NCBI RefSeq assembly: GCF_009827405.1
Contig: NZ_WTYY01000003.1
Location: 434,001-498,000 of the forward strand
Length of the DNA stretch: 64,000 nt
Direction of reading: 5' to 3'
Origin: Alteraurantiacibacter aestuarii
Lineage (GTDB): Bacteria > Pseudomonadota > Alphaproteobacteria > Sphingomonadales > Sphingomonadaceae
The notes beneath the pieces are model-generated. The model was not told where the DNA came from, made no database searches, and worked only from the letters and a program-made list of their open reading frames with translations. Shown here in pieces: positions 1 through 64,000 of the stretch. A program made the position numbers and the translations under genes. Every line of letters begins with the position of its first letter. The first letter of the stretch is position 1.

Positions 1-61
1 CCAGAATTTGCCCAGACTCGGCAAAGCGTGGCATGATGACGACGGGATAAGGAGAAAAACG

Positions 62-490
62 ATGTCAATCGCCCGCCTGATAGAAGGTCACAAACAGGAC
101 ATCATCCAGTGTTCGCCCGGCGACCTGGTCCATCACGCTGCCAGCCTTCTGGCGGAGAAGCGCATCGGCGCACTGCCGGTAACGCAGGATTCCAGGGTTG
201 TGGGCATATTTTCCGAGCGCGACCTGCTCTATTGCATCGCCCGTGAAGGGGCCGATGTGTTGCAGCGGCCGGTCAGTGACGTGATGACGTCACCGGCCAT
301 CACTATCGGTCCTGATTGCGATGTGCTCAAGGCGCTTTCGCTGATGACCAAGCGGCGCATCCGCCACCTTCCGGTGGTCGACGGCGATGCGCTGCTGGCC
401 TTCGTGTCCATCGGCGATCTGGTGAAATACCGGATGGGAATTATCGAGGCCGAGGCCGAGCAGATGCGCGAATATATCTCCATGGCCTGA
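62..490 (+). CDS. CBS-pair domain protein
   Basis: This 142-residue cytoplasmic protein consists almost entirely of two CBS motifs, at roughly residues 8-62 and 74-130. Each ends in a typical block (GIFSERD near 48 and VSIGDLVKYR near 113). CBS pairs bind adenosyl ligands such as AMP, ATP or SAM and act as energy sensors. No catalytic domain is attached, so the partner is unknown. ATG at 62 is chosen because an AAGGAG ribosome-binding site sits about eight bases upstream; a longer reading from base 8 lacks one. It points towards erpA, 55 bases downstream. Confidence 0.9.
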   Translation: MSIARLIEGHKQDIIQCSPGDLVHHAASLLAEKRIGALPVTQDSRVVGIFSERDLLYCIAREGADVLQRPVSDVMTSPAITIGPDCDVLKALSLMTKRRIRHLPVVDGDALLAFVSIGDLVKYRMGIIEAEAEQMREYISMA

Positions 491-545
491 GTGCAGGTGG
501 CCAAGCGCCCTTGAGTGCGGGGCGTGCGCATCCTACATCACGTGC

Positions 546-875
546 ATGGATCAAACGCTCACCCTCACCAAGTCCGCCGCGCAGCGCGTGGGATGGATCG
601 CGCAGAAGCAGGGCAAGCCCGCAATCTTGCGCCTTTCGGTGGAAGGCGGCGGTTGTTCCGGCTTCCAGTACAAGTTCGATCTGGATGACGATCTGCAGGC
701 CGATGACGCAGTGAGCGAGACCGATGGCGTCAAGCTGGTGGTCGATCCCGTCAGTCTGGATCTGGTGGCTGGCTGCGTGGTTGATTTCGTCGAATCGCTT
801 GGCGGTGCGGCGTTCAGGGTGGAAAACCCCAATGCCGCCTCTGGCTGCGGCTGTGGCAGTTCCTTCGGCATCTGA
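546..875 (+). CDS. erpA: Iron-sulfur cluster insertion protein ErpA (HesB/IscA family)
   Basis: This 109-residue A-type carrier accepts Fe-S clusters and passes them to target enzymes in the cytoplasm. The three invariant ligand cysteines are visible: C37 in GGGCSGF and C101/C103 in the C-terminal SGCGCGSSF block. Length and layout match the ErpA/IscA family; the SGCGCGSSF ending favours ErpA over SufA or IscA, but no isc or suf genes lie nearby to settle it. The exonuclease III gene follows after 19 bases on the same strand, so the two are probably co-transcribed. Confidence 0.9.
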   Translation: MDQTLTLTKSAAQRVGWIAQKQGKPAILRLSVEGGGCSGFQYKFDLDDDLQADDAVSETDGVKLVVDPVSLDLVAGCVVDFVESLGGAAFRVENPNAASGCGCGSSFGI

Positions 876-894
876 CGACGCCAAGGGGGGCACT

Positions 895-1668
895 TTGCGA
901 ATAACCAGTTTCAATATCAACGGCATCAAGGCGCGCCTGCCGCGTCTGCTGGAATGGCTGGCGGAAACCCGCCCCGCGGTCGCCTGCCTGCAGGAAATCA
1001 AGACGCAGGATCAGGGCTTCCCGGCCGAGGAATTCGAGAAGATCGGCTATCATGCCATCTGGCACGGGCAGAAAAGCTTCAATGGCGTGGCCATATTGGC
1101 TGACGGCGTGAAGCCGGTTGAAGTGCAGCGCGGCCTGCCCGGCGACGATAGCGACGAACAGGCGCGCTATCTTGAGGCCGAGGTGAACGGCATACGCATC
1201 TGCAATCTCTACCTGCCCAACGGCAATCCGCAGCCCGGCCCCAAATTCGATTACAAGCTGGCGTGGATGAAGCGGTTGCGCGCGCGCATGGCGGAGCATC
1301 TGGCGGCAGAGATCCCCGCAGTGGTGCTGGGCGACTACAACGTCATCCCCGAAGACAAGGATGTGTGGTCGATCAAGGCGATGGAGAATGACGCGCTGAT
1401 GCAGCCGGAATCACGCGATGCCTATCGCCGCCTGCTCAACGATGGCTGGACCGACGCGATCGATACGCTCAACCCGCGCGGCGGAGTGTGGACCTATTGG
1501 GATTACCAGGCCGGTGCATGGCAGCGCGATCACGGCTTCCGCATCGATCACCTGCTGCTGTCACCCGCATGCGCAGACCGGCTGGTGGCAGCGGGCGTGG
1601 ACAAGGAACACCGCGGGCGGGAAAAGGCCAGCGATCACGCTCCTGTGTGGGTGGAACTGGCCGACTGA
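895..1668 (+). CDS. xthA: Exodeoxyribonuclease III (AP endonuclease)
   Basis: This 257-residue member of the endonuclease/exonuclease/phosphatase family cleaves DNA at abasic sites and removes 3' blocking groups in base-excision repair. Visible active-site blocks are SFNIN with N7, CLQEIKTQD with the metal-binding E34, GDYNVIPEDKDVW near residue 145, RIDHLLLS and the C-terminal SDHAPV. I chose the TTG at 895: it gives the family-typical MRITSFNINGIKA start and follows an AAGGGGGG ribosome-binding stretch. The frame stays open upstream, but that part overlaps erpA and is not XthA-like. Confidence 0.93.
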   Translation: MRITSFNINGIKARLPRLLEWLAETRPAVACLQEIKTQDQGFPAEEFEKIGYHAIWHGQKSFNGVAILADGVKPVEVQRGLPGDDSDEQARYLEAEVNGIRICNLYLPNGNPQPGPKFDYKLAWMKRLRARMAEHLAAEIPAVVLGDYNVIPEDKDVWSIKAMENDALMQPESRDAYRRLLNDGWTDAIDTLNPRGGVWTYWDYQAGAWQRDHGFRIDHLLLSPACADRLVAAGVDKEHRGREKASDHAPVWVELAD

Positions 1669-1721
1669 TACCCGGCGACGATACCGGCCGGCGCCCTGAT
1701 GGGGAGCCAGCCGGCAATCAC

Positions 1722-2387
1722 TCAGCGATAGAAGATGTGGCTGTCGATCCGCGCGCGGGTGGATTTGTTGCGCGCCCAGCGCGGCGAAACATGCGCCGCG
1801 TGGAAATACAACGCATCATCGGCTTCGCTGTCCCACAATTCCTGATGCGCGATGCGGGCAATTGCACGGGCCCGTTCCCAGGCCAGCGACGATGTGTTGG
1901 GGGTGGGGATATGCCCGCCGCGAACGAATGAGAATTGCGCGCGCTGCGTGACAACCGAGCAATAATCATCGGGGAAGAGATTGGATTCGGCACGGTTGAT
2001 GATCACCTGCGCCACGGCCAGCTGGCCGGCGAGCGGTTCACCGCGCGATTCGAAATAGACTGCCTCAGCCAGGCACTCCATCTCACGCGACATGGCGTTG
2101 CTGACAGGGGTCTTTGCGACCAGTTCACGCAGCGATGATGCTTCCAGTGCCGTGGGGCTATCAACCAGTTCGGGGGCAGGAATGTCCTGCACCATCGGCT
2201 GGGAAACGAAGCGCACCGCATTCTGGGGCGCCTGTGTGGCATCTGGAGCCTGAGTTTCGACCTGTTCGAGCGCTGTCGGCTCGGCCTGGTCCTGGGCCAT
2301 GGCGCCGGTCAGGCCGACACCGAAAAATACTGCAACCAGCATTGCAGCCGAGGCTAACGCCCCGACACGATGGGTCTTGCGATTCAT
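1722..2387 (-). CDS. SleB-like cell wall hydrolase
   Basis: This 221-residue protein has an N-terminal hydrophobic segment (about residues 8-27, ending AMAQ, a plausible signal peptidase site), a low-complexity linker rich in Q, E and P, and a C-terminal Hydrolase_2 (SleB/CwlJ) domain. The domain shows the catalytic YFESRGEP block, the AVAQVIINR helix and the QFSF motif. Such enzymes act as lytic transglycosylases or amidases on peptidoglycan in the periplasm. ATG at 2387 is preferred because AGGAAAC precedes it; a reading from 2423 adds 12 residues that spoil the signal peptide. The 224 bases upstream contain an inverted repeat at 2412-2444. Confidence 0.85.
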   Translation of the reverse strand: MNRKTHRVGALASAAMLVAVFFGVGLTGAMAQDQAEPTALEQVETQAPDATQAPQNAVRFVSQPMVQDIPAPELVDSPTALEASSLRELVAKTPVSNAMSREMECLAEAVYFESRGEPLAGQLAVAQVIINRAESNLFPDDYCSVVTQRAQFSFVRGGHIPTPNTSSLAWERARAIARIAHQELWDSEADDALYFHAAHVSPRWARNKSTRARIDSHIFYR

Positions 2388-2411
2388 GTTTCCTGTAACT
2401 CGAGGCGGTGG

Positions 2412-2444
2412 GAAACCCGTCACAGGCCAGCGATCGCGGGTTTC
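2412..2444 (-). promoter_or_regulatory. Inverted repeat in the leader of the cell wall hydrolase gene
   Basis: The arms GAAACCCG (2412-2419) and CGGGTTTC (2437-2444) are exact reverse complements with a 17-base loop. The pairing can be extended by GTG/CAC across a two-base bulge. It lies 25-57 bases upstream of the start codon at 2387, in the untranslated leader. It could be an operator or an mRNA hairpin. No T-run follows on the minus strand, so it is not a terminator. No known family is recognised. Confidence 0.35.
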
Positions 2445-2611
2445 ACTACAACCCGAAAATGCCGCGATCCTTACAAAAGAAAGACCTGTCGGTTGCCCCC
2501 CGTCTGCGCACCATCCGGCCCGGCGTAATTGCCGTATCGCGAATGACTAACGCTTTGGAAGTCGCGGGCCAAATAGCGACGGAGACTTAATAGTCAACCA
2601 ATGGTTCCCGG

Positions 2612-2935
2612 TTATAGGATGAAGCGTTCACCATCTGCGATATCCAGTTCAACGATCCACAAATCGCTGTCCTGGCGCTTTCGCCTGTCACAATATTCGG
2701 AAAATTCCGATGGATTTTCAGGGTCTTCCCGCTTTGTCAGCACCCATTTTCTGGTGCCATCCGCCTGTGGCATTCTTTCATAAGCACGTAATTTTGTGCC
2801 ATTTTCGCAACATATTACAAGCAATGTCCCGGCATCGCGTTCACCCTTTGCGATCACCGTGGCAAAGCCGCCAGCGGCCTGCACGGCGCGCAAAAGGCCG
2901 GAAACTTCCAGATGGGCGGGAATGCGGGCATCCAT
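2612..2935 (-). CDS. DUF1491 family protein
   Basis: This 107-residue soluble protein opens with the signature of DUF1491 (PAHLEVSGLLRAVQAAGGFA, then VIAKGERDAGT). That family is widespread in sphingomonads and other alphaproteobacteria and has no known function. No signal peptide or membrane segment is visible. The C-terminal half is rich in charged and aromatic residues (YCDRRKRQDSDLWIVELD). It begins five bases after the stop of the thioesterase gene on the same strand, so it probably ends the ptsN-thioesterase transcription unit. Confidence 0.8.
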   Translation of the reverse strand: MDARIPAHLEVSGLLRAVQAAGGFATVIAKGERDAGTLLVICCENGTKLRAYERMPQADGTRKWVLTKREDPENPSEFSEYCDRRKRQDSDLWIVELDIADGERFIL

Positions 2936-2940
2936 ACAGC

Positions 2941-3423
2941 TTAACCTTCTGCCTTGTATCCGGGCAGACCCGAAAGTGCGATGTGGGACCGCATAAAGGT
3001 TCCGGTTCCCCGGCCGATCTCGTCACCTTCTTCATCCACCAGGCTGGCTTCGGCCACGAACACGCGGCGCTTGCCGCTCACCCATTTGCCCAGCGCCACC
3101 ACCCGGCCATGCCGCACGGGCTTGGTGAAATGCAGGTTGAAACCGGTGGTCAGCAGGAAGCGGTCGGACACCAGCGAATTGGCGGCGTAGAAGGCCGCAT
3201 CATCCAGCATCTTGAAATAGATCGTGCCATGCGCGGCACCGGCAGCATGGTGCATCGCTTCATCGACATCGAAGGTGATGCGCGAAAGACCCTCGCCAAT
3301 CACTTCCAGCCTTGAGCGGAACATGCTGTTTATCGGCGCGGACGCATAAAGCGACTCAAGCGCGCGAAAATGCACGGCAGCTCCGCTTGGCACGGGATCA
3401 GGCGACGGATCTGTCCGAGACAT
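2941..3423 (-). CDS. PaaI-type hotdog thioesterase
   Basis: This 160-residue single hotdog domain belongs to the PaaI/DUF4442 acyl-CoA thioesterase group. The conserved helix region reads HHAAGAAHGTIYFKMLDD, where the HG and the acidic residue form the usual active site. A beta-strand block follows (TTGFNLHFTKPV, then GRVVALGKW). The natural acyl-CoA substrate cannot be told from sequence. Its start overlaps the end of ptsN by 26 bases, indicating translational coupling, and DUF1491 follows. Confidence 0.82.
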   Translation of the reverse strand: MSRTDPSPDPVPSGAAVHFRALESLYASAPINSMFRSRLEVIGEGLSRITFDVDEAMHHAAGAAHGTIYFKMLDDAAFYAANSLVSDRFLLTTGFNLHFTKPVRHGRVVALGKWVSGKRRVFVAEASLVDEEGDEIGRGTGTFMRSHIALSGLPGYKAEG

Positions 3424-3889
3424 TGGTCAGCAGGCCATAAATGGCCTCTTCATGCGGGGCATCGCGCAATTCTTCCCGAATATCCTCGTCCCGCATGAGG
3501 CGGGAGATAGCGGCCAGCGCATGCAGGTGACTGGCGCCGCTGTTTTCAGGTGAGAGCAATCCGAAGAACAGGTCCACCGGAAGCCCGTCGGCGGCGTTGA
3601 AACTGGCCGGATGGCGCAGCCGCAACAGCGCGGTAACGGGACGGGAAAGACCCGGGATGCGGGCGTGCGGAATAGCAACGCCGCGGCCAAAGCCGGTGCT
3701 TCCCAGCTTTTCCCGCTCATCAAGATGTTCGAGCACCATTGCGGCATCAAGATCCCACGCCCGGGCGAACAACGCGCTCAGGTTCTGCAGGATATCCTGC
3801 TTGTCGGCGGCATCAACGATAGCCACCGATTCAGGCTTCATTGCAAAAAGGGCATCCATGATCTTGGGCTTCACAAATCTCTCGGTCAC
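3398..3889 (-). CDS. ptsN: PTS IIA-like nitrogen-regulatory protein PtsN
   Basis: This 163-residue EIIA-Ntr domain is the end component of the nitrogen phosphotransferase relay and regulates potassium transport, stress and carbon/nitrogen balance by protein contact. The phospho-acceptor H75 lies in GVAIPHARIPG, followed by the LFFGLLSPENSG block. The first ten residues may be leader; a second Met at position 11 is possible. The usual order rpoN-hpf-ptsN is only partly kept: hpf lies 93 bases upstream, but dnaQ stands where rpoN would be expected. Confidence 0.92.
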   Translation of the reverse strand: MTERFVKPKIMDALFAMKPESVAIVDAADKQDILQNLSALFARAWDLDAAMVLEHLDEREKLGSTGFGRGVAIPHARIPGLSRPVTALLRLRHPASFNAADGLPVDLFFGLLSPENSGASHLHALAAISRLMRDEDIREELRDAPHEEAIYGLLTNVSDRSVA

Positions 3890-3982
3890 GATTTTCCTGC
3901 CGGAAAACCGCTGAAATATCGCAAAAAACTGTGCGAACTTAGAGGTTCAATAACGCCGCCGAGGATTGGGTGCCAGCAACGC

Positions 3983-4549
3983 TCAGGATGGTTCGACCCA
4001 GCCGATCGATCCGTCGTCGCGGCGATAGACCATATTATGCCTTCCAGTTCCAGCATTTTTGAAAAACAGCGCATTGGTATGGCGTAAATCCAGCAGCATC
4101 ACTGCATCCGAAACGCTGGCTTCAGGGATATCGATGCGGGTTTCGGCAATGACCGGAGGCGCTTCTTCGGGCAGTTCTTCAACCTCAGGTTCCTGCGAGG
4201 CGAAGATGGTATAGGCCGCATCCTCTTCCTTCTGCGCATAGGCTGCCTGTTCATGGCGATCCTTCAGGCGCCGCTTGTAGCGTCGCAGCTGCTTCTCGAT
4301 CTTGTCCGCCGCCTGGTCGAAAGCGATGTGCGCATCGTGCGCCTGGCCATGGCTTTTCAGGAACAGGCCGTGATTCACATGCAGCACGATATCGCAGGCA
4401 AAGGCGGACGATGGCGCCTTGCCGAATGTGACAGTGGATGAAAGCGCCCGGCTGAAATGCTTTTCGATGATTGATTCAAGGCGGTCCGAAGCATGCTCCT
4501 GCAGCGCCGAGCCCGTATCGATCTGATGGCCGGAAACGCGAATATCCAT
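3983..4549 (-). CDS. hpf: Long-form ribosome hibernation promoting factor
   Basis: This 188-residue protein has the N-terminal S30AE/YfiA domain (about 1-100, MDIRVSGHQI then IEKQLRRYKRRLKDR) and a C-terminal S30AE dimerisation domain (about 130-185, SVSDAVMLLDLRHTNALFF then MVYRRDDGSIGWVEP). Long HPF binds the decoding centre and joins 70S ribosomes into inactive 100S dimers in stationary phase. The linker is rich in glutamate and proline. It is followed by ptsN and preceded by dnaQ on the same strand with a 67-base gap that may hold its own promoter. Confidence 0.95.
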   Translation of the reverse strand: MDIRVSGHQIDTGSALQEHASDRLESIIEKHFSRALSSTVTFGKAPSSAFACDIVLHVNHGLFLKSHGQAHDAHIAFDQAADKIEKQLRRYKRRLKDRHEQAAYAQKEEDAAYTIFASQEPEVEELPEEAPPVIAETRIDIPEASVSDAVMLLDLRHTNALFFKNAGTGRHNMVYRRDDGSIGWVEPS

Positions 4550-4616
4550 GTGGGGGTTCTCCTTCTGTTATCTTTCGCACCCTGTAAGCTCAAACCGTAT
4601 GCGCCCAGATTGGGAC

Positions 4617-5300
4617 TCAATTAAGCCAGAGTGGTGATTCCAACGATTCTAGAAACTCTTTGTGCCTGGCAATTTCCTGTTCCGACGCATTATGCGGGCG
4701 GGGCGCACGAAAAGATCCGGTTCGCGGTGTGAAACTGCGGATCGTCACAACTTCTTCCTCAAGCTGCGTGGCCAGCTCCAGCCCGATCTGGCGGCCACCG
4801 GTCAGTTCCACATAGACCTGCGCCAGCAATTCGGCATCGAGCAGCGCGCCGTGCTTCACGCGCTGGCTGCGATCGACGCCATAGCGCGAGCACAGCGCAT
4901 CGAGCGAATGCTTGGCGCCGGGATGGCGCCGCCGGGCAATCGCCAGCGTATCGATCATGCGATCCAGCCCGATCGGGTCCAGCTCGCACGCGGCCAGTTC
5001 ATGGTTGAGGAAGCCGAAATCGAACTGCGCATTATGCGCCACCAGCGGAGCATCGCCGATGAAGGCCAGCAGATCCTGCGAGATATCCGCAAACAGCGGC
5101 TTGTCGGACAGGAAGGCGGCGGAAAGGCCGTGGACCTGCTCTGCCTGCAGCGGCATGTCGCGCTGCGGGTTGCAATATGCGTGAAAGCTCTGCCCGGTCG
5201 TGACCCTGTTGACCATTTCGACGCAGCCAATCTCTACCAGCCGGTCACCACTGCCGGGGTCGAGGCCGGTGGTTTCGGTATCGAAGACGATTTCGCGCAT
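4617..5300 (-). CDS. dnaQ: DNA polymerase III epsilon subunit (proofreading exonuclease)
   Basis: This 227-residue DEDDh exonuclease proofreads the replicative polymerase. Exo I is FDTETTG with D7 and E9, Exo II is NAQFDFGFLNHEL with D94, and Exo III is the HGALLDAELL block near residue 150. The C-terminal tail that contacts the alpha subunit is short and ends LESPLWLN. ATG at 5300 gives the canonical MREIVFDTETTGLD start; 26 in-frame codons upstream are not conserved. It is the last gene of the PDRP-maf-aroE-coaE-dnaQ row, the same order as left of the Caulobacter origin. Confidence 0.95.
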   Translation of the reverse strand: MREIVFDTETTGLDPGSGDRLVEIGCVEMVNRVTTGQSFHAYCNPQRDMPLQAEQVHGLSAAFLSDKPLFADISQDLLAFIGDAPLVAHNAQFDFGFLNHELAACELDPIGLDRMIDTLAIARRRHPGAKHSLDALCSRYGVDRSQRVKHGALLDAELLAQVYVELTGGRQIGLELATQLEEEVVTIRSFTPRTGSFRAPRPHNASEQEIARHKEFLESLESPLWLN

Positions 5301-5346
5301 GGGCAGACTATTATGCGCGCAGCCAGCGCTGGCAAGAGCCAGTTGA

Positions 5347-5952
5347 TCAATGCACCAGCTTCTCCACCAGCGCCGCAACCGATTTTGCGGTTTCGCCCAG
5401 GGGCACCGAGGTATCGATCACATAATCAGCACGCGCGCGCTTGTCCGCATCGGGCATTTGCAGGGCAAGAATCGCGGCCAGCCGCTCCTCGCTCATGCCC
5501 GGACGGGCCAGCACGCGGGCGCGCTGGACATCGGCGGGAGCTGACACGACGAGAATCTTGTCGACGTCCTCGCTGCCGCCTTTCTCAAACAACAGCGGAA
5601 TATCGAACACCACCAGCGGCGCATCGCGGTGCCGGGCCAGAAATGCCTCACGCGCGGCGCGAACGGCGGGGTGGACAATCGCTTCCAGCCGGGCGAGCGC
5701 GCCGGGATCGTTGAAGACTATCGCGCCCAGCTTTTCGCGGATCACGCCCTCGGGACCGGTCGAGCCGGGGAACACCTCCTCTATGCGCGCGATCAGCGAT
5801 CCGCCTGCGCCCTGCATCCGGCGCACCTGCGCATCGGCATCGAACACCGGCACGCCCAGATCGGCAAACATGCCTGCCACGGTGGACTTGCCCATACCGA
5901 TCGACCCGGTGAGGCCAAGGATGAGCGGCCCGTCCGCCGCATCCCCGGTCAT
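5347..5952 (-). CDS. coaE: Dephospho-CoA kinase
   Basis: This 201-residue P-loop kinase phosphorylates the 3'-hydroxyl of dephospho-CoA in the last step of coenzyme A synthesis. The P-loop GSIGMGKST covers residues 16-24, followed by VFDADAQV, the IVHPAVR block and the lid region VVFDIPLLFEKG. The start overlaps the aroE stop by four bases (ATGA), so translation is coupled. A 46-base gap separates it from dnaQ downstream. Confidence 0.95.
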   Translation of the reverse strand: MTGDAADGPLILGLTGSIGMGKSTVAGMFADLGVPVFDADAQVRRMQGAGGSLIARIEEVFPGSTGPEGVIREKLGAIVFNDPGALARLEAIVHPAVRAAREAFLARHRDAPLVVFDIPLLFEKGGSEDVDKILVVSAPADVQRARVLARPGMSEERLAAILALQMPDADKRARADYVIDTSVPLGETAKSVAALVEKLVH

Positions 5953-6809
5953 TGGGCAAGAATCTTGCGCAAGGCCGCATCGCCATCTTCGCGCGGCGGG
6001 GCGACACCGAAGAATTTCTTGAACGCCGCCGCCGCCTGACCGATCAGCATGTTGAGCCCGTCGAGCGTTTCAAACCCTGCGGCGCGCGCGGATTTGAGCA
6101 GCGGCGTATCCAGCGGATGGGTGACGATGTCATAGACCACGCAGCCGGGCGGGACATGGCTCATGTCAAAGGCCAGCTCGGCCTGACCCGCCATACCCAG
6201 CGGGCTGGCGTTGACGAGAAGATCGAAACAGCCCTGCCGGTCATCGAAGGCAAAATCGGTGAAGGTGGCGAAATGGGCGATATCGACCGCGTGATGCTGC
6301 CCCTCGGGATCGATTTCATCGAGGATGGCCTGCGCCTTGGCGGGATTGCGGCCGGCCAGAACGATGGTGAAACCCTGCTCCGCCAGCGCCGCCACAATCG
6401 CCCGCGCTGCGCCGCCTGTCCCCAGCACGCGCGCCATGCGGAACAGGTGCTTTTGCGCCAGATGCGCTTTCAGAGGTTCGAGGAATCCCGCGCCATCGGT
6501 GCTGGTTCCGATCAATGCGCCATTGTGACGTCTGGTGACAGTGTTGACCGCTCCGATCAGCTCCGCGCCGATTTCCAGCCGGTCAAGGAAAGGGATCACC
6601 GCCTGCTTGTGCGGCATGGTGATATTGCAGCCGCGCCAGTCCGGATCGTCGCGGCGCGAGGCGATATACGCCTCCAGCCCGGCGGCAGTGACGTGGCACG
6701 CGCGATATTGCGCATCGAGTCCGAGCCGGTCGATCCAGTAGCCGTGAATTGCGGGCGATTTGGACTGCGCAATCGGATCGCCGATCACCTCTGCATATGC
6801 CATGCTCAT
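5949..6809 (-). CDS. aroE: Shikimate dehydrogenase
   Basis: This 286-residue NADPH-dependent enzyme reduces 3-dehydroshikimate in aromatic amino-acid synthesis. The substrate site shows SKSP at 16-19, the catalytic K68 in TMPHKQA, and NT/TD in AVNTV and STDGAGF. The cofactor loop LGTGGAARA starts near residue 129. ATG at 6809 is chosen because it overlaps the maf stop by four bases and gives the family start; another ATG lies two codons on, and the longer frame from 6962 runs through maf. Confidence 0.94.
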   Translation of the reverse strand: MSMAYAEVIGDPIAQSKSPAIHGYWIDRLGLDAQYRACHVTAAGLEAYIASRRDDPDWRGCNITMPHKQAVIPFLDRLEIGAELIGAVNTVTRRHNGALIGTSTDGAGFLEPLKAHLAQKHLFRMARVLGTGGAARAIVAALAEQGFTIVLAGRNPAKAQAILDEIDPEGQHHAVDIAHFATFTDFAFDDRQGCFDLLVNASPLGMAGQAELAFDMSHVPPGCVVYDIVTHPLDTPLLKSARAAGFETLDGLNMLIGQAAAAFKKFFGVAPPREDGDAALRKILAQ

Positions 6810-7384
6810 GCAGGCATCTCCCCCAGATTGCGCAGCGCCGCCAGCACTTGCAGCAAAGGCATGCCCAGCACGGTGAAATGATCGCCTTCGATCTGTTCGA
6901 ACAATTGCACGCCGGGTCCCTCTATCCGAAAAACCCCCACGCAATAGCTGACCTGCGGCCATTCTTCATCGAGATATGCCTCGATGAAGCTCTCACTCAG
7001 GGGACGAACATGCAACGATGCCATCGCCGCACAGCTCCATACGATTTCGCCGCGCTGCGCGATGGCGGCTGCCGAATGGAGCTGCATTTCGCGCCCGGAA
7101 AAGAACCGCAGATGCCGGGCGGCTTCATCCCGGCTGCCCGGCTTGTCAAACCGCCGGCCACCAGCGACCACCAGCGAATCGCTGCCCAGCACCAGACTTT
7201 CCCCACCATCCACCGCCAGTGCCTTGGCTTTGGCCAGCTCCACGGCGATCCGGCCCGGCAGTGCGCCTTCCAGTTGCTGCTCCAGCGCGCGCTCATCAAT
7301 GTCGGCACTGCGCGCGTCGAAACGCACACCGGCGGCATCCAGCATGGCCTTGCGGGAGGCGGATTTGGAGGCGAGTATAATCAT
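6806..7384 (-). CDS. maf: Maf family nucleotide pyrophosphatase
   Basis: This 192-residue Maf/HAM1-fold protein hydrolyses non-canonical or methylated nucleoside triphosphates. It has the N-terminal ILASKSASRKAML substrate loop, the ADIDERAL acidic block, KAKALAVDGGESLVLGSDSL with the metal-binding aspartate, and the GREMQLHSA region. The subgroup (dTTP/UTP or m7GTP) is not settled by these motifs. It sits 21 bases after the PDRP gene and overlaps aroE by four bases. Confidence 0.9.
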   Translation of the reverse strand: MIILASKSASRKAMLDAAGVRFDARSADIDERALEQQLEGALPGRIAVELAKAKALAVDGGESLVLGSDSLVVAGGRRFDKPGSRDEAARHLRFFSGREMQLHSAAAIAQRGEIVWSCAAMASLHVRPLSESFIEAYLDEEWPQVSYCVGVFRIEGPGVQLFEQIEGDHFTVLGMPLLQVLAALRNLGEMPA

Positions 7385-7405
7385 TGGAGCAAGATCATAG
7401 CGGCA

Positions 7406-8251
7406 TCAGATTGGCTTGGGGCCAGACTGTGGCGGCGTATCGCGTGCAGCGCGTTCCTGATGGAGCTTGATCACGGCCGCCGCGGTTTCCTCGATCGATC
7501 GGCGGGTGACATCGATCACCGCCCAGCCATTGTCGGCAAACATGCGCCGGGCAAAGCTCAGCTCCTTTTCCACGCGGCTCTCATCGACATAGGCCGTTTG
7601 CGCCTTTTCATTGAGTGACAGCAGCCGGTTGCGGCGGATCTGGATCAACCGCTTGGGCGCAGTGGTCAGGCCCACCACCATCGGCCCGCGCAGGCGAAAC
7701 AGCGATGTGGGGGGCGGGCTTTCCACCACCAGCGGAATATTCGCCACCTTGAAACCGCGATTGGCGAGGTAAATGCTGGTGGGCGTTTTCGACGTGCGCG
7801 ACACGCCCGCCAGCACGATGTCCGCTTCCTCCCAGTTTTCCCATCCGATCCCGTCATCATGGGCGATGGTGAACTGGATCGCATCGACGCGCCTGAAATA
7901 AGCCTCGTCCATCACGTGGCGGGCACCGGGGCGCGAATGGGCTTCCTGGCCCAGCCTTTCGGCCAGTGCGTGCGTCACCGTATCCAGCACCGCCACATGC
8001 GGCAGTCCCAGAGTCCTGCACCGTTCTTCCAGGTGGCCCCTTGTCTCCGGATTGGCGAGCGTAAAAAGTACCAGGCCGGGGTTGGCGGTGAAATCCTGCA
8101 GGATCCGGTCCAGGTGCTGCTTGGAGCGCACCATCGGCCAGAAATGGCGCGTGACATCGGCGCCATCGAACTGCGCCAGCGCAGCCTTGGCGATCATCTC
8201 GAGCGTTTCGCCGGTCGAGTCAGACAGGAGGTGAAGATGCAGCCGGGCCAT
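7406..8251 (-). CDS. Pyruvate phosphate dikinase / PEP synthase regulatory protein (DUF299)
   Basis: This 281-residue bifunctional kinase/pyrophosphorylase switches PPDK or PEP synthase by ADP-dependent phosphorylation of the enzyme. The family signature is the N-terminal LHLLSDSTGETLE and the P-loop GVSRTSKTPTS at 149-159, followed by IYLANRGFKVANIPLV. ATG at 8251 starts exactly at the family N-terminus; the frame is open to 8320, but that part lies in the candidate origin. A DnaA-box-like nonamer (8251-8259) abuts the start codon. In Caulobacter the homologous gene flanks the origin opposite hemE. It is the first gene of a five-gene leftward operon. Confidence 0.93.
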   Translation of the reverse strand: MARLHLHLLSDSTGETLEMIAKAALAQFDGADVTRHFWPMVRSKQHLDRILQDFTANPGLVLFTLANPETRGHLEERCRTLGLPHVAVLDTVTHALAERLGQEAHSRPGARHVMDEAYFRRVDAIQFTIAHDDGIGWENWEEADIVLAGVSRTSKTPTSIYLANRGFKVANIPLVVESPPPTSLFRLRGPMVVGLTTAPKRLIQIRRNRLLSLNEKAQTAYVDESRVEKELSFARRMFADNGWAVIDVTRRSIEETAAAVIKLHQERAARDTPPQSGPKPI

Positions 8252-8551
8252 GTGGACAAATACCAGCATAAACCACGGGAGAGAGCGGCGGACAAGCATG
8301 GGAGAGGATTCCACCCCCACTACCGGCTCTTTCAGGCGCAGGCTTGTGGACAGGCCGATGTGGTTTTGGACAGGCTGGGGATAATGGGGAGAAGCTTTGC
8401 TTGACCAGTCAAGACCAGCGAGTCGCAGTGCAACCGCCTCTGTTCATTCCGGGAGAAATCGGGCAAGGGCGCGCTATCCCCGAAATCCACAGGACCAACA
8501 GACTCCTGCAACCTATATAAATATATAGATATATATTGTTTGGACCCCTCG
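8252..8551. other. Candidate chromosomal replication origin (oriC)
   Basis: This 300-base gap separates the leftward PDRP-maf-aroE-coaE-dnaQ operon from the rightward hemE-rho-mnmE-mnmG-rsmG-parAB row. The same arrangement surrounds the Caulobacter origin. It contains relaxed DnaA-box-like nonamers: TGTGGACAA at 8251-8259 (one mismatch to TGTGGATAA), TGTGGACAG at 8345-8353 (two), TTTGGACAG at 8365-8373 (three), TGGGGATAA at 8376-8384 (one) and AAATCCACA at 8483-8491 (two, opposite strand). Three GANTC sites, the CcrM methylation target, occur at 8307, 8420 and 8501. An A/T tract ends the region. I found no CtrA site TTAA-N7-TTAA. No exact consensus DnaA box is present, so the assignment rests mainly on gene order and strand switch. 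Confidence 0.75.
8514..8541. other. A/T-rich tract, candidate DNA unwinding element and hemE promoter
   Basis: 26 of these 28 bases are A or T, mostly alternating TATA/ATAT steps, in a genome segment of about 63% GC. Such tracts are the melting element of bacterial origins. It lies at the hemE edge of the gap, 22 bases downstream of the last DnaA-box-like nonamer. Because it directly abuts the hemE start, it may also hold the -10 element of the hemE promoter. Confidence 0.65.
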
Positions 8552-9577
8552 ATGCCTGGCCTTCTTCTCAATACTTTGCGCGGTGCAGTGACCGATCAGC
8601 GACCCGTGTGGCTGATGCGGCAGGCTGGCCGATACCTGCCTGAATATCGCGCCCTCAGGGCCGAAAAGGGCGGCTTTCTGGAACTGGTTTACGATAGCGA
8701 CGCTGCGGCCGAGGTCACCCTCCAGCCGATCCGCCGTTTCGGCTTTGACGGGGCAATCCTGTTTTCCGATATCCTGATCGTTCCCCATGCGCTGGGGCAG
8801 AATCTGCAATTCCTGGCAGGCGAGGGCCCGCATCTCTCGCCGCGGCTGGTGGATGCCACGCTCAGCTCGCTTGAAGCTGCCCCGCATCATTTTGAGCCGG
8901 TGTACGAGACCGTTCGCAAGGTGCGGGCGGCCCTGGGTCCTGAAACCACCATGTTGGGCTTCATTGGCTCTCCCTGGACCGTGGCGACCTATATGGTGAC
9001 GGGAGAGGGCAGCCGGGATCACCATGTGGCGCGCGCAATGGCCTATCGCGACCCGGTGGCCTTTGCCGAGATCATCGATGCGATCGTCGAAAGCTCGATC
9101 ACCTATCTTTCCGGCCAGATCGAAGCGGGTGCCGAGGCGGTGCAATTGTTTGACAGCTGGTCCGGCAGTCTCTCCCCGCAGCAGTTCGAACGCTGGGTGG
9201 TCGCGCCCACGGCGCGCATCGTCGATACGATTCGCCAGCGCCATCCGCACGTGCCGATCATTGGCTTTCCAAAGGGCGCTGGCGGCAAATTGCCCGCCTA
9301 TGCGCGGGAGACCGGCGTTGATGCCATCGGCGTCGATGAGACTGTCGATCCGCACTGGATTCACCGCGAATTGCCAGCCAGCATGCCTGTGCAGGGCAAT
9401 CTTGATCCGCTGCTGCTGATATCGGGCGGGGCGGAGCTGGAGGAAGCGGCACGCACGGTGCTGCGTGCCTTCGAAGGGCGCCCGCATGTCTTCAACCTGG
9501 GTCACGGGATCGACAAGACCACTCCCATCGCCCATGTTGAACGTCTGCTCGAGATCGTCCGGTCGGACAAGGCCTGA
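8552..9577 (+). CDS. hemE: Uroporphyrinogen decarboxylase
   Basis: This 341-residue enzyme removes four carboxyl groups from uroporphyrinogen III to give coproporphyrinogen III in haem synthesis. The signature VWLMRQAGRYLPEYR lies at residues 19-33, the second signature GSPWTVATYMVTG follows near 140, and the catalytic aspartate is in FDGAILFSDI. ATG at 8552 is preferred; TTG at 8540 would add four residues. Neither has a Shine-Dalgarno sequence and an A/T tract lies immediately upstream, so the message may be leaderless. It begins the rightward row from the origin. Confidence 0.95.
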   Translation: MPGLLLNTLRGAVTDQRPVWLMRQAGRYLPEYRALRAEKGGFLELVYDSDAAAEVTLQPIRRFGFDGAILFSDILIVPHALGQNLQFLAGEGPHLSPRLVDATLSSLEAAPHHFEPVYETVRKVRAALGPETTMLGFIGSPWTVATYMVTGEGSRDHHVARAMAYRDPVAFAEIIDAIVESSITYLSGQIEAGAEAVQLFDSWSGSLSPQQFERWVVAPTARIVDTIRQRHPHVPIIGFPKGAGGKLPAYARETGVDAIGVDETVDPHWIHRELPASMPVQGNLDPLLLISGGAELEEAARTVLRAFEGRPHVFNLGHGIDKTTPIAHVERLLEIVRSDKA

Positions 9578-9644
9578 AACAGGTCTGCAAACAGGCCCAA
9601 AACCAACTGATGACTTGGTGCGAACGAATGCCTAGATCAAACCC

Positions 9645-10088
9645 ATGCTGGATGTGCTTTCGATGACGTATCTGTGGCTCAAGGCCGGTCATATCATCTT
9701 CGTGATCTTCTGGATGGCGGGGTTGTTCATGCTGCCGCGCTATTTCGTCTATCATCAGGAAGCCGCCGAAGGATCGCCGGAAGAAGCGACGTGGATCGAT
9801 CGTGAGCGCAAACTGCTCAAGATCATCCTGCTCCCCTCGATCATCGTGGTGTGGGTGCTGGGGCTGGCGCTGGCCTATACGCTCAATCTGTGGAGCGAAG
9901 GCTGGCTGCATGCCAAATTGCTGCTGGTGCTCGGCCTGTCGGGCTATCACGGCTATCTGGCCGCCTATCACAAGAAGCTGGCACGCGGAGAGCGGACGCT
10001 GACGGGCAAGCAATTGCGCCTGTTCAACGAAGTGCCCGGAATTGCCGCCGCGGTGATCGTGATCCTGGTGATCGTCCGGCCGTTCTGA
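9645..10088 (+). CDS. hemJ: Protoporphyrinogen IX oxidase HemJ
   Basis: This 147-residue inner-membrane protein of the UPF0093/HemJ family oxidises protoporphyrinogen IX to protoporphyrin IX. Four hydrophobic segments are visible, at roughly 10-33, 53-77, 84-103 and 128-146. Conserved features are KAGHIIFVIFWMAGLF with H16, LPRYFVYH, and the basic block GKQLRLFNEVP. The start at 9645 is the likely one; a Met at residue 7 is possible. Its place two genes into the origin row beside hemE fits a haem-synthesis unit. Confidence 0.92.
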   Translation: MLDVLSMTYLWLKAGHIIFVIFWMAGLFMLPRYFVYHQEAAEGSPEEATWIDRERKLLKIILLPSIIVVWVLGLALAYTLNLWSEGWLHAKLLLVLGLSGYHGYLAAYHKKLARGERTLTGKQLRLFNEVPGIAAAVIVILVIVRPF

Positions 10089-10261
10089 CCTTACGTCGCG
10101 CTTTGCGGCTCGCTTCATCGATTGCGAATTGACCGCGCCACGCGAAAAGCATAATTCGCAACCATTCCGGCTTTTGAGGTCGCCATCCAGAGCGACCGGG
10201 TCTGCTTTCTCCAAGCCCAGACGGCCCGCCGGCTCCCAGACTACATACGGAATTACGAATC

Positions 10262-11518
10262 ATGCATTTGAAAGAACTGAAACAGCGGACGCCGGCAGAA
10301 CTCGTCTCCATGGCAGAGGAACTGGGCGTCGAAGGTGCATCGACCATGCGCCGCCAGGACCTGATGTTCGCCATCCTCAAGGAAGTGGCGGAAGACGGTG
10401 AGGAAATCCTCGGCATCGGTACAATCGAGGTTCTGCAGGATGGTTTCGGCTTTCTGCGCAGCCCCGAAGCCAATTATCTGGCCGGGCCCGACGATATCTA
10501 TGTCTCGCCCAACCAGGTCCGCAAATGGGGCCTGCGCACCGGCGATACGGTGGAAGGCGAGATCCGCGCACCCAAGGACGGGGAGCGTTACTTCGCCCTG
10601 ACCAAGCTGCTCAAGGTCAATTACGATGATCCTGATGCCGTGCGTCACCGCACCAATTTTGACAATCTCACGCCGCTCTATCCCGATGAACGCCTGAACC
10701 TCGATACCAAGGATCCGACGGTCAAGGACAAGTCGGCCCGGGTGATCGATCTGATCGCGCCGCAGGGCAAGGGCCAGCGCGCGCTGATCGTGGCACCGCC
10801 GCGTACCGGTAAAACCGTGCTGTTGCAGAACATGGCCAAGGCCATCACCGACAACCATCCCGAAGTGATCCTGCTGGTGCTGCTGGTGGACGAACGTCCC
10901 GAGGAAGTGACCGACATGCAGCGCAGCGTGAAGGGTGAAGTGATCTCCTCCACCTTTGACGAACCCGCTACGCGCCACGTGCAAGTTGCTGAAATGGTTA
11001 TCGAAAAAGCCAAGCGTCTGGTTGAGCACAAGCGCGATGTGGTGATCCTGCTGGATTCCATCACCCGCCTTGGCCGCGCCTACAACACCGTGGTGCCAAG
11101 CTCCGGCAAGGTGCTGACCGGCGGTGTGGATGCCAACGCCTTGCAGCGCCCCAAGCGCTTCTTCGGTGCTGCGCGTAACATTGAGGAAGGCGGTTCGCTG
11201 TCCATCATCGCCACCGCGCTGATCGATACCGGCAGCCGCATGGACGAGGTCATCTTCGAAGAATTCAAGGGTACGGGTAACTCCGAAATCGTCCTCGACC
11301 GCAAGGTTGCCGACAAGCGCATCTTCCCCGCACTCGATGTCGGCAAGTCCGGCACGCGCAAGGAGGAGCTGCTGGTCGACAAGGAACAGCTCTCCAAGAT
11401 GTGGGTGCTGCGCCGGATTCTGATGCAGATGGGCACGATCGACTCGATGGAATTCCTGCTCGACAAGATGAAGGATTCCAAGACCAACGAAGACTTCTTC
11501 GCCACGATGAACCAGTAG
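10262..11518 (+). CDS. rho: Transcription termination factor Rho
   Basis: This 418-residue hexameric RNA-dependent ATPase ends transcription at rut sites. It has an N-terminal Rho_N helix bundle ([20 protein letters not shown]), a cold-shock-like RNA-binding domain near residues 50-120 ([10 protein letters not shown]), and a RecA-type ATPase with Walker A APPRTGKT at 178-185, Walker [17 protein letters not shown], and the Q/R loop. The 173-base leader upstream has no gene and may serve the autoregulation usual for rho. A strong terminator follows at 11541. Confidence 0.98.
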
Positions 11519-11540
11519 AATTGTGGTGCACTGACAAGGA

Positions 11541-11567
11541 AACGGGGAGCTTCGGCTCCCCGTTTTG
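11541..11567 (+). terminator. Rho-independent terminator after rho
   Basis: A perfect ten-base-pair stem, AACGGGGAGC (11541-11550) and GCTCCCCGTT (11555-11564), encloses a very stable TTCG tetraloop and is followed by a short T-run. It lies 22 bases after the rho stop codon and separates hemE-hemJ-rho from the downstream DUF6489/mnmE unit. Confidence 0.92.
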
Positions 11568-11700
11568 CGTTTGGGCCAGATGTGCGTTCGGCCAGCAATT
11601 TGTGCCCACCACTGGAAATTTCCACCGTCTTGCTCATATATGACACTTGGACGCGTATCTCGCCAAGGCGGCGATGCGCCGCAAGTGAAGGGCATGTGCC

Positions 11701-11970
11701 ATGAAAATGAATATCGAGATCGATTGCTCCCCGGAGGAAGCACGCCGTTTCATGGGCCTGCCCGATGTGGAGAAGGCCAATGCGGCCTATGTCGACGCCA
11801 TCAGCAATGCGATGAAGGGTGTGTCCAGTGTCGACCAGCTGGAGGATTATGCCAAGCAGCTGGCGCCGATGGGTCAGCTGGGGCTGAAGATGTTCCAGAA
11901 CTTCATCGAGAATTCGATGGGCCAGGCTGGAAGCACGCCTTCCGGGAAGAACCGCTCCTCAGGCAACTGA
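11701..11970 (+). CDS. DUF6489 family small protein
   Basis: This 89-residue soluble protein opens with MKMNIEIDCSPEEARRFMGL and continues with PDVEKAN, the signature of DUF6489. That family is found beside mnmE or rho in sphingomonads and has no assigned function. The C-terminal half is a predicted amphipathic helix (GLKMFQNFIENSMGQ) with a serine/glycine-rich tail. It has no signal peptide or membrane segment. It ends eight bases before the mnmE start, suggesting co-transcription. Confidence 0.8.
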   Translation: MKMNIEIDCSPEEARRFMGLPDVEKANAAYVDAISNAMKGVSSVDQLEDYAKQLAPMGQLGLKMFQNFIENSMGQAGSTPSGKNRSSGN

Positions 11971-11978
11971 CCTCCCCG

Positions 11979-13256
11979 ATGATGGACACGATATTCGCGC
12001 TTTCGAGCGGAGCGCCGCCGGCGGGTATCGCAGTCATCCGGGTAACCGGCCCGGCAGCGGGTGATGCTCTCGGCAGGCTGGCAGGAAAATTGCCGGTTCC
12101 CAGGCAGGCCACGCGCGCATGGCTGACCGATGATCGGGGCCAGCGGCTGGATGATGGCCTTGTGCTGTGGTTCCCCGGCCCGGCATCGGTGACCGGAGAA
12201 GATCTGGCCGAATTTCACTTGCATGGCGGCCGCGCGGTCATCGCTGCGGTGGAAGCCGCTCTCTCAGCCATTCCCGGCCTGCGCAAGGCGAGGGCGGGTG
12301 AGTTCACCCGCCGTGCCTTTGCCAATGGCCGGATAGATCTGGCGGAGGCCGAAGGCCTCGCGGACCTGCTCTCGGCAGAGACCGAACTGCAGCGACAGGC
12401 GGCTATCCTTTCAGCAGGCGGGCATTTGTCGCGCCAGGTGGAGGGTTGGCGTGAACAGCTACTGCATTTGTCTGCGCAGGTCGAAGCCGTCCTCGATTTT
12501 GAGGATGAGGACGATGTCGATGCGCTGCCCGCCGGATTTGCGCAGGATATCGAAGCTCTGGCGCTATCGCTGAGGCAGGCCCTTGATGCTCCGTCCGCGG
12601 AACCCTTGCGGGAGGGATACCGGGTGGCGCTGGCTGGACCGCCAAATGCTGGTAAATCCACACTTTTCAACGCTTTGCTTGATAATCAGGCGGCCATTAC
12701 CGCCGCCATTCCCGGCACCACGCGCGATGTGCTGGTCAGGCCTGTTTCCATGGGTGGCGTGCCGTTTTCCTTCGTCGATATGGCCGGACTTCGCACCGAA
12801 AGCGGAGATGAGATCGAGGCCATCGGAATAGATCGTGCCCATGGCGAAATTGCCCGCGCAGACCTGGTGCTGTGGCTTGGCGCGGAAGGGGCTGGTCCTG
12901 CAGGCGCGTGGGAGATTGATGCGCAGTGCGACCGCGAAGACCACTGCCCCAAGCTCACCCCCGCGTTTCGCATCTCCGCTGTGACGGGGGAGGGGATGGA
13001 CGCGTTGAAGTCCGCCCTGGTCATCCATGCCAGCGGGCAGTTGCCCCGGCCCGGCGAGCTGGCGCTGAACAGGCGGCAGCGTGATCTGGTGAGCCTCGCG
13101 GCCGACGAGCTGGGCGCGATTGCAGGTGAACGCGACCTCCTGCTGGTCGCTGAAAGGCTGCGTCAGGCGCGGCTTGCCTTTGATGCGCTGCTGGGACGCA
13201 CGTCGACAGAGGATGTTCTCGATGCGCTGTTCGGCCGGTTCTGCATCGGCAAGTAG
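11979..13256 (+). CDS. mnmE: tRNA modification GTPase MnmE
   Basis: This 425-residue GTPase works with MnmG to add carboxymethylaminomethyl groups to U34 of some tRNAs. It has the N-terminal folate-binding domain (TIFALSSGAPPAGIAVIRVTG), the helical domain, an inserted G domain with P-loop GPPNAGKST at 220-228, switch sequence PGTTRD, G3 motif DMAGLR at 267-272, and the C-terminal FCIGK. The NKxD (G4) motif is not obvious: the expected place reads AQCD at 315-318. Two adjacent ATGs (11979, 11982) are possible starts; the reading frame upstream overlaps DUF6489. A parS site lies just downstream. Confidence 0.95.
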   Translation: MMDTIFALSSGAPPAGIAVIRVTGPAAGDALGRLAGKLPVPRQATRAWLTDDRGQRLDDGLVLWFPGPASVTGEDLAEFHLHGGRAVIAAVEAALSAIPGLRKARAGEFTRRAFANGRIDLAEAEGLADLLSAETELQRQAAILSAGGHLSRQVEGWREQLLHLSAQVEAVLDFEDEDDVDALPAGFAQDIEALALSLRQALDAPSAEPLREGYRVALAGPPNAGKSTLFNALLDNQAAITAAIPGTTRDVLVRPVSMGGVPFSFVDMAGLRTESGDEIEAIGIDRAHGEIARADLVLWLGAEGAGPAGAWEIDAQCDREDHCPKLTPAFRISAVTGEGMDALKSALVIHASGQLPRPGELALNRRQRDLVSLAADELGAIAGERDLLLVAERLRQARLAFDALLGRTSTEDVLDALFGRFCIGK

Positions 13257-13264
13257 CCGCCCGG

Positions 13265-13280
13265 TGTTCCACGTGAAACA
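13265..13280. other. parS site 1 (ParB-binding palindrome)
   Basis: The 16-mer TGTTCCACGTGAAACA differs from the consensus TGTTTCACGTGAAACA at one base. It lies in the 69-base gap between mnmE and mnmG, about 4.8 kb from the candidate oriC and 3.3 kb before parB. ParB loads here and spreads to form the segregation complex. Confidence 0.93.
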
Positions 13281-13325
13281 TTGCCACTTTGACGCTGGCG
13301 CCTCAGCGTTCTATCGGCGGGCAGG

Positions 13326-15185
13326 ATGAGCGCATTTGATATTCTGGTGATCGGTGGAGGTCATGCCGGCTGCGAGGCTGCTTCTGTGGCTGCGCGCATG
13401 GGTGCGCGGACGGCCCTCATATCCTTCGATATCGCCACCATCGGCGCGATGAGCTGCAATCCGGCCATTGGCGGGTTGGGCAAGGGCCATCTTGTGCGCG
13501 AAGTCGATGCATTCGATGGACTGATCGCCCGCGCAGCCGACGCCGCTGCCATTCATTACCGCATGCTCAACCGATCAAAGGGCAGTGCGGTTCAGGGTCC
13601 GCGCGTGCAGGCAGACAGGACCCTGTTCCGCGCCGCGATCCAGAAGATGATCCGCGCGCAGGACAATCTTACCCTGATAGAGGGTGAGGCGGCTTCGCTG
13701 CTGTTTCAGGAAGACCGTGTCTGCGGCGTCATTCTGGGCGACGGGACCGAGGTGCCTGCCGGTGCAGTGATCCTGTGTACCGGTACATTCCTGGGCGGCA
13801 CGCTGTTTCGTGGTGAGGAGCGGCTGACAGGCGGGCGGATCGGCGAATCATCGGCTCAGGTCCTTGCCGCGCAGATGCGCAATTCCGGCCTGCCGATGGC
13901 GCGGCTGAAGACAGGTACACCGCCGCGTCTCGATGGGCGCACGATTAACTGGGCGCGTCTGGAAGAACAGCCGTCTGACAGTGATCCGTGGACCATGTCT
14001 GCGTTGACGCCGGAGCGCGTCAATCCTCAGGTTTTCTGTGCCATCACCCGCACCAATCCCGCCAGCCACGCGATTATTGCCGATAATTTGCATCGTTCGC
14101 CGCTGTTCACCGGGGCAATCGGTGCTGCCGGTCCGCGCTATTGCCCATCGATAGAGGACAAGATTCACCGCTTTGCCGATCGCGACGGTCATCAGGTCTT
14201 CCTCGAGCCTGAGGGGCTGGGCACGCATATGGTCTATCCCAATGGTATCAGCACCTCTCTGCCCACCGATGTGCAGCTCGCGATGCTGCGCACGATGGAG
14301 GGGTTGGAGCAGGTGGAGATGGTCGTCCCCGGCTATGCGGTGGAATATGACCATATCGATCCACGCGCGCTCGGCCCTGATCTGCAGCTGAAGGAAATGC
14401 CCGGCCTGTATTGCGCGGGCCAGATCAACGGCACCACCGGTTATGAGGAGGCCGCTGCACAGGGCCTTATTGCAGGTATGCATGCGGCGGCAAAAGTCCG
14501 GGGCGTGGCGCCTGCCCCCATCGACCGGGCAAATTCCTACATGGCGGTGATGGTCGATGACCTGACCTTGCACGGTGTGAGCGAGCCATATCGCATGCTC
14601 ACCGCGCGGGCCGAATACCGCCTGCGCCTGCGTGCCAATAATGCCACCACCCGGCTGACTCCGCTCGCCATCGATGCGGGTTGTGTCGGGGCGGAGCGCA
14701 CCGGGTGGGTCACCTCCCGCGAGCAGGAACGGTCAGTGTGGGATAGCGCGCTTGATCGCAAGGTGACCGGCGGTGAATTGATCGACCTGGGTATTTCAGC
14801 GAAGCAGGATGCCGGGCGGCTGACGTTGCGGGAATGGCTGCGCTTCCCCAATATCGATCTGCACGCACTCATCCCGCTGCTGCCTGCTGAATGTCGCACC
14901 GACAGCGCTCTGGCGGAAGAACTTGCGGAGGATGCGGCTTACGCTCCCTATCTGGAACGGCAGGATGCAGAGCTGCGCGATCTGCGTTCAAGCGAGGCCG
15001 TGCTGCTTGGTGACGGGTTCGCCTATGCGCAGGTTCCCGGCCTTTCCAACGAAATGGTCGAGCGGCTCAGCACGGCAAGGCCGGCCAATCTGGCCGCAGC
15101 GGGCAGGGTGCGGGGAATTACCCCTGCGGCTCTGGCTGCGGTTCTGGTACACGCGCGGCGTAATTCGGCTACAGAGGCAGCATGA
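13326..15185 (+). CDS. mnmG: tRNA uridine-5-carboxymethylaminomethyl modification enzyme MnmG (GidA)
   Basis: This 619-residue FAD/NADH-dependent protein is the partner of MnmE in wobble-uridine modification. It has the N-terminal dinucleotide loop [10 protein letters not shown] near residues 10-19, the [21 protein letters not shown] family signature in two adjacent blocks, [14 protein letters not shown], the second signature starting MKTGTPPRL-like at [14 protein letters not shown], and the C-terminal GidA helical domain. It overlaps rsmG by four bases (ATGA), so the two are translationally coupled. Confidence 0.97.
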
Positions 15186-15808
15186 TTTCCACCGAGGAAG
15201 AAGCGCGCACCTATTGCGCAAACCTGTGCGATGCGGCGGGCATGGAGCGGCTGACCGCCTTCATTGACCTGTTGGCGCGGGAAAATGAGCAGCAGAACCT
15301 GATCTCCAACAACAGTCTGGAATCGGTGTGGCAGAGGCATATTGCCGATAGTCTCCAGCTGCTTGCGCATGTTCCACGTGAAACATCGCCCTGGCTCGAT
15401 CTTGGCAGCGGGGCGGGCATGCCCGGGTTGATACTGGCCATCGCACGGCCGGATCTCGCCTTCCACCTGGTCGAATCGCGCAAGCGCCGGGTGAGTTGGC
15501 TGGAGAGCGTTGCCAGGGAATATTCGCTCACCAATTGCCATGTTCATGGGTCCCGTCTGGAAAATGTGGAAAGCTTTGAAAGCGCGGTAATCTGCGCGCG
15601 CGCCTTCGCTCCGCTGGGAAAACTCCTCCGCTTATCCGCCCGTTTTTCCACACAGCAGACCGTGTGGCTGTTGCCGAAGGGGCGTTCGGCAGCGCAAGAA
15701 CTGTCTGAGCAGCCCGAATCGATCAGGGCGATGTTCCACGTGGAACAATCAAGCACGGATCCGCAGGCCGGAATCGTCAAAGGGCACGGGAGGCCACCGA
15801 TCCAATGA
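15182..15808 (+). CDS. rsmG: 16S rRNA (guanine527-N7)-methyltransferase RsmG (GidB)
   Basis: This 208-residue SAM-dependent enzyme methylates G527 of 16S rRNA in the 530 loop. Visible blocks are [11 protein letters not shown], the SAM loop [12 protein letters not shown] near residues 72-83, and the acidic [12 protein letters not shown] strand. The C-terminus has an extension of about 25 residues beyond the fold. Two parS palindromes are built into the coding sequence, one within the SAM domain region (15370-15385) and one in the C-terminal extension (15732-15747). The stop overlaps the parA start by four bases. Confidence 0.95.
15370..15385. other. parS site 2, inside rsmG
   Basis: TGTTCCACGTGAAACA is identical to the site in the mnmE-mnmG gap. 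It lies inside rsmG, where it is read in the frame that gives HVPRET. About 7 kb from the candidate oriC and 420 bases before parA. Confidence 0.92.
15732..15747. other. parS site 3, inside the 3' end of rsmG
   Basis: TGTTCCACGTGGAACA is a perfect 16-base palindrome and differs from the consensus symmetrically at two bases. It is read in a different frame from site 2, giving MFHVEQ in the C-terminal extension of RsmG. It lies 58 bases before the parA start, so ParB bound here could also affect parAB expression. Confidence 0.9.
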
Positions 15809-16581
15809 TCTGTATCGCCATAGCCAATCAGAAGGGCGGTGTGGGCAAGACCACCACCGCCATCAATATCGCGACCGCCATGGCGGCGACTGGCTGGCGA
15901 ACCTTGCTGATCGATCTGGACCCGCAGGGAAATGCCTCAACCGGCATCGGCGTGGATGCGTCTCAGCGCGGCCTTTCGACCTACGACATACTGGTGGACA
16001 ATGTGCCGGTGGATGATTGCATCATGCAGTCGCGCATTCCGGGTCTCGATCTCATCCCGGCAACGGTGGATCTGAGCGGGGCGGAAATCGAACTGGTTGG
16101 TGTGGAAGAGCGCACGCATCGCCTGCGCAATGCGCTGAAGCATCATCAGGGCCACGATGTGTGCTTCATCGATTGCCCGCCTTCGCTGGGTCTGCTGACA
16201 CTCAACGCGCTGTGTGCGGCAGATACGCTGCTGGTGCCGCTGCAGTGTGAGTTCTTTGCGCTGGAAGGCCTCAGCCAGCTTTTGCAGACGGTTGAGCAGG
16301 TTCAGCAGCGTTTCAACCCCGATCTGGGTATTGTCGGCATCGTCCTGACCATGTTCGACAGGCGTAACCGCCTGACCGATCAGGTGTCCGACGATGTGCG
16401 CGAATGTCTGGGCAAACTTGTTTTTGAGGCGGTGATTCCGCGCAATGTCCGGCTGTCGGAGGCACCAAGCCACGGCCTGCCTGCGCTGGTCTATGATCAC
16501 GCATGCGCCGGAAGCCGCGCCTACATGGCGCTGGCGCGTGAGTTGATCGGCCGCCTGCCACAGGAAAGGAAAGCCGCATGA
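15805..16581 (+). CDS. parA: Chromosome partitioning ATPase ParA
   Basis: This 258-residue deviant-Walker ATPase forms DNA-bound gradients that pull ParB-parS complexes apart. It has the Walker A motif KGGVGKTT at 10-17 with the signature lysine at position 10, the ATP-contact DLDPQGNAS, Walker B CFIDCPPSLGLLT, and the C-terminal IPRNVRLSEAPSHGLPAL block typical of chromosomal Soj/ParA. It overlaps rsmG and parB by four bases each, so rsmG-parA-parB are coupled. Confidence 0.97.
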   Translation: MICIAIANQKGGVGKTTTAINIATAMAATGWRTLLIDLDPQGNASTGIGVDASQRGLSTYDILVDNVPVDDCIMQSRIPGLDLIPATVDLSGAEIELVGVEERTHRLRNALKHHQGHDVCFIDCPPSLGLLTLNALCAADTLLVPLQCEFFALEGLSQLLQTVEQVQQRFNPDLGIVGIVLTMFDRRNRLTDQVSDDVRECLGKLVFEAVIPRNVRLSEAPSHGLPALVYDHACAGSRAYMALARELIGRLPQERKAA

Positions 16582-17561
16582 GCACGCAGGAAAACGCCGA
16601 GACCACGGCCAAGCCATTGCCGCGCCGCAAGCTGGGCCGCGGCCTGGGCGCCTTGATGGGCGAGACGCGCCGTGAAGAGCCGCTGGCGCGCGCTGACGGT
16701 CAGTCTGCGGGCGATCGCGCGCAGGGTGCAACACCGGGTGCAAAACTGGGCCAGCGTGACGGTCTGGCCAGTCTGGCGATTGCAGTGATAGAGGCACATC
16801 CCGATCAGCCCCGCCGCCACTTTGCGGAGGATGCGCTGGAGGAGTTGGCCGCATCGATTGCGACGCGCGGTGTCATCCAGCCCGTGATTGTCCGCCCCTT
16901 GCCCAATGGCCGCTATCAGCTGGTGGCCGGGGAGCGCCGCTGGCGTGCTGCGCAAAAGGCGCAACTTCATGAAATTCCAGCCTTAATTCGCGATCTGGCG
17001 GACCGGGACGTGATGGCCCTGGCGCTGATCGAGAATATCCAGCGCGAAGATCTCAATCCGGTGGAGGAGGCCCGCGCCTATCAGCGCCTGTCCGAACTGG
17101 AAGACATGACACAGGCGGAAATTGCCCGTCTGGTGGAGAAATCGCGCAGCCATGTGGCCAATCTCCAGCGCCTGCTCAGCCTTCCTGCGGAAGTGCTCGA
17201 CCATCTCGAAAACGGCAGGCTGGATATGGGCCATGCCCGCGCCCTGATCGGGCGAGACAATGCGGCGGAGCTGGCGAAGCAGGCGATCGACAAGCGGCTT
17301 TCGGTGCGTGAGGTGGAAAAGCTGGCCCGCGCATCGCAGGATGGCGGCAAGGTGTCACGCCAGCGTACAGCACGCGAACCACGCGATCCTGCGCGCGATG
17401 CGGATATCGCGGCGGTAGAGAACCACCTGGAGGAATTCCTCGGCCTGCCGGTGAAGATCGCCACCGATGCCGATCCGCGATCAGGCGCGGTGACGATCAA
17501 GTACCGCACGCTCGACCAGCTGGACCTGATCTGCCAGCGGCTTACCGGCGGTGGTATCTAG
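16578..17561 (+). CDS. parB: Chromosome partitioning protein ParB
   Basis: This 327-residue CTPase clamp binds parS. It has the N-terminal ParA-activating peptide (RRKLGRGLGALMG, residues 15-27), the ParB/Srx CTP-binding domain with GERRWRAAQ and ENIQREDLNPVEEA, the helix-turn-helix MTQAEIARLVEKSRSHVAN near 175-193, and a C-terminal dimerisation domain (GSGAV-like block RSGAVTIKYRTLDQLD). About 35 alanine/glycine-rich residues link the N-terminal peptide to the core. It is the last gene of the origin-proximal rightward row; an inverted repeat follows. Confidence 0.97.
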   Translation: MSTQENAETTAKPLPRRKLGRGLGALMGETRREEPLARADGQSAGDRAQGATPGAKLGQRDGLASLAIAVIEAHPDQPRRHFAEDALEELAASIATRGVIQPVIVRPLPNGRYQLVAGERRWRAAQKAQLHEIPALIRDLADRDVMALALIENIQREDLNPVEEARAYQRLSELEDMTQAEIARLVEKSRSHVANLQRLLSLPAEVLDHLENGRLDMGHARALIGRDNAAELAKQAIDKRLSVREVEKLARASQDGGKVSRQRTAREPRDPARDADIAAVENHLEEFLGLPVKIATDADPRSGAVTIKYRTLDQLDLICQRLTGGGI

Positions 17562-17577
17562 GGGATATCGGGGCTGG

Positions 17578-17606
17578 GCAAAGAGTCGCGCCGCGCGACT
17601 CTTTGC
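17578..17606. terminator. Hairpin between parB and the glycine-zipper gene
   Basis: A 13-base exact inverted repeat, GCAAAGAGTCGCG (17578-17590) and CGCGACTCTTTGC (17594-17606), has a three-base loop. It lies between convergent genes, 17 bases after the parB stop. The T-rich stretch on the plus strand begins only 11 bases later, so it may be an imperfect intrinsic terminator or an RNA-stabilising hairpin. Confidence 0.6.
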
Positions 17607-17633
17607 TCCACATTACCTTTTTATACCAAGCCT

Positions 17634-18566
17634 TTACTTGATTTCCTGAAGCTTGGAGGGCTGAGCTTCAACGGCGCGGCGGATGACCCTGCGCGGTGCG
17701 GGAGCTGCTGTCTCCTCGCGAGGTTCCTCGATCACGATCTCACGGTGGATCATGGGCCGGCCGCCGCGGCCAAAATTCTGCATTCCGGAGGCGACAGGCA
17801 TCATCATGACCGGTGCATAGGCGATCCGGGCTGTCTGTGCGGGGCCATAGCCGCGCTCGTAATTGATCAGATAGGCCTCGCAATAATCGATCAGCGGCTT
17901 TTCGTCTTCGAAATCGTCCGCGTAGACGATGCGGTGATCGTCCTTGTCCTCGCCGATGGCCGAACCGATCACCGCGCCGGCAATGCCGCCAAGGCCAGCG
18001 CCAATCAGCGTGCCGGCAAGGCGTTCACCATCGGCGATCCGGTTGCCGGCAATGCCGCCGACAACTGCGCCCAGCAGGCCGCCCAGAAGGCCGCCATTAT
18101 TCTCGCGTTCTTCTTCATAATAGACCGGGCGGCGATCATAGCCGTCATTGCGGAGCGCGCGGCACTGGGCCAGCCATTCCTCACGCTCTGCCAGCGAATA
18201 GGCGAAACGCGGGCCGGGGCGGCGTCCACCCATGTGGTGACCATCCATGTGGTGACCATCCATGCGGGGACGGCCCATGCGGTGCCTGCCGTCCTGATAT
18301 ACAGGCCGTTCGTCCTGCTCTTCGCCGTTCCAGGTGCCTTCATACTGCGTCTCGATGACATATCCGTCCTCGTCAGCGTAAGTGCCTTCCCATTCGCCGG
18401 TGTAGCTGTCCTGATCCTGCCAGTTGCCTTCCCACTCGCCATCATAAGTGCCAGCCTGCGCGATCTCGATATAGCGATCATCGAGCGGGCTCTCCTGCGC
18501 CATGGCGGGTGCGGCAATGGCCGCGAGCGACGCAGTGGCGGTCAGGACGGCAATGTACTTCGACAT
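17634..18566 (-). CDS. Glycine-zipper 2TM surface protein with His/Met-rich linker
   Basis: This 310-residue exported protein has a clear signal peptide (residues 1-23, ending AMAQ), then an acidic region with three loose WEG repeats (DGEWEGNW, TGEWEGTY, YEGTWNG; slightly MORN-like), a His/Met/Arg-rich stretch with MDGHH repeated, and a glycine-zipper pair (GGLLGGLLGAVVGGIAG then AGTLIGAGLGGIAGAVIG, about residues 160-205). Glycine zippers are common in outer-membrane or periplasmic proteins. The C-terminal third is basic and proline-rich. No enzymatic motif is visible. A CtrA-like site sits 47 bases upstream of the start. Confidence 0.8.
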   Translation of the reverse strand: MSKYIAVLTATASLAAIAAPAMAQESPLDDRYIEIAQAGTYDGEWEGNWQDQDSYTGEWEGTYADEDGYVIETQYEGTWNGEEQDERPVYQDGRHRMGRPRMDGHHMDGHHMGGRRPGPRFAYSLAEREEWLAQCRALRNDGYDRRPVYYEEERENNGGLLGGLLGAVVGGIAGNRIADGERLAGTLIGAGLGGIAGAVIGSAIGEDKDDHRIVYADDFEDEKPLIDYCEAYLINYERGYGPAQTARIAYAPVMMMPVASGMQNFGRGGRPMIHREIVIEEPREETAAPAPRRVIRRAVEAQPSKLQEIK

Positions 18567-18612
18567 GGGAAATGCCCCTCAAACATAGCGAATCCGCGCG
18601 AACAGAGCGGAA

Positions 18613-18627
18613 TTAAGCCGGTGTTTA
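18613..18627 (-). promoter_or_regulatory. CtrA-like box upstream of the glycine-zipper gene
   Basis: TTAAGCCGGTGTTTA has the form TTAA-N7-TTTA, one base from the alphaproteobacterial CtrA consensus TTAA-N7-TTAA. It ends 47 bases upstream of the start codon at 18566, a plausible promoter position. Binding is inferred only from the pattern. Confidence 0.4.
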
Positions 18628-18698
18628 CTATATGTGGAGGGGCCTGTTCCCAAGCCTGTGCGGTGCGCTGTCCCGAAACGGGGCAAATGGCCCTGAAA

Positions 18699-19181
18699 TC
18701 AGATCCGGTCAGAGAGGAGTGCGGCCAGTTGCTCCATGGCCGCCGCGTCTTCTGCGTCAAAGCGCGCGGGCAGGGGGCTGTCCAGATCGATGACGGCGAT
18801 CACCCGGCCCTGCCGCATGACGGGCACGACCAGCTCGGACTTCGTTTGCGCGTCGCAGGCGATATGGCCGGGAAAAGCATGCACATCGGCGACAAGCTGG
18901 GTCTCTCCGCTGGCCGCGGCAGCGCCGCAGACGCCCACGCCCAGCGCAATGCGGATGCAGGCGGGCCGTCCGGCAAAGGGGCCGAGCACCAGCTCACCAT
19001 CAAGCAGGCGATAGAAGCCGGTCCAGTTCACATCGGGCAGCATTTCCCACAGCAGGGCGGCGACATTGGCCATATTGGCCACGCCATCGCTTTCCCCGCT
19101 CGTCAGCGCATCGGCAGCCTGCAGCAGATCGCGGTACAGATCGGCTTTGGGAAGGCCGGGGGCGGGGCGAAAATCATACAT
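18699..19181 (-). CDS. msrC: Free methionine-(R)-sulfoxide reductase (GAF domain)
   Basis: This 160-residue single GAF domain reduces free methionine-R-sulfoxide using a disulfide cascade, protecting the methionine pool from oxidation. The three conserved cysteines are present in GRPACIRI, GVGVCGAAA and HIACDAQTKSE, together with the VNWTGFYR and AVIDLDSP blocks. The start is uncertain: ATG at 19181 gives MYDFRPAPG, while an upstream ATG at 19202 adds seven residues. It is divergent from the sorbosone-dehydrogenase-like gene. Confidence 0.9.
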   Translation of the reverse strand: MYDFRPAPGLPKADLYRDLLQAADALTSGESDGVANMANVAALLWEMLPDVNWTGFYRLLDGELVLGPFAGRPACIRIALGVGVCGAAAASGETQLVADVHAFPGHIACDAQTKSELVVPVMRQGRVIAVIDLDSPLPARFDAEDAAAMEQLAALLSDRI

Positions 19182-19243
19182 TCCAACGCCTCTAGCGACC
19201 AAAGCATTTGCCGCAAGGCGTCGCAGCGCCTATTTCATCGTCC

Positions 19244-20710
19244 ATGCGCATTATCAGAAACATCGTCATCTTCATCCTCGCCTTTGCCATCGTGGTCGGT
19301 GCCGCCTTCTGGTGGCTGACCCGCGGGGATACCGCGCAATACACGATTGAGGAAACGTCGGGCACGGACCCTGTGCTGGCAGAGCCCGATCCGCAGACCA
19401 TTCCCACCGTGGGTGTGGCAAGGCCGATCGGCTGGGAAGATGGCGAGGCACCTGCCGCCGCCGACGGGCTGGTCGTCACCCGCTTTGCCGAAGGGCTGGA
19501 GCATCCGCGCGTGATCTACACCATGCCCAATGGCGATGTGCTGGTAACGCTCTCCAACGCACCCGAACGCGTTGTCGCAGGCGGTAATGCGATCACCAAT
19601 TTCATTGCCGGCCTGTTGTTCAGCCAGGCAGGCGCTGCGGTCCCATCGCCGAACAAGCTGGTGCTGCTGCGCGACGCGGACAGTGACGGCGTGGCGGAGG
19701 AACAGCACGTCCTGCGCGATGATCTCGATTCTCCGTCGGGCATCGCCTGGCGTGACGGCAACCTTTACATCGCCAACCACGATGAGGTGCTGCGCTTCGA
19801 TTATGCCGAAGGCGCCAACGTGGTTTCCGGCGAGGCGGAGAAGCTGATGGACCTGCCCGGCGCGGGCAACCATTGGATGCGCAACATCATCCTCAACGAT
19901 GAGGGCACGCTGCTGTATGTCGCGGTCGGTTCGGCCTCCAACATCGGTGAAGGCGGGATGGATATCGAACTGGGCCGCGCCGCCATTCACGAACTCAACC
20001 TCGAAAACGGCTCCTCCCGCGTCTATGCCGGGGGCCTGCGCAATCCCAATGGACTGGCGTGGAACCCGTGGAGCGGAGAGCTGTGGACCACGGTGAATGA
20101 GCGTGACCAGCTGGGGTCGGACCTGGTGCCTGATTACCTGACCAACGTGCCGCTGGGCGTCAATTACGGCTGGCCGTGGGTTTATTATAACGATGTGATC
20201 GACGAGCGGGTTGAGGCGCCGATGCCGCAATTCCTCACCGAATATACCCGCACGCCTGAATTCGCGCTGGGCGCGCATGTGGCACCTCTGGGTCTTGTCT
20301 TTACGCAAGGCGGCACGATGCTGGGCGAACAGTTCAGCCAGGGTGCCTTTATCGCCCGCCACGGATCGTGGAACCGCAAGCCTGCCGCCGGTTATGACGT
20401 GGTTTACGTCGCTTTTGATGAGCGCGGAAATCCGCTCGGCAAGCCGGTGACGGTGCTGGAAAGCTTCCTGGCGGGAGAGGGCAAGACGCATGGCCGCCCC
20501 ACATGGGTGGCATGGGACCGGACCGGCGCCCTGCTGGTGAGCGATGACACCGGTAACATCATCTGGCGGGTCACCAATCCGGCTGCTGCTGCAACCGCAG
20601 TGCCCGTGCGCAATCGCGGTGAACCGCTGCCGCCGCGCCGAGAGCTGAACGGCGATCCGGCGCGCGCCTTCGATGACCCGCCGGTCGATCTGCTGCCGGG
20701 CAACTTCTGA
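19244..20710 (+). CDS. PQQ-dependent sugar dehydrogenase, L-sorbosone dehydrogenase-like
   Basis: This 488-residue protein has an N-terminal uncleaved membrane anchor (residues 1-25, RNIVIFILAFAIVVGAAFWWL region) and a six-bladed beta-propeller of the GSDH/sorbosone dehydrogenase family. Family blocks include LEHPRVIYTMPNGDVLV, GNHWMRNIILN, GGLRNPNGLAWNP, GVNYGWPWVYYN, HVAPLGLVF and RHGSWNRKPAAGYDVVYV. Relatives oxidise sugars or aldoses in the periplasm with PQQ, but the substrate here is unknown and no PQQ-synthesis genes lie in the window. ATG at 19244 is chosen because it begins the anchor. Confidence 0.85.
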   Translation: MRIIRNIVIFILAFAIVVGAAFWWLTRGDTAQYTIEETSGTDPVLAEPDPQTIPTVGVARPIGWEDGEAPAAADGLVVTRFAEGLEHPRVIYTMPNGDVLVTLSNAPERVVAGGNAITNFIAGLLFSQAGAAVPSPNKLVLLRDADSDGVAEEQHVLRDDLDSPSGIAWRDGNLYIANHDEVLRFDYAEGANVVSGEAEKLMDLPGAGNHWMRNIILNDEGTLLYVAVGSASNIGEGGMDIELGRAAIHELNLENGSSRVYAGGLRNPNGLAWNPWSGELWTTVNERDQLGSDLVPDYLTNVPLGVNYGWPWVYYNDVIDERVEAPMPQFLTEYTRTPEFALGAHVAPLGLVFTQGGTMLGEQFSQGAFIARHGSWNRKPAAGYDVVYVAFDERGNPLGKPVTVLESFLAGEGKTHGRPTWVAWDRTGALLVSDDTGNIIWRVTNPAAAATAVPVRNRGEPLPPRRELNGDPARAFDDPPVDLLPGNF

Positions 20711-20716
20711 GACGCG

Positions 20717-21541
20717 TCAGCCGAGTGGCTTTCCGGCCCGTCCGGCCAGTTCGGTGATGAAATGCCATGCGGTGCGTCCGGACCGCGCGCCGCGCCGCTT
20801 GGCCCATTCCAGCGCCTCGGCCTCATCCAGATCAAGCGCATATTCCGCCGCATAACCGCGCAATATGGCGAGGTAATCGTCCTGCGAGCAGGCGTGGAAG
20901 CCCAGCGACAGGCCAAAGCGATCGGCCAGCGCCAGGCTGTCATCCACACTGTCACGCGGATTGAGCGGATCGTCCTGCTCGCTGGCATGGCGGGACAGGA
21001 TGGCGCGGCGGTTGGAGGTGACGGCCAGCCTGACATTGGCCGGACGTGCCTCCACCCCGCCATCCAGCCAGCTGCGCAAATGGCGCGGGCCAACCGAATC
21101 GCCCTCGGCAAAACCCAGGTCGTCGATGAACACCAGGAAATTGCGCTCCACCCCCGCCAGACTGGCAAACAGGGCAGACAGAGTTGCCAGTGCATCGGTG
21201 GTCACCTGCACCAGCGCGATGCCGCCGCCGCCCGCCTGCGCCTCCTTCACGGCGGAGCGGATCAGGGCGGACTTGCCCATGCCGCGTGCGCCCCACAACA
21301 GCATGTCATGCGCTGCATGGCCGCCAGCCAGCCGCGCCACATTGTCGGCCGCGATGGCCTTTTGCCGGTCGATCCCGCGCAGCAGCGCCAGCGCCGGTGC
21401 GTCAATCCGTTCCACCGCGCGCGCCGATCCGTTCCAGACATAGGCGGGCGCGGCCAGCCAGTCGGCAGGAGGGTGTTGCGGTGCCTGTGCGCTCTCGAGC
21501 GCCTGCGCAATGCGGGCCAGCAGGTCATTGGTCTTGCTCAT
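20717..21541 (-). CDS. DUF815 AAA-type ATP-binding protein
   Basis: This 274-residue protein belongs to the DUF815 family of P-loop ATPases. It has Walker A WGARGMGKSAL, Walker B FLVFIDDLGF, sensor-type RLAVTSNRRAI, and the C-terminal ARSGRTAWHFITELAG block. Its cellular role is not established, although the architecture resembles small AAA loaders. A GTG two codons upstream is an alternative start. It converges on the sugar dehydrogenase gene with a six-base gap. Confidence 0.85.
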   Translation of the reverse strand: MSKTNDLLARIAQALESAQAPQHPPADWLAAPAYVWNGSARAVERIDAPALALLRGIDRQKAIAADNVARLAGGHAAHDMLLWGARGMGKSALIRSAVKEAQAGGGGIALVQVTTDALATLSALFASLAGVERNFLVFIDDLGFAEGDSVGPRHLRSWLDGGVEARPANVRLAVTSNRRAILSRHASEQDDPLNPRDSVDDSLALADRFGLSLGFHACSQDDYLAILRGYAAEYALDLDEAEALEWAKRRGARSGRTAWHFITELAGRAGKPLG

Positions 21542-21687
21542 CCGCACTGCCTCGCGCTTTCACCGCCCACTCGTCAAGCCGCCAAGTGGATTGCACCTGC
21601 TCGCCATTGTCTTACAACATGCCCACAGGCCCTGACGGGATGAGGGCGCGATAACACGCGCGGGGCCGGACATGGGGGAGGGAAATT

Positions 21688-23061
21688 ATGAAACGCAGGG
21701 TCCTGCGCGTGCTGGGTGCATGCATTACCGGTCTGGCTGCTCTGGCGCTGGGATCGCCGATGCTGGCCGCGCCCAGCGTCTATCCCACCGGTACCACGAT
21801 CTACGATCCGGAGCAGGCGCAGGGCGGTTACACCGTCCTTTCCATCCTTGGTACGCCGGCGGTGATCGTGATCGACATGAATGGCCGCGTGGTGAAGCGC
21901 TGGGATGGCTTCAACGTCTCCTCCGGCGGGCCTGCGCGCGTATTGCCGGGCGGAATTGCCGTGGGGCCGACGGGGACATTTCCCCGCCACCAGGAATCGC
22001 GCGCCATGATCGCGCAGGACTTTGGCGGCACGCAGCTGTGGCAATACCACCAGTCCGAAGCGATCGAGATAGACGGCGAGCAGGTCATGAGCGGCCGCCA
22101 GCACCATGACTGGCAACTGGCCAATTTCCCCGCAGGCTACCCGTCACCCGGCATCTCTCCCACGCTGGAGGGCACGCGCAAGCTGTTGCTGACCCATTCC
22201 AGCCTGACCGATGATACGATTGCCGATATCGTGCTGGAAGATGACCGGCTGATCGAGCTGAGCGCCGGTAATGAGATCATCTGGGAATGGCGCGCATCGC
22301 AGCATGTGGACGAGCTGGGCTTTGATGTGGCCGCCCGCACCGCCATTCGCCGTCTGGCGCAAAGGGACGCATTTGACTGGTTCCACGTCAATTCCGCCAC
22401 CTATCTTGGGCCCAATCGCTGGTTCGATGCCGGTGATGAGCGGTTCAATCCCGATAATGTGATCATTTCCAGCAGGCAGGCCAATGTCATCGCCATCATT
22501 GCGCGGGACGGGTCCGTGGTGTGGCGGATCGGCCCGGATTTCAGCGATTCGCTGGCACAACAGGCGATCGGCCAGATCATCGGCCAGCACCATGCGCATC
22601 TGATTCCGATTGGCCTGCCCGGGGCCGGAAACCTGCTGGTGTTCGATAATGGCGGATCTGCCGGTTATGGCGATCCCACTGCGGTCTCCCCCAACGGCAA
22701 TGCGGTGATGCAGCGGCCGGGATCGCGCGTGCTGGAAATCAATCCGGTCACGCTGGAAGTGGTGTGGAGCTATGCCAACGCCAATTTCTACAGCTTCAAC
22801 ATCAGTTCCGCCCAGAGGCTGGAGAACGGCAACACGCTGATCACCGAAGGCGCACCGGGGCGGATTTTCGAAGTCACCAGCGAAGGCGACATCGTGTGGG
22901 AATATATGAACGGACCAAGCGAGGGTTATGGCGGATTGAACTCGATCTACCGCGCCTATCGCATTCCCTATGGCTGGATTCCGCAATTGCCCGTGCCCGA
23001 AGAAGTGGCCATCGCGCGGCCCGATCCGGCCAGCTTCCATGTGCCGGGAAGTGTGCAATAG
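21688..23061 (+). CDS. Arylsulfotransferase-like (ASST) beta-propeller protein, exported
   Basis: This 457-residue protein has a signal peptide (residues 1-28, ending MLAAP) and a propeller resembling the arylsulfotransferase family. Typical blocks are GGYTVLSILGTPAVIVIDM, RWDGF, ARVLPGG, HHDWQLANFP, DWFHVNSATYL and GQHHAHLIP. Bacterial ASSTs move sulfate between phenols in the periplasm. The catalytic histidine is probably in HVNS or HHAH, but I cannot assign it with certainty. No dsb or sulfatase partner is adjacent. Some family members may be structural or have other ligands. Confidence 0.75.
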   Translation: MKRRVLRVLGACITGLAALALGSPMLAAPSVYPTGTTIYDPEQAQGGYTVLSILGTPAVIVIDMNGRVVKRWDGFNVSSGGPARVLPGGIAVGPTGTFPRHQESRAMIAQDFGGTQLWQYHQSEAIEIDGEQVMSGRQHHDWQLANFPAGYPSPGISPTLEGTRKLLLTHSSLTDDTIADIVLEDDRLIELSAGNEIIWEWRASQHVDELGFDVAARTAIRRLAQRDAFDWFHVNSATYLGPNRWFDAGDERFNPDNVIISSRQANVIAIIARDGSVVWRIGPDFSDSLAQQAIGQIIGQHHAHLIPIGLPGAGNLLVFDNGGSAGYGDPTAVSPNGNAVMQRPGSRVLEINPVTLEVVWSYANANFYSFNISSAQRLENGNTLITEGAPGRIFEVTSEGDIVWEYMNGPSEGYGGLNSIYRAYRIPYGWIPQLPVPEEVAIARPDPASFHVPGSVQ

Positions 23062-23098
23062 GCTTGGCAGGAATTGCCTGGCGCGATAGCGCCGCGCC

Positions 23099-24028
23099 AT
23101 GAGCAACATCCTGCCAAGCGATGAAAGCGGACTTGCCCGCGCCGAAGAGCTGCTCCGCGCAGGGCAGATCGTCGCCGTGCCGACAGAGACGGTCTATGGC
23201 CTGGCCGCGCGGGCGGACAGCGAGGATGCGGTTGCGGCCATCTTCCGCGCCAAGGGGCGGCCCAGCTTCAACCCGCTGATCGTGCATGTCTCTTCGCTGG
23301 AAATGGCCCGCCGGATCGCCCGTTTCGATGCGCGGGCAGAGGCGCTGGCGGCGCAATACTGGCCCGGACCGCTCACGCTGGTGCTGCCGCTGAACCCGGG
23401 AGCCGAGATCGCGCCCGCGGTGACCGCCGGACTTTCCACCATTGCGCTGCGCATGCCCGCGCATGATCTGACGCGCAGCCTGCTGCAACGGCTGGAGCTG
23501 CCGCTTGCGGCCCCCTCTGCCAATCGCAGCACGGGCATCAGCCCCACCAGTGCCGCGCACGTCGCCGCATCGCTGGGGGACCGGATTGCCGGGATTGTGG
23601 ATGGCGGCGAATGTCCCAGAGGCCTGGAATCGACCATTGTCGCCTTACGTGACGGGGGGATGTGGAGCCTGCTGCGCGAAGGGCCGATTACCCGGGCCCA
23701 GCTGGAGGCAGCGCTTGGCTCTGCCCCGGTGGAATCCGTGGCGGGCATAGAGGCACCGGGGCAGATGGCGCGCCATTATTCGCCCGGCAAGCCGCTGCGC
23801 CTCAACGCCCTGACCGCGACGGACGACGAGTATCTGATCGGCTTTGGCGATGTGGAGGGGGATTCCAACCTGTCCCCATCGAGCGATCTGGCTCAGGCGG
23901 CGGCGCGGCTTTATGCCTGCCTGCATGAAGCTGCGGCGTCATCCCGCCCGCGCATTGCCGTTGCGCCTGTTCCGCGCGATGCCATTGGCGCAGCGATCAA
24001 TGACCGGCTGAAGCGGGCTGCTGCCTAG
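23099..24028 (+). CDS. sua5: L-threonylcarbamoyladenylate synthase (Sua5 type)
   Basis: This 309-residue two-domain protein makes threonylcarbamoyl-AMP for the t6A37 modification of ANN-decoding tRNAs. The N-terminal YrdC domain (about 10-200) shows VPTETVYGLAARA, the KGRPSFNPLIVHV loop, and SANRSTGISPT. A linker (GQMARHYSPGKPLRL) leads to the smaller Sua5 C-terminal domain. Having both domains distinguishes it from the short TsaC. It starts 38 bases after the arylsulfotransferase-like gene. Confidence 0.92.
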   Translation: MSNILPSDESGLARAEELLRAGQIVAVPTETVYGLAARADSEDAVAAIFRAKGRPSFNPLIVHVSSLEMARRIARFDARAEALAAQYWPGPLTLVLPLNPGAEIAPAVTAGLSTIALRMPAHDLTRSLLQRLELPLAAPSANRSTGISPTSAAHVAASLGDRIAGIVDGGECPRGLESTIVALRDGGMWSLLREGPITRAQLEAALGSAPVESVAGIEAPGQMARHYSPGKPLRLNALTATDDEYLIGFGDVEGDSNLSPSSDLAQAAARLYACLHEAAASSRPRIAVAPVPRDAIGAAINDRLKRAAA

Positions 24029-24031
24029 GGG

Positions 24032-24361
24032 CTACTCGGCCTGTTCAACAGGAATGCCCGGCATCAGCGCGTCCATTTCCCGGCGCACGGCAAGGGCCTC
24101 GCGGCAGGCATTGTCTTCACCATCGCTGCAATCCTCGGCCAGATCCTGATACTGGCGCTGCAGGCGGCCTAACCGCTCCTCACGCCGCCTGATTTCGCGC
24201 CCGCGCGCTTCATCGGCTTCGGACTGGCTGGTGGTGGCAAGGTCCACCGCCTTTCCGGCAACGCGGACGGGCGCGGTAGCCAGATCCACTGCGGCACTGG
24301 CCAGGCATCCACCCAGCAGCAGCGGGGCGATGGCGGCAAAGACTAGCGTTGCGGCACGCAT
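24032..24361 (-). CDS. Small putative lipoprotein, coiled coil
   Basis: This 109-residue protein begins with a lipoprotein signal (hydrophobic stretch ending in the lipobox LLGGC, cysteine at residue 19). A short alanine-rich segment follows, then a charged coiled coil (EADEARGREIRRREERLGRL) and two cysteines in EDCSDGEDNACREAL. It is probably anchored to the outer or inner membrane on the periplasmic side. No family is recognised. It converges on sua5 with a three-base gap. Confidence 0.72.
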   Translation of the reverse strand: MRAATLVFAAIAPLLLGGCLASAAVDLATAPVRVAGKAVDLATTSQSEADEARGREIRRREERLGRLQRQYQDLAEDCSDGEDNACREALAVRREMDALMPGIPVEQAE

Positions 24362-24437
24362 GGGCGGGTCCTGTAGAACTGGAACTTGGCCCGATCATGA
24401 CCTGCCCTGCGTTATCAGGCAATGAATGGCGGCGAAA

Positions 24438-25280
24438 TCAGGCCGGCTTGTCCTTGCGCGGCTCACACACCAGACTGCCCGAACCCATCGCGTGCACCCG
24501 GCAGCGCGCCGATCCGCGCACGGTGACATTGCCCGAACCCATCAACCGCGCCTTCACTTCGCCGTCACTGGCAAAGACTGCATTGCCCGATCCGGCGATG
24601 GTGACTTCCGCCTCTTCCACCATCAATTCGCCAAGCTTGCCGCTGCCACTGCCAGCCACTGTCAGGAAGAGTGCGCGCACGGTGCCGTCAGCCTTGAACT
24701 TTCCGGACCCCGCGATCGACACGTCGAGCCGATCTACATTCAGGTCATGCGCGCGAATTCTTCCGGACCCCGCGATCACCACCTCGGCATCTTCGGCAAG
24801 ACCATCGACAGTGATTTTACCTGCACCGGCGATGGTGAGCTTGCGCGGAGCGGGCATGGTGACGGTTACAGTGGCGATGCCTTCGCCGCCATGGCTGCTG
24901 TTGTCGCTGGCCACGTGCAGCGCACCGTCCTGCAAGCGGAAGCGGAGTGTATCCTTCGCCTCATCATCCCCCTGGATGGCAATGCTGAAGTCATCGCCGC
25001 GCGTCACCACCACATTGTCCGCCCCGGATAGCACCAGCGCCTCCGGCACATCGCCATCCATCTCCAGGTCAGCGAGAGGCACACCACTGCGGGGCCCAAA
25101 ACCATTGGCGAAACCTTTGCCGAATCCTTTGCCGAATCCTTTGCCGAAATCCGGGCCGTGGCCCCAGTCGAATTCAAATTTCCTGTTCTTGCGTCCGGCC
25201 GCCATGACGCCGCTCATCGCGGCCATCGCCACCAGTGGACCGACAGTGCGGAACATCTTTTCGAAATCTTTGCCGTTCAT
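24438..25280 (-). CDS. Head GIN-domain (DUF2807) protein
   Basis: This 280-residue protein has a short N-terminal hydrophobic segment (VGPLVAMAAMSGVMAAG), a Gly/Phe/Lys repeat (KGFG three times), and a beta-helical GIN/DUF2807 domain in which the pattern GSG recurs in AGSGRI, AGSGKF, AGSGSGKLG, AGSGNAVF and MGSGNVTV. GIN-domain proteins are usually periplasmic or surface-associated with unknown function, sometimes called putative auto-transporter adhesins. ATG at 25280 is preferred over an upstream start at 25325. Confidence 0.8.
   Translation of the reverse strand: MNGKDFEKMFRTVGPLVAMAAMSGVMAAGRKNRKFEFDWGHGPDFGKGFGKGFGKGFANGFGPRSGVPLADLEMDGDVPEALVLSGADNVVVTRGDDFSIAIQGDDEAKDTLRFRLQDGALHVASDNSSHGGEGIATVTVTMPAPRKLTIAGAGKITVDGLAEDAEVVIAGSGRIRAHDLNVDRLDVSIAGSGKFKADGTVRALFLTVAGSGSGKLGELMVEEAEVTIAGSGNAVFASDGEVKARLMGSGNVTVRGSARCRVHAMGSGSLVCEPRKDKPA
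25102..25149. repeat. Twelve-base tandem repeat inside the GIN-domain gene
   Basis: The unit CCTTTGCCGAAT occurs at 25114-25125 and 25126-25137, again at 25138-25149 with one change, and a degenerate copy lies just before. It encodes the KGFG repeat on the minus strand. Such in-frame repeats can expand or contract by slippage. Confidence 0.8.
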
Positions 25281-25397
25281 AGCGAATCCTGACCTGCGTG
25301 TCTGTGTATTAACGCACTGATACACGAAAGGAGTGCGGCAAACAAATGCGCTTGTCGAGTGGTTCCAGCGTTTGGTCGCGGCGTCTCGTTTGGATGC

Positions 25398-25432
25398 AAA
25401 AAGGGCCGCTTCGGCGGTGCGAAGCGGCCCCT
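25398..25432 (-). terminator. Rho-independent terminator after carD
   Basis: A ten-base-pair stem, GGGCCGCTTC (25403-25412) and GAAGCGGCCC (25421-25430), encloses an eight-base loop. Read on the minus strand it is followed by TTTTT, so it ends the carD transcript 31 bases after the stop. Confidence 0.9.
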
Positions 25433-25462
25433 TTGTGCCTTTGTGGTAGCCTTAGGCTCCCG

Positions 25463-25996
25463 TCAGGCGTCTTCAGTGTTGTCGTAATATTGCGGCGCAT
25501 GCTCTTTCAGCACTTCGAGAATCTTGGTGAGCGCTGTCGGCTCATCGGTCTTCTCCATTGCTGCGAGCTCGCGTGCCAGGCGGCTGGATGCCGCCTCGAA
25601 GATCTGACGCTCGGAATAGGACTGTTCCGGCTGGTCTTCCGGACGGAACAGGTCGCGCGTCACTTCGGCGATGGACACCAGGTCACCCGAGTTGATCTTG
25701 GCTTCATATTCCTGGGCACGGCGTGACCACATGGTCCGCTTTACCTTGGGCTTGCCCTTGAGGGTTTCCATCGCTTCCTTCAGCGTCTTGTCGCTGGAAA
25801 GCTTGCGCATTCCGATCGATTCAACCTTGTTGACGGGAACGCGGAGCGTCATGCGCTCCTTCTCGAAACGCAAAACATACAGTTCGAGCTGCATTCCGGC
25901 GATTTCCTCGCTCTGCAGTTCGATCACACGGCCAACACCGTGCTTGGGGTAAACAACGTAATCGCCTACATCGAAGGCTGGCGCATTGGTTGCCAT
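25463..25996 (-). CDS. carD: CarD family transcriptional regulator
   Basis: This 177-residue RNA polymerase-binding factor stabilises open promoter complexes, particularly at rRNA genes. The N-terminal Tudor-like RID domain (FDVGDYVVYPKHGVGRVIEL) contacts the beta subunit, and the C-terminal helical DNA-binding domain carries KVKRTMWSRRAQEYEAKI. ATG at 25996 follows AAGGAA; an ATG two codons earlier is also possible. It has its own terminator downstream, and a 280-base upstream gap separates it from fdxA on the same strand. Confidence 0.95.
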   Translation of the reverse strand: MATNAPAFDVGDYVVYPKHGVGRVIELQSEEIAGMQLELYVLRFEKERMTLRVPVNKVESIGMRKLSSDKTLKEAMETLKGKPKVKRTMWSRRAQEYEAKINSGDLVSIAEVTRDLFRPEDQPEQSYSERQIFEAASSRLARELAAMEKTDEPTALTKILEVLKEHAPQYYDNTEDA

Positions 25997-26212
25997 GAAC
26001 ATTCCTTTCGTTGCCGGTCAGATCTCTTTTTCAGCGACACGGAACCATCGGACTGCACGACCCACCGGCAGCCGGTATTCCTTTGTCATGACGCTGAGAG
26101 GGGGAGACCTGCCTTCCTATCCACCCGTTTCACTTGAGCGATACGGGCGATTGGGCAATTATATAACAGATTCGTAACATAAATGCCAGCCCTGCAGAAC
26201 AACAGCACAAGA

Positions 26213-26239
26213 CCCGCCAATCAGCGGTGTGATGGCGGG
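26213..26239 (-). terminator. Probable terminator after fdxA
   Basis: CCCGCCA (26213-26219) pairs with TGGCGGG (26233-26239) around a 13-base loop. On the minus strand it lies 38 bases after the fdxA stop and is followed by a moderately T-rich stretch. The stem is short and the T-run interrupted, so it is a moderate call. The rest of the 25997-26276 gap shows only an A/T-rich promoter-like zone near 26155-26185. Confidence 0.5.
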
Positions 26240-26276
26240 CAGCAGTGGTGTGGAACAGGCGCGGCGCGGCGCTGAA

Positions 26277-26615
26277 TCAGTCGCCTTCGCCGGGCTCCGG
26301 GGAGAAGTACTTCTCGAACTTGCCCTCTTCGCCCTTGTGCTCATCAGCATCGGCAGGCGCGTCTTTGCGTTCGGTGATATTGGGCCATTCGGCGGAGTAT
26401 TTGGTGTTCAGCTCAAGCCACTTCTCGGTCCCGCTCTCGGTATCGGGAAGGATTGCTTCGGCCGGGCATTCGGGTTCGCAAACGCCGCAATCGATGCATT
26501 CCGAAGGATTGATGACCAGCATGGTCTCCCCCTCATAGAAACAATCAACCGGACAGACCTCGACGCAATCGGTGTATTTGCATTTGATGCAGGCGTCGGT
26601 GACGACATAGGTCAT
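26277..26615 (-). CDS. fdxA: Seven-iron ferredoxin FdxA
   Basis: This 112-residue electron carrier binds one 3Fe-4S and one 4Fe-4S cluster. The ligand motifs are [17 protein letters not shown] near residues 9-25 and [12 protein letters not shown] near 40-51. A charged C-terminal tail of about 50 residues is usual for the alphaproteobacterial form. It overlaps the S4-domain gene by four bases; SUV3 helicase, S4 protein, fdxA and carD in this order recur in many alphaproteobacteria. Confidence 0.95.
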
Positions 26616-26935
26616 GTGTGCGTATTCCCTTCAAACTGGTCCACTAGAGGGCGCCGAATTATGTCTGCTACGGCGATTGAAGCGCCAGCGTCAAGCTCGC
26701 GGTAGCAGGATTGTGCCTCCGCTGCAGGACCGCGCCGGATGGGTAAAGCAAGGATTTCTATCACCTTCACAGATGCACCCAGCGGCAGGGTCAGGACATC
26801 GCCTGCAAAAATCGCCTGATCCGCGCGGGTCACACGCACCCGGTTGCGGCGAACATGACCCTGCGCGATCATACGCTGCGCCAATGATCTGCTTTTGAAG
26901 AAGCGCAGGCGGCACAGCAGCAGGTCGATCCGCAT
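26612..26935 (-). CDS. S4 RNA-binding domain protein (Hsp15-like)
   Basis: This 107-residue protein has an N-terminal S4 domain ([20 protein letters not shown], then [15 protein letters not shown]) like Hsp15/HslR, which recognises stalled 50S subunits carrying nascent chains. The C-terminal 40 residues differ from E. coli HslR. It begins 12 bases after the SUV3 helicase stop and overlaps fdxA by four bases, consistent with one RNA-related operon. Confidence 0.87.
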
Positions 26936-26947
26936 CTGTGGACAGGC

Positions 26948-29515
26948 TCAGCCGATCAGGTCCGCCAGGCCGGCGAACACGCTGTTGACAGCGACGGGCT
27001 TGCTGGCCTGCCTGTCCGGCCGCGGCTGGCTGTCCTTGCGCGGCGGACGCCAGCTCCACGGCCTGGGGCGGGGCGGGCCGAACACACCTTCCGCCAGTTG
27101 CTTCTGCTCGCCAGCCCGGAAACCGGCGTCGCGCATCAGCCGTTCGAAACTGTCCGCCTGCAAGCCCATCGAAGTGGCGAGCGCGGAATCGACGCTGAAA
27201 CCGCGCCCGCTGGATTTACCGCGCTGGTCATGCGCGGCGCGAAAAAGCTTTTCCGCCATGTCGATGCGGATCGCCTGCCGGCCTGCGCGGCGATAACCCG
27301 CGGGGATCTGCCTAGGCGCCTCTATCACCGCTTCCATGTTCGGATTGAGCGGACGCCGGTCAATCCCCAGTTCCCGCATCAACTGCCGGGGACCGGGCTT
27401 GAGCAGCGCGGGCACGAATACATCCAGCGCCCCGATGGTGACGCCAAGACGCCGCATATAGGGCCGCTTTTCCTTGGGGATTGCTGCAAGGCCGGCGGAT
27501 TCCCGCTGCACGGTGCCGTTGCGGTCAACCAGCGTCAGCAGCAGCGCGCGCACCTCGCTACCGGCATCGGGGTCCTGCGCCGCCTGTTCCAGGCTGCGCA
27601 GCGGAGCGAGCGGTGCCATCTGGGCTTCCAGCCACAGCTCCAGCGCCTCGCTCAAACGCGCGCGGTGCGCATGGTCCAGAGCGACCAGCTCCTTTGCCAG
27701 CACGATGCGGAAGCGGGTCGGGGTCTTGCCGCGCTCAAGCTGTGCCACCGGCTTGCCGGCGCGCATGATCGCGCCGTGGGCAATGTTCAGCTCCCCCAGT
27801 TCCTGCGCGATCAGCGCCTGCGCCTTTTGCGCCAGCAATTGCGGCATGTGCTTTTCCGCCGCCGCCAGCATCAGCTTGCGGTCTTCCTTTCCGGCATCGG
27901 CATCGACCACGAAGCGAAAACCATCGAGATGGCCTATCACCTGTCCCTCAACCTTAACCTGTCCATCCTCGGCCAATTCCACACGCAGCAATGCAGCATC
28001 CTTTCCCATCGACTTCATCAATACAGCAGTGCGGCGATTGACAAAACGTTCTGTCAGCCTCTGGTGCAATGCGTCGGACAATCTGGCTTCCACGGCCCGT
28101 GCGCGGTCCGCCATTTCATCGCGCGCCAGCACCCAGTCGGGCCGCTGGCAGATATAGGCCCAGCTGCGGATGGCTGACAGGCGGCCCTGCAACACATCGA
28201 TATCGCCGCGCACCTCGCCCAGTTCCGAAATGCGCGCGGCGACATAATCCGCGCCGATATGGCCCTGGCGCAAATCGCGCCACAAGCGGCCCACGAAGCG
28301 CGCGTGCATGTCCGCGCCCTGCTGGCGAAAATCGGGCAGCTGGCACGCATCCCAGAAGCGCCTGACCTGACCCGGCGTCCTGACGTCAGCGGTCAGCGCG
28401 TGATCTTCCACCAGCCTTTTCAGCACCGCCAGATCGATGGCTTCGGGCGCCAGTGCCAGTTGCGGCACCTCCGGGGAAATTTCCAGATCGCCGATCAGCG
28501 TGTCGATGGAATCGAAGCGCGGCTGGGGATTGCGCCAGAACAGACGCGGGATCGGCGCAAAGCGGTGCTGCTCGATCGCGTAGATTTCTTCCTCGGTAAA
28601 TTCGAGCGGCTCCTTGCCGCGCCCGCCCGACAGGGTTCCGAAAGTGCCGTCCTGGTGATGGCGACCGGCGCGTCCGGCAATCTGCGCCATCTCCGCAGGC
28701 GTGAGCCTGCGCTGGCGAACGCCGTCAAATTTGGAGAGCGAGGCGAAGGCCACATGGGTGACATCGAGGTTGAGGCCCATGCCGATGGCATCGGTCGCCA
28801 CGATGTAGTCCACTTCTCCCGACTGGAACAATTCCACCTGGCGGTTGCGCGTTTGCGGGCTGAGCGCGCCCATCACCACGGCCGCCCCGCCGCGAAAACG
28901 GCGCAGCAACTCGGCCACCTGATAGACCTGCTCGATCGAGAAGGCGACGACGGCGCTGCGCGGCGGCAAGCGGGAAAGCTTGGTGGAACCGGCATGGCTG
29001 AGGGTGGAAAAGCGCGGCCTTTCCTCCACTTCCACACCCGGCACCAGCGCCCTGACCATTGGCTCGAGCGTGGCCGCACCCAGCAGCATGGTTTCATCCC
29101 GCCCGCGCGCATGCAGCAGGCGATCGGTGAAGATATGCCCGCGCTCCCGGTCGGCTGCCAGCTGCGCCTCGTCCAGCGCCACGAAGGCGCGGTTGCCGCC
29201 GTCCCTCGGCATCGCCTCCACCGTGCACAGCAGATAGCGCGCGCCCGACGGTTCGATCCGCTCCTCACCCGTTATCAGCGCAACCTGGCTTGCACCCTTG
29301 ATCGCGCAGACCTTGTCATAGACCTCGCGCGCCAGCAGCCGCAGCGGAAAGCCGATGGCGCCGCTCGCATGGCCGCACATGCGCTCAATCGCCAGATGGG
29401 TCTTTCCGGTATTGGTCGGACCAAGCACGGCTCGAATCCGGCTGTCATGATAAGGGGCTGCCACAGTACCGGGTAATCTGGAGGCCACAGGCCGCATACG
29501 CAACCGCTTACCCAC
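26948..29515 (-). CDS. SUV3-like ATP-dependent RNA helicase
   Basis: This 855-residue superfamily 2 helicase resembles mitochondrial SUV3. Walker A GPTNTGKT is at 32-39, the Walker B equivalent is VALDEAQL, motif III-like LLGAAT follows, and the second RecA domain has VATDAIGMGLN and QIAGRAGRHHQDG. The C-terminal half holds SUV3-type helical regions and ends in a basic Trp/Arg-rich tail (RPRPWSWRPPRKDSQPRP) that may bind RNA. In bacteria it is thought to act in RNA turnover. It is the first gene of the helicase-S4-fdxA unit and is divergent from an M23 peptidase gene. Confidence 0.9.
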   Translation of the reverse strand: MGKRLRMRPVASRLPGTVAAPYHDSRIRAVLGPTNTGKTHLAIERMCGHASGAIGFPLRLLAREVYDKVCAIKGASQVALITGEERIEPSGARYLLCTVEAMPRDGGNRAFVALDEAQLAADRERGHIFTDRLLHARGRDETMLLGAATLEPMVRALVPGVEVEERPRFSTLSHAGSTKLSRLPPRSAVVAFSIEQVYQVAELLRRFRGGAAVVMGALSPQTRNRQVELFQSGEVDYIVATDAIGMGLNLDVTHVAFASLSKFDGVRQRRLTPAEMAQIAGRAGRHHQDGTFGTLSGGRGKEPLEFTEEEIYAIEQHRFAPIPRLFWRNPQPRFDSIDTLIGDLEISPEVPQLALAPEAIDLAVLKRLVEDHALTADVRTPGQVRRFWDACQLPDFRQQGADMHARFVGRLWRDLRQGHIGADYVAARISELGEVRGDIDVLQGRLSAIRSWAYICQRPDWVLARDEMADRARAVEARLSDALHQRLTERFVNRRTAVLMKSMGKDAALLRVELAEDGQVKVEGQVIGHLDGFRFVVDADAGKEDRKLMLAAAEKHMPQLLAQKAQALIAQELGELNIAHGAIMRAGKPVAQLERGKTPTRFRIVLAKELVALDHAHRARLSEALELWLEAQMAPLAPLRSLEQAAQDPDAGSEVRALLLTLVDRNGTVQRESAGLAAIPKEKRPYMRRLGVTIGALDVFVPALLKPGPRQLMRELGIDRRPLNPNMEAVIEAPRQIPAGYRRAGRQAIRIDMAEKLFRAAHDQRGKSSGRGFSVDSALATSMGLQADSFERLMRDAGFRAGEQKQLAEGVFGPPRPRPWSWRPPRKDSQPRPDRQASKPVAVNSVFAGLADLIG

Positions 29516-29582
29516 AGAGTAATCGGCAGACCACCGCCCCGGCAGACACGGTTCGGCGCTCCGGAGACTCGGCTGGTCGCTG

Positions 29583-29597
29583 TTAAGGCGGAATTTA
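29583..29597. promoter_or_regulatory. CtrA-like box between the SUV3 helicase and M23 peptidase genes
   Basis: TTAAGGCGGAATTTA has the form TTAA-N7-TTTA, one mismatch from the CtrA consensus. It lies 68 bases upstream of the helicase start and 103 bases upstream of the M23 start, in a 184-base divergent gap. Pattern match only. Confidence 0.4.
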
Positions 29598-29699
29598 CTT
29601 TATGCGCGCAGATGGTCAGGCCACAGCAGGCGCGGGTAGCGGACCGCGTCACTGGCCATTTGCCGATAATAATTCCACGCGGCCGCAAGGAGGGCGCGT

Positions 29700-32920
<3,221 letters not shown>

Positions 32921-32924
<4 letters not shown>

Positions 32925-33508
32925 ATGCAGACAGCAGATTTCCCGGCGCCACCATTCTGCCTTTCGAAGGCAAATATCCGCAAATCCACGAAACCGCCTT
33001 TGTTGCGCCGGGTGCGCGCATCATCGGCGATGTCACCATCGGGGCGCAGGCCAGCATCTGGTATAATTGCGTGCTGCGCGGCGACATTCACCGCATCGAA
33101 GTGGGCGCGCGCAGCAATGTGCAGGACGGCAGCGTGTTCCACGTCGAAGGCCCGCGCCCTGACACGGACGGCTGCCCCACCATCATCGGTGAGGATTGCG
33201 TGATCGGGCATATGGCGCTGGTCCACGGGGCCACTCTGGAAGACCGGGCGTTTGTGGGCATGGGCGCGATTGCGATGGACGATTGCCGCATCGGATCGGG
33301 CGCGATGCTGGCGGCAGGCGCATTGCTCAGCCCCGGCAAGGCGATACCGGCGGGCGAGATCTGGATCGGGCGTCCGGCCAAATTCCTGCGCAGACAGGAT
33401 GAGACGCAGATCGCCAAGATCCGCTTCCAGACGGAGCGTTATTGCAAGCTGGCACAGCGTCACCTGGCCGCCCTGAGTGGCCTCGGCCATGGCCCGCCCG
33501 AAAACTGA
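32921..33508 (+). CDS. Gamma-carbonic anhydrase family protein
   Basis: This 195-residue left-handed beta-helix protein has recurring hexapeptide steps (IIGDVTIGAQASIWYN, CVIGHMALVHGATLED, CRIGSGAMLAAGALLSPGKAI). The three zinc-type histidines lie in VFHVEG, IGHM and LVHG. Such YrdA/CaiE-like proteins are carbonic anhydrases or related metalloenzymes; true activity cannot be told here. A parS-like sequence in the VFHVEG codons is accidental (see rejected items). It overlaps the neighbours on both sides. Confidence 0.9.
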
Positions 33509-33767
33509 CTCTCCATCGGCCGATGCGATCCGCGCGCTGGCGGATGCACAGGGACGGCTGGCCGTGCGGGTGACGCCCGGCGCTCGCAGCGAGGCTATCG
33601 AGATTTCCGGCGGCAGATTATTGCTGAAAACGCGGGTCAAACCCCAGGATGGCGCGGCCAATGACGCGGTGATGGCCTTGCTGGCAAAAGCTCTTGGCAC
33701 CGCGCCTTCACGGCTCAGCTTGTTGCGCGGCGCAACTTCTCGCGAAAAGCTGGTGCAGCTCGATTAG
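33489..33767 (+). CDS. DUF167 (YggU) family protein
   Basis: This 92-residue protein belongs to the YggU family: AVRVTPGARSEAIEI, LKTRVKPQDGAANDAVM, LAKALGTAPSRLSLLRGATSREK. The function is unknown, although structures show a small alpha/beta fold. ATG at 33489 gives a 20-base overlap with the carbonic anhydrase gene; a GTG four codons earlier is another option. It ends the hemB-GNAT-CA row. Confidence 0.87.
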   Translation: MARPKTDSPSADAIRALADAQGRLAVRVTPGARSEAIEISGGRLLLKTRVKPQDGAANDAVMALLAKALGTAPSRLSLLRGATSREKLVQLD

Positions 33768-33818
33768 CCGCGGATCGGCGCGCGCAGGGCTCCGACCCCG
33801 CCTGTCTCCCGCGCCGGA

Positions 33819-34016
33819 TCAGGCCTTTCGGCGATGGCTGACCGAAGGCGCTTCATCGCCCTCTGCCTGCCGTGCAGTTTGAGGAGCCTGTTCGCCTCGC
33901 AATGACATGATCATCTTTAATCTGGCGGGGGTAAGTTCGGACAATTCGATGTTCTCGAACTTACCCATATTGCTTACGGCAGGACTGACGTAAGGCTTTT
34001 TTGTTCGTTCTGGCAT
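33819..34016 (-). CDS. Orphan small peptide with RiPP/lasso-leader-like N-terminus
   Basis: This 65-residue reading frame lies alone in the 416-base gap 33768-34183. The N-terminal half, KKPYVSPAVSNMGKFENI, fits the pattern YxxPxxxxxGxF seen in lasso-type RiPP leader peptides. The C-terminal half (LTPARLKMIMSLRGEQ and a charged tail) does not look like a classical lasso core: no Gly at +1 followed by an acidic residue at +7 to +9 after the LT. A GAAGGG ribosome-binding-like stretch sits about ten bases before the ATG and a palindrome lies further upstream. No B or C maturation genes are in the window. I infer a real short gene but not its function. Confidence 0.5.
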   Translation of the reverse strand: MPERTKKPYVSPAVSNMGKFENIELSELTPARLKMIMSLRGEQAPQTARQAEGDEAPSVSHRRKA

Positions 34017-34056
34017 TGTGGTGCGACCCTTCTTGCAAAAAGCGAATTGAGAGAGT

Positions 34057-34071
34057 GTTCAGGTTCTGAAC
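34057..34071. promoter_or_regulatory. Palindromic operator-like site upstream of the small peptide gene
   Basis: GTTCAGGTTCTGAAC consists of inverted arms GTTCAG and CTGAAC with a three-base spacer, and is 40 bases upstream of the peptide start at 34016. It resembles a dimeric regulator site. It is not the alphaproteobacterial LexA box (GTTC-N7-GTTC). Confidence 0.45.
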
Positions 34072-34116
34072 GCAAAACCCTAACGGAAAGTTTCCAGATG
34101 CGACGCTGAGAAACCA

Positions 34117-34146
34117 AAAACACGGGCCTTTGGCGGACCCGTGTTC
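34117..34146 (-). terminator. Rho-independent terminator after clpA
   Basis: On the minus strand AACACGGG and CCCGTGTT form an eight-base-pair stem around an 11-base loop, followed by TTTTGG. It lies about 40 bases after the clpA stop and upstream of the small peptide gene on the same strand, so the peptide has its own promoter. Confidence 0.8.
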
Positions 34147-34183
34147 TTGCTTGGCAAATCTGCAGCTGGACCCGAGGCAAGAG

Positions 34184-36553
34184 CTATTCTTCGCCCTTTT
34201 CACCTGTGTCCTCTGATGCAGGCGCCCCCGGCTTCTTCTTCGCAGCAGGCTTCTTGCGCGCCTTCTTGGGCCGGGATTTGGGCGGTGCGGGTGTAAGCTC
34301 GAAGGCGAGCTTGCCGTCCTTCACGCTCACATGCACCTCGCCGCCACCGGCCAATTTGCCGAACAGCAGTTCCTCGGCCAGCGGCTGCTTCACCTTGTCC
34401 TGGATAAGCCGCGCCATCGGCCTTGCGCCGTACAGCTTGTCATAGCCGCGCTTGGCCAGCCATTCACGCGCATCGCCATCAAACTGGATATGCACGTTCT
34501 GGTCGGCCAGCTGCAATTCCAGCTGCAGGATGAACTTGTCGACCACGCGGCTGACCGTGTCGGTGCCAAGGTAATCGAACGGCACGATGGCATCGAGGCG
34601 GTTGCGGAATTCCGGGGTGAACATCTTCTTCACCGCTTCGGCGCTGGCTTCATGCCTGGTGCCTGCGCCAAAGCCGATGCCCTGCTTGGCCGCATCTGCC
34701 GCCCCGGCATTGGTGGTCATGATCAGCACCACATTGCGGAAATCCACCGTCTTGCCGTGATGATCGGTCAGCCGACCATTATCCATCACCTGCAGCAGGA
34801 TGTTGAACAGGTCGGGGTGCGCCTTCTCGATCTCGTCCAGCAGCAGCACGCAATGCGGATGCTGGTCGATGGCATCGGTCAGCAGGCCGCCCTGATCATA
34901 GCCGACATAGCCCGGAGGCGCGCCGATCAGGCGGCTCACAGAGTGCCGTTCCATATATTCCGACATGTCGAAGCGCTTGAGCTCGATCCCCATGATGGAG
35001 GCCAGCTGGCGCGCGACTTCGGTCTTGCCCACGCCGGTGGGACCGGAGAACAGGAACGAGCCGATTGGCTTGTCCGCATCGCGCAGCCCGGCACGGCTCA
35101 GCTTCATGGCGGTGGAAAGCCGCTCAATCGCCGGGTCCTGGCCAAAAACCACGCGCTTCAGGTCGCGGTCCAGATTGGCCAGCGCCGTCTTGTCATCCTT
35201 GGAGACGGATTTGGGAGGGATGCGCGCCATGGTGGCGATCACCTTCTCGATTTCCCTGGCGGTGATGGTCTTGCGGCGGCGACTGGGCGGGACCAGCATC
35301 TGCATCGCGCCCACCTCGTCGATCACGTCAATCGCCTTGTCGGGCAATTTGCGGTCATTGATGTAACGCGCGCTCAACTCCACCGCGGTCTTGATGGCGT
35401 CGGGCGTATACTTGACCTTGTGATGCTCTTCGAATGCGCTTCTCAGGCCGCGCAGGATCTTGATCGTGTCTTCCACCGTGGGTTCGTTCACGTCGATCTT
35501 CTGGAACCGGCGCAGCAGCGCGCGATCCTTTTCGAAGTGATTGCGGAATTCCTTGTAAGTGGTGGAGCCGATGCAGCGGATCGCGCCGGATGACAGCGCG
35601 GGCTTGAGCAGGTTGGACGCATCCATAGCCCCGCCGCTGGTTGCGCCAGCGCCGATGACTGTGTGAATTTCATCAATGAAAAGAACGGCTTCCGGCAGTT
35701 TCTCCAGCTCGGAGACGACCTGCTTGAGGCGTTCCTCAAAATCACCGCGATAGCGTGTACCGGCCAGCAGCGCGCCCATGTCGAGCGAATAGATCACCGC
35801 TTCTTCCAGCACTTCGGGAACATCGCCTTCCACGATCTTGCGCGCCAGCCCTTCGGCGATGGCGGTCTTGCCCACGCCGGGGTCGCCCACATACAGCGGG
35901 TTGTTCTTTGACCGGCGGCACAGGATCTGGATCGTCCGGTCCACTTCCGGGCCGCGCCCGATCAGCGGATCGATCTTGCCGTCCAGCGCCTTCTGGTTGA
36001 GGTTGACGCAGAACTGGTCGAGCGCGGAATCCTTCTTGTTCTTGTCCGGCTTTTCCTCGCTCTTGGCCTCGCCCTCTTCGGCGCTGCCCATGGCGCGGTT
36101 TTCGATCTGCCGACCACCCTTGCCGATGCCGTGGCTGATGAAGCTGACCGCGTCGAGCCGGCTCATATCCTGCTGCTGGAGGAAATAGACGGCGTAGGAA
36201 TCGCGCTCCGAAAACAGCGCAACCAGCACGTTGGCGCCGGTTACCGTGTCCTTGCCCGACGTCTGCACGTGCAGGATGGCGCGCTGGATCACCCGCTGGA
36301 AACCGGCAGTTGCCTGCGGTTCCGCATCATCCTCGGTCTTGAGCGACTGATATTCCTGATCGAGATATTGCCGCACCACATTGCCCAGCTCGGTCAGTTC
36401 GACCCCGCAGGCGTTCATCACTTCTGCGGCATCGGGATCATCGATCAGGGCCAGCAGCAAATGTTCCAGCGTCGCATACTCATGGCTGCGATCGGTCGCG
36501 TGCTTGAGCGCCGTGTGGAGGGTCTTTTCGAGGTTTTGCGCGAAACTTGGCAT
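34184..36553 (-). CDS. clpA: ATP-dependent Clp protease ATP-binding subunit ClpA
   Basis: This 789-residue AAA+ unfoldase feeds substrates to ClpP. It has the N-domain (about 1-140), D1 with Walker A GDPGVGKTA and VLFIDEIHTVIGAG, and D2 with GPTGVGKTE, LLLDEIEKAHPD and the IGFGAG loop that docks ClpP. The C-terminus carries a Lys/Ala/Pro-rich tail (SRPKKARKKPAAKKKPGAP) that is unusual for ClpA. ClpS, often encoded just upstream, is absent here; the 189 bases before the start hold no gene and a DUF1192 gene precedes them. Confidence 0.95.
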   Translation of the reverse strand: MPSFAQNLEKTLHTALKHATDRSHEYATLEHLLLALIDDPDAAEVMNACGVELTELGNVVRQYLDQEYQSLKTEDDAEPQATAGFQRVIQRAILHVQTSGKDTVTGANVLVALFSERDSYAVYFLQQQDMSRLDAVSFISHGIGKGGRQIENRAMGSAEEGEAKSEEKPDKNKKDSALDQFCVNLNQKALDGKIDPLIGRGPEVDRTIQILCRRSKNNPLYVGDPGVGKTAIAEGLARKIVEGDVPEVLEEAVIYSLDMGALLAGTRYRGDFEERLKQVVSELEKLPEAVLFIDEIHTVIGAGATSGGAMDASNLLKPALSSGAIRCIGSTTYKEFRNHFEKDRALLRRFQKIDVNEPTVEDTIKILRGLRSAFEEHHKVKYTPDAIKTAVELSARYINDRKLPDKAIDVIDEVGAMQMLVPPSRRRKTITAREIEKVIATMARIPPKSVSKDDKTALANLDRDLKRVVFGQDPAIERLSTAMKLSRAGLRDADKPIGSFLFSGPTGVGKTEVARQLASIMGIELKRFDMSEYMERHSVSRLIGAPPGYVGYDQGGLLTDAIDQHPHCVLLLDEIEKAHPDLFNILLQVMDNGRLTDHHGKTVDFRNVVLIMTTNAGAADAAKQGIGFGAGTRHEASAEAVKKMFTPEFRNRLDAIVPFDYLGTDTVSRVVDKFILQLELQLADQNVHIQFDGDAREWLAKRGYDKLYGARPMARLIQDKVKQPLAEELLFGKLAGGGEVHVSVKDGKLAFELTPAPPKSRPKKARKKPAAKKKPGAPASEDTGEKGEE

Positions 36554-36742
36554 GAAATCCTATCCGTTGGGCGGAAAATACGATCCGAAGTGTTGCTATT
36601 CTACCAACGCCGCCCTCCCGGTGCGCGGCATAGGCGTGGTGAAGCCCGGTGGCCGGTATGTTCCGGCTCTTGCGACGATATCAGTAATATGGTGCGCCAA
36701 AGCGCAATTTCGAGAGGGAAAGGGGACCCGGCCGGCCCCATG

Positions 36743-36946
36743 TCAGTTGTTCTCTCGCGGTTTGAACAGCGCATCGGCGAATTTCATATGATCCGCCGCC
36801 CTGGCATGATGCGCCTTCACCCGGACTATTTCCGCCTCCAGCAACTGGATGCGTGCCAGCAGCTCGTCCTGCGAATAGCTGTCGAGCGCTTCGCTGGCCA
36901 GAAGGCCGGCTGCGTCTGTGCGCGGTCGAGGAAGGTCGTCTTCCAT
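36743..36946 (-). CDS. DUF1192 family small protein
   Basis: This 67-residue cytoplasmic protein matches DUF1192: an acidic start (MEDDLPRPRTDAA), SQDELLARIQLLEAEIVRVKAH, and a coiled-coil tail ending in ADALFKPR. The family is alphaproteobacterial with no known role. It is divergent from the quinone oxidoreductase gene, 124 bases away, and its 3' end leads into the clpA upstream region. Confidence 0.82.
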   Translation of the reverse strand: MEDDLPRPRTDAAGLLASEALDSYSQDELLARIQLLEAEIVRVKAHHARAADHMKFADALFKPRENN

Positions 36947-37070
36947 TGCGATGCAACATTGCCAGCGTCCTGCTTGCTGTCAATGGGCCACGTCTCTAGT
37001 GTTGTGGAGCAGGACCAGCTGCGCAGCCAGCTGCAAACCCGCCGCACACCCACCGGTGCCGGAGGAAAAA

Positions 37071-38078
37071 TTGGGCAAGACGATTACCGACACCATGCCG
37101 GCCATGACGATTTCAAAGCCGGGCGGGCCAGATGTGCTGCGTCTGGCACAGCGGCCAGTGCCTCAGCCCGGCGCGGGCCAGGTGCTGATCGCGGTCAGCC
37201 ATGCCGGGGTGAACCGCCCCGATTGCCTGCAAAGAATGGGCGTCTATCCGCCGCCGCCGGGCGCTTCAGACCTGCCCGGACTTGAGGTTTCGGGCCAGAT
37301 CGCGGCGCTGGGCGAGGGTGTCGATCCGGCGATGATGGGCCAGCAGGTCTGCGCGCTGGTGAACGGCGGGGGATATGCGGCCTTTTGCCTGGCGCAGGCG
37401 GGCCACTGCCTGCCGGTGCCCGCCGGCCTGTCCATGGCCGAAGCGGCGGCGATGCCGGAAACGCTGTTCACCGTGTGGCACAATGTTTTCGAGCGCGGCC
37501 ATGCCCGCGATGGCGAGACATTGCTGGTGCATGGCGGAACCAGCGGCATCGGCACGATGGCGATCAAGCTGGCGCGTCTGTTCGGCATCACCGTGATCGC
37601 CACCTGCGGCAGTGACGCGAAATGCGAACTGGCGCGGCAGGTCGGCGCGAATCACGCAATCAATTACAAGACATCAGATTTTGGCGAGCAGGTGCTGGCG
37701 CTGACGGATGGCGGCGGTGCCAATGTCATCCTGGACGTGGTCGCGGGCGAATATACGCAGCGCAATCTGGATTGCCTGGCGGTGGACGGGCGGCTGGTCA
37801 CCATCGCCACGCTCGGCGGGATCAAGGCGCAGATCAACGTGGTGAAGCTGATGGTGCGCCGCCAGACGCTGACCGGGTCCACGCTTCGTCCGCGCAGCGA
37901 TGCATTCAAGGCGCTGCTGGCCGATGAGATCGCGGCAAATGTCTGGCCATTCGTGGCCGAGGGCGCGCTGCGCCCGCAAATGGACCGGATATTTCCGCTT
38001 GAGCAGGCGGCCAGGGCGCACCAGCGGATGGAAGCGGGCGAGCATTTCGGCAAGATGGTATTGGAGATTGCGCAATGA
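37071..38078 (+). CDS. NAD(P)H quinone oxidoreductase, zinc-type MDR family (PIG3-like)
   Basis: This 335-residue medium-chain reductase lacks the zinc-ligand cysteines of alcohol dehydrogenases and resembles the PIG3/TP53I3 quinone oxidoreductases: SHAGVNRPDCLQRMG, GLEVSGQIAALGEG, ALVNGGGYAAFCLA, AAAMPETLFTVWHNVF, and the NADPH loop GGTSGIGTMAI. I selected TTG at 37071 because GGAGG lies five bases before it and it yields MGKTITDTMPAMTISKPGG; ATG at 37095 is an alternative. It overlaps the NTF2-like gene by four bases. Confidence 0.87.
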   Translation: MGKTITDTMPAMTISKPGGPDVLRLAQRPVPQPGAGQVLIAVSHAGVNRPDCLQRMGVYPPPPGASDLPGLEVSGQIAALGEGVDPAMMGQQVCALVNGGGYAAFCLAQAGHCLPVPAGLSMAEAAAMPETLFTVWHNVFERGHARDGETLLVHGGTSGIGTMAIKLARLFGITVIATCGSDAKCELARQVGANHAINYKTSDFGEQVLALTDGGGANVILDVVAGEYTQRNLDCLAVDGRLVTIATLGGIKAQINVVKLMVRRQTLTGSTLRPRSDAFKALLADEIAANVWPFVAEGALRPQMDRIFPLEQAARAHQRMEAGEHFGKMVLEIAQ

Positions 38079-38977
38079 ATACCCCGGCCAGTGGCCCCGC
38101 GCGTGCTGCGCTCTATGCGCTCGTCGATGACTATCTGGCGGCGCTGGTGGCGCATGATCCTGCGCGGCTTTCCTTCACCGACGATGCCATTTTTACGGAG
38201 AATAATGTCGAGCTGACCATTGGCGATGGTCTGTGGAACACGATTTCCGCCACGCGCGAGTATTATGATCTGAAGTGCGCCGATCCCCAGACCGGGCAGG
38301 CAAGCTGGATCGGCATTATCGAGGAAAGCGGCCACCCCGCCATCATGGCGCTGCGCCTTGCCGCCCGCGATGGCCGCATCGCCGAGGTGGAAACCATCAT
38401 CTGCCGGGAATTCGAATTTGGACCCTTCCCGCAGATCGAAGGCTATGACGCGCCGCGCCAGCTGATGCTGGAGGATGTGCCAGAAGCCCGCCGCGTGTCG
38501 CGGGACGAGATGATCGCCATCGCCAACGGCTATTTCGACACCATCCAGCTGAATGACGGCAGACTGTTCACCAGCTTCACCGATGATTGCGACCGGATCG
38601 AAAACGGCCTGCAAACCACCAATGTGGAGATCGATGGCTATCCCATCGCGCGCATGGGCACCGCCGACCAGTTCCGCCTTGGCCAGTATATCTATGATGA
38701 CCGGCTGCGCGACCGGCGCTTTCCCCTGATCGATGAGCAGAAGGGCATTGTGCTGGCTGGCGGATTTATCGATCACTCGGGCAAGGTGAAGGAAGTCACC
38801 TGGACCGATGGCAGCAAGCACACATCGATCTTCCACTTCCCGCACAGCTTCGTGTTGCTCGAACTGTTCAAGATCGTGGACGGCAAGATTGCCGGGGTGG
38901 AGGCGGTGTTCGTGACCGTGCCGTACAACATGATCTCCCCCTGGGTGGGCCGCCAACCCTATGTGATCGAGGGCTGA
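38075..38977 (+). CDS. Double NTF2-like (SnoaL/DUF8021-type) hypothetical protein
   Basis: This 300-residue protein appears to hold two NTF2-like cone domains: residues about 10-125 (YALVDDYLAALVAHDPARL, ICREFEFGPF) and about 140-295 (MIAIANGYFDTIQLNDGRLF, FVLLELFKIVDGKIAGVEAVF). Both repeats begin with an analogous helix and end with a strand. Such folds serve as isomerases, dehydratases or ligand binders. I do not recognise a precise family; the DUF8021 label is a guess. Co-translation with a quinone oxidoreductase suggests related small-molecule metabolism. Confidence 0.7.
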   Translation: MNTPASGPARAALYALVDDYLAALVAHDPARLSFTDDAIFTENNVELTIGDGLWNTISATREYYDLKCADPQTGQASWIGIIEESGHPAIMALRLAARDGRIAEVETIICREFEFGPFPQIEGYDAPRQLMLEDVPEARRVSRDEMIAIANGYFDTIQLNDGRLFTSFTDDCDRIENGLQTTNVEIDGYPIARMGTADQFRLGQYIYDDRLRDRRFPLIDEQKGIVLAGGFIDHSGKVKEVTWTDGSKHTSIFHFPHSFVLLELFKIVDGKIAGVEAVFVTVPYNMISPWVGRQPYVIEG

Positions 38978-39014
38978 AAGCGCTCTTCCGCTGGCGCCAG
39001 GTCCACGCTCTGGC

Positions 39015-39032
39015 GGGTCACGAAATGGTCAC
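39015..39032 (+). promoter_or_regulatory. PHO-box-like direct repeat upstream of the PlcP-like gene
   Basis: GGGTCAC-GAAA-TGGTCAC is a seven-base direct repeat with an 11-base period, the geometry of a PhoB site (consensus CTGTCAT-N4-CTGTCAY); each half keeps the GTCA core but not the leading CT. An additional lone CTGTCAC half-site occurs at 39067-39073. The start codon is 95 bases downstream. The match is partial. Confidence 0.35.
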
Positions 39033-39126
39033 ATTGTCGCCGATCTGACCCTAAACTGCGGATCGCCTGTCACAATCTGCGTCTACAGAATCCAAGCCAT
39101 GGAAGCTTATTCGGGATTCTTGAGGC

Positions 39127-40077
39127 ATGTTTGGCGATTATATGCAGGGTGATTTCGGAAATAACCTGCCGATCAGCTCACTGCCTGATTTCGAGCGGCA
39201 TGAGCCATCGATTCCCGAACCGGAAAAGTCCCAGCGGCGCACGTTCCGCACGATCTGGATCAGCGATATCCACCTGGGCACCAAGGGCTGCAATGCGGAG
39301 CTGCTGATCGACTTCCTCGATAATGTCGACAGCGAGACGATGTATCTGGTGGGGGACATTATCGATGGCTGGCGACTGAAGAAGAAGTTCTACTGGCCCT
39401 CGACTCATAACGACATTGTCTGGCGCATATTGAAGCGGGCCAAGCGCGGCACGCGCATCGTCTATATCCCCGGCAATCATGACGAGATGTTCCGCCAGTT
39501 TTCCGGACTCAGCTTTGGCGGTGTGGAAATCCGCCGCGCGGCCTTTCACGATACCGCCGATGGCCGCCGCCTGCTGGTGCTGCACGGCGATGAATTCGAT
39601 ACGATCATGCTGGCGCATCGCTGGCTCGCCTTCGTTGGAGACGCGCTGTACCATCTGATGATGGGCCTTAACGTGTGGGTCAATGCGGTCCGCCAGAAGC
39701 TGGACCTGCCCTATTGGTCGCTGTCCAAAATGGCCAAGCACAAGGTCAAGAACGCGGTCGAATTCATCTCCCACTTTGAAGAAGTGGTGGCCCGCGCCGC
39801 AGCCCAGCGCGGTGTGGACGGGGTGGTGTGCGGCCACATCCACACTGCCGAATTCCGCCAGTTCGACAAGGTCGAATACTGGAACGACGGTGACTGGGTG
39901 GAAGGCTGCAACGCGCTGGTCGAACATGCCGACGGGCGCATGGAAATCCTCCACTGGCCCGATGAAATCGCCCGCCGCGCACCATCAGCCCCTGCCGAAG
40001 CAACCGCATTGGCCGAACCCCCCGAGCCCGCGCTTCCGGCCGACGCAGACAGTTCCGCCGTCCCCGTGGCCGCGTAA
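39127..40077 (+). CDS. Calcineurin-like phosphoesterase, PlcP-like (annotated as UDP-2,3-diacylglucosamine diphosphatase)
   Basis: This 316-residue metallophosphoesterase shows all five motifs: WISDIHLGT, VGDIIDGW, PGNHDE, LHGDEFD and CGHIHTAE. The pattern SDIHLGTKGCNAELL followed by YLVGDIIDGWRLKKKFYWP is the same as in rhizobial PlcP, a phospholipase C that breaks down membrane phospholipids under phosphate starvation, as well as in automatic LpxH labels. The next gene, 21 bases on, is an Agt-like glycosyltransferase, which is the known plcP-agt pairing. Alternative lipid A function cannot be excluded. The C-terminal 40 residues are a Pro/Ala-rich tail. Confidence 0.85.
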   Translation: MFGDYMQGDFGNNLPISSLPDFERHEPSIPEPEKSQRRTFRTIWISDIHLGTKGCNAELLIDFLDNVDSETMYLVGDIIDGWRLKKKFYWPSTHNDIVWRILKRAKRGTRIVYIPGNHDEMFRQFSGLSFGGVEIRRAAFHDTADGRRLLVLHGDEFDTIMLAHRWLAFVGDALYHLMMGLNVWVNAVRQKLDLPYWSLSKMAKHKVKNAVEFISHFEEVVARAAAQRGVDGVVCGHIHTAEFRQFDKVEYWNDGDWVEGCNALVEHADGRMEILHWPDEIARRAPSAPAEATALAEPPEPALPADADSSAVPVAA

Positions 40078-40098
40078 TCCCGCACGAGGCAGGACCCC

Positions 40099-41103
40099 AT
40101 GAAAATTGCAATCGTCACCGATGCCTGGGCACCGCAGATCAACGGCGTGGTCAACGCCACCAGGAATGTCTGGCAGCAATTGACGGCGCAGGGCCATGCC
40201 GTGCTGCTGGTCACGCCCGACCAGTTCAGGTCCGTCCCCTGTCCGACCTATCCTGAGATTCGGCTGGCGATGACCCGGCCATCGGATGTGGGTGAAAAGA
40301 TCGCCCGGTTTGATCCCGATGCCATTCACCTGATGACCGAAGGACCGCTGTGCCTTGCGGCGCGCAGCTGGTGCCTGCGCCGTAAAAGGCCGTTCACCAC
40401 CGCCTTCTGCACCAATTTCCCGACCTATCTGGCGCTGCGGACGGGCATCTCGTCCAAGGTGTTCTGGCCTTATTTCCGCTGGTTTCACGGCCCTGCGCAG
40501 TTCACCTTCGGGTCGACCCCGTCAATCAGGCAGTCGCTGGCCGATGAAGGCATTTCGCCGGTCAGGACATGGGGCCGCGGCGTCGATCTGGACAATTTCA
40601 GGCCGGAAGTACTGCCGCCCGACATATTCTTCAGCCTGCCACGCCCGATCATCCTGTATGCCGGCCGCATCGCCGTTGAAAAGAATGTCGAGGCGTTCCT
40701 GACCGCGCGCCACGCGGGGAGCAAGGTGCTGGTGGGAGACGGTCCGGCCCGGGCGGCGTTGCAGGCCCGGTTCCCGCAGGCCCATTTCCTCGGCTTCAAG
40801 CAGGGCGCGGATCTTGCCGGTGTCTATGCCGGGGCCGATGCGCTGGTGTTCCCCAGCCTTACCGACACTTTCGGCGTTGTGATGATAGAGGCGCTGGCCT
40901 GCGGCACCCCGGTGGCGGCCTTTCCGGTGGCGGGGCCAATGGATGTGCTGACGCCAACCGTGGGTGCGATGGACCACGATCTGGACCGCGCGATAGAGCG
41001 CGCCCTGCTGTGCGACCGCGATGCCTGCGCCGCCTATGGCAAGACCTTCACCTGGGGGGAAAGCGCGCGCGAGTTCCTCGATGGAATGAAAATGGCCTGC
41101 TGA
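40099..41103 (+). CDS. GT4-family glycosyltransferase, Agt/MgtA-like
   Basis: This 334-residue GT-B enzyme has the N-terminal IVTDAWAPQINGVVNATR, TPDQFRSVPCPTYPEIRLA, HLMTEGPLCLAARSWC, and the nucleotide-sugar site EALACGTPVAAFPVAG preceded by FPSLTDTFGVVMIE. These match the Agt/MgtA/SqdX group, which transfers glucose, glucuronate or mannose to diacylglycerol. With the upstream PlcP-like enzyme it probably makes glycolipids from DAG freed from phospholipids. The exact sugar is not predictable. A terminator follows. Confidence 0.85.
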   Translation: MKIAIVTDAWAPQINGVVNATRNVWQQLTAQGHAVLLVTPDQFRSVPCPTYPEIRLAMTRPSDVGEKIARFDPDAIHLMTEGPLCLAARSWCLRRKRPFTTAFCTNFPTYLALRTGISSKVFWPYFRWFHGPAQFTFGSTPSIRQSLADEGISPVRTWGRGVDLDNFRPEVLPPDIFFSLPRPIILYAGRIAVEKNVEAFLTARHAGSKVLVGDGPARAALQARFPQAHFLGFKQGADLAGVYAGADALVFPSLTDTFGVVMIEALACGTPVAAFPVAGPMDVLTPTVGAMDHDLDRAIERALLCDRDACAAYGKTFTWGESAREFLDGMKMAC

Positions 41104-41177
41104 CGGGGCGCTGAAAAGCCGCGCCGACGCTTGTGCTTGCCGTTTGGGCGCGATGCGCCTACATCGGGCGCTTCAAT

Positions 41178-41207
41178 GGCCGCTCCGCAAGGGGCGGCCC
41201 TTTTATT
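41178..41207 (+). terminator. Rho-independent terminator after the glycosyltransferase
   Basis: A nine-base-pair stem with one G-T pair, GGCCGCTCC (41178-41186) and GGGGCGGCC (41191-41199), has a GCAA tetraloop and is followed by CTTTTATTT. It lies 75 bases after the glycosyltransferase stop and just 18 bases before the trcR start. Confidence 0.88.
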
Positions 41208-41224
41208 TCATACGGAGATTTCGC

Positions 41225-41953
41225 GTGGCCCAGCCCACTCCCCTCATGCCTCATGCGACCGCTTCCTGGCTGGTCGACAATACTGCGCTCAGCTTTGAGC
41301 AGATCAGCGAATTCTGCGGTCTGCACATTCTCGAAGTGCAGGCCATGGCAGACGATCTTGCCAGTTCGAAGTACACCGGGCGCGATCCGGTGCATTCGGG
41401 CGAGCTGACCCATGCGGAAATCGAAAAGGGCCAGGCCGATCCGGAATATCGCCTGAAGATGCAGAAGGCTCCCGTCGATGTCAGCCGCACCAAGGGCCCG
41501 CGTTATACGCCGGTGTCCAAGCGGCAGGACAAGCCAGACGGCATCGCCTGGATCATCCGCAACCACCCGGAAATTTCCGATGCGCAGATCGGCAAGCTGA
41601 TCGGCACCACCCGCAACACCATCAACGCCATCCGGGAGCGGAGCCACTGGAACATCCAGAACATCCAGCCCAAGGATCCGGTCACGCTGGGCCTGTGTTC
41701 GCAGCGTGAGCTTGATGCCGCCGTGGCCAAGGCGGCCAAGAAGGCTGCGGCGCATGCTCCGCCCGTTGCCGAAGGCGAGGAAGAGATTGTCGTGCCACGG
41801 CGCGACGATCGCGAAGCGCTGATCGAGGAGCTGAAGGCAGAGCGTGACGCATCTGTAAAGGCCGCGGCCCAGGCGGCCCAGGAAGCCGAAGCCGAAGCAT
41901 GGCTGGAAGCCAAGCGCGCCGCCGAAGCTGGCGAAGGCGCCAAGCAGGACTGA
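41225..41953 (+). CDS. trcR: Cell cycle transcriptional regulator TrcR (DUF1013)
   Basis: This 242-residue protein is highly typical of alphaproteobacterial TrcR/DUF1013: MAQPTPLMPHATASWLVDNT, SFEQISEFCGLHILEVQAMA, then a helix-turn-helix-like ISDAQIGKLIGTTRNTINAI with RSHWNIQNIQPKDPVTLGLC. The C-terminus is a long alanine/glutamate coiled coil rich in EAEAEA. GTG at 41225 gives the conserved N-terminus and follows a CGGAGA ribosome-binding stretch. It is thought to bind DNA with cell-cycle timing. A terminator lies downstream. Confidence 0.9.
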   Translation: MAQPTPLMPHATASWLVDNTALSFEQISEFCGLHILEVQAMADDLASSKYTGRDPVHSGELTHAEIEKGQADPEYRLKMQKAPVDVSRTKGPRYTPVSKRQDKPDGIAWIIRNHPEISDAQIGKLIGTTRNTINAIRERSHWNIQNIQPKDPVTLGLCSQRELDAAVAKAAKKAAAHAPPVAEGEEEIVVPRRDDREALIEELKAERDASVKAAAQAAQEAEAEAWLEAKRAAEAGEGAKQD

Positions 41954-41990
41954 TAGTCCGCTCACACACCGATTATTCAAGACAAGAAAA

Positions 41991-42016
41991 AGGGCGGCTC
42001 CAGGGCCGCCCTTTTC
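41991..42016. terminator. Bidirectional terminator between trcR and bactofilin
   Basis: AGGGCGGC (41991-41998) and GCCGCCCT (42005-42012) form an eight-base-pair stem with a six-base loop. It is flanked by AAAAA on the left and TTTTC on the right, so it can end both convergent transcripts. Confidence 0.9.
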
Positions 42017-42071
42017 ATATCTATATCAGTCTGGTCAAATCCGGCTGGCGGATGTTGTCAGTGGGATGATG

Positions 42072-42527
42072 TCAGTTGGCGAGCGACAGTTTCGGCTCGC
42101 TGTCCTTGGCGGCGGCGGCAGGTGGTGCGCCTGCACCCTTCGCCATGTCGCGACGGTCACGCATGGCCAGACGGCCTTCGACCGTTGCACCCTGTTCGAT
42201 GGTCAGCGTCTCATAATCGACGTCACCTTCGATGCGGGCGCTCTTCAGGATCACCAGGCTGCGCGCCTTGATGGTGCCTTTGACCTGGCCGGAAAGGCGC
42301 GCTGTCTCGGCAGTGATGGCGCCTTCGATCAGGCTCGATTCGCCCTGCACCAGAGAGGCGCAGGAAAGGTCGCCGGTTACCGTTCCATCGACATGCAGGT
42401 CAGCGGATGCTTCCACGTCGCCCTTGATGGTGACGTCTGCACCGATCACCGAAAAGGTCGCGCCGCTACTCGCCATGGTCCGGGCCGTCGGTGTGAGCGT
42501 ATTCCGCTCTGGCTTCTTCGAGAACAT
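42072..42527 (-). CDS. Bactofilin (polymer-forming cytoskeletal protein)
   Basis: This 151-residue protein has the bactofilin beta-helix core (about 25-120) with repeating short strands: SVIGADVTIKGDVEA, DLHVDGTVTGDLSCASL, ARLSGQVKGTIKA and LKSARIEGDVDYETLTI. Bactofilins polymerise without nucleotide and position peptidoglycan enzymes at stalk or curved cell sites. The N-terminal 25 residues and alanine-rich tail are variable. Its start overlaps the end of the M23 gene by 62 bases; starting at the ATG at 42476 leaves an 11-base overlap. Confidence 0.9.
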   Translation of the reverse strand: MFSKKPERNTLTPTARTMASSGATFSVIGADVTIKGDVEASADLHVDGTVTGDLSCASLVQGESSLIEGAITAETARLSGQVKGTIKARSLVILKSARIEGDVDYETLTIEQGATVEGRLAMRDRRDMAKGAGAPPAAAAKDSEPKLSLAN

Positions 42528-43644
42528 TGGGGGCTGTCTCCAGGAAGGGGCGCGGATTGACTGCGCGCCCGTTGATGCGAACTTCGAAATGCAGGTGCGG
42601 TCCGGTGGATCGGCCAGTGCTGCCGATATTGCCGATCACGTCACCCGCCACCACGTCCTGCCCAACGCGCGCGTTCCAGCGCGACATATGGGCATAGCGC
42701 GTCATCATGCCGTTGCCGTGGCTGATTTCGACCACGCGGCCATAGCCGGACTTGTTGCCCACGAAGCTGACATGGCCATCGGCGGCGGCATGGATCGGGG
42801 CGCCATAAGGCCCGCGGAAATCAAGGCCGCTGTGCATTGCGCCGCGGCCATTGAAGGGATCGCGGCGATAGCCGAAGCCCGATGAAATATTGCGCATGTC
42901 GGCAGGCATGACCTGCGGAATTTCGCTGAGGCCGCGTTCCAGCGAGCTCATCCGCGACAGGCTGATGGCGAGGCGTTCGAAGCGCGGATCGAGCGATCCG
43001 TCGGCATCCGATGCCAGCATCTCGAACGGGCCACCCTGTGCCTGCTCGTCTGCAATCATCACCATGCGCGGATCGAGGCCGAGCGAGCGGATTGCCTGTT
43101 CGGTGCGTGCGGCGCGGCGGTCGGAATAGCGGGTCAGCCGTTCCACAAAGGCCAGCTGGCGGGCTTCGAGGCGGGCCAGTCCGGCGGCTTCGGGAATGGC
43201 GCCTTCGATCATGCTGATCAGTTCTGCCGATTCCTCGGTGCTGTCGGTAACCGTGTCTTCGCCGTCCACGCCTTCTGTCATCAGGTCTTCGGGCAACATG
43301 GCCAGGATGCCATCGAGGTAGTCCTGACGCTTGGAAAGATCGGCAGTTTCGGATGCCAGGTCATCGCGGTAGGCCTCAACCCGGCTTTCCGCCGTTGCGA
43401 CCTGCGCCTCTCGGCTGAGCAGTTCGGCGCGTTCGGAACTGGCCTGGTACTGACCGATGGCCATCGCGGCCATGGAGATACCCCAGCCGACCAGTGCAGA
43501 GAGCACAAGACCGGCGGTGACCATCTGCACCCGGCTGGTAATTGTGATAAAGCGAACCTGCCCTTGGGAGCGCATGAAAAACTCGCGCTCCGGGAACAAT
43601 GCTCGCAGGCGGTCCCAATACCCGCCAGCGGTTTGTGTGTCCAA
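42466..43644 (-). CDS. M23 family metallopeptidase paired with bactofilin
   Basis: This 392-residue protein has one membrane anchor (about residues 38-62, VQMVTAGLVLSALVGWGISM region), a periplasmic coiled coil (about 65-125), a linker and a C-terminal M23 domain. Zinc ligands are in HSGLDFRG and HLHFEVRIN, with RYAHMSRW and GSTGRSTGPH. Pairing with bactofilin downstream follows the general rule that bactofilins direct M23 endopeptidases to defined wall sites; the product probably cuts cross-links locally. Confidence 0.92.
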   Translation of the reverse strand: MDTQTAGGYWDRLRALFPEREFFMRSQGQVRFITITSRVQMVTAGLVLSALVGWGISMAAMAIGQYQASSERAELLSREAQVATAESRVEAYRDDLASETADLSKRQDYLDGILAMLPEDLMTEGVDGEDTVTDSTEESAELISMIEGAIPEAAGLARLEARQLAFVERLTRYSDRRAARTEQAIRSLGLDPRMVMIADEQAQGGPFEMLASDADGSLDPRFERLAISLSRMSSLERGLSEIPQVMPADMRNISSGFGYRRDPFNGRGAMHSGLDFRGPYGAPIHAAADGHVSFVGNKSGYGRVVEISHGNGMMTRYAHMSRWNARVGQDVVAGDVIGNIGSTGRSTGPHLHFEVRINGRAVNPRPFLETAPNVLEEARAEYAHTDGPDHGE

Positions 43645-43874
43645 AATGACCCCGACTTCTTGTAAAAACCCGTCACGGCTTGCCTAGCGGACAGACCGGA
43701 GAGGTCTATCAGACTCTGTTAAGATTGGGGCGAATCGAACCCGTCGTGCGGTGAAGCGTTTCGCGGCTGCAAAAATAGTTGAGATTGCCGGGAACCATAT
43801 CCGTTTCGCCCGAAACGATTCGCTGCTGGCGAATCCGCCTGACAAGGCGCGATGCCGATGATAGTTGCGCTGGC

Positions 43875-45191
43875 ATGGCCCAGACACTGCAATCCAGCCC
43901 CGCGCAATCCGCTGCGCACAGTGGCGCAAGAACAGACTCGCGAACGCCTGCGCAGCTGATTGAACAGCTCGCGCTGGCTGGCCGATCGGCGCAGCGCAAG
44001 CTCGCGCTGATGTCGGATGAGGACAAGGCCCGCGCGCTGCGTTCAGCCGCGGCATCGCTGCGCACCCATGCTGGCGAGATCCTGGCGCAGAACGCCAAAG
44101 ATGTGGCCGCCGGGCAAGCCAATGGGCTGACCGGGGCCATGCTCGATCGTCTGCGGCTCGATCCCGCGCGGCTGGAAGCGATGGCGGCGGCGGTCGAGAA
44201 TGTCGCCGGCCTGCCCGATCCCGTGGGCCAGGTGATCGATCGCAGCACCGTGCCCAGCGGACTGGAACTGGTGCGAAGGCGCATCCCCATCGGCATGATC
44301 GGGATCATCTACGAAAGCCGCCCCAATGTTACCGCCGATGCCGCTGCGCTGTGCCTGATGTCCGGCAATGCGGCGCTGCTGCGCGGCGGCAGCGAGGCGG
44401 TTCACTCCAACCGCGCAATTCATGCGGCTATGGCCGAGGGGCTGGCTGCAGGCGGCGCGCCTGCCGATGCTATCCAGCTTCTGCCCACGCAGGACCGCGA
44501 AGCCGTGGGCGCCATGCTGCGCGCCGCCGGGCTGATAGACATGATCGTGCCGCGCGGCGGCAAGGGGCTGGTGGAACGGGTCCAGGCCGATGCCCGCGTG
44601 CCCGTGCTCGCCCATCTGGACGGCATCTGCCACACCTATGTCCATCAGGCAGCCGATCCGGAAATGGCGCGCACCATCGCGCTCAACGCCAAGATGCGCC
44701 GCACCGGCATTTGCGGCGCGATGGAAACCCTGCTGCTGGATGCCGCCTTCCCGGCTTCGGGCGAGATCATCGGCGCGTTGCTGGATGCAGGCTGCGAACT
44801 GCGCGGCGATGCCCGCGCGCAGGCGCTCGACCCCCGCATAGTGCCTGCCAGCGCCAATGACTGGGACACCGAATATCTCGACACGATCCTCTCGGTTGCC
44901 GTGGTCGATGGAATCGATGCGGCGATGGATCATATCGCCCGCCATTCCTCCGGCCACACCGATGCCATCATCACTGCCGACCAGCAGGCGGCGGATCGCT
45001 TCCTGGCCGAAGTGGACAGCGCGATCGTGATGCACAATGCCTCCACCCAATATGCCGATGGCGGCGAGTTTGGACTGGGCGCGGAAATCGGCATCGCCAC
45101 CGGCCGCCTGCACGCACGCGGCCCGGTCGCGCTGGAAGGGCTGACCACCTATAAGTGGCAGGTCCTTGGCAGCGGCCAGGCGCGGCCCTGA
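43875..45191 (+). CDS. proA: Gamma-glutamyl phosphate reductase
   Basis: This 438-residue NADPH-dependent enzyme makes glutamate-5-semialdehyde from gamma-glutamyl phosphate in proline synthesis. The GlnP core blocks are IPIGMIGIIYESRPNVTADAAA (in two parts), LCLMSGNAALLRGGSEA, and the catalytic cysteine in MRRTGICGAMETLL. The C-terminus includes GGEFGLGAEIGIATGRLHARGP. ATG at 43875 is favoured; the region upstream is divergent promoter space. proB is not in the window. Confidence 0.95.
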   Translation: MAQTLQSSPAQSAAHSGARTDSRTPAQLIEQLALAGRSAQRKLALMSDEDKARALRSAAASLRTHAGEILAQNAKDVAAGQANGLTGAMLDRLRLDPARLEAMAAAVENVAGLPDPVGQVIDRSTVPSGLELVRRRIPIGMIGIIYESRPNVTADAAALCLMSGNAALLRGGSEAVHSNRAIHAAMAEGLAAGGAPADAIQLLPTQDREAVGAMLRAAGLIDMIVPRGGKGLVERVQADARVPVLAHLDGICHTYVHQAADPEMARTIALNAKMRRTGICGAMETLLLDAAFPASGEIIGALLDAGCELRGDARAQALDPRIVPASANDWDTEYLDTILSVAVVDGIDAAMDHIARHSSGHTDAIITADQQAADRFLAEVDSAIVMHNASTQYADGGEFGLGAEIGIATGRLHARGPVALEGLTTYKWQVLGSGQARP

Positions 45192-45224
45192 AGCTGGCGG
45201 GAAACCTGCACGGGGAGAGAAATC

Positions 45225-46277
45225 ATGCGTTACAACCAGCTTGGCAAATCGGGTCTCGTGGTGTCCGAGATATGCCTTGGCGCGATGACTTTCGGCAATA
45301 AGCCCAGCGCGTTCTTCCAGCATGATCTGGATCAGGCGGGCTCTACCGCACTGATCCGCCAGGCTATCGATGCCGGGGTCAATTTCATCGATACGGCCAA
45401 TGTCTATTCGGCGGGGCAGAGCGAGGAATTCCTCGGTCAGGCGCTGCGCGATATCGGCGTGGCGCGCGATCAGGTGGTGATCGCCACCAAGGGCATGGGC
45501 CCGATGGGCGAAGGCCCGAATGACGGCGGATATGGCCGCTATCACCTGATGAACCAGATCGACGCCAGCCTCGACCGGCTCGGCCTCGACCATGTCGATC
45601 TGTATCAGATTCACGGCTGGGACCCGATTGCGCCGATGGAAGAAGGTCTGCGCGCGCTGGAGGATATCGTGCGCTCTGGCCGTGCACGCTATGTCGGCGT
45701 GTCCAACTGGGCCGCGTGGCAGATCGCCAGGGCGCTGGGTATTGCCGAGCGCCGCGGGTGGGACAAGTTCATCTCCAACCAGGCGTTTTACGCGGTGTCT
45801 GGCCGCGAGCTGGAGCGCGATGTGGTGCCGATGATGCAGAGTGAGGGTCTTGGCCTGATGGTCTGGAGCCCGCTGATCGGCGGACTGCTGAGCGGCAAGT
45901 ATGATTTTGGAGAAGATGGCACGGTGTCGGGCGAAGGTCGCCGCGCCAAGCTGGATTTCCCGCGTGCGGACAAGCAGCTGGCGGCAAATGCGGTTGCCGC
46001 CATGCGGCCGATGGCGGCCGCGCGCGATGTCTCCGTCGCTTCGATTGCGCTGGCATGGCTGCTGCACCAGCCGGTCGTGGGATCGGTGATCGTAGGCGCC
46101 AAAAGGGCGGACCAGCTGGCGCAGAACCTCGCCGCAAGCGACATCGAACTGACATCGGATGAGCTGGCAACGCTCGATGAAATCGGCCGTCTGGACGATG
46201 AATATCCGGCATGGGCGCTCAAGGCGCAGCTGCACCGCCACGGCTTTCGCGTCTCCCCGCGTCGCCCGCAATCGTGA
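45225..46277 (+). CDS. Aldo/keto reductase
   Basis: This 350-residue NADPH-dependent TIM-barrel enzyme has the usual catalytic tetrad region: NFIDTANVYSAGQSEEFLG with D and Y, the lysine in VVIATKGMG, and QIHGWDPIAPMEE. The C-terminal block SVIVGAKRADQLAQNL binds cofactor. Substrate unknown. It lies between proA and nadD, which are usually direct neighbours, and overlaps nadD by four bases (GTGA). Confidence 0.9.
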   Translation: MRYNQLGKSGLVVSEICLGAMTFGNKPSAFFQHDLDQAGSTALIRQAIDAGVNFIDTANVYSAGQSEEFLGQALRDIGVARDQVVIATKGMGPMGEGPNDGGYGRYHLMNQIDASLDRLGLDHVDLYQIHGWDPIAPMEEGLRALEDIVRSGRARYVGVSNWAAWQIARALGIAERRGWDKFISNQAFYAVSGRELERDVVPMMQSEGLGLMVWSPLIGGLLSGKYDFGEDGTVSGEGRRAKLDFPRADKQLAANAVAAMRPMAAARDVSVASIALAWLLHQPVVGSVIVGAKRADQLAQNLAASDIELTSDELATLDEIGRLDDEYPAWALKAQLHRHGFRVSPRRPQS

Positions 46278-46981
46278 GATTCCGCCGCGGCCCCGCTGCG
46301 CCGCTGACCGGCCTGATGGGCGGTTCGTTCAATCCCGCGCATCACGGCCACAGGCGGGTGTCGCTGTTCGCCATGCGGGCGCTGGGTCTGGACGAGATGT
46401 GGTGGATGGTTTCCCCCGGCAATCCGCTGAAACCGCGTCAGGGCATGGCGCCTTTTGCCGCCCGCATGCACTCTGCCCGGATGATGAGCCGCAGTGCCCC
46501 GATCAAGGTCACGGCGATCGAACAGCAGCTGGGCACGCGCTACACGGTGGATACGCTGCGCGCGGTCAAGCGGATGTTCCCGCGCCGCCAGTTTGTGTGG
46601 GTGATGGGGGCGGATAATCTCGCCCAGTTCCACAAGTGGCGGAACTGGCGCCAAATTGCCCGTGAAATGCCGATTGCGGTGATTGCCCGGCCCGGCTATG
46701 ACGAGGACGCCCTCGCGAGCCCCGCGATGGCTTGGCTGCGGCGTTACCGGTTATCCGCAGCCGGATTACGCAACCGGGGCGAATGGAGCGCACCTGCGCT
46801 GATAGAATTGCGTTTTGATCCTGATCCGCGCTCGGCAACACAAATTCGTGATGCGGATCCTGATTGGGCGGACCGGTTTTCCGGCCCGGCTCCCAGGGAT
46901 GAAGTGACGCATTCGCTCATTCGCAATTCCGTACCAACCAGTTCGTCCAACGATCGTTCAGCACGGGGACATGACGCATGA
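46274..46981 (+). CDS. nadD: Nicotinate-nucleotide adenylyltransferase
   Basis: This 235-residue enzyme adenylylates nicotinate mononucleotide in NAD synthesis. The nucleotidyltransferase motif is GGSFNPAHHGH near residue 15, with MMVSPGNPLK-like WWMVSPGNPLKPR and FVWVMGADNLAQFHKW. The C-terminal ISSTxIR-like site reads RSATQIRD. GTG at 46274 gives a four-base overlap with the reductase gene. About 30 serine-rich residues at the C-terminus are extra. Confidence 0.92.
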   Translation: MRFRRGPAAPLTGLMGGSFNPAHHGHRRVSLFAMRALGLDEMWWMVSPGNPLKPRQGMAPFAARMHSARMMSRSAPIKVTAIEQQLGTRYTVDTLRAVKRMFPRRQFVWVMGADNLAQFHKWRNWRQIAREMPIAVIARPGYDEDALASPAMAWLRRYRLSAAGLRNRGEWSAPALIELRFDPDPRSATQIRDADPDWADRFSGPAPRDEVTHSLIRNSVPTSSSNDRSARGHDA

Positions 46982-47041
46982 GGCGTTCTGGCCCCATGCC
47001 GCATTTGTCCCTTTTCCAATTCAGGAGCATGAAAAGTCGCG

Positions 47042-47476
47042 ATGATACAGGCGCAAGCCACCCCGGCATCAACGGGCACCGCAACCATCATTTCCATGAC
47101 TGACACACCGCACACCATCCAGGCAGAGCCTGGCTCGATCCACGCCCTGATCCTCGAACAGCTCGAGGATGATCAGGCGCAGGACCTCGTATCCATCCCG
47201 CTCGAAGGCAAGAGCTCGATCGCCGATCACATGATCGTCGCTTCCGGCCGCTCGACCAGGCAGGTTGCCGCCATGGCTTCCAAGCTGGCCGAAAGGCTCA
47301 AGAAGGCGGGCGAGCCAGCTCCGCGCATCGAAGGCCTGCCGGCGGCAGACTGGGTGCTGATCGATGCAGGTGACGTGGTCGTCCACCTGTTCCGCCCCGA
47401 AGTGCGCAGCTTTTACAACCTCGAGAGGATGTGGGGCTTCGGCGACGACGGCGCAAAGGCTGTTGGGAACGTTTGA
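47042..47476 (+). CDS. rsfS: Ribosome silencing factor RsfS
   Basis: This 144-residue Iojap-family protein binds L14 and blocks subunit joining during starvation. The conserved core reads KSSIADHMIVASGRSTRQVAAMASKLAERL, split into GKSSIADHMIVASGRS and RQVAAMASKLAE, and DWVLIDAGDVVVHLFRPEVRSFYNLERMW in parts. The N-terminal 25 residues are variable; the ATG at 47096 is an alternative start. It follows nadD as in many bacteria. Confidence 0.93.
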   Translation: MIQAQATPASTGTATIISMTDTPHTIQAEPGSIHALILEQLEDDQAQDLVSIPLEGKSSIADHMIVASGRSTRQVAAMASKLAERLKKAGEPAPRIEGLPAADWVLIDAGDVVVHLFRPEVRSFYNLERMWGFGDDGAKAVGNV

Positions 47477-47567
47477 GGCCAGACAAAGCCTCCAAGAAAC
47501 AACAAACCCACCCAAAACAAACCTCTCCCCGATGGCTCGCGCCTGCAATTGCGGCTAGAGCAATCGC

Positions 47568-47990
47568 ATGCTCCTGCATGTGATCGCCCGTGGAAAGATT
47601 GCCCGCTCGCCAGAGGCGGAGCTTGTGGCACGTTACGAAAAGCGCATCGCCTGGCCGCTGAAGCTGACCGAATTGCCCGAAACAGGCGGCCGCATTCCCG
47701 ATCCGCAAACCCCGTTCAAGACCGTCCTGCTTGATGAAAAGGGCAGCGATATCTCCAGTGAGGAGCTGGCCCAAACCCTGGAGAAATGGCGCGATGGCGG
47801 CATGCGCGAATGCCGCTTCGTGCTCGGCGCCGCAGATGGTCACTCGCAGGCAGAGCGGGATGAGGCGGACCTGTTGCTGGCGTTCGGCAAGGCCACCTGG
47901 CCGCATCTGCTGGCGCGCGCCATGCTGATGGAACAGCTGTTTCGCGCCACATCGATCCTTGCCGGACACCCCTATCATCGGTCAGGATAG
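47568..47990 (+). CDS. rlmH: 23S rRNA (pseudouridine1915-N3)-methyltransferase RlmH
   Basis: This 140-residue SPOUT-class enzyme methylates pseudouridine 1915 in helix 69. The knotted SAM site is FVLGAADGHSQ (the family usually has GGPxG; here GAADG), and the C-terminus is LARAMLMEQLFRATSILAG then HPYHR. It is third in the nadD-rsfS-rlmH row and is followed five bases later by an envC-like gene. Confidence 0.94.
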   Translation: MLLHVIARGKIARSPEAELVARYEKRIAWPLKLTELPETGGRIPDPQTPFKTVLLDEKGSDISSEELAQTLEKWRDGGMRECRFVLGAADGHSQAERDEADLLLAFGKATWPHLLARAMLMEQLFRATSILAGHPYHRSG

Positions 47991-47994
47991 GGCG

Positions 47995-49200
47995 ATGTCG
48001 CGGATTTTGCTTCTGGCTGCATCGTTCCTGCTGCTTGGCTTTGCCGCCAGCGCCCAGCGCGCGCCAGTCTATGACAGTCCGGTGGAGACGCGAAATGCCC
48101 TGCGCCAGGCACTGGCGGAGCGTGAACAGGCTCAGGCCCGCAGTGAGCGGCTGGAGCAGGAAGCCGCCAGCGCCGAAGATGCCGCCCAGCGTACCGCCCG
48201 CGAAACCGCCGCACTGGCCGCCCGGGTCCAGCAGGCCGAAGCCAGCATTGCCGCAGCAGAAGCGCGCAGTGCCCTTATCGAAGGGGAGCGAGACACTCTG
48301 CGCGAGGAGCTGGGGCGCGAGCAGCGGCCCGTTGTCCGGCTTACTGCGGCGCTTCAGCAATTCTCAAGGCGTCCTGTGGCGCTTTCTGTGCTGCGTCCGG
48401 GCGAAGTGCGCGACGTGGTCTATCTGCGCGCGGTCATGGCCAGCGCGGTGCCTGAAGTGCAGGCCCGCACCGCCAGCCTGCGCAGCCGCATCGCCCGCTC
48501 CCGGCAATTGCAGCGACAGGCGCAGCAGGCCGTGGCGGCGCTGCGCGAGGAGGAAGGCATTCTGGCGCAGCGACGCCAGCAACTCGCCGCGATCGAAACG
48601 CGCCAGCGTCTGGCTGCGCGCGAGGCGGGCATGTCCGCCAACCGCGAATCCGAACGCGCTCTGGCCTTAGCGGAACAGGCGCGCGATCTTGATGGGCTGG
48701 TGGGCGAACTGGATCGCGCCGCCAGCCTGCGTCAGCGTCTGGCCGCTCTGCCGGGGCCAAGCCTGCGACCCGGCGAAGGCGAGCAGGCACCGCTCGCGGC
48801 CCCACTGGCAACGTCGTCTCCCACAGGACCCGCCAATGCGCCAGCGCCCTATATCCTGCCCGTGGCAGGACGCACGATTGTGGGGTTTGGTGCACCGCAG
48901 GGGGCGGCCCTGAGCCAGGGCATAACGCTGGCACCGCGCGCTGGGGCGCAGGTGGTGGCGCCGGCAGCGGGCCGCGTGGCCTTTGCCGGCACGTATAGAG
49001 GCTATGGCCAGATCGTGATCATCGAACATACCGGCGGCTGGACCAGCCTCGTCACCGGCCTTGCGCGCAGCGATGTGGCCGTTGGGGCGGAGCTGGTTGG
49101 CGGTTCCCCCATCGGCATTGCCGGGCCGGGCCGCCCGACCATCAGCGTGGAACTGCGCCGCGAAGGGGAGGCCGTCAATCCGCTGCAATTTACCGGGTAG
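47995..49200 (+). CDS. EnvC-like murein hydrolase activator (degenerate LytM domain)
   Basis: This 401-residue exported protein has a signal peptide (about 1-20, FLLLGFAASAQ), two long coiled-coil segments (about 30-105 and 150-235), and a C-terminal M23/LytM domain (about 280-400). The zinc ligands are missing: the HxxxD site is QGITLA and the final HxH is replaced by TISVELRR. This is expected for EnvC-type activators of amidases. ATG at 47995 follows AGGATAGGG and begins the signal peptide. Confidence 0.9.
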   Translation: MSRILLLAASFLLLGFAASAQRAPVYDSPVETRNALRQALAEREQAQARSERLEQEAASAEDAAQRTARETAALAARVQQAEASIAAAEARSALIEGERDTLREELGREQRPVVRLTAALQQFSRRPVALSVLRPGEVRDVVYLRAVMASAVPEVQARTASLRSRIARSRQLQRQAQQAVAALREEEGILAQRRQQLAAIETRQRLAAREAGMSANRESERALALAEQARDLDGLVGELDRAASLRQRLAALPGPSLRPGEGEQAPLAAPLATSSPTGPANAPAPYILPVAGRTIVGFGAPQGAALSQGITLAPRAGAQVVAPAAGRVAFAGTYRGYGQIVIIEHTGGWTSLVTGLARSDVAVGAELVGGSPIGIAGPGRPTISVELRREGEAVNPLQFTG

Positions 49201-49298
49201 GCCCGTCATCCGTCCCGCACTGGCACCCAAAATCCCTCATCTGGCGTTCAGCCCGCGGCTGCGATAAAAGCCTCCGGGACCCAACAGGATATCGTGAT

Positions 49299-50636
49299 AT
49301 GAAATTCGCCCCTGCACTTCGCGCCGCCGCCCTTTGCACGGCGATAGCCTTGCTGCCTGCCACCACGGCGGGCTTTGCGCAGGTGGAGGGCAGGGCATCG
49401 CCCGAATTTGCCAAGCTCTTCGCCACCTATCAGCGGATCAAGACCAGCTACGTCGAACCTGTCGATGATGAGCAGCTGATCCGCGGTGCGATTGACGGCA
49501 TGCTCGCATCGCTGGACCCGCACAGTTCCTACATCGATGGCGCAGCGCTTCAGCGGCTGGAGACCATGATTGACGGGAATTACCAGGGGCTGGGTATTTC
49601 GGTGCAGATGGATGATGGCGCGGTGAAGGTGGTATCCCCCTTCCGTGGCAGTCCGGCGGATATTGCCGGGGTCAAGGCAGGCGATTTTATCACCCATATC
49701 GATGGCCACCTGATCTATGGGCTGGAGATCAACGATGCCGTGTCGCAAATGCGCGGGCCGGCGGGCACGGCCATCAACCTGACGATTTTCCGCCCTGGCC
49801 GCGATGAGCCGATCGAGATCAGCGTAACGCGCGGCGTGATTGAGCTGGAGCCGGTCACATCCGAGCTGATGAGCGGCAATATCGGCCATATCAGCGTCAA
49901 TGAATTCAGCCGCGATGTTGGCGCAGACGTGAATGCGGCGATTGCCGACTTGCGCAGCCAGGCGACCGGACGCCTCTCCGGGCTGGTGCTGGACTTGCGG
50001 CGCAATCCGGGCGGTTCACTGGATGAAGCGGTGGCCCTGACCGATCTGTTCCTGGCGCAGGGTCAGATCGTCTCCCAGCGCGGCCGCACCAGGCGCGACA
50101 CGGTCTATTACGAGGCGGAAACCGTCTATCGCGGCGATGTTGTCGATGGCCTGCCGATGATCGTGCTGATCGATGAAGGCTCCGCCTCCGCCAGCGAGAT
50201 CGTGGCCGGTGCGTTGCAGGATCATCACCGCGCGCTGATCATGGGCCAGCGCAGCTTTGGCAAGGGCAGTGTGCAGACATTGCTGCCGCTCACCCGCGAT
50301 ACCGCGCTCAAGCTCACCACCGCGCGCTATTACACGCCGTCGGGCCGCAGCGTGCAGGAAGGCGGGATAGAGCCCGATATCCGCGTGCCGCAATTGTCCG
50401 ATCCCGATGCCGAACGCCGCCAGCGCTATGCCTTGCGCGAAAGCGATCTGCGCGGCCACCTGATCAACGAGCTGGATTATGAGGACGAATCGCTGGAGCG
50501 GGATCGCAACGCCGATCCGCGCTTCATGCTCACCGCAGAGCAGCTTGAGGAGCAGGGGATCGACGACTTCCAGCTGCATTATGCGCTGGAAACCATGCGC
50601 CGCACCAATCGCACCAACCTTGCCTCGCGTCGCTGA
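49299..50636 (+). CDS. ctpA: Carboxyl-terminal processing protease CtpA (S41 family)
   Basis: This 445-residue periplasmic serine protease has a signal peptide (about 1-26), an N-terminal helical region (YVEPVDDEQLIRGAIDGMLASLDPHSSY), a PDZ domain (about 85-170, GLGISVQM then VISPIRGSPA-like VVSPFRGSPADIAGVKAGDFI), and the catalytic core with DLRRNPGG, the serine in DEGSASASEIVAGALQ and the lysine in GQRSFGKGSVQ. It trims C-termini of envelope proteins. It follows envC, a widely conserved order. Confidence 0.95.
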   Translation: MKFAPALRAAALCTAIALLPATTAGFAQVEGRASPEFAKLFATYQRIKTSYVEPVDDEQLIRGAIDGMLASLDPHSSYIDGAALQRLETMIDGNYQGLGISVQMDDGAVKVVSPFRGSPADIAGVKAGDFITHIDGHLIYGLEINDAVSQMRGPAGTAINLTIFRPGRDEPIEISVTRGVIELEPVTSELMSGNIGHISVNEFSRDVGADVNAAIADLRSQATGRLSGLVLDLRRNPGGSLDEAVALTDLFLAQGQIVSQRGRTRRDTVYYEAETVYRGDVVDGLPMIVLIDEGSASASEIVAGALQDHHRALIMGQRSFGKGSVQTLLPLTRDTALKLTTARYYTPSGRSVQEGGIEPDIRVPQLSDPDAERRQRYALRESDLRGHLINELDYEDESLERDRNADPRFMLTAEQLEEQGIDDFQLHYALETMRRTNRTNLASRR

Positions 50637-50647
50637 AGGGTCCGGCG

Positions 50648-51115
50648 ATGACTAGACCGGATGTGATGGCGCAGCGTCTGGCGCTGCTGGTTCCCGCCCT
50701 GCTGCTGGGCGGCGCCTATATCTCGCAATATGGCTTTGGCCTCTATCCGTGTGAGATGTGCTGGTGGCAGCGCTGGCCGCACTTCGCCGCGCTGGCGCTG
50801 GCGCTCGCTTCCTTTGCGATCCCGCCAAAACGCCTGTTCGTGGCGCTGGCAGCGGGGGGAATTCTGGTGTCGGGCCTGATCGGCGTGTTCCATGCCGGCG
50901 TGGAATATGGACTGTGGGAAGGGCTGACCAGCTGCTCCCTGCCGCCCAGCGCCAGCGTCGATCCGCTGGAGGCCATTCTGGCCCAGCCGATCATTCGCTG
51001 TGATCAGCCGGCGTGGACCATGATGGGCATTTCGCTGGCCGGGTTCAACGCGATCTTCTCCATCGCCGGGGCAGTCACCATATGGTCGCTGCTGGCAAGG
51101 AAGGACAAGCTATGA
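50648..51115 (+). CDS. dsbB: Disulfide bond formation protein B
   Basis: This 155-residue inner-membrane oxidoreductase passes electrons from DsbA to ubiquinone. Four membrane segments are visible (about 9-27, 44-60, 65-88, 128-150). The first periplasmic pair is PCEMCWWQR and the second pair is SCSLPPSASVD ending at IIRCDQ. It overlaps the coq7 start by four bases, an apt pairing because its electron acceptor is ubiquinone. Confidence 0.93.
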   Translation: MTRPDVMAQRLALLVPALLLGGAYISQYGFGLYPCEMCWWQRWPHFAALALALASFAIPPKRLFVALAAGGILVSGLIGVFHAGVEYGLWEGLTSCSLPPSASVDPLEAILAQPIIRCDQPAWTMMGISLAGFNAIFSIAGAVTIWSLLARKDKL

Positions 51116-51645
51116 GCGAGAGCGTTACAGGCCCGGACCGGTCGGAAATGATCCGCGTCGATCAGGCGGGCGAATTTGGCGCCACGCGCATCTATGCCGG
51201 GCAATTGGCGGTGATGGGCGATCGCGGCCCACATTCGGCAGAGATCCGCGCCATGGCCGAGCAGGAAGTGGGCCACAGGGCGGAATTCGATGCGCTGATG
51301 GCCAGGCGCGGAGTGCGCCCCACGGCGTTGCAGCCGTTCTGGAATGTGGCCGGATTCGCGCTTGGAGCGGGCACCGCCATGATCGGGCCGGAAGCGGCAA
51401 TGGCCTGCACCGCCGCGATCGAGGAAGAGATAGACCGCCACTACACGCAGCAGCTGGAAGAACTGGAACGGGATGGCGATGATCCGGAACTGGCCGACAT
51501 GATCGCCCGCTTCCGCGAAGATGAGCGCGAGCACCGCGATGCAGCACTTGCAGCAGGCGCAGAGAAGGCGCCCGGCTATGCGCTGCTGACCGCCGCCATC
51601 CGCATGGGCTGCCGCGCTGCCATTCGGCTGTCGGAGAAGATTTGA
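51112..51645 (+). CDS. coq7: Demethoxyubiquinone hydroxylase (Coq7)
   Basis: This 177-residue di-iron enzyme hydroxylates demethoxyubiquinone in ubiquinone synthesis. Iron ligands appear in RVDQAGEFGA, AEQEVGHRAEF, AIEEEIDRHY and REDEREHRD, forming the usual four-helix E/EH pattern. ATG at 51112 overlaps dsbB. The same frame is open upstream inside dsbB, but is not conserved. Confidence 0.93.
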   Translation: MSESVTGPDRSEMIRVDQAGEFGATRIYAGQLAVMGDRGPHSAEIRAMAEQEVGHRAEFDALMARRGVRPTALQPFWNVAGFALGAGTAMIGPEAAMACTAAIEEEIDRHYTQQLEELERDGDDPELADMIARFREDEREHRDAALAAGAEKAPGYALLTAAIRMGCRAAIRLSEKI

Positions 51646-51787
51646 TCGAAGTGAGTTCGAACGGGGCAAGTTTGATTGGTATCAGTGCCGGTCTGCCCCG
51701 CTTCAGTTATGGTTCAGGCCTGTTGCTGCCATTTGAGGCCAGCAGGTGGGCCCGGTTCCACAGGCCGGGATGTTACAGGATTATGAA

Positions 51788-52381
51788 ATGAAACGCCTGA
51801 TCGCGCTCGCCGCAACCACAGCCCTGGTCGGCATCGTATCGTCGCCCGCTCTAGCACAGGGCGAGGGCGAGGATTCCGAAAGCTACAACACGGTCATCAT
51901 CTATGGCGATGATGAATGTCCCGCCACGCAAGGCGATACGATCACCGTTTGCGCGCGCATGGATGAAAGCGAACGCTATCGCATTCCGCCAAACCTGCGC
52001 CAGAGCCGGGACCCTGAAAACACTTCCTGGACCAATCGTGTGCGCAGTTTTGAAGCTGTCGGCGCGTTTGGCCCGCTGTCCTGCACCAATATCGGTGGTG
52101 GCAGTGAGCTGGGCTGCACGGCGCAGATGATCGAGGAAGCCTATCAGGAGCGGGCGGAGAACCCCAATGTCCGGTTCAGCCAGCTGATTGCGGATGAACG
52201 GCAGGAACGCCTCTCCACCATCGATGCCGAGGCTGCTGCCACGCAGCGGCGCGTGGAAGTGCTGGAGCGGGCCTATATGGACAAGCTGGAAGCCGAACGT
52301 GATGCGCCGCTTCCGGGTGAGGAAGACCTGCCCGAACTGGTCGATCCCGACGAAATTCCCGACGCACCGCCTGCCAATTGA
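51788..52381 (+). CDS. Hypothetical exported protein
   Basis: This 197-residue protein has a clear signal peptide (residues 1-23, ending ALAQ). The mature part contains ITVCARMDESERYRIPPNLR and four cysteines, two in CTNIGGGSELGC, plus a coiled-coil C-terminal portion (STIDAEAAATQRRVEVLERA) and an acidic proline tail. It has no recognised domain; similar cysteine-bearing periplasmic proteins are frequent in sphingomonads. The start at 51788 is chosen for the signal peptide. It is separated from coq7 by 142 bases. Confidence 0.72.
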   Translation: MKRLIALAATTALVGIVSSPALAQGEGEDSESYNTVIIYGDDECPATQGDTITVCARMDESERYRIPPNLRQSRDPENTSWTNRVRSFEAVGAFGPLSCTNIGGGSELGCTAQMIEEAYQERAENPNVRFSQLIADERQERLSTIDAEAAATQRRVEVLERAYMDKLEAERDAPLPGEEDLPELVDPDEIPDAPPAN

Positions 52382-52429
52382 ACGCAAGGGTAGCGCATAG
52401 TTAACGAAAACCCGGCTAAGGGCCTTCAT

Positions 52430-53557
52430 ATGACAGGTCCCAGGCGCATATTGACGGTTTTCGGCACGCGGCCCGAAGCCATCAAACTCTTCCCGCTCGT
52501 CCATGCCTTGCGGGCGGACGACCGGTTCGTCTCGCGCGTGTGCGTCAGCGGCCAGCATCGCGGCATGCTCGATCAGGTGCTGGAAATTTCCGGCGTCGTT
52601 CCCGATCACGATCTGGACCTGATGCAGCCCGACCAGTCGCTGGATGAGCTGACCGCCCGCCTGCTGACCGGGCTTGGCCGTGTGATGGATGCCGAACAGC
52701 CGGACTGGGTGGTGGTGCAGGGCGATACTGCCACCGCGATGGCCGGTGCGATGGCTGCTTATTACCGCAAGATTCCGGTGTGCCATGTCGAAGCGGGCCT
52801 GCGCAGCGGCAATATCTACCAGCCCTGGCCGGAAGAGGTGAACCGCAAGATCATCGGCAATATTGCCGCCCTCCATTGCGCACCGACGGAAACGGCCCAG
52901 GCCGCCCTGCTGGCCGAGAATGTCGACCCCGGCATTGTCCACGTCACCGGCAATACGGTGATCGATGCCTTGCAGTGGATCACCGCGCGGATCGAAAAGG
53001 AGCCCCGGCTGGCCGCCGGTCTGGCGGATCTGGAAAAGCGCTTTGCCCACAAGCGCATCATCGGCGTGACCTGCCACCGGCGGGAGAATTTTGGCGAAGG
53101 CATGCAGGCTATTGCCGATGCCATCCGCCGCCTGGCTGCGCGGCCTGAAGTGGCGGTGATCTTCCCCGTCCACCTCAATCCCAATGTCCGCAAGGTGATG
53201 GACGAGCAGCTTGCCGGGGTTGAGGACGTGGCGATGATCGAACCGCTCGACTATCCGCATTTCGCACGGCTGATCGGCATCTCCGATCTGATGCTGACAG
53301 ACAGCGGCGGCGTGCAGGAAGAAGCGCCCGCCTTGGGCAAGCCGGTGCTGGTGATGCGCGATACGACCGAGCGGCCCGAAGGCGTGGAAGCGGGCACGGC
53401 CATGCTGGTGGGCACCAATGCCGACCGCATCGTGGCCGAGGCCAATCGTCTGCTGGATGACCATGACGCCTATCTGGCGATGGCCCGCGCGCACAATCCC
53501 TTTGGCGATGGCCACAGCGCCGCGCGTATTTGCGATCTGCTCTGCCAGCACAGCTGA
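52430..53557 (+). CDS. wecB: UDP-N-acetylglucosamine 2-epimerase
   Basis: This 375-residue non-hydrolysing epimerase interconverts UDP-GlcNAc and UDP-ManNAc. Blocks include TVFGTRPEAIKLFPLV, QHRGMLDQVLE, VQGDTATAMAGAMAAYY, HVEAGLRSGNIYQPWPEE, VTCHRRENFGEG and DSGGVQEEAPALGKPVLV. Together with wecC, 85 bases downstream, it supplies UDP-ManNAcA for a surface polysaccharide. No glycosyltransferase cluster is next to it. Confidence 0.96.
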   Translation: MTGPRRILTVFGTRPEAIKLFPLVHALRADDRFVSRVCVSGQHRGMLDQVLEISGVVPDHDLDLMQPDQSLDELTARLLTGLGRVMDAEQPDWVVVQGDTATAMAGAMAAYYRKIPVCHVEAGLRSGNIYQPWPEEVNRKIIGNIAALHCAPTETAQAALLAENVDPGIVHVTGNTVIDALQWITARIEKEPRLAAGLADLEKRFAHKRIIGVTCHRRENFGEGMQAIADAIRRLAARPEVAVIFPVHLNPNVRKVMDEQLAGVEDVAMIEPLDYPHFARLIGISDLMLTDSGGVQEEAPALGKPVLVMRDTTERPEGVEAGTAMLVGTNADRIVAEANRLLDDHDAYLAMARAHNPFGDGHSAARICDLLCQHS

Positions 53558-53642
53558 GTGGGCACAATTCCTTCCATCGTTACCGCAATATCAACCCTTT
53601 TCGGGCAGACGCCTTCGTGAGTTTTGAACGAAAGGCAGATGT

Positions 53643-54953
53643 ATGCGCGGCGAGCAGCTTCCCACTGTAAGCGTTATCGGACTGGGATATATCGGCCTGC
53701 CAACGGCGGCCATCATCGCCCGTGGCGGCATGCAGGTGCATGGTGTGGACGTGTCCGGCCATGTGGTCGACACGATCAACCGCGGCGAGATTCATATCGA
53801 GGAAGTCGATCTGGATGGCCTGGTGCAGGGCGTGGTCCAGCGCGGCCTGCTGAAGGCCTCGCTCGAGGTTGCGCCCGCCGACGTGTTCGTGATCGCCGTG
53901 CCCACGCCCTTCGCCAAGGACGGCAAGCACACGCCCGACATCTCCTATGTGCTCGAAGCCGCGCGGGGTGTTGCTGCCGTGCTCAAGGCTGGCGATGTGA
54001 TCATTCTGGAATCGACTTCGCCCGTCGGCACTACCGAGGCGATGCGCGACATGATCGCCGCCCAGCGCCCCGATCTGGCCATGCCCGGCCTGTGCGATGG
54101 CACGCCCGATGTGGCGATTGCCTATTGCCCGGAACGCGTGCTGCCCGGCCGCATTCTGGAAGAACTGACCAACAATGACCGATCCATCGGCGGGATCACG
54201 CCGCGCTGTGCGCGCAAGGCGCTGTCATTCTACAAGCGCTTCGTGCGCGGCACCTGCATCACCACCGATGCCGCCAGTGCGGAAATGACCAAGCTGGTCG
54301 AAAACGCCTATCGCGATGTGAACATCGCCTTTGCCAATGAGCTTTCGATGATTTCGGACGCGATGGGGCTGGACGTGTGGGAGGTGATCCGTCTCGCCAA
54401 TCGCCATCCGCGCGTGAACATTCTCACTCCCGGCCCCGGCGTGGGCGGGCATTGTATCGCGGTGGACCCGTGGTTCATCGTCAACGGTGCGCCTGAACAT
54501 TCCCCGCTGATCCGCACCGCGCGCGGCGTGAACGATGGCAAGATCCATCACGTGATCGCCAGGGCGGCGGCGCTGGTGGAAGCCAATCCGCATGCCCGCA
54601 TCGCCTGCCTCGGCCTCGCCTTCAAAGCCAATATCGATGATTTCCGCGAAAGCCCCGCAAGGCTGGTCGCCGCCACATTGGCGCGCCGCTTTGGGGATCG
54701 CATCCGCGTGGTCGAACCCTATGCCGCCGAACTCCCGCGCGAATTTGAAGGGACCGGCGCCGTGCAGGTGGATGTCGATACTGCGCTGGAGGAATGCGAT
54801 GTGATGATCGTGCTGGTCGATCACGACGTGTTCAAATCCGTCCCGCTGGCAGAGCGCGCGGACAAGCAGGTCTATGACACACGCGGCATCTGGCCAGACC
54901 AGCCGCGCGCAAATGCGGAACCTGTGATTGAGGCTGTGCGCAAGGCGGGCTAA
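53643..54953 (+). CDS. wecC: UDP-N-acetyl-D-mannosamine dehydrogenase
   Basis: This 436-residue NAD-dependent dehydrogenase oxidises UDP-ManNAc to UDP-ManNAcA. It has the Rossmann start TVSVIGLGYIGLPTAAIIA, the middle domain with AEMTKLVENAYRDVNIAFANE, and the catalytic cysteine in GPGVGGHCIAVDPW, followed by the UDP-binding C-terminal domain (GLAFKANIDDFRESPA). It makes a two-gene pathway with wecB. Confidence 0.96.
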   Translation: MRGEQLPTVSVIGLGYIGLPTAAIIARGGMQVHGVDVSGHVVDTINRGEIHIEEVDLDGLVQGVVQRGLLKASLEVAPADVFVIAVPTPFAKDGKHTPDISYVLEAARGVAAVLKAGDVIILESTSPVGTTEAMRDMIAAQRPDLAMPGLCDGTPDVAIAYCPERVLPGRILEELTNNDRSIGGITPRCARKALSFYKRFVRGTCITTDAASAEMTKLVENAYRDVNIAFANELSMISDAMGLDVWEVIRLANRHPRVNILTPGPGVGGHCIAVDPWFIVNGAPEHSPLIRTARGVNDGKIHHVIARAAALVEANPHARIACLGLAFKANIDDFRESPARLVAATLARRFGDRIRVVEPYAAELPREFEGTGAVQVDVDTALEECDVMIVLVDHDVFKSVPLAERADKQVYDTRGIWPDQPRANAEPVIEAVRKAG

Positions 54954-54963
54954 CCCCGCGCTT

Positions 54964-55338
54964 ATGGTCGAGATTATCGCAGTCCCCGCACTGGTGGCGG
55001 GCCTTTATGCCTTGTGGATTGTCGGCTCGCCCGATCTGTTGCGGCTGACACAGGGCACAAGCCATGTCCGCGCCAAGGTTTCCCGGCATGAATCGGGGTC
55101 TGACGGTTTCGTGGCCATCTACCGTTTCCAGCTGCGCGAGAAGATGTGCGAGGTGCCCGGCCCGACCGCACATGTGTCACCCACGCCGCCTGTCGGGAGC
55201 GAGCGTGTTCTCAGCTTCCCGGCCCGCCGGCCCGATCTTGCACGGCCGCCAGCACCCTACATGCGCTCATTCATGTATCTCGGCTTCGCGGCGTGGCTCG
55301 GTTTCTTTTCGGACCTGATGTTTCACTGGATGCGCTGA
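54964..55338 (+). CDS. Small membrane protein, DUF3592-like
   Basis: This 124-residue protein has two membrane segments (about 3-22 and 105-122) with a soluble beta-rich loop between (VRAKVSRHESGSDGFVAIYR and VGSERVLSFPARRPD). The arrangement resembles DUF3592 proteins, but I cannot confirm the family. It starts ten bases after the wecC stop, so it may be co-transcribed with it. ATG at 54964 avoids overlap with wecC. Confidence 0.65.
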   Translation: MVEIIAVPALVAGLYALWIVGSPDLLRLTQGTSHVRAKVSRHESGSDGFVAIYRFQLREKMCEVPGPTAHVSPTPPVGSERVLSFPARRPDLARPPAPYMRSFMYLGFAAWLGFFSDLMFHWMR

Positions 55339-55351
55339 ATCCCCGCGGCTC

Positions 55352-55750
55352 CTATCCGCCCGGAAAGCGCTCGAACTCAGGCAGGTCCGAAACCGTTTCC
55401 ATCCACTTGCGGCGCTCCGCCACCTGAACATGGGCCGTCGGCGCAAATTCATCGGGATCATCCAGCGTCACCGTCTGGATATCGACGATTCCGGGCAGGA
55501 AATCCTCATTGAAGAAGAACAGCGGCGTGCCGCAATTGCCGCAGAAATTGCGGATCGATTTGCCAGAGCCATTATAGGCGCTCGGCTCACCCCTGGTGAT
55601 CCGGAAACTGTCCGATCTGAAGGCAATCCAGGCCACCATCGGTGCGCCCGATCCCATCTGGCAGTCGCGGCAATGGCACAGCGCGTGGTGCGCGCTGTCA
55701 CCTTCAGCCTCGTAACGGATATTCCCGCAGCGGCACCCACCTGTAATCAT
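55352..55750 (-). CDS. GFA family zinc protein
   Basis: This 132-residue beta-fold protein of the CENP-V/GFA family has zinc-binding cysteines in GGCRCGNIRY, LCHCRDCQMGSGAP and FCGNCGTPLF. The founding member makes S-hydroxymethylglutathione from formaldehyde and glutathione, but most relatives are uncharacterised. It converges on the small membrane protein gene with a 13-base gap. It is not linked to glutathione-dependent formaldehyde genes here. Confidence 0.9.
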   Translation of the reverse strand: MITGGCRCGNIRYEAEGDSAHHALCHCRDCQMGSGAPMVAWIAFRSDSFRITRGEPSAYNGSGKSIRNFCGNCGTPLFFFNEDFLPGIVDIQTVTLDDPDEFAPTAHVQVAERRKWMETVSDLPEFERFPGG

Positions 55751-55812
55751 CTTTCATCCTCCCGGCCGAGTCGGTTGGAACATATCACGAACGGCACGGG
55801 TCATGAAAGGGC

Positions 55813-56612
<800 letters not shown>

Positions 56613-56616
<4 letters not shown>

Positions 56617-57617
56617 GCCGTATTCTCCTGCCCTTTTTCGCTCTTGTCTGTGTTACCGGCGCCCTCCTGCTCGTCATCGGACGTTCCGGCAAGCGCGGCG
56701 TTGAGTTCCGCACCTGCGACCATCCCTAGTCCTACAAGCCAGAAAAAGAAAAGTGCGATCATGATGCCCGCCAGAGATCCGTAGGTCAGGTCATAGGCAA
56801 ACAGGGATCGCAACACCCGCGGCAGCATGGCGGTAACGGCCACCCACCACAGTGTCACCAGCATCGCGCCGGGCCATTTGGGATAGCGGCTGCGGCGAAA
56901 TTGCGTGGGGGTCAGCGTGTAGAACAGCATGTAGATCGAACCGAACAGGCCCAGCCCGGGGACGATCCTGGACCAGGCGAGCTGTCCCAATGCGTCGGTA
57001 AACTGGGGGAAATAGGCCGAAATCACCTGTTGTGCAGTGCCGATGACAACCTGCGCGAACAGCGAGAAGATCAACAGCAGGACCGCCACGATGATGATGC
57101 CGGTGGAGAACAGGCGATATTGCCAGAAGGCCCTTGTCGCCTGCACCCCATAGGCGCGGCGCAGGATATCGCGGATCGTCTCGATCAGGCTGCCTACGGT
57201 CCACAGGCCGATCAGCGCGCCGACCCACAGGAACGGGCCGGTACGCGCTTCCACCACATTGCGGGCAACCGGTTCGATCACATCACCCACTACCGGCGGC
57301 AGGGCGGAAAGCACTGCGCCAATCGTGGCGGCGCGGTCGGCCTGCTCCCCGACAAGCGAGAAGGCTGCGGCCCCGGTGATGAAGAAAGGGAAGATCGCCA
57401 GGATCGACATATAGGCCAGATTGCCGGCGTGGATCAGCCCGTCATTATAGCAGCCGATGACCACGCGCCGGACAATTGCCCACACGCTGACCGCCGCCGA
57501 GCGCAGCTGCCTGTGCGGCGACACCGATCCACCCGCCGGTCTGGCCCGCGTTTCAGCAGAGCGGCCGGACTTTGGCTGATCTGCTTTCAGATCGGACTGT
57601 GTGCCGGGATTAGCCAT
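56613..57617 (-). CDS. YihY/BrkB family membrane protein
   Basis: This 334-residue protein has about six membrane segments, beginning with GNLAYMSILAIFPFFITGAAA after a 55-residue hydrophilic N-terminus and ending with a segment near 285-305. The family block is LPPVVGDVIEPVARN and the region GTAQQVISAYFPQFTDAL. These proteins were once called RNase BN; the function is unsettled, possibly lipid or antimicrobial transport. It is first in the brkB-fabI pair. Confidence 0.87.
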
Positions 57618-57668
57618 CGCCTTGTACTTCTAACAGGCGTGGCCCGTGTGTCGAGCAATGGCGCGCGT

Positions 57669-58625
57669 TCAGACGCCCAGATCGCCGCGGATGTCGCTTT
57701 CGTCCTTCCAGCCTTCCAGCCGGGATGCGAGTTCGGCAATATCCTCGGGCAATTCGATTTCCAGCGCGACCAGCTGATCGCCGCGGCCACCGGCCTTGCG
57801 TGAAAAGCCCTTGCCCTTGAGCCGCAGCACCTTGCCCGATCCGGAGCCTGCCGCGACTGTCAGCATGACCGGCCCGTCAACCGTGGGGACCTTCACCTTG
57901 GCGCCGTTGACCGCTTCATCCAGCGTGATGGGCAGCTCCAGGCGGACATCGTCTCCATCGCGGGTGAAGAAGCCATGCGGCTGGATTTCGATGGTCACCA
58001 GCGCATCGCCATTGCCCGCAGGACCCGACTGGCCCTTGCCCTTCAGCCGCATCTGCGTGCCATCCTCGACACCGGCGGGAAGCTTGAGATCGATGGTCTT
58101 GCCATCGCCCAGCGTAATCCGCTGGGGGCTGAGCGTGGCGGCATCCACGAAGGGGACCTTGAGCCGGTAATTGACATTGGCACCGCGTTGCGGCGGGGGC
58201 GGTGGCCTGCGGTTGAAACCCTGCCCACCCATTCCGGATGGGCCGCGCTGTGCGCCGCCGCGGCCGAACAGGCCTTCGAACAGGTCGCTGATATCGACTT
58301 CCTCACCGCCGCCAAAGCCGCTGGAGGAATAGCCGCGCTGGCCGCCAAACGGGCCACCGGCGCCGCCCGACCGGTCACCGCCCATGCCAAACGGCATGGC
58401 GGGATTGCCATCGGCGTCAATTTCCCCGCGATCGAACTTGGCTCTCTTGTCCTTGTCCGACAGCAGGTCATAAGCCCTGGTCACGTCGGAAAACCGTTCG
58501 GATGCGTCGGGCTTGTCGGCGTTGCGGTCCGGATGCAGCTCCTTTGCGAGCTTGCGATAGGCGGACTTGATGTCCTGCTCGCTCGCGCTGCGCGGTACGC
58601 CAAGTGTGCTGTAAGGGTCGCTCAT
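57669..58625 (-). CDS. DnaJ C-terminal domain co-chaperone (CbpA type)
   Basis: This 318-residue J-protein has an N-terminal J domain (about 1-68, DPYSTLGVPRSASEQDIKSA, with the HPD in ELHPDRN), a Gly/Phe/Arg-rich middle (GFGGGEEVDISDLFEG and GRGGAQRGPSGMGGQGF), and two C-terminal beta domains (RLKVPFVDAATLSPQRI, VTIEIQPHGFFTRDGDDV). It lacks the zinc-finger of classical DnaJ. It probably stimulates DnaK. It is divergent from pdxH. Confidence 0.93.
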   Translation of the reverse strand: MSDPYSTLGVPRSASEQDIKSAYRKLAKELHPDRNADKPDASERFSDVTRAYDLLSDKDKRAKFDRGEIDADGNPAMPFGMGGDRSGGAGGPFGGQRGYSSSGFGGGEEVDISDLFEGLFGRGGAQRGPSGMGGQGFNRRPPPPPQRGANVNYRLKVPFVDAATLSPQRITLGDGKTIDLKLPAGVEDGTQMRLKGKGQSGPAGNGDALVTIEIQPHGFFTRDGDDVRLELPITLDEAVNGAKVKVPTVDGPVMLTVAAGSGSGKVLRLKGKGFSRKAGGRGDQLVALEIELPEDIAELASRLEGWKDESDIRGDLGV

Positions 58626-58723
58626 GGTGTATTAGCTAGGTAATGCAATGGTCTTAGGCAAGCGCTGGTGCATGCCAGCATGCATCTTTCCTCCACCGGG
58701 CAGGACGACTAGAGGCTGAAACC

Positions 58724-59329
58724 ATGACTGATGAAAGCAACGTGATCCCGGCCACCGATCCCTTCGCCCTGTTTGACGCATGGTTCGCCGAAGCCCGCAC
58801 TTCCGAGCCCAATGACGCCAACGCCATGGCTCTGGCCACGGCCACGCCCGACGCCGCACCGTCTGTGCGCATGGTGCTGCTGAAGGGTCACGATGCCTGC
58901 GGCTTCGTTTTCTATACCAATGCGCACAGCCGCAAGGGCGGGGAGGTTCTCGCCAATCCGCAGGCAGCCTTGCTGTTCCACTGGAAGAGCCTGCGCCGCC
59001 AGATTCGCATTGAAGGCCCGCTGGAAGAAGTGAGCGCGCAGGAGGCCGATGACTATTTCCATTCGCGGCCCTTCGTCTCGCAGGTGGGGTCGGCGGCTTC
59101 GGACCAGTCGCGCCCGCTGGACAACCGCGCCACCTATCTGGCCCGCGTGGAGGAAATTTCCGAAGCGTTCAGTTCGGCAGGGGAAGTGCCGCGACCGCCG
59201 CACTGGACCGGTTTTCGCCTTTCCCCGCAGCGGATGGAATTCTGGATCGACAGGCCCAACCGCCTGCATGAACGGCGTCAGTTCACCTTGTCGGGTGACC
59301 AGTGGAACAGCACGTTGCTCTATCCATGA
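58724..59329 (+). CDS. pdxH: Pyridoxamine 5'-phosphate oxidase
   Basis: This 201-residue FMN enzyme makes pyridoxal 5'-phosphate. Conserved blocks are RMVLLKGHDACGFVFYTNAHSRKGG (in two parts), AALLFHWKSLRRQIRIEG, and QSRPLDNRATYLARV. The C-terminal block is WTGFRLSPQRMEFWIDRPNRLHERRQF and is complete. It overlaps the CDF transporter by four bases. Confidence 0.95.
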   Translation: MTDESNVIPATDPFALFDAWFAEARTSEPNDANAMALATATPDAAPSVRMVLLKGHDACGFVFYTNAHSRKGGEVLANPQAALLFHWKSLRRQIRIEGPLEEVSAQEADDYFHSRPFVSQVGSAASDQSRPLDNRATYLARVEEISEAFSSAGEVPRPPHWTGFRLSPQRMEFWIDRPNRLHERRQFTLSGDQWNSTLLYP

Positions 59330-60270
59330 GCCTGGACCGTTTCAGCAAGAGTGCGCTGGCAAAAAGCGCCGCCTTCGCTTCCATCAGCGTGGCCATATTG
59401 CTTGTTTCGCTCAAGACATGGGCGGCATGGAAGACGGGTTCCGCGGCCATGCTCGGCAGTCTGGCGGATAGCGCGCTGGACCTTGTCGCCAGCGTTGCAA
59501 CGCTGCTGGGCGTTTGGATTGCGGCACAGCCCGCAGACGAGAATCACCGCTTTGGCCACGGCAAGGCAGAAGCATTGGCGGCGATGTTCCAGGTCCTGCT
59601 GATCACCATTTCGGCCACCGGCATTGCCTATCGCTCCACCACGCAGCTGATCGATGGCACGCGAATACAGTCTGCTCCCGAAGGGATCGGCGTATCGCTG
59701 ATCGCGATTGTGGCGACCGTGGCCCTGCTGGCGTGGCAGCGTTTCGTGCTGGCGCGCACGGGGTCGGTGGCGATCCGGGCGGATCATGTCCATTACCAGT
59801 CGGACCTGTTCCTCAACCTGTCGGTGATCGCGGCGCTGGGGCTGGATGCCTATCTCGATATCGGCTGGGCCGATCCGGTATTCGGTCTGGCGATCGCCGC
59901 GTGGCTGATTTTTGGCGCATGGCGCGCCTCTGCCGCCGGGATTGGTGAGCTGATGGATGCCGAATGGCCCGATGCAAAGCGCCGCGCATTCGTGGAACGC
60001 GCAGCCCGCCACCCCGAACTCAGCCGCATGCACGATCTGCGCACGCGCAGCGCGGGCAATACCGATTTCGTGCAGTTCCATGTCGATCTGCCCGGGGAGA
60101 TGACCATCGATGCCGCGCATGACATCATCGCCCGTGTTGAAACCGATCTGATGAGGGCGTTCCCCGGCACCGAAATCCTCATCCATATCGACCCGGAAGG
60201 CCATGTGGACGAGCCGGGCAACCCGCTGGTGGAAATGGATGAATTCGACAATCTGAGGAGCGCGCAGTGA
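59326..60270 (+). CDS. Cation diffusion facilitator family transporter (FieF-like)
   Basis: This 314-residue antiporter exports divalent metals such as zinc or iron. Six membrane segments fit a CDF fold: SVAILLVSLKTWAAWK, LGSLADSALDLVASVATLLG with the metal-binding D, NHRFGHGKAEALAAM, LLITISATGIAY, SLIAIVATVALLAWQ and FGLAIAAWLIFGAW. The IRADHVHYQSDLFLN segment adds the second metal site, and the C-terminal domain is cytoplasmic. The start at 59326 overlaps pdxH. Confidence 0.92.
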   Translation: MSLDRFSKSALAKSAAFASISVAILLVSLKTWAAWKTGSAAMLGSLADSALDLVASVATLLGVWIAAQPADENHRFGHGKAEALAAMFQVLLITISATGIAYRSTTQLIDGTRIQSAPEGIGVSLIAIVATVALLAWQRFVLARTGSVAIRADHVHYQSDLFLNLSVIAALGLDAYLDIGWADPVFGLAIAAWLIFGAWRASAAGIGELMDAEWPDAKRRAFVERAARHPELSRMHDLRTRSAGNTDFVQFHVDLPGEMTIDAAHDIIARVETDLMRAFPGTEILIHIDPEGHVDEPGNPLVEMDEFDNLRSAQ

Positions 60271-61073
60271 GCCTGGCGACAATCCCTTACTGGCATGTCG
60301 ATGCCTTTGCTTCAAAGCTGTTCGGCGGCAATCAGGCGGCGGTGATGATGCTGGATCAGTGGCCGGCGGATGATGTGCTGCAGGCGGCGGCGGCAGAGAA
60401 CATGTTCGCCGAAACCGCTTTCCTCCTGCCCGACGCCAGCGGCGCGGCCGACTATGAATTGCGCTGGTTCACGCCGGAAGTGGAAGTGGAGCTGTGCGGC
60501 CATGCCACTCTGGCCTCCGGTCATGTCGTGCTCGGCCAGGAGCGCGACCGCAAGGCAGTGACATTTCGCACGCGCAAGGCCGGTGTGCTGGAAGTTCGGC
60601 GTGCACAAGCGGGCTATGAGCTGGGCTTGCCTGCCATTCACGTGACCGGCGCGGCGAGCGCGGAAATGCTTGCCGGTCTGCGCTGCGATCCGATTGAAAG
60701 CTTCGCCGACGATCGCGGCTATGTGATCGCGCTTTATGCCGATGAGCAGGCCGTGCGCGGCCTCGATCCCGACATGGCAGCGCTGGCCCAATACGGTGAC
60801 ACCATGTTCATCTGCACTGCCCTGGGTGAGGCGGTGGACGTCGTCAGCCGCGTGTTCGTGCCGGGAGCGGGCATTCCGGAAGACAGCGCCACCGGATCAG
60901 CCCATGCTGCGCTGACCGTATTGTGGGCGGCCCGGCTGGGGAAGAGCAGCTTCACAGCACATCAGGCATCCTCACGCGGCGCCGACCTTGTCTGCCGCCT
61001 TGACGGTGACCGGGTGTCGCTTGCCGGCGAATGTGTGAGTGTGGTGGAGGGCCGCTTCTACCTTTCCGGGTAG
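60267..61073 (+). CDS. PhzF family isomerase
   Basis: This 268-residue protein has the two pseudo-symmetric domains of PhzF: an N-terminal half with VDAFASKLFGGNQAAVMML and AENMFAETAFLLP containing the catalytic glutamate, and a C-terminal half with RVFVPGAGIPEDSATGSAHA. Family members rearrange small ring substrates; the compound here is unknown and no phenazine genes are present. The GTG start at 60267 overlaps the transporter by four bases. Its 3' end overlaps the serine hydrolase on the opposite strand by 16 bases. Confidence 0.88.
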   Translation: MSLATIPYWHVDAFASKLFGGNQAAVMMLDQWPADDVLQAAAAENMFAETAFLLPDASGAADYELRWFTPEVEVELCGHATLASGHVVLGQERDRKAVTFRTRKAGVLEVRRAQAGYELGLPAIHVTGAASAEMLAGLRCDPIESFADDRGYVIALYADEQAVRGLDPDMAALAQYGDTMFICTALGEAVDVVSRVFVPGAGIPEDSATGSAHAALTVLWAARLGKSSFTAHQASSRGADLVCRLDGDRVSLAGECVSVVEGRFYLSG

Positions 61074-62200
61074 AGCGCCACCAGCTCCGCCAGCACATCG
61101 ACCAGGGCGGCGCGGTCTTCCTCATCCGTCTTGCCCAGTCGAACAACCGTCAGCCCCTGGCTTGGCGAGACGAGGATATACTGGCCCAGATGGCCAACCG
61201 CAGCGAACAGGCTTTGCGGCCCCTGATCGGCAAACAGCACGTCGCGGTCTGTTCCCGATGGGCGGTTGAGCCAGACCATCGCGCCATAATCGGGCGCGCG
61301 AGTATTCTCGCTGCGCATGAAGCTGATCCAGCCGCGCGGCACCACCTGCACACCGCCAACCGATCCGCCATTGCGCAGCAGCTCGCCAAACCGGCCCCAG
61401 TCACGCGCATTGGCCCAGATGGAGCTGCCGCCAACCATCGTGCCCGCCGCATCATATTCCGCCACCAGCGAATCCATTCCCAGCGGCACCGCCAGCCGCG
61501 AATCGATGAAATGGGCCATGGCCTGCTGGCGTTCGGCGGGGTCGCCATCGGGTGCCAGCAGGCGAGTTGCGATATCGGACAGGATGACTGCACTGGGCGT
61601 GGAATATTGAAAAACGCGGCCTGGCTCCTGCTCCAGCGGCTGCGCCTCAGCCCAGGCGGCCATGTCATCGCGCCCGTCCAGGAACATCATCCGGACCTCT
61701 GCCGAATCGTAGGTCGGCTCGGCCATTTCCTGATGGCGCAGGCCTGATCGCATTTGCAGTAACTGCCGCAGGGTGATCTCGCCGCGCGGATCTCCGGCGC
61801 GCTGCCAGTGTTCGATGGGCGGCGAATCGTCGAGCGCCAGCCGGCCATCGGCCACCATCATGCCCAGCAGAACGCCGGTAACGGTCTTGGAAACGGACCA
61901 GCCGACAAAGCGCGTCTTCGCATCGAAACCCTCGGCGTAGCGCTCGGCCACGATCTTGCCGTTGTGCATCACCAGCACGGCGCGCGTCTCGCCAATGCCA
62001 TCGCGTGCAAACAGCGCATCCACGGCGCGGGCCAGCGATTCTCGCGGAACGCCCGGCTCTACCGCGACAGCCTCCAGCGCGCCTTCGGGCAGCGGCGGCA
62101 GGGGCGGCGGGCCGGTTTCATTGCACCCTGCCAGCAGCGCAAGCGCCAGAACGCTTGGCCACAGCAGGCATCGGCGGCTAGAGAGGGAACGGCGCATCAT
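61058..62200 (-). CDS. Serine hydrolase (beta-lactamase/esterase class C fold), lipoprotein
   Basis: This 380-residue protein has a lipoprotein signal (SVLALALLAGC, cysteine near residue 26) and a class C beta-lactamase fold. The SxxK motif is WSVSKTVTG, the YxN-like motif reads QYSTPSA (YST), and the third motif lies near residue 330. Relatives are esterases, amidohydrolases or nylon-oligomer hydrolases, and it is probably not an antibiotic resistance enzyme. The start at 62200 is chosen; a second ATG is adjacent. It is divergent from a small domain protein 32 bases away. Confidence 0.85.
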   Translation of the reverse strand: MMRRSLSSRRCLLWPSVLALALLAGCNETGPPPLPPLPEGALEAVAVEPGVPRESLARAVDALFARDGIGETRAVLVMHNGKIVAERYAEGFDAKTRFVGWSVSKTVTGVLLGMMVADGRLALDDSPPIEHWQRAGDPRGEITLRQLLQMRSGLRHQEMAEPTYDSAEVRMMFLDGRDDMAAWAEAQPLEQEPGRVFQYSTPSAVILSDIATRLLAPDGDPAERQQAMAHFIDSRLAVPLGMDSLVAEYDAAGTMVGGSSIWANARDWGRFGELLRNGGSVGGVQVVPRGWISFMRSENTRAPDYGAMVWLNRPSGTDRDVLFADQGPQSLFAAVGHLGQYILVSPSQGLTVVRLGKTDEEDRAALVDVLAELVALYPER

Positions 62201-62232
62201 GGGCGCACCCCTAATCCTGCAGGCAGGCGAGA

Positions 62233-62571
62233 ATGGCAACCGCAAAGACAAGACATAAAGGGTGGCTCAGCTATCTGTTCGTGGGCGTGCTGGCAGTGGG
62301 CGGTGGCGCCTATTTCTATCACGGTACGATCGCGGGCTATGGTGCGGCGGGCACGGCTTACGGCGCCAAGAACGCCTGTTCCTGCCGTTATCTTGCCGGA
62401 CGCGGACTGGATAGTTGCGAGGAGGATTTCGTACCGGGGATGGAGGCCGTCTTCCTGTCCGATGACGAGGATGAGCGCGCCGTTACCGCCTATATCCCGC
62501 TGATCGCCAGCAACACCGCGCGTTACCGTGAGGGCTTCGGCTGCGTGCTGGATGGCTGGGACGGCGCCTGA
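62233..62571 (+). CDS. Small membrane-anchored Cys-containing protein resembling a serine-hydrolase N-terminal domain
   Basis: This 112-residue protein has one N-terminal membrane anchor (about residues 13-30, YLFVGVLAVGGGAYFY) and a short extracytoplasmic domain with NACSCRYLAGRGLDSC and ARYREGFGCVL. I recall the same pattern (KxxCSxxFVSGR..., later RxGxGC) as the N-terminal domain fused to many sphingomonad serine hydrolases; here it stands alone next to a divergent serine hydrolase. Function unknown. AGGCGAGA precedes the ATG. Confidence 0.68.
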   Translation: MATAKTRHKGWLSYLFVGVLAVGGGAYFYHGTIAGYGAAGTAYGAKNACSCRYLAGRGLDSCEEDFVPGMEAVFLSDDEDERAVTAYIPLIASNTARYREGFGCVLDGWDGA

Positions 62572-62592
62572 AAACTGGGATTGGGCCTGCGA

Positions 62593-63744
62593 TCAGGCGG
62601 CGGTTGTCGCCGCGATCCAGCCACCGCCGACAACCCGCTCACCGTGATAGATGACGGCCGCCTGCCCCGGCGCCACGCCGAATTCGGGATTTTCGAAGCG
62701 TATCGTGCAGCTGGCACCTTCGCCCAGCGAACCTTCCAGCGTAACCGGAACCGGTTTGGACAATGACCGCACCTTTGCCGTCAGCTGGCCTACCGGCATC
62801 GGGCCGATGCGGTTGGTTTCGACGATCTGCGCCGCGCTTACCGCCAGCATGCGCTTTGGCCCCACGCGCACCTCGGCGCTCTCGGGATCGAGATTGACCA
62901 CGTACAGCGGCTCTGCCTGTCCGCCGATTTCCAGACCGCGCCGCTGGCCGACGGTGAAATGGATGATGCCCGGGTGCTGGCCCAGTACTTCGCCGCTCTG
63001 TGCATGGACGATATTGCCCGGGCGCCCGGCTTCGGGCCGCATCGCCTTGACGATCCGCGCATAGTCTCCATCGGGCACGAAGCAGATGTCCTGACTGTCC
63101 GGCTTGGCGGCCACCGTCAGGCCGAATTCCTCGGCAATGCGGCGCACTTCCTGCTTGGGCAGGCCGCCCAGCGGGAAGCGCAGGAAATCCATCTGCGCAT
63201 CTGTGGTGGCATAGAGGAAATATGACTGGTCACGCGCCGGATCCAGCGCGCGGTGCAATTGCGCACCGCCTTCAGCCTCCACCCGGCGTACGTAATGGCC
63301 GGTGGCCAGGCAATCTGCGCCCAGCTCGCGCGCCATGCGCAGCAGATCGGTGAACTTTGGCCCCATATTGCAGCGAATGCACGGAATCGGCGTGCGCCCG
63401 GCGAGATATTCATCGGCGAAAGTTTCAACCACTTCCTCGCGAAAGGCGGTTTCATGGTCGAACACGTAATGGGCAATGCCAAGCCGGTCTGCGACCATCC
63501 GCGCATCCTGGATATCGTCGCCCGCACAGCAGGCGCCCTTGCGCCCGGTGGCCGCGCCGTAATCATACAGCTGCAGCGTAATGCCGATCACTTCCGCGCC
63601 GCTGGCCGCAGCCAGTGCGGCAACGACAGAGCTGTCCACTCCGCCCGACATGGCGACCACGATGCGGCACTGCGCCGCCGGGCGCGGCAGATCAAACAGC
63701 GCCGCGGCGTTAACCGCATTGTCGAGAAAGGCAGGTGCGTTCAT
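62593..63744 (-). CDS. mnmA: tRNA-specific 2-thiouridylase MnmA
   Basis: This 383-residue enzyme thiolates U34 of tRNA-Lys, Glu and Gln. The PP-loop SGGVDSSV lies near residues 33-40. The catalytic cysteines are in [14 protein letters not shown] and in [17 protein letters not shown]-terminal beta barrel follows ([18 protein letters not shown]-like [21 protein letters not shown]). The start at 63744 gives the conserved N-terminal; a further 48 in-frame codons upstream lie in the divergent promoter zone. Confidence 0.95.
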
Positions 63745-63797
63745 GCGATGCGCCCATACACTTCCTGCGCCTGTGCGCCAATTCCCCAGGTGAAGTG

Positions 63798-63812
63798 GTA
63801 ACTTACCGTTAA
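63798..63812. promoter_or_regulatory. CtrA-like box between mnmA and the last gene
   Basis: GTAACTTACCGTTAA matches TTAA-N7-TTAA except for the first base. It lies 54 bases upstream of the mnmA start (opposite strand) and 47 bases upstream of the truncated gene at 63859. Pattern match only. Confidence 0.4.
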
Positions 63813-63858
63813 GTTTGGCTTTACCGCTTCTTGAGAGTTGCCGTTGTAAGGCCGCGTC

Positions 63859-64000
63859 ATGTTTGAAGGAAAACTTCCAAAAGCGCACTTCGCGCCTGAT
63901 TTTTCACAGCAATCCGCCCGTGCCGGATCGCTGCGTCAAATGACCTGGAGCGATCTGCGCGCCCGGCTGGAGGCGGCGCATGACCTGCACGCGGCCATGG
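63859..64000 (+). CDS. Truncated hypothetical protein (runs off the window)
   Basis: An open frame starts at ATG 63859 and continues without a stop to the end of the window. The first 47 residues read [14 protein letters not shown] then [20 protein letters not shown], with a predicted helix at the end. A weak AGGCCGCG-like ribosome-binding site precedes it. I do not recognise a family. It is divergent from mnmA and downstream of a CtrA-like box, and the window cuts it. Confidence 0.55.

Follow-up and report, generated by a model that had tools for sequence, protein, structure and literature searches.

The window analysed in this work, a stretch of 64,000 nucleotides (C3:434001-498000), was taken from an assembly of 2.24 Mb in five contigs that is 69.7% complete. 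In its left part, a 300-bp intergenic gap (8252-8551; C3:442252 on its own contig) lies between two divergently oriented genes: on the minus strand the gene of PDRP (7406-8251; PF03618), which we take to be the COG1806/DUF299/RP001 protein and whose start codon was placed at 8251-8249, and on the plus strand hemE (8552-9577; TIGR01464, 390.5 bits), the start of which is either the ATG at 8552 or the TTG at 8540. A first-pass annotation had proposed this gap as a probable chromosomal origin of replication, with a gene order like that of the Caulobacter Cori neighbourhood. Protein family matches bore out this order, with PDRP, Maf, AroE, CoaE and DnaQ, and HPF as well, on the leftward side and hemE, rho, mnmE, mnmG, rsmG, parA and parB on the rightward side; hemJ scored slightly below its cut-off (133.2 vs 138.05 bits). 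The genes on both sides had also been rightly described as pointing away from the gap, but their numbers needed revision: when the genes with a family were counted, hemJ included, ten instead of nine ran leftward (1.7 to 8.25 kb) and eight instead of ten ran rightward (8.55 to 17.6 kb). From rho to the likely start of mnmE there is a stretch at 11519-11981, and the open frame between these two genes (11565-11981) gave no Pfam match.

To place the locus among its relatives, HemE was compared with named proteins, and among the best 80 of 559 matches the nearest were two MAGs (labelled Erythrobacter and Altererythrobacter) and two Alteraurantiacibacter species with 84-86% identity, followed by Novosphingobium and Erythrobacteraceae with 71-76%; the host was therefore taken to be a sphingomonad. 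A close set of 110 loci was then assembled from the own locus, the 29 top scorers among 60 relatives' genomes in which HemE matched, and the 80 named loci; some genomes may be present in both collections, and the 110 loci yielded 103 distinct gaps. A second set consisted of 28 genomes from 28 other genera in the family, taken as those that had loci among 58 matching genomes, and the two sets together gave 131 distinct gaps (L004-L033, L035-L114 and L187-L214), in which distant family members are under-represented because the sets were chosen as best HemE matches. The divergent PDRP/hemE pair was present in 110/110 close loci, with a gap of 291-386 bp, and in 49 of 50 loci of the family and order (two of these, L185 and L186, being genomes already in the first set), the sole miss, L217, being cut by a contig end. 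In the wider class, where 40 loci were picked from 97 genomes with a HemE match (G070, one of them, belongs to the same family), 32 carried the pair; in the other eight, no PDRP stood divergently less than 1.5 kb from hemE: six had no PDRP in the 6 kb retrieved, and two had it farther away or otherwise oriented.

The gap had been reported to contain five DnaA-like nonamers with one to three mismatches, and all five were recovered at one or two mismatches to TTATCCACA, the first of them starting one base to the left of the gap. This first one, box A (TTGTCCACA; 8251-8259, minus strand, one mismatch), overlaps the PDRP start codon in the window. Three more lie on the minus strand in the middle of the gap, CTGTCCACA at 8345-8353 (two mismatches), TTATCCCCA at 8376-8384 (one mismatch) and TTCTCCCCA at 8385-8393 (two mismatches), and the last, box C, is AAATCCACA followed by GG on the plus strand (8483-8493), with TCCACAGG found in 117 of the 131 gaps. 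No perfect DnaA box was found within the gap, and TTATCCACA was missing from 122/131 gaps. For a background, boxes were counted in 43,366 windows of 310 bp over 436,449 bp of contig C3: at least two boxes with at most one mismatch occurred in 48 windows at three places, and at least five boxes with at most two mismatches in 13 windows at two places, the gap being one of the places in both cases, while with TTNTCCNCA the gap was the single top place with three matches. By box count, no DnaA-like cluster in these 436 kb surpasses the gap, which ranks first or ties for first without standing out overwhelmingly. Over the 131 gaps, TCCACA occurred at 7.28 per kb vs 0.42 and 0.28 for two control hexamers, and we regard the arrangement as a predicted DnaA-box cluster beyond chance, made up of weak boxes only. 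The A/T tract of the first-pass annotation was confirmed as well: 26 of 28 bases at 8514-8541 are A or T, a count that no other 28-mer of the 436,449 bp reaches, and the tract is a likely unwinding element.

Near box A lies a nearly invariant element, ATAAACCACGG (8268-8278, plus strand), which was found exactly in 118 of the 131 distinct gaps and which forms part of a module with a regular layout: box A, 15-16 bp, ATAAACCACGG, about 218 bp, TCCACAGG, about 66 bp, hemE. TGTGGA of box A precedes ATAAACCACGG by 15-16 bp in 110/118 gaps and is absent there in eight, and where ATAAACCACGG and TCCACAGG are both present (112 gaps), the latter follows by 216-221 bp in 106. Box A was also considered as a feature of the PDRP start codon, and this was rejected, as GTGGA opens only 32/131 gaps. 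Among 102 of the 131 gaps, the distance from ATAAACCACGG to box C had an interquartile range of 216-217 bp and that to hemE one of 281-285 bp (range 277-314 bp), while the PDRP start lay 17-98 bp away. Because its distances to box C and hemE are fixed and that to PDRP is variable, the ATAAACCACGG block moves with the origin and hemE and not with PDRP, and this spacing pattern favours a role as an origin element rather than as a PDRP promoter. When the element is read as TAAACCACG, three of the nine positions depart from the DnaA box, and it could therefore be a poor DnaA contact; lying next to box A, it may be bound by an unnamed protein or else serve as an unusual DnaA contact.

The element was at one point taken to be invariant in all close relatives, and this was corrected, since it is exact in 96 of 103 close gaps and each of the seven exceptions has one mismatch. 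It was exact in 22/28 gaps of other genera; among the rest, L192 has one mismatch, L203 has a copy with two mismatches close to where the element normally lies, and no recognisable ATAAACCACGG was found at that position in L202, L207, L208 and L213. These exceptions suggest that some members of the family lost the element or never had it. A class-wide element was not supported either, the best matches being two to four mismatches off in 32 class gaps. A 13-mer, ATAAACCACGGGA, was found in 11 of 289 genomes. In three of them, all of the window's genus (G000, which is the own genome, G007 and G009), it occurs once each and always at the hemE gap, and in the other eight it belongs to a 3-kb locus without hemE or PDRP. 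In the open-access literature, as far as its accessible text goes, TAAACCACGG gave matches only in 7 papers titled on other subjects. A further conserved block, AAATCGGGCA (8456-8465, plus strand), stands 30 bp before TCCACAGG, and AA[AT]TCGGGCA was found at exactly -30 from TCCACAGG in 78/115 gaps. Over 81 sequences, from the 80 named loci plus the window, mean pairwise identity was 0.52 in the gap vs 0.19-0.38 in five neighbouring intergenic regions. The rho-mnmE region reached 0.48, from only 8 loci, and the mnmE-mnmG region, which bears a parS site here, had 0.28 of its columns conserved at 90%, the same as the gap.

The three GANTC sites that had been noted in the gap are present at 8307-8311, 8420-8424 and 8501-8505. 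By themselves they are a weak signal that is not significant (P of at least three sites = 0.085 under the gap's own first-order Markov null). The second is the conserved one, its G, A, T and C being kept in 128, 129, 125 and 129 of the 131 rows and its N position being G in 91 and T in 37. Over all 131 gaps, 684 GANTC sites were counted in 42,730 bp (16.0 per kb), vs 189 (sd 12) in first-order Markov versions. As background, the sequence flanking the named loci had 2.34 per kb, genome stretches sampled from two relatives 1.06, and the own contig 1.49. Six control pentamers (GTNAC, CANTG, CTNAG, TCNGA, ACNGT and TGNCA) were not raised in the gaps; AGNCT was raised (6.6 vs about 2), a count that includes its overlap with AGACTC, and GATC was rarer (2.6 vs 9.2). 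At the same loci, five other intergenic regions had 2.7-6.1 GANTC per kb vs 16.9 for the gap, and the gap count equalled or exceeded that of any other 320-bp window of the locus in 53 of 62 testable named loci. In 400 kb sampled from each of two relatives, G017 and G036, the gap was the top GANTC window.

This density extended to the 28 other genera, with 1-11 sites per gap and 136 in 9,212 bp vs 2.0 per kb in the flanks. From 18 bp past TCCACAGG to hemE, a segment that includes the A/T tract, at least one GANTC was found in 82/115 gaps, with 120 sites in total vs 15.6 in letter shuffles. Gaps of other families of the order had 3.9 per kb (19 gaps), and those of the class 7.6 per kb vs 1.4 in their own flanks (32 gaps). 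The window itself is a low member of the trend: its three sites all lie outside the A/T tract, and C3 contains at least five other places where 330 bp carry five GANTC. As to the enzyme, RAMA (CcrM-type) proteins were found in 33/33 relatives, and no RAMA match was found anywhere in the own assembly (69.7% complete). Its sole N6_N4 methylase match (L241 1342-2325, minus strand, around G000:C2:164240-164962) was considered as CcrM and rejected for lack of a RAMA match, and it is probably another enzyme. No report on the GANTC density of a sphingomonad oriC was found in the accessible text of the open-access literature.

A GC-skew minimum had been suggested as a check on the origin, and one was observed near the gap on the own contig: over the contiguous 276 kb of C3, cumulative skew was lowest at C3:432307, 10 kb away, and 14 of 15 pieces to the left of the gap were negative and 6 of 8 to the right positive. 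Within the window it was lowest at 7001-8000 and nearly as low again at 29-31 kb. In four complete relatives, for each of which 20 stretches of 20 kb were sampled, the minima fitted only loosely. In G017, 9/11 stretches on the left were negative and 7/9 on the right positive, with the minimum +114 kb from hemE; the respective values were 9/10, 9/10 and -30 kb in G036, 8/10, 8/10 and -325 kb in G387, and 7/11, 4/9 and -224 kb in G009. The skew turn around hemE is weak, and in G009 it is poor. In Caulobacter, parS and parAB are near the origin. Here, parA (15805-16581; PF13614, 206 bits) and parB (16578-17561; PF02195, PF17762 and PF23552), both on the plus strand, are accompanied by three putative parS sites matching GTTNCACGTGNAAC, one between mnmE and mnmG (13265-13280) and two inside rsmG (15370-15385 and 15732-15747). 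These are the only three matches in the whole assembly, all about 5-7.5 kb from the gap, with the GTTNCACGTGNAAC matches themselves placed at 13266, 15371 and 15733.

It could be argued that the gap is only a conserved divergent PDRP/hemE promoter region, in which the DnaA-like sites and ATAAACCACGG would be transcription signals. Promoters are likely there in any case between two divergent starts, an enrichment of GANTC in intergenic regions of alphaproteobacteria is described in the accessible part of PMC3973325, and the rho-mnmE and mnmE-mnmG regions each approach the gap on one conservation measure. However, such a region leaves the skew turn and the parS sites unexplained, the module keeps its length while the PDRP start moves, the 13-mer ATAAACCACGGGA occurs once per genome in G000, G007 and G009 and is therefore no general promoter, and the other intergenic regions are far poorer in GANTC at the same loci; we consider this explanation very improbable. 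Even less probable is an origin elsewhere, for example beside dnaA, with a hemE neighbourhood that merely resembles Cori: perfect TTATCCACA boxes do occur three times in the assembly (a pair at C3:515397-515417 and one at C4:325176) and two relatives have their skew minimum 224 and 325 kb away from hemE, but the C3 pair appears, as read by eye, to be inside a long isoleucyl-tRNA synthetase frame as a repeat coding YPHSYPHS, which also disqualified perfect boxes as landmarks, the 3.5-kb dnaA locus of the own assembly has two TTNTCCNCA in all and thus no denser box cluster, and dnaA, on a different contig from hemE here, lies 363-517 kb from it in 6/6 complete relatives and off the sampled skew minimum in all four relatives sampled. 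A better candidate could still lie in the missing part of the assembly.

Divergent flanks, a box cluster, an A/T tract, a skew turn and parS with parAB, by which an origin of the hemE type would be recognised, appear together at this gap. With synteny, skew, parS sites, the rigid conserved module and a distant dnaA all in its support, the proposal of an origin beside hemE was upheld as a strong prediction, and we assign a probability of roughly 0.94 to the reading that 8252-8551 is the oriC, of the hemE/PDRP alphaproteobacterial type, of an Alteraurantiacibacter-like sphingomonad. In such an origin, DnaA-ATP would assemble on box A, the middle boxes and box C, a row of weak boxes with fixed spacing, and the complex would melt the A/T tract adjoining box C. 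One fork would then run leftward through PDRP-maf-aroE-coaE-dnaQ and the other rightward through hemE-rho-mnmEG-parAB, and ParB would presumably load at the three parS sites on the rightward side, segregating the new origins.

The place beside hemE is the usual one for the lineage, and the type is already known. Origins with hemE and COG1806 are described in the accessible text of PMC1914354, and the gap is like Cori of Caulobacter crescentus (hemE/CC0001, COG1806) in its flanking genes, its weak DnaA boxes, its A/T-rich region and its GANTC sites, Cori being presented as a weak-box design in passages of PMC4468827 and as carrying 'several GANTC motifs' in those of PMC3973325. Within the Sphingomonadaceae, an oriC beside hemE has been published via Ori-Finder/DoriC, with DoriC predictions for most of the family, and the one of Sphingopyxis granuli TFA agrees with the gap in family, place, gene cluster, predicted conserved DnaA boxes and predicted unwinding element; the accessible part of that account names no ATAAACCACGG, fixed spacing or GANTC density (PMC4741004).

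In other respects the sphingomonad gaps differ from Cori of Caulobacter. The CtrA site TTAAN7TTAA was found neither in the window gap nor in any of the 131 gaps (0/131 for the consensus), and the IHF consensus WATCAANNNNTTR, searched exactly on both strands, was likewise found in 0/131. The Caulobacter G-box, TGATCCACA, was not found in the window gap and was found in 3 of the 131, and the sphingomonad gaps carry ATAAACCACGG as an extra element. Judged by these searches, the gap does not appear to be a strict CtrA-controlled Cori with its CtrA sites, IHF site and G-boxes. The loss of CtrA was harmless to growth and viability in Sphingomonas melonis, as cited in the accessible text of PMC8116508.

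On this basis we may speculate, and consider it rather doubtful, that the sphingomonad oriC is under the control of CcrM hemimethylation and not of CtrA, and that ATAAACCACGG is the site of a lineage-specific, unnamed origin-binding protein. A newly copied origin would remain in the hemimethylated state and inactive until the late-cycle appearance of CcrM. Such control is suggested by up to 12 GANTC sites, many of them from box C to hemE in and around the A/T tract, and by an oriC without CtrA or IHF consensus sites, and ATAAACCACGG would enter it as an element locked in place, 15-16 bp away from box A and some 218 bp away from box C. The main evidence against it comes from Caulobacter, which has CtrA at its origin: flow cytometry of a ccrM deletion indicated there that CcrM is not required for the control of initiation (accessible text of PMC3973325).

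Two known systems offer partial likenesses. E. coli oriC has many adenine-methylation sites, on which Dam and SeqA act. The gaps would resemble it in working only, by having many such sites, some of them in the relatives' A/T tract (compare the accessible part of PMC10073500); they differ in having GANTC and CcrM where E. coli has GATC and Dam, and in their boxes and flanking genes. The repABC origins of alphaproteobacterial secondary replicons are likewise described as GANTC-rich (passages of PMC6090056), and for repABC ori2 of Agrobacterium a hemimethylation brake has been proposed (passages of PMC11514494); unlike the gap, they are RepC-dependent and not DnaA-type chromosomal origins.

The value of these data lies in the anatomy of 131 distinct related origins rather than in the window alone. 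This anatomy consists of a module of fixed length with weak DnaA boxes, a single element that hardly varies, and CcrM sites that are far denser than in flanks and genome samples. It is set in a lineage where CtrA is reported to be dispensable (Sphingomonas melonis; PMC8116508, accessible text) and where the CtrA consensus is missing from the origin, and it reduces the problem of once-per-cycle firing in alphaproteobacteria that have no CtrA at their origin to a short list of testable mutations.
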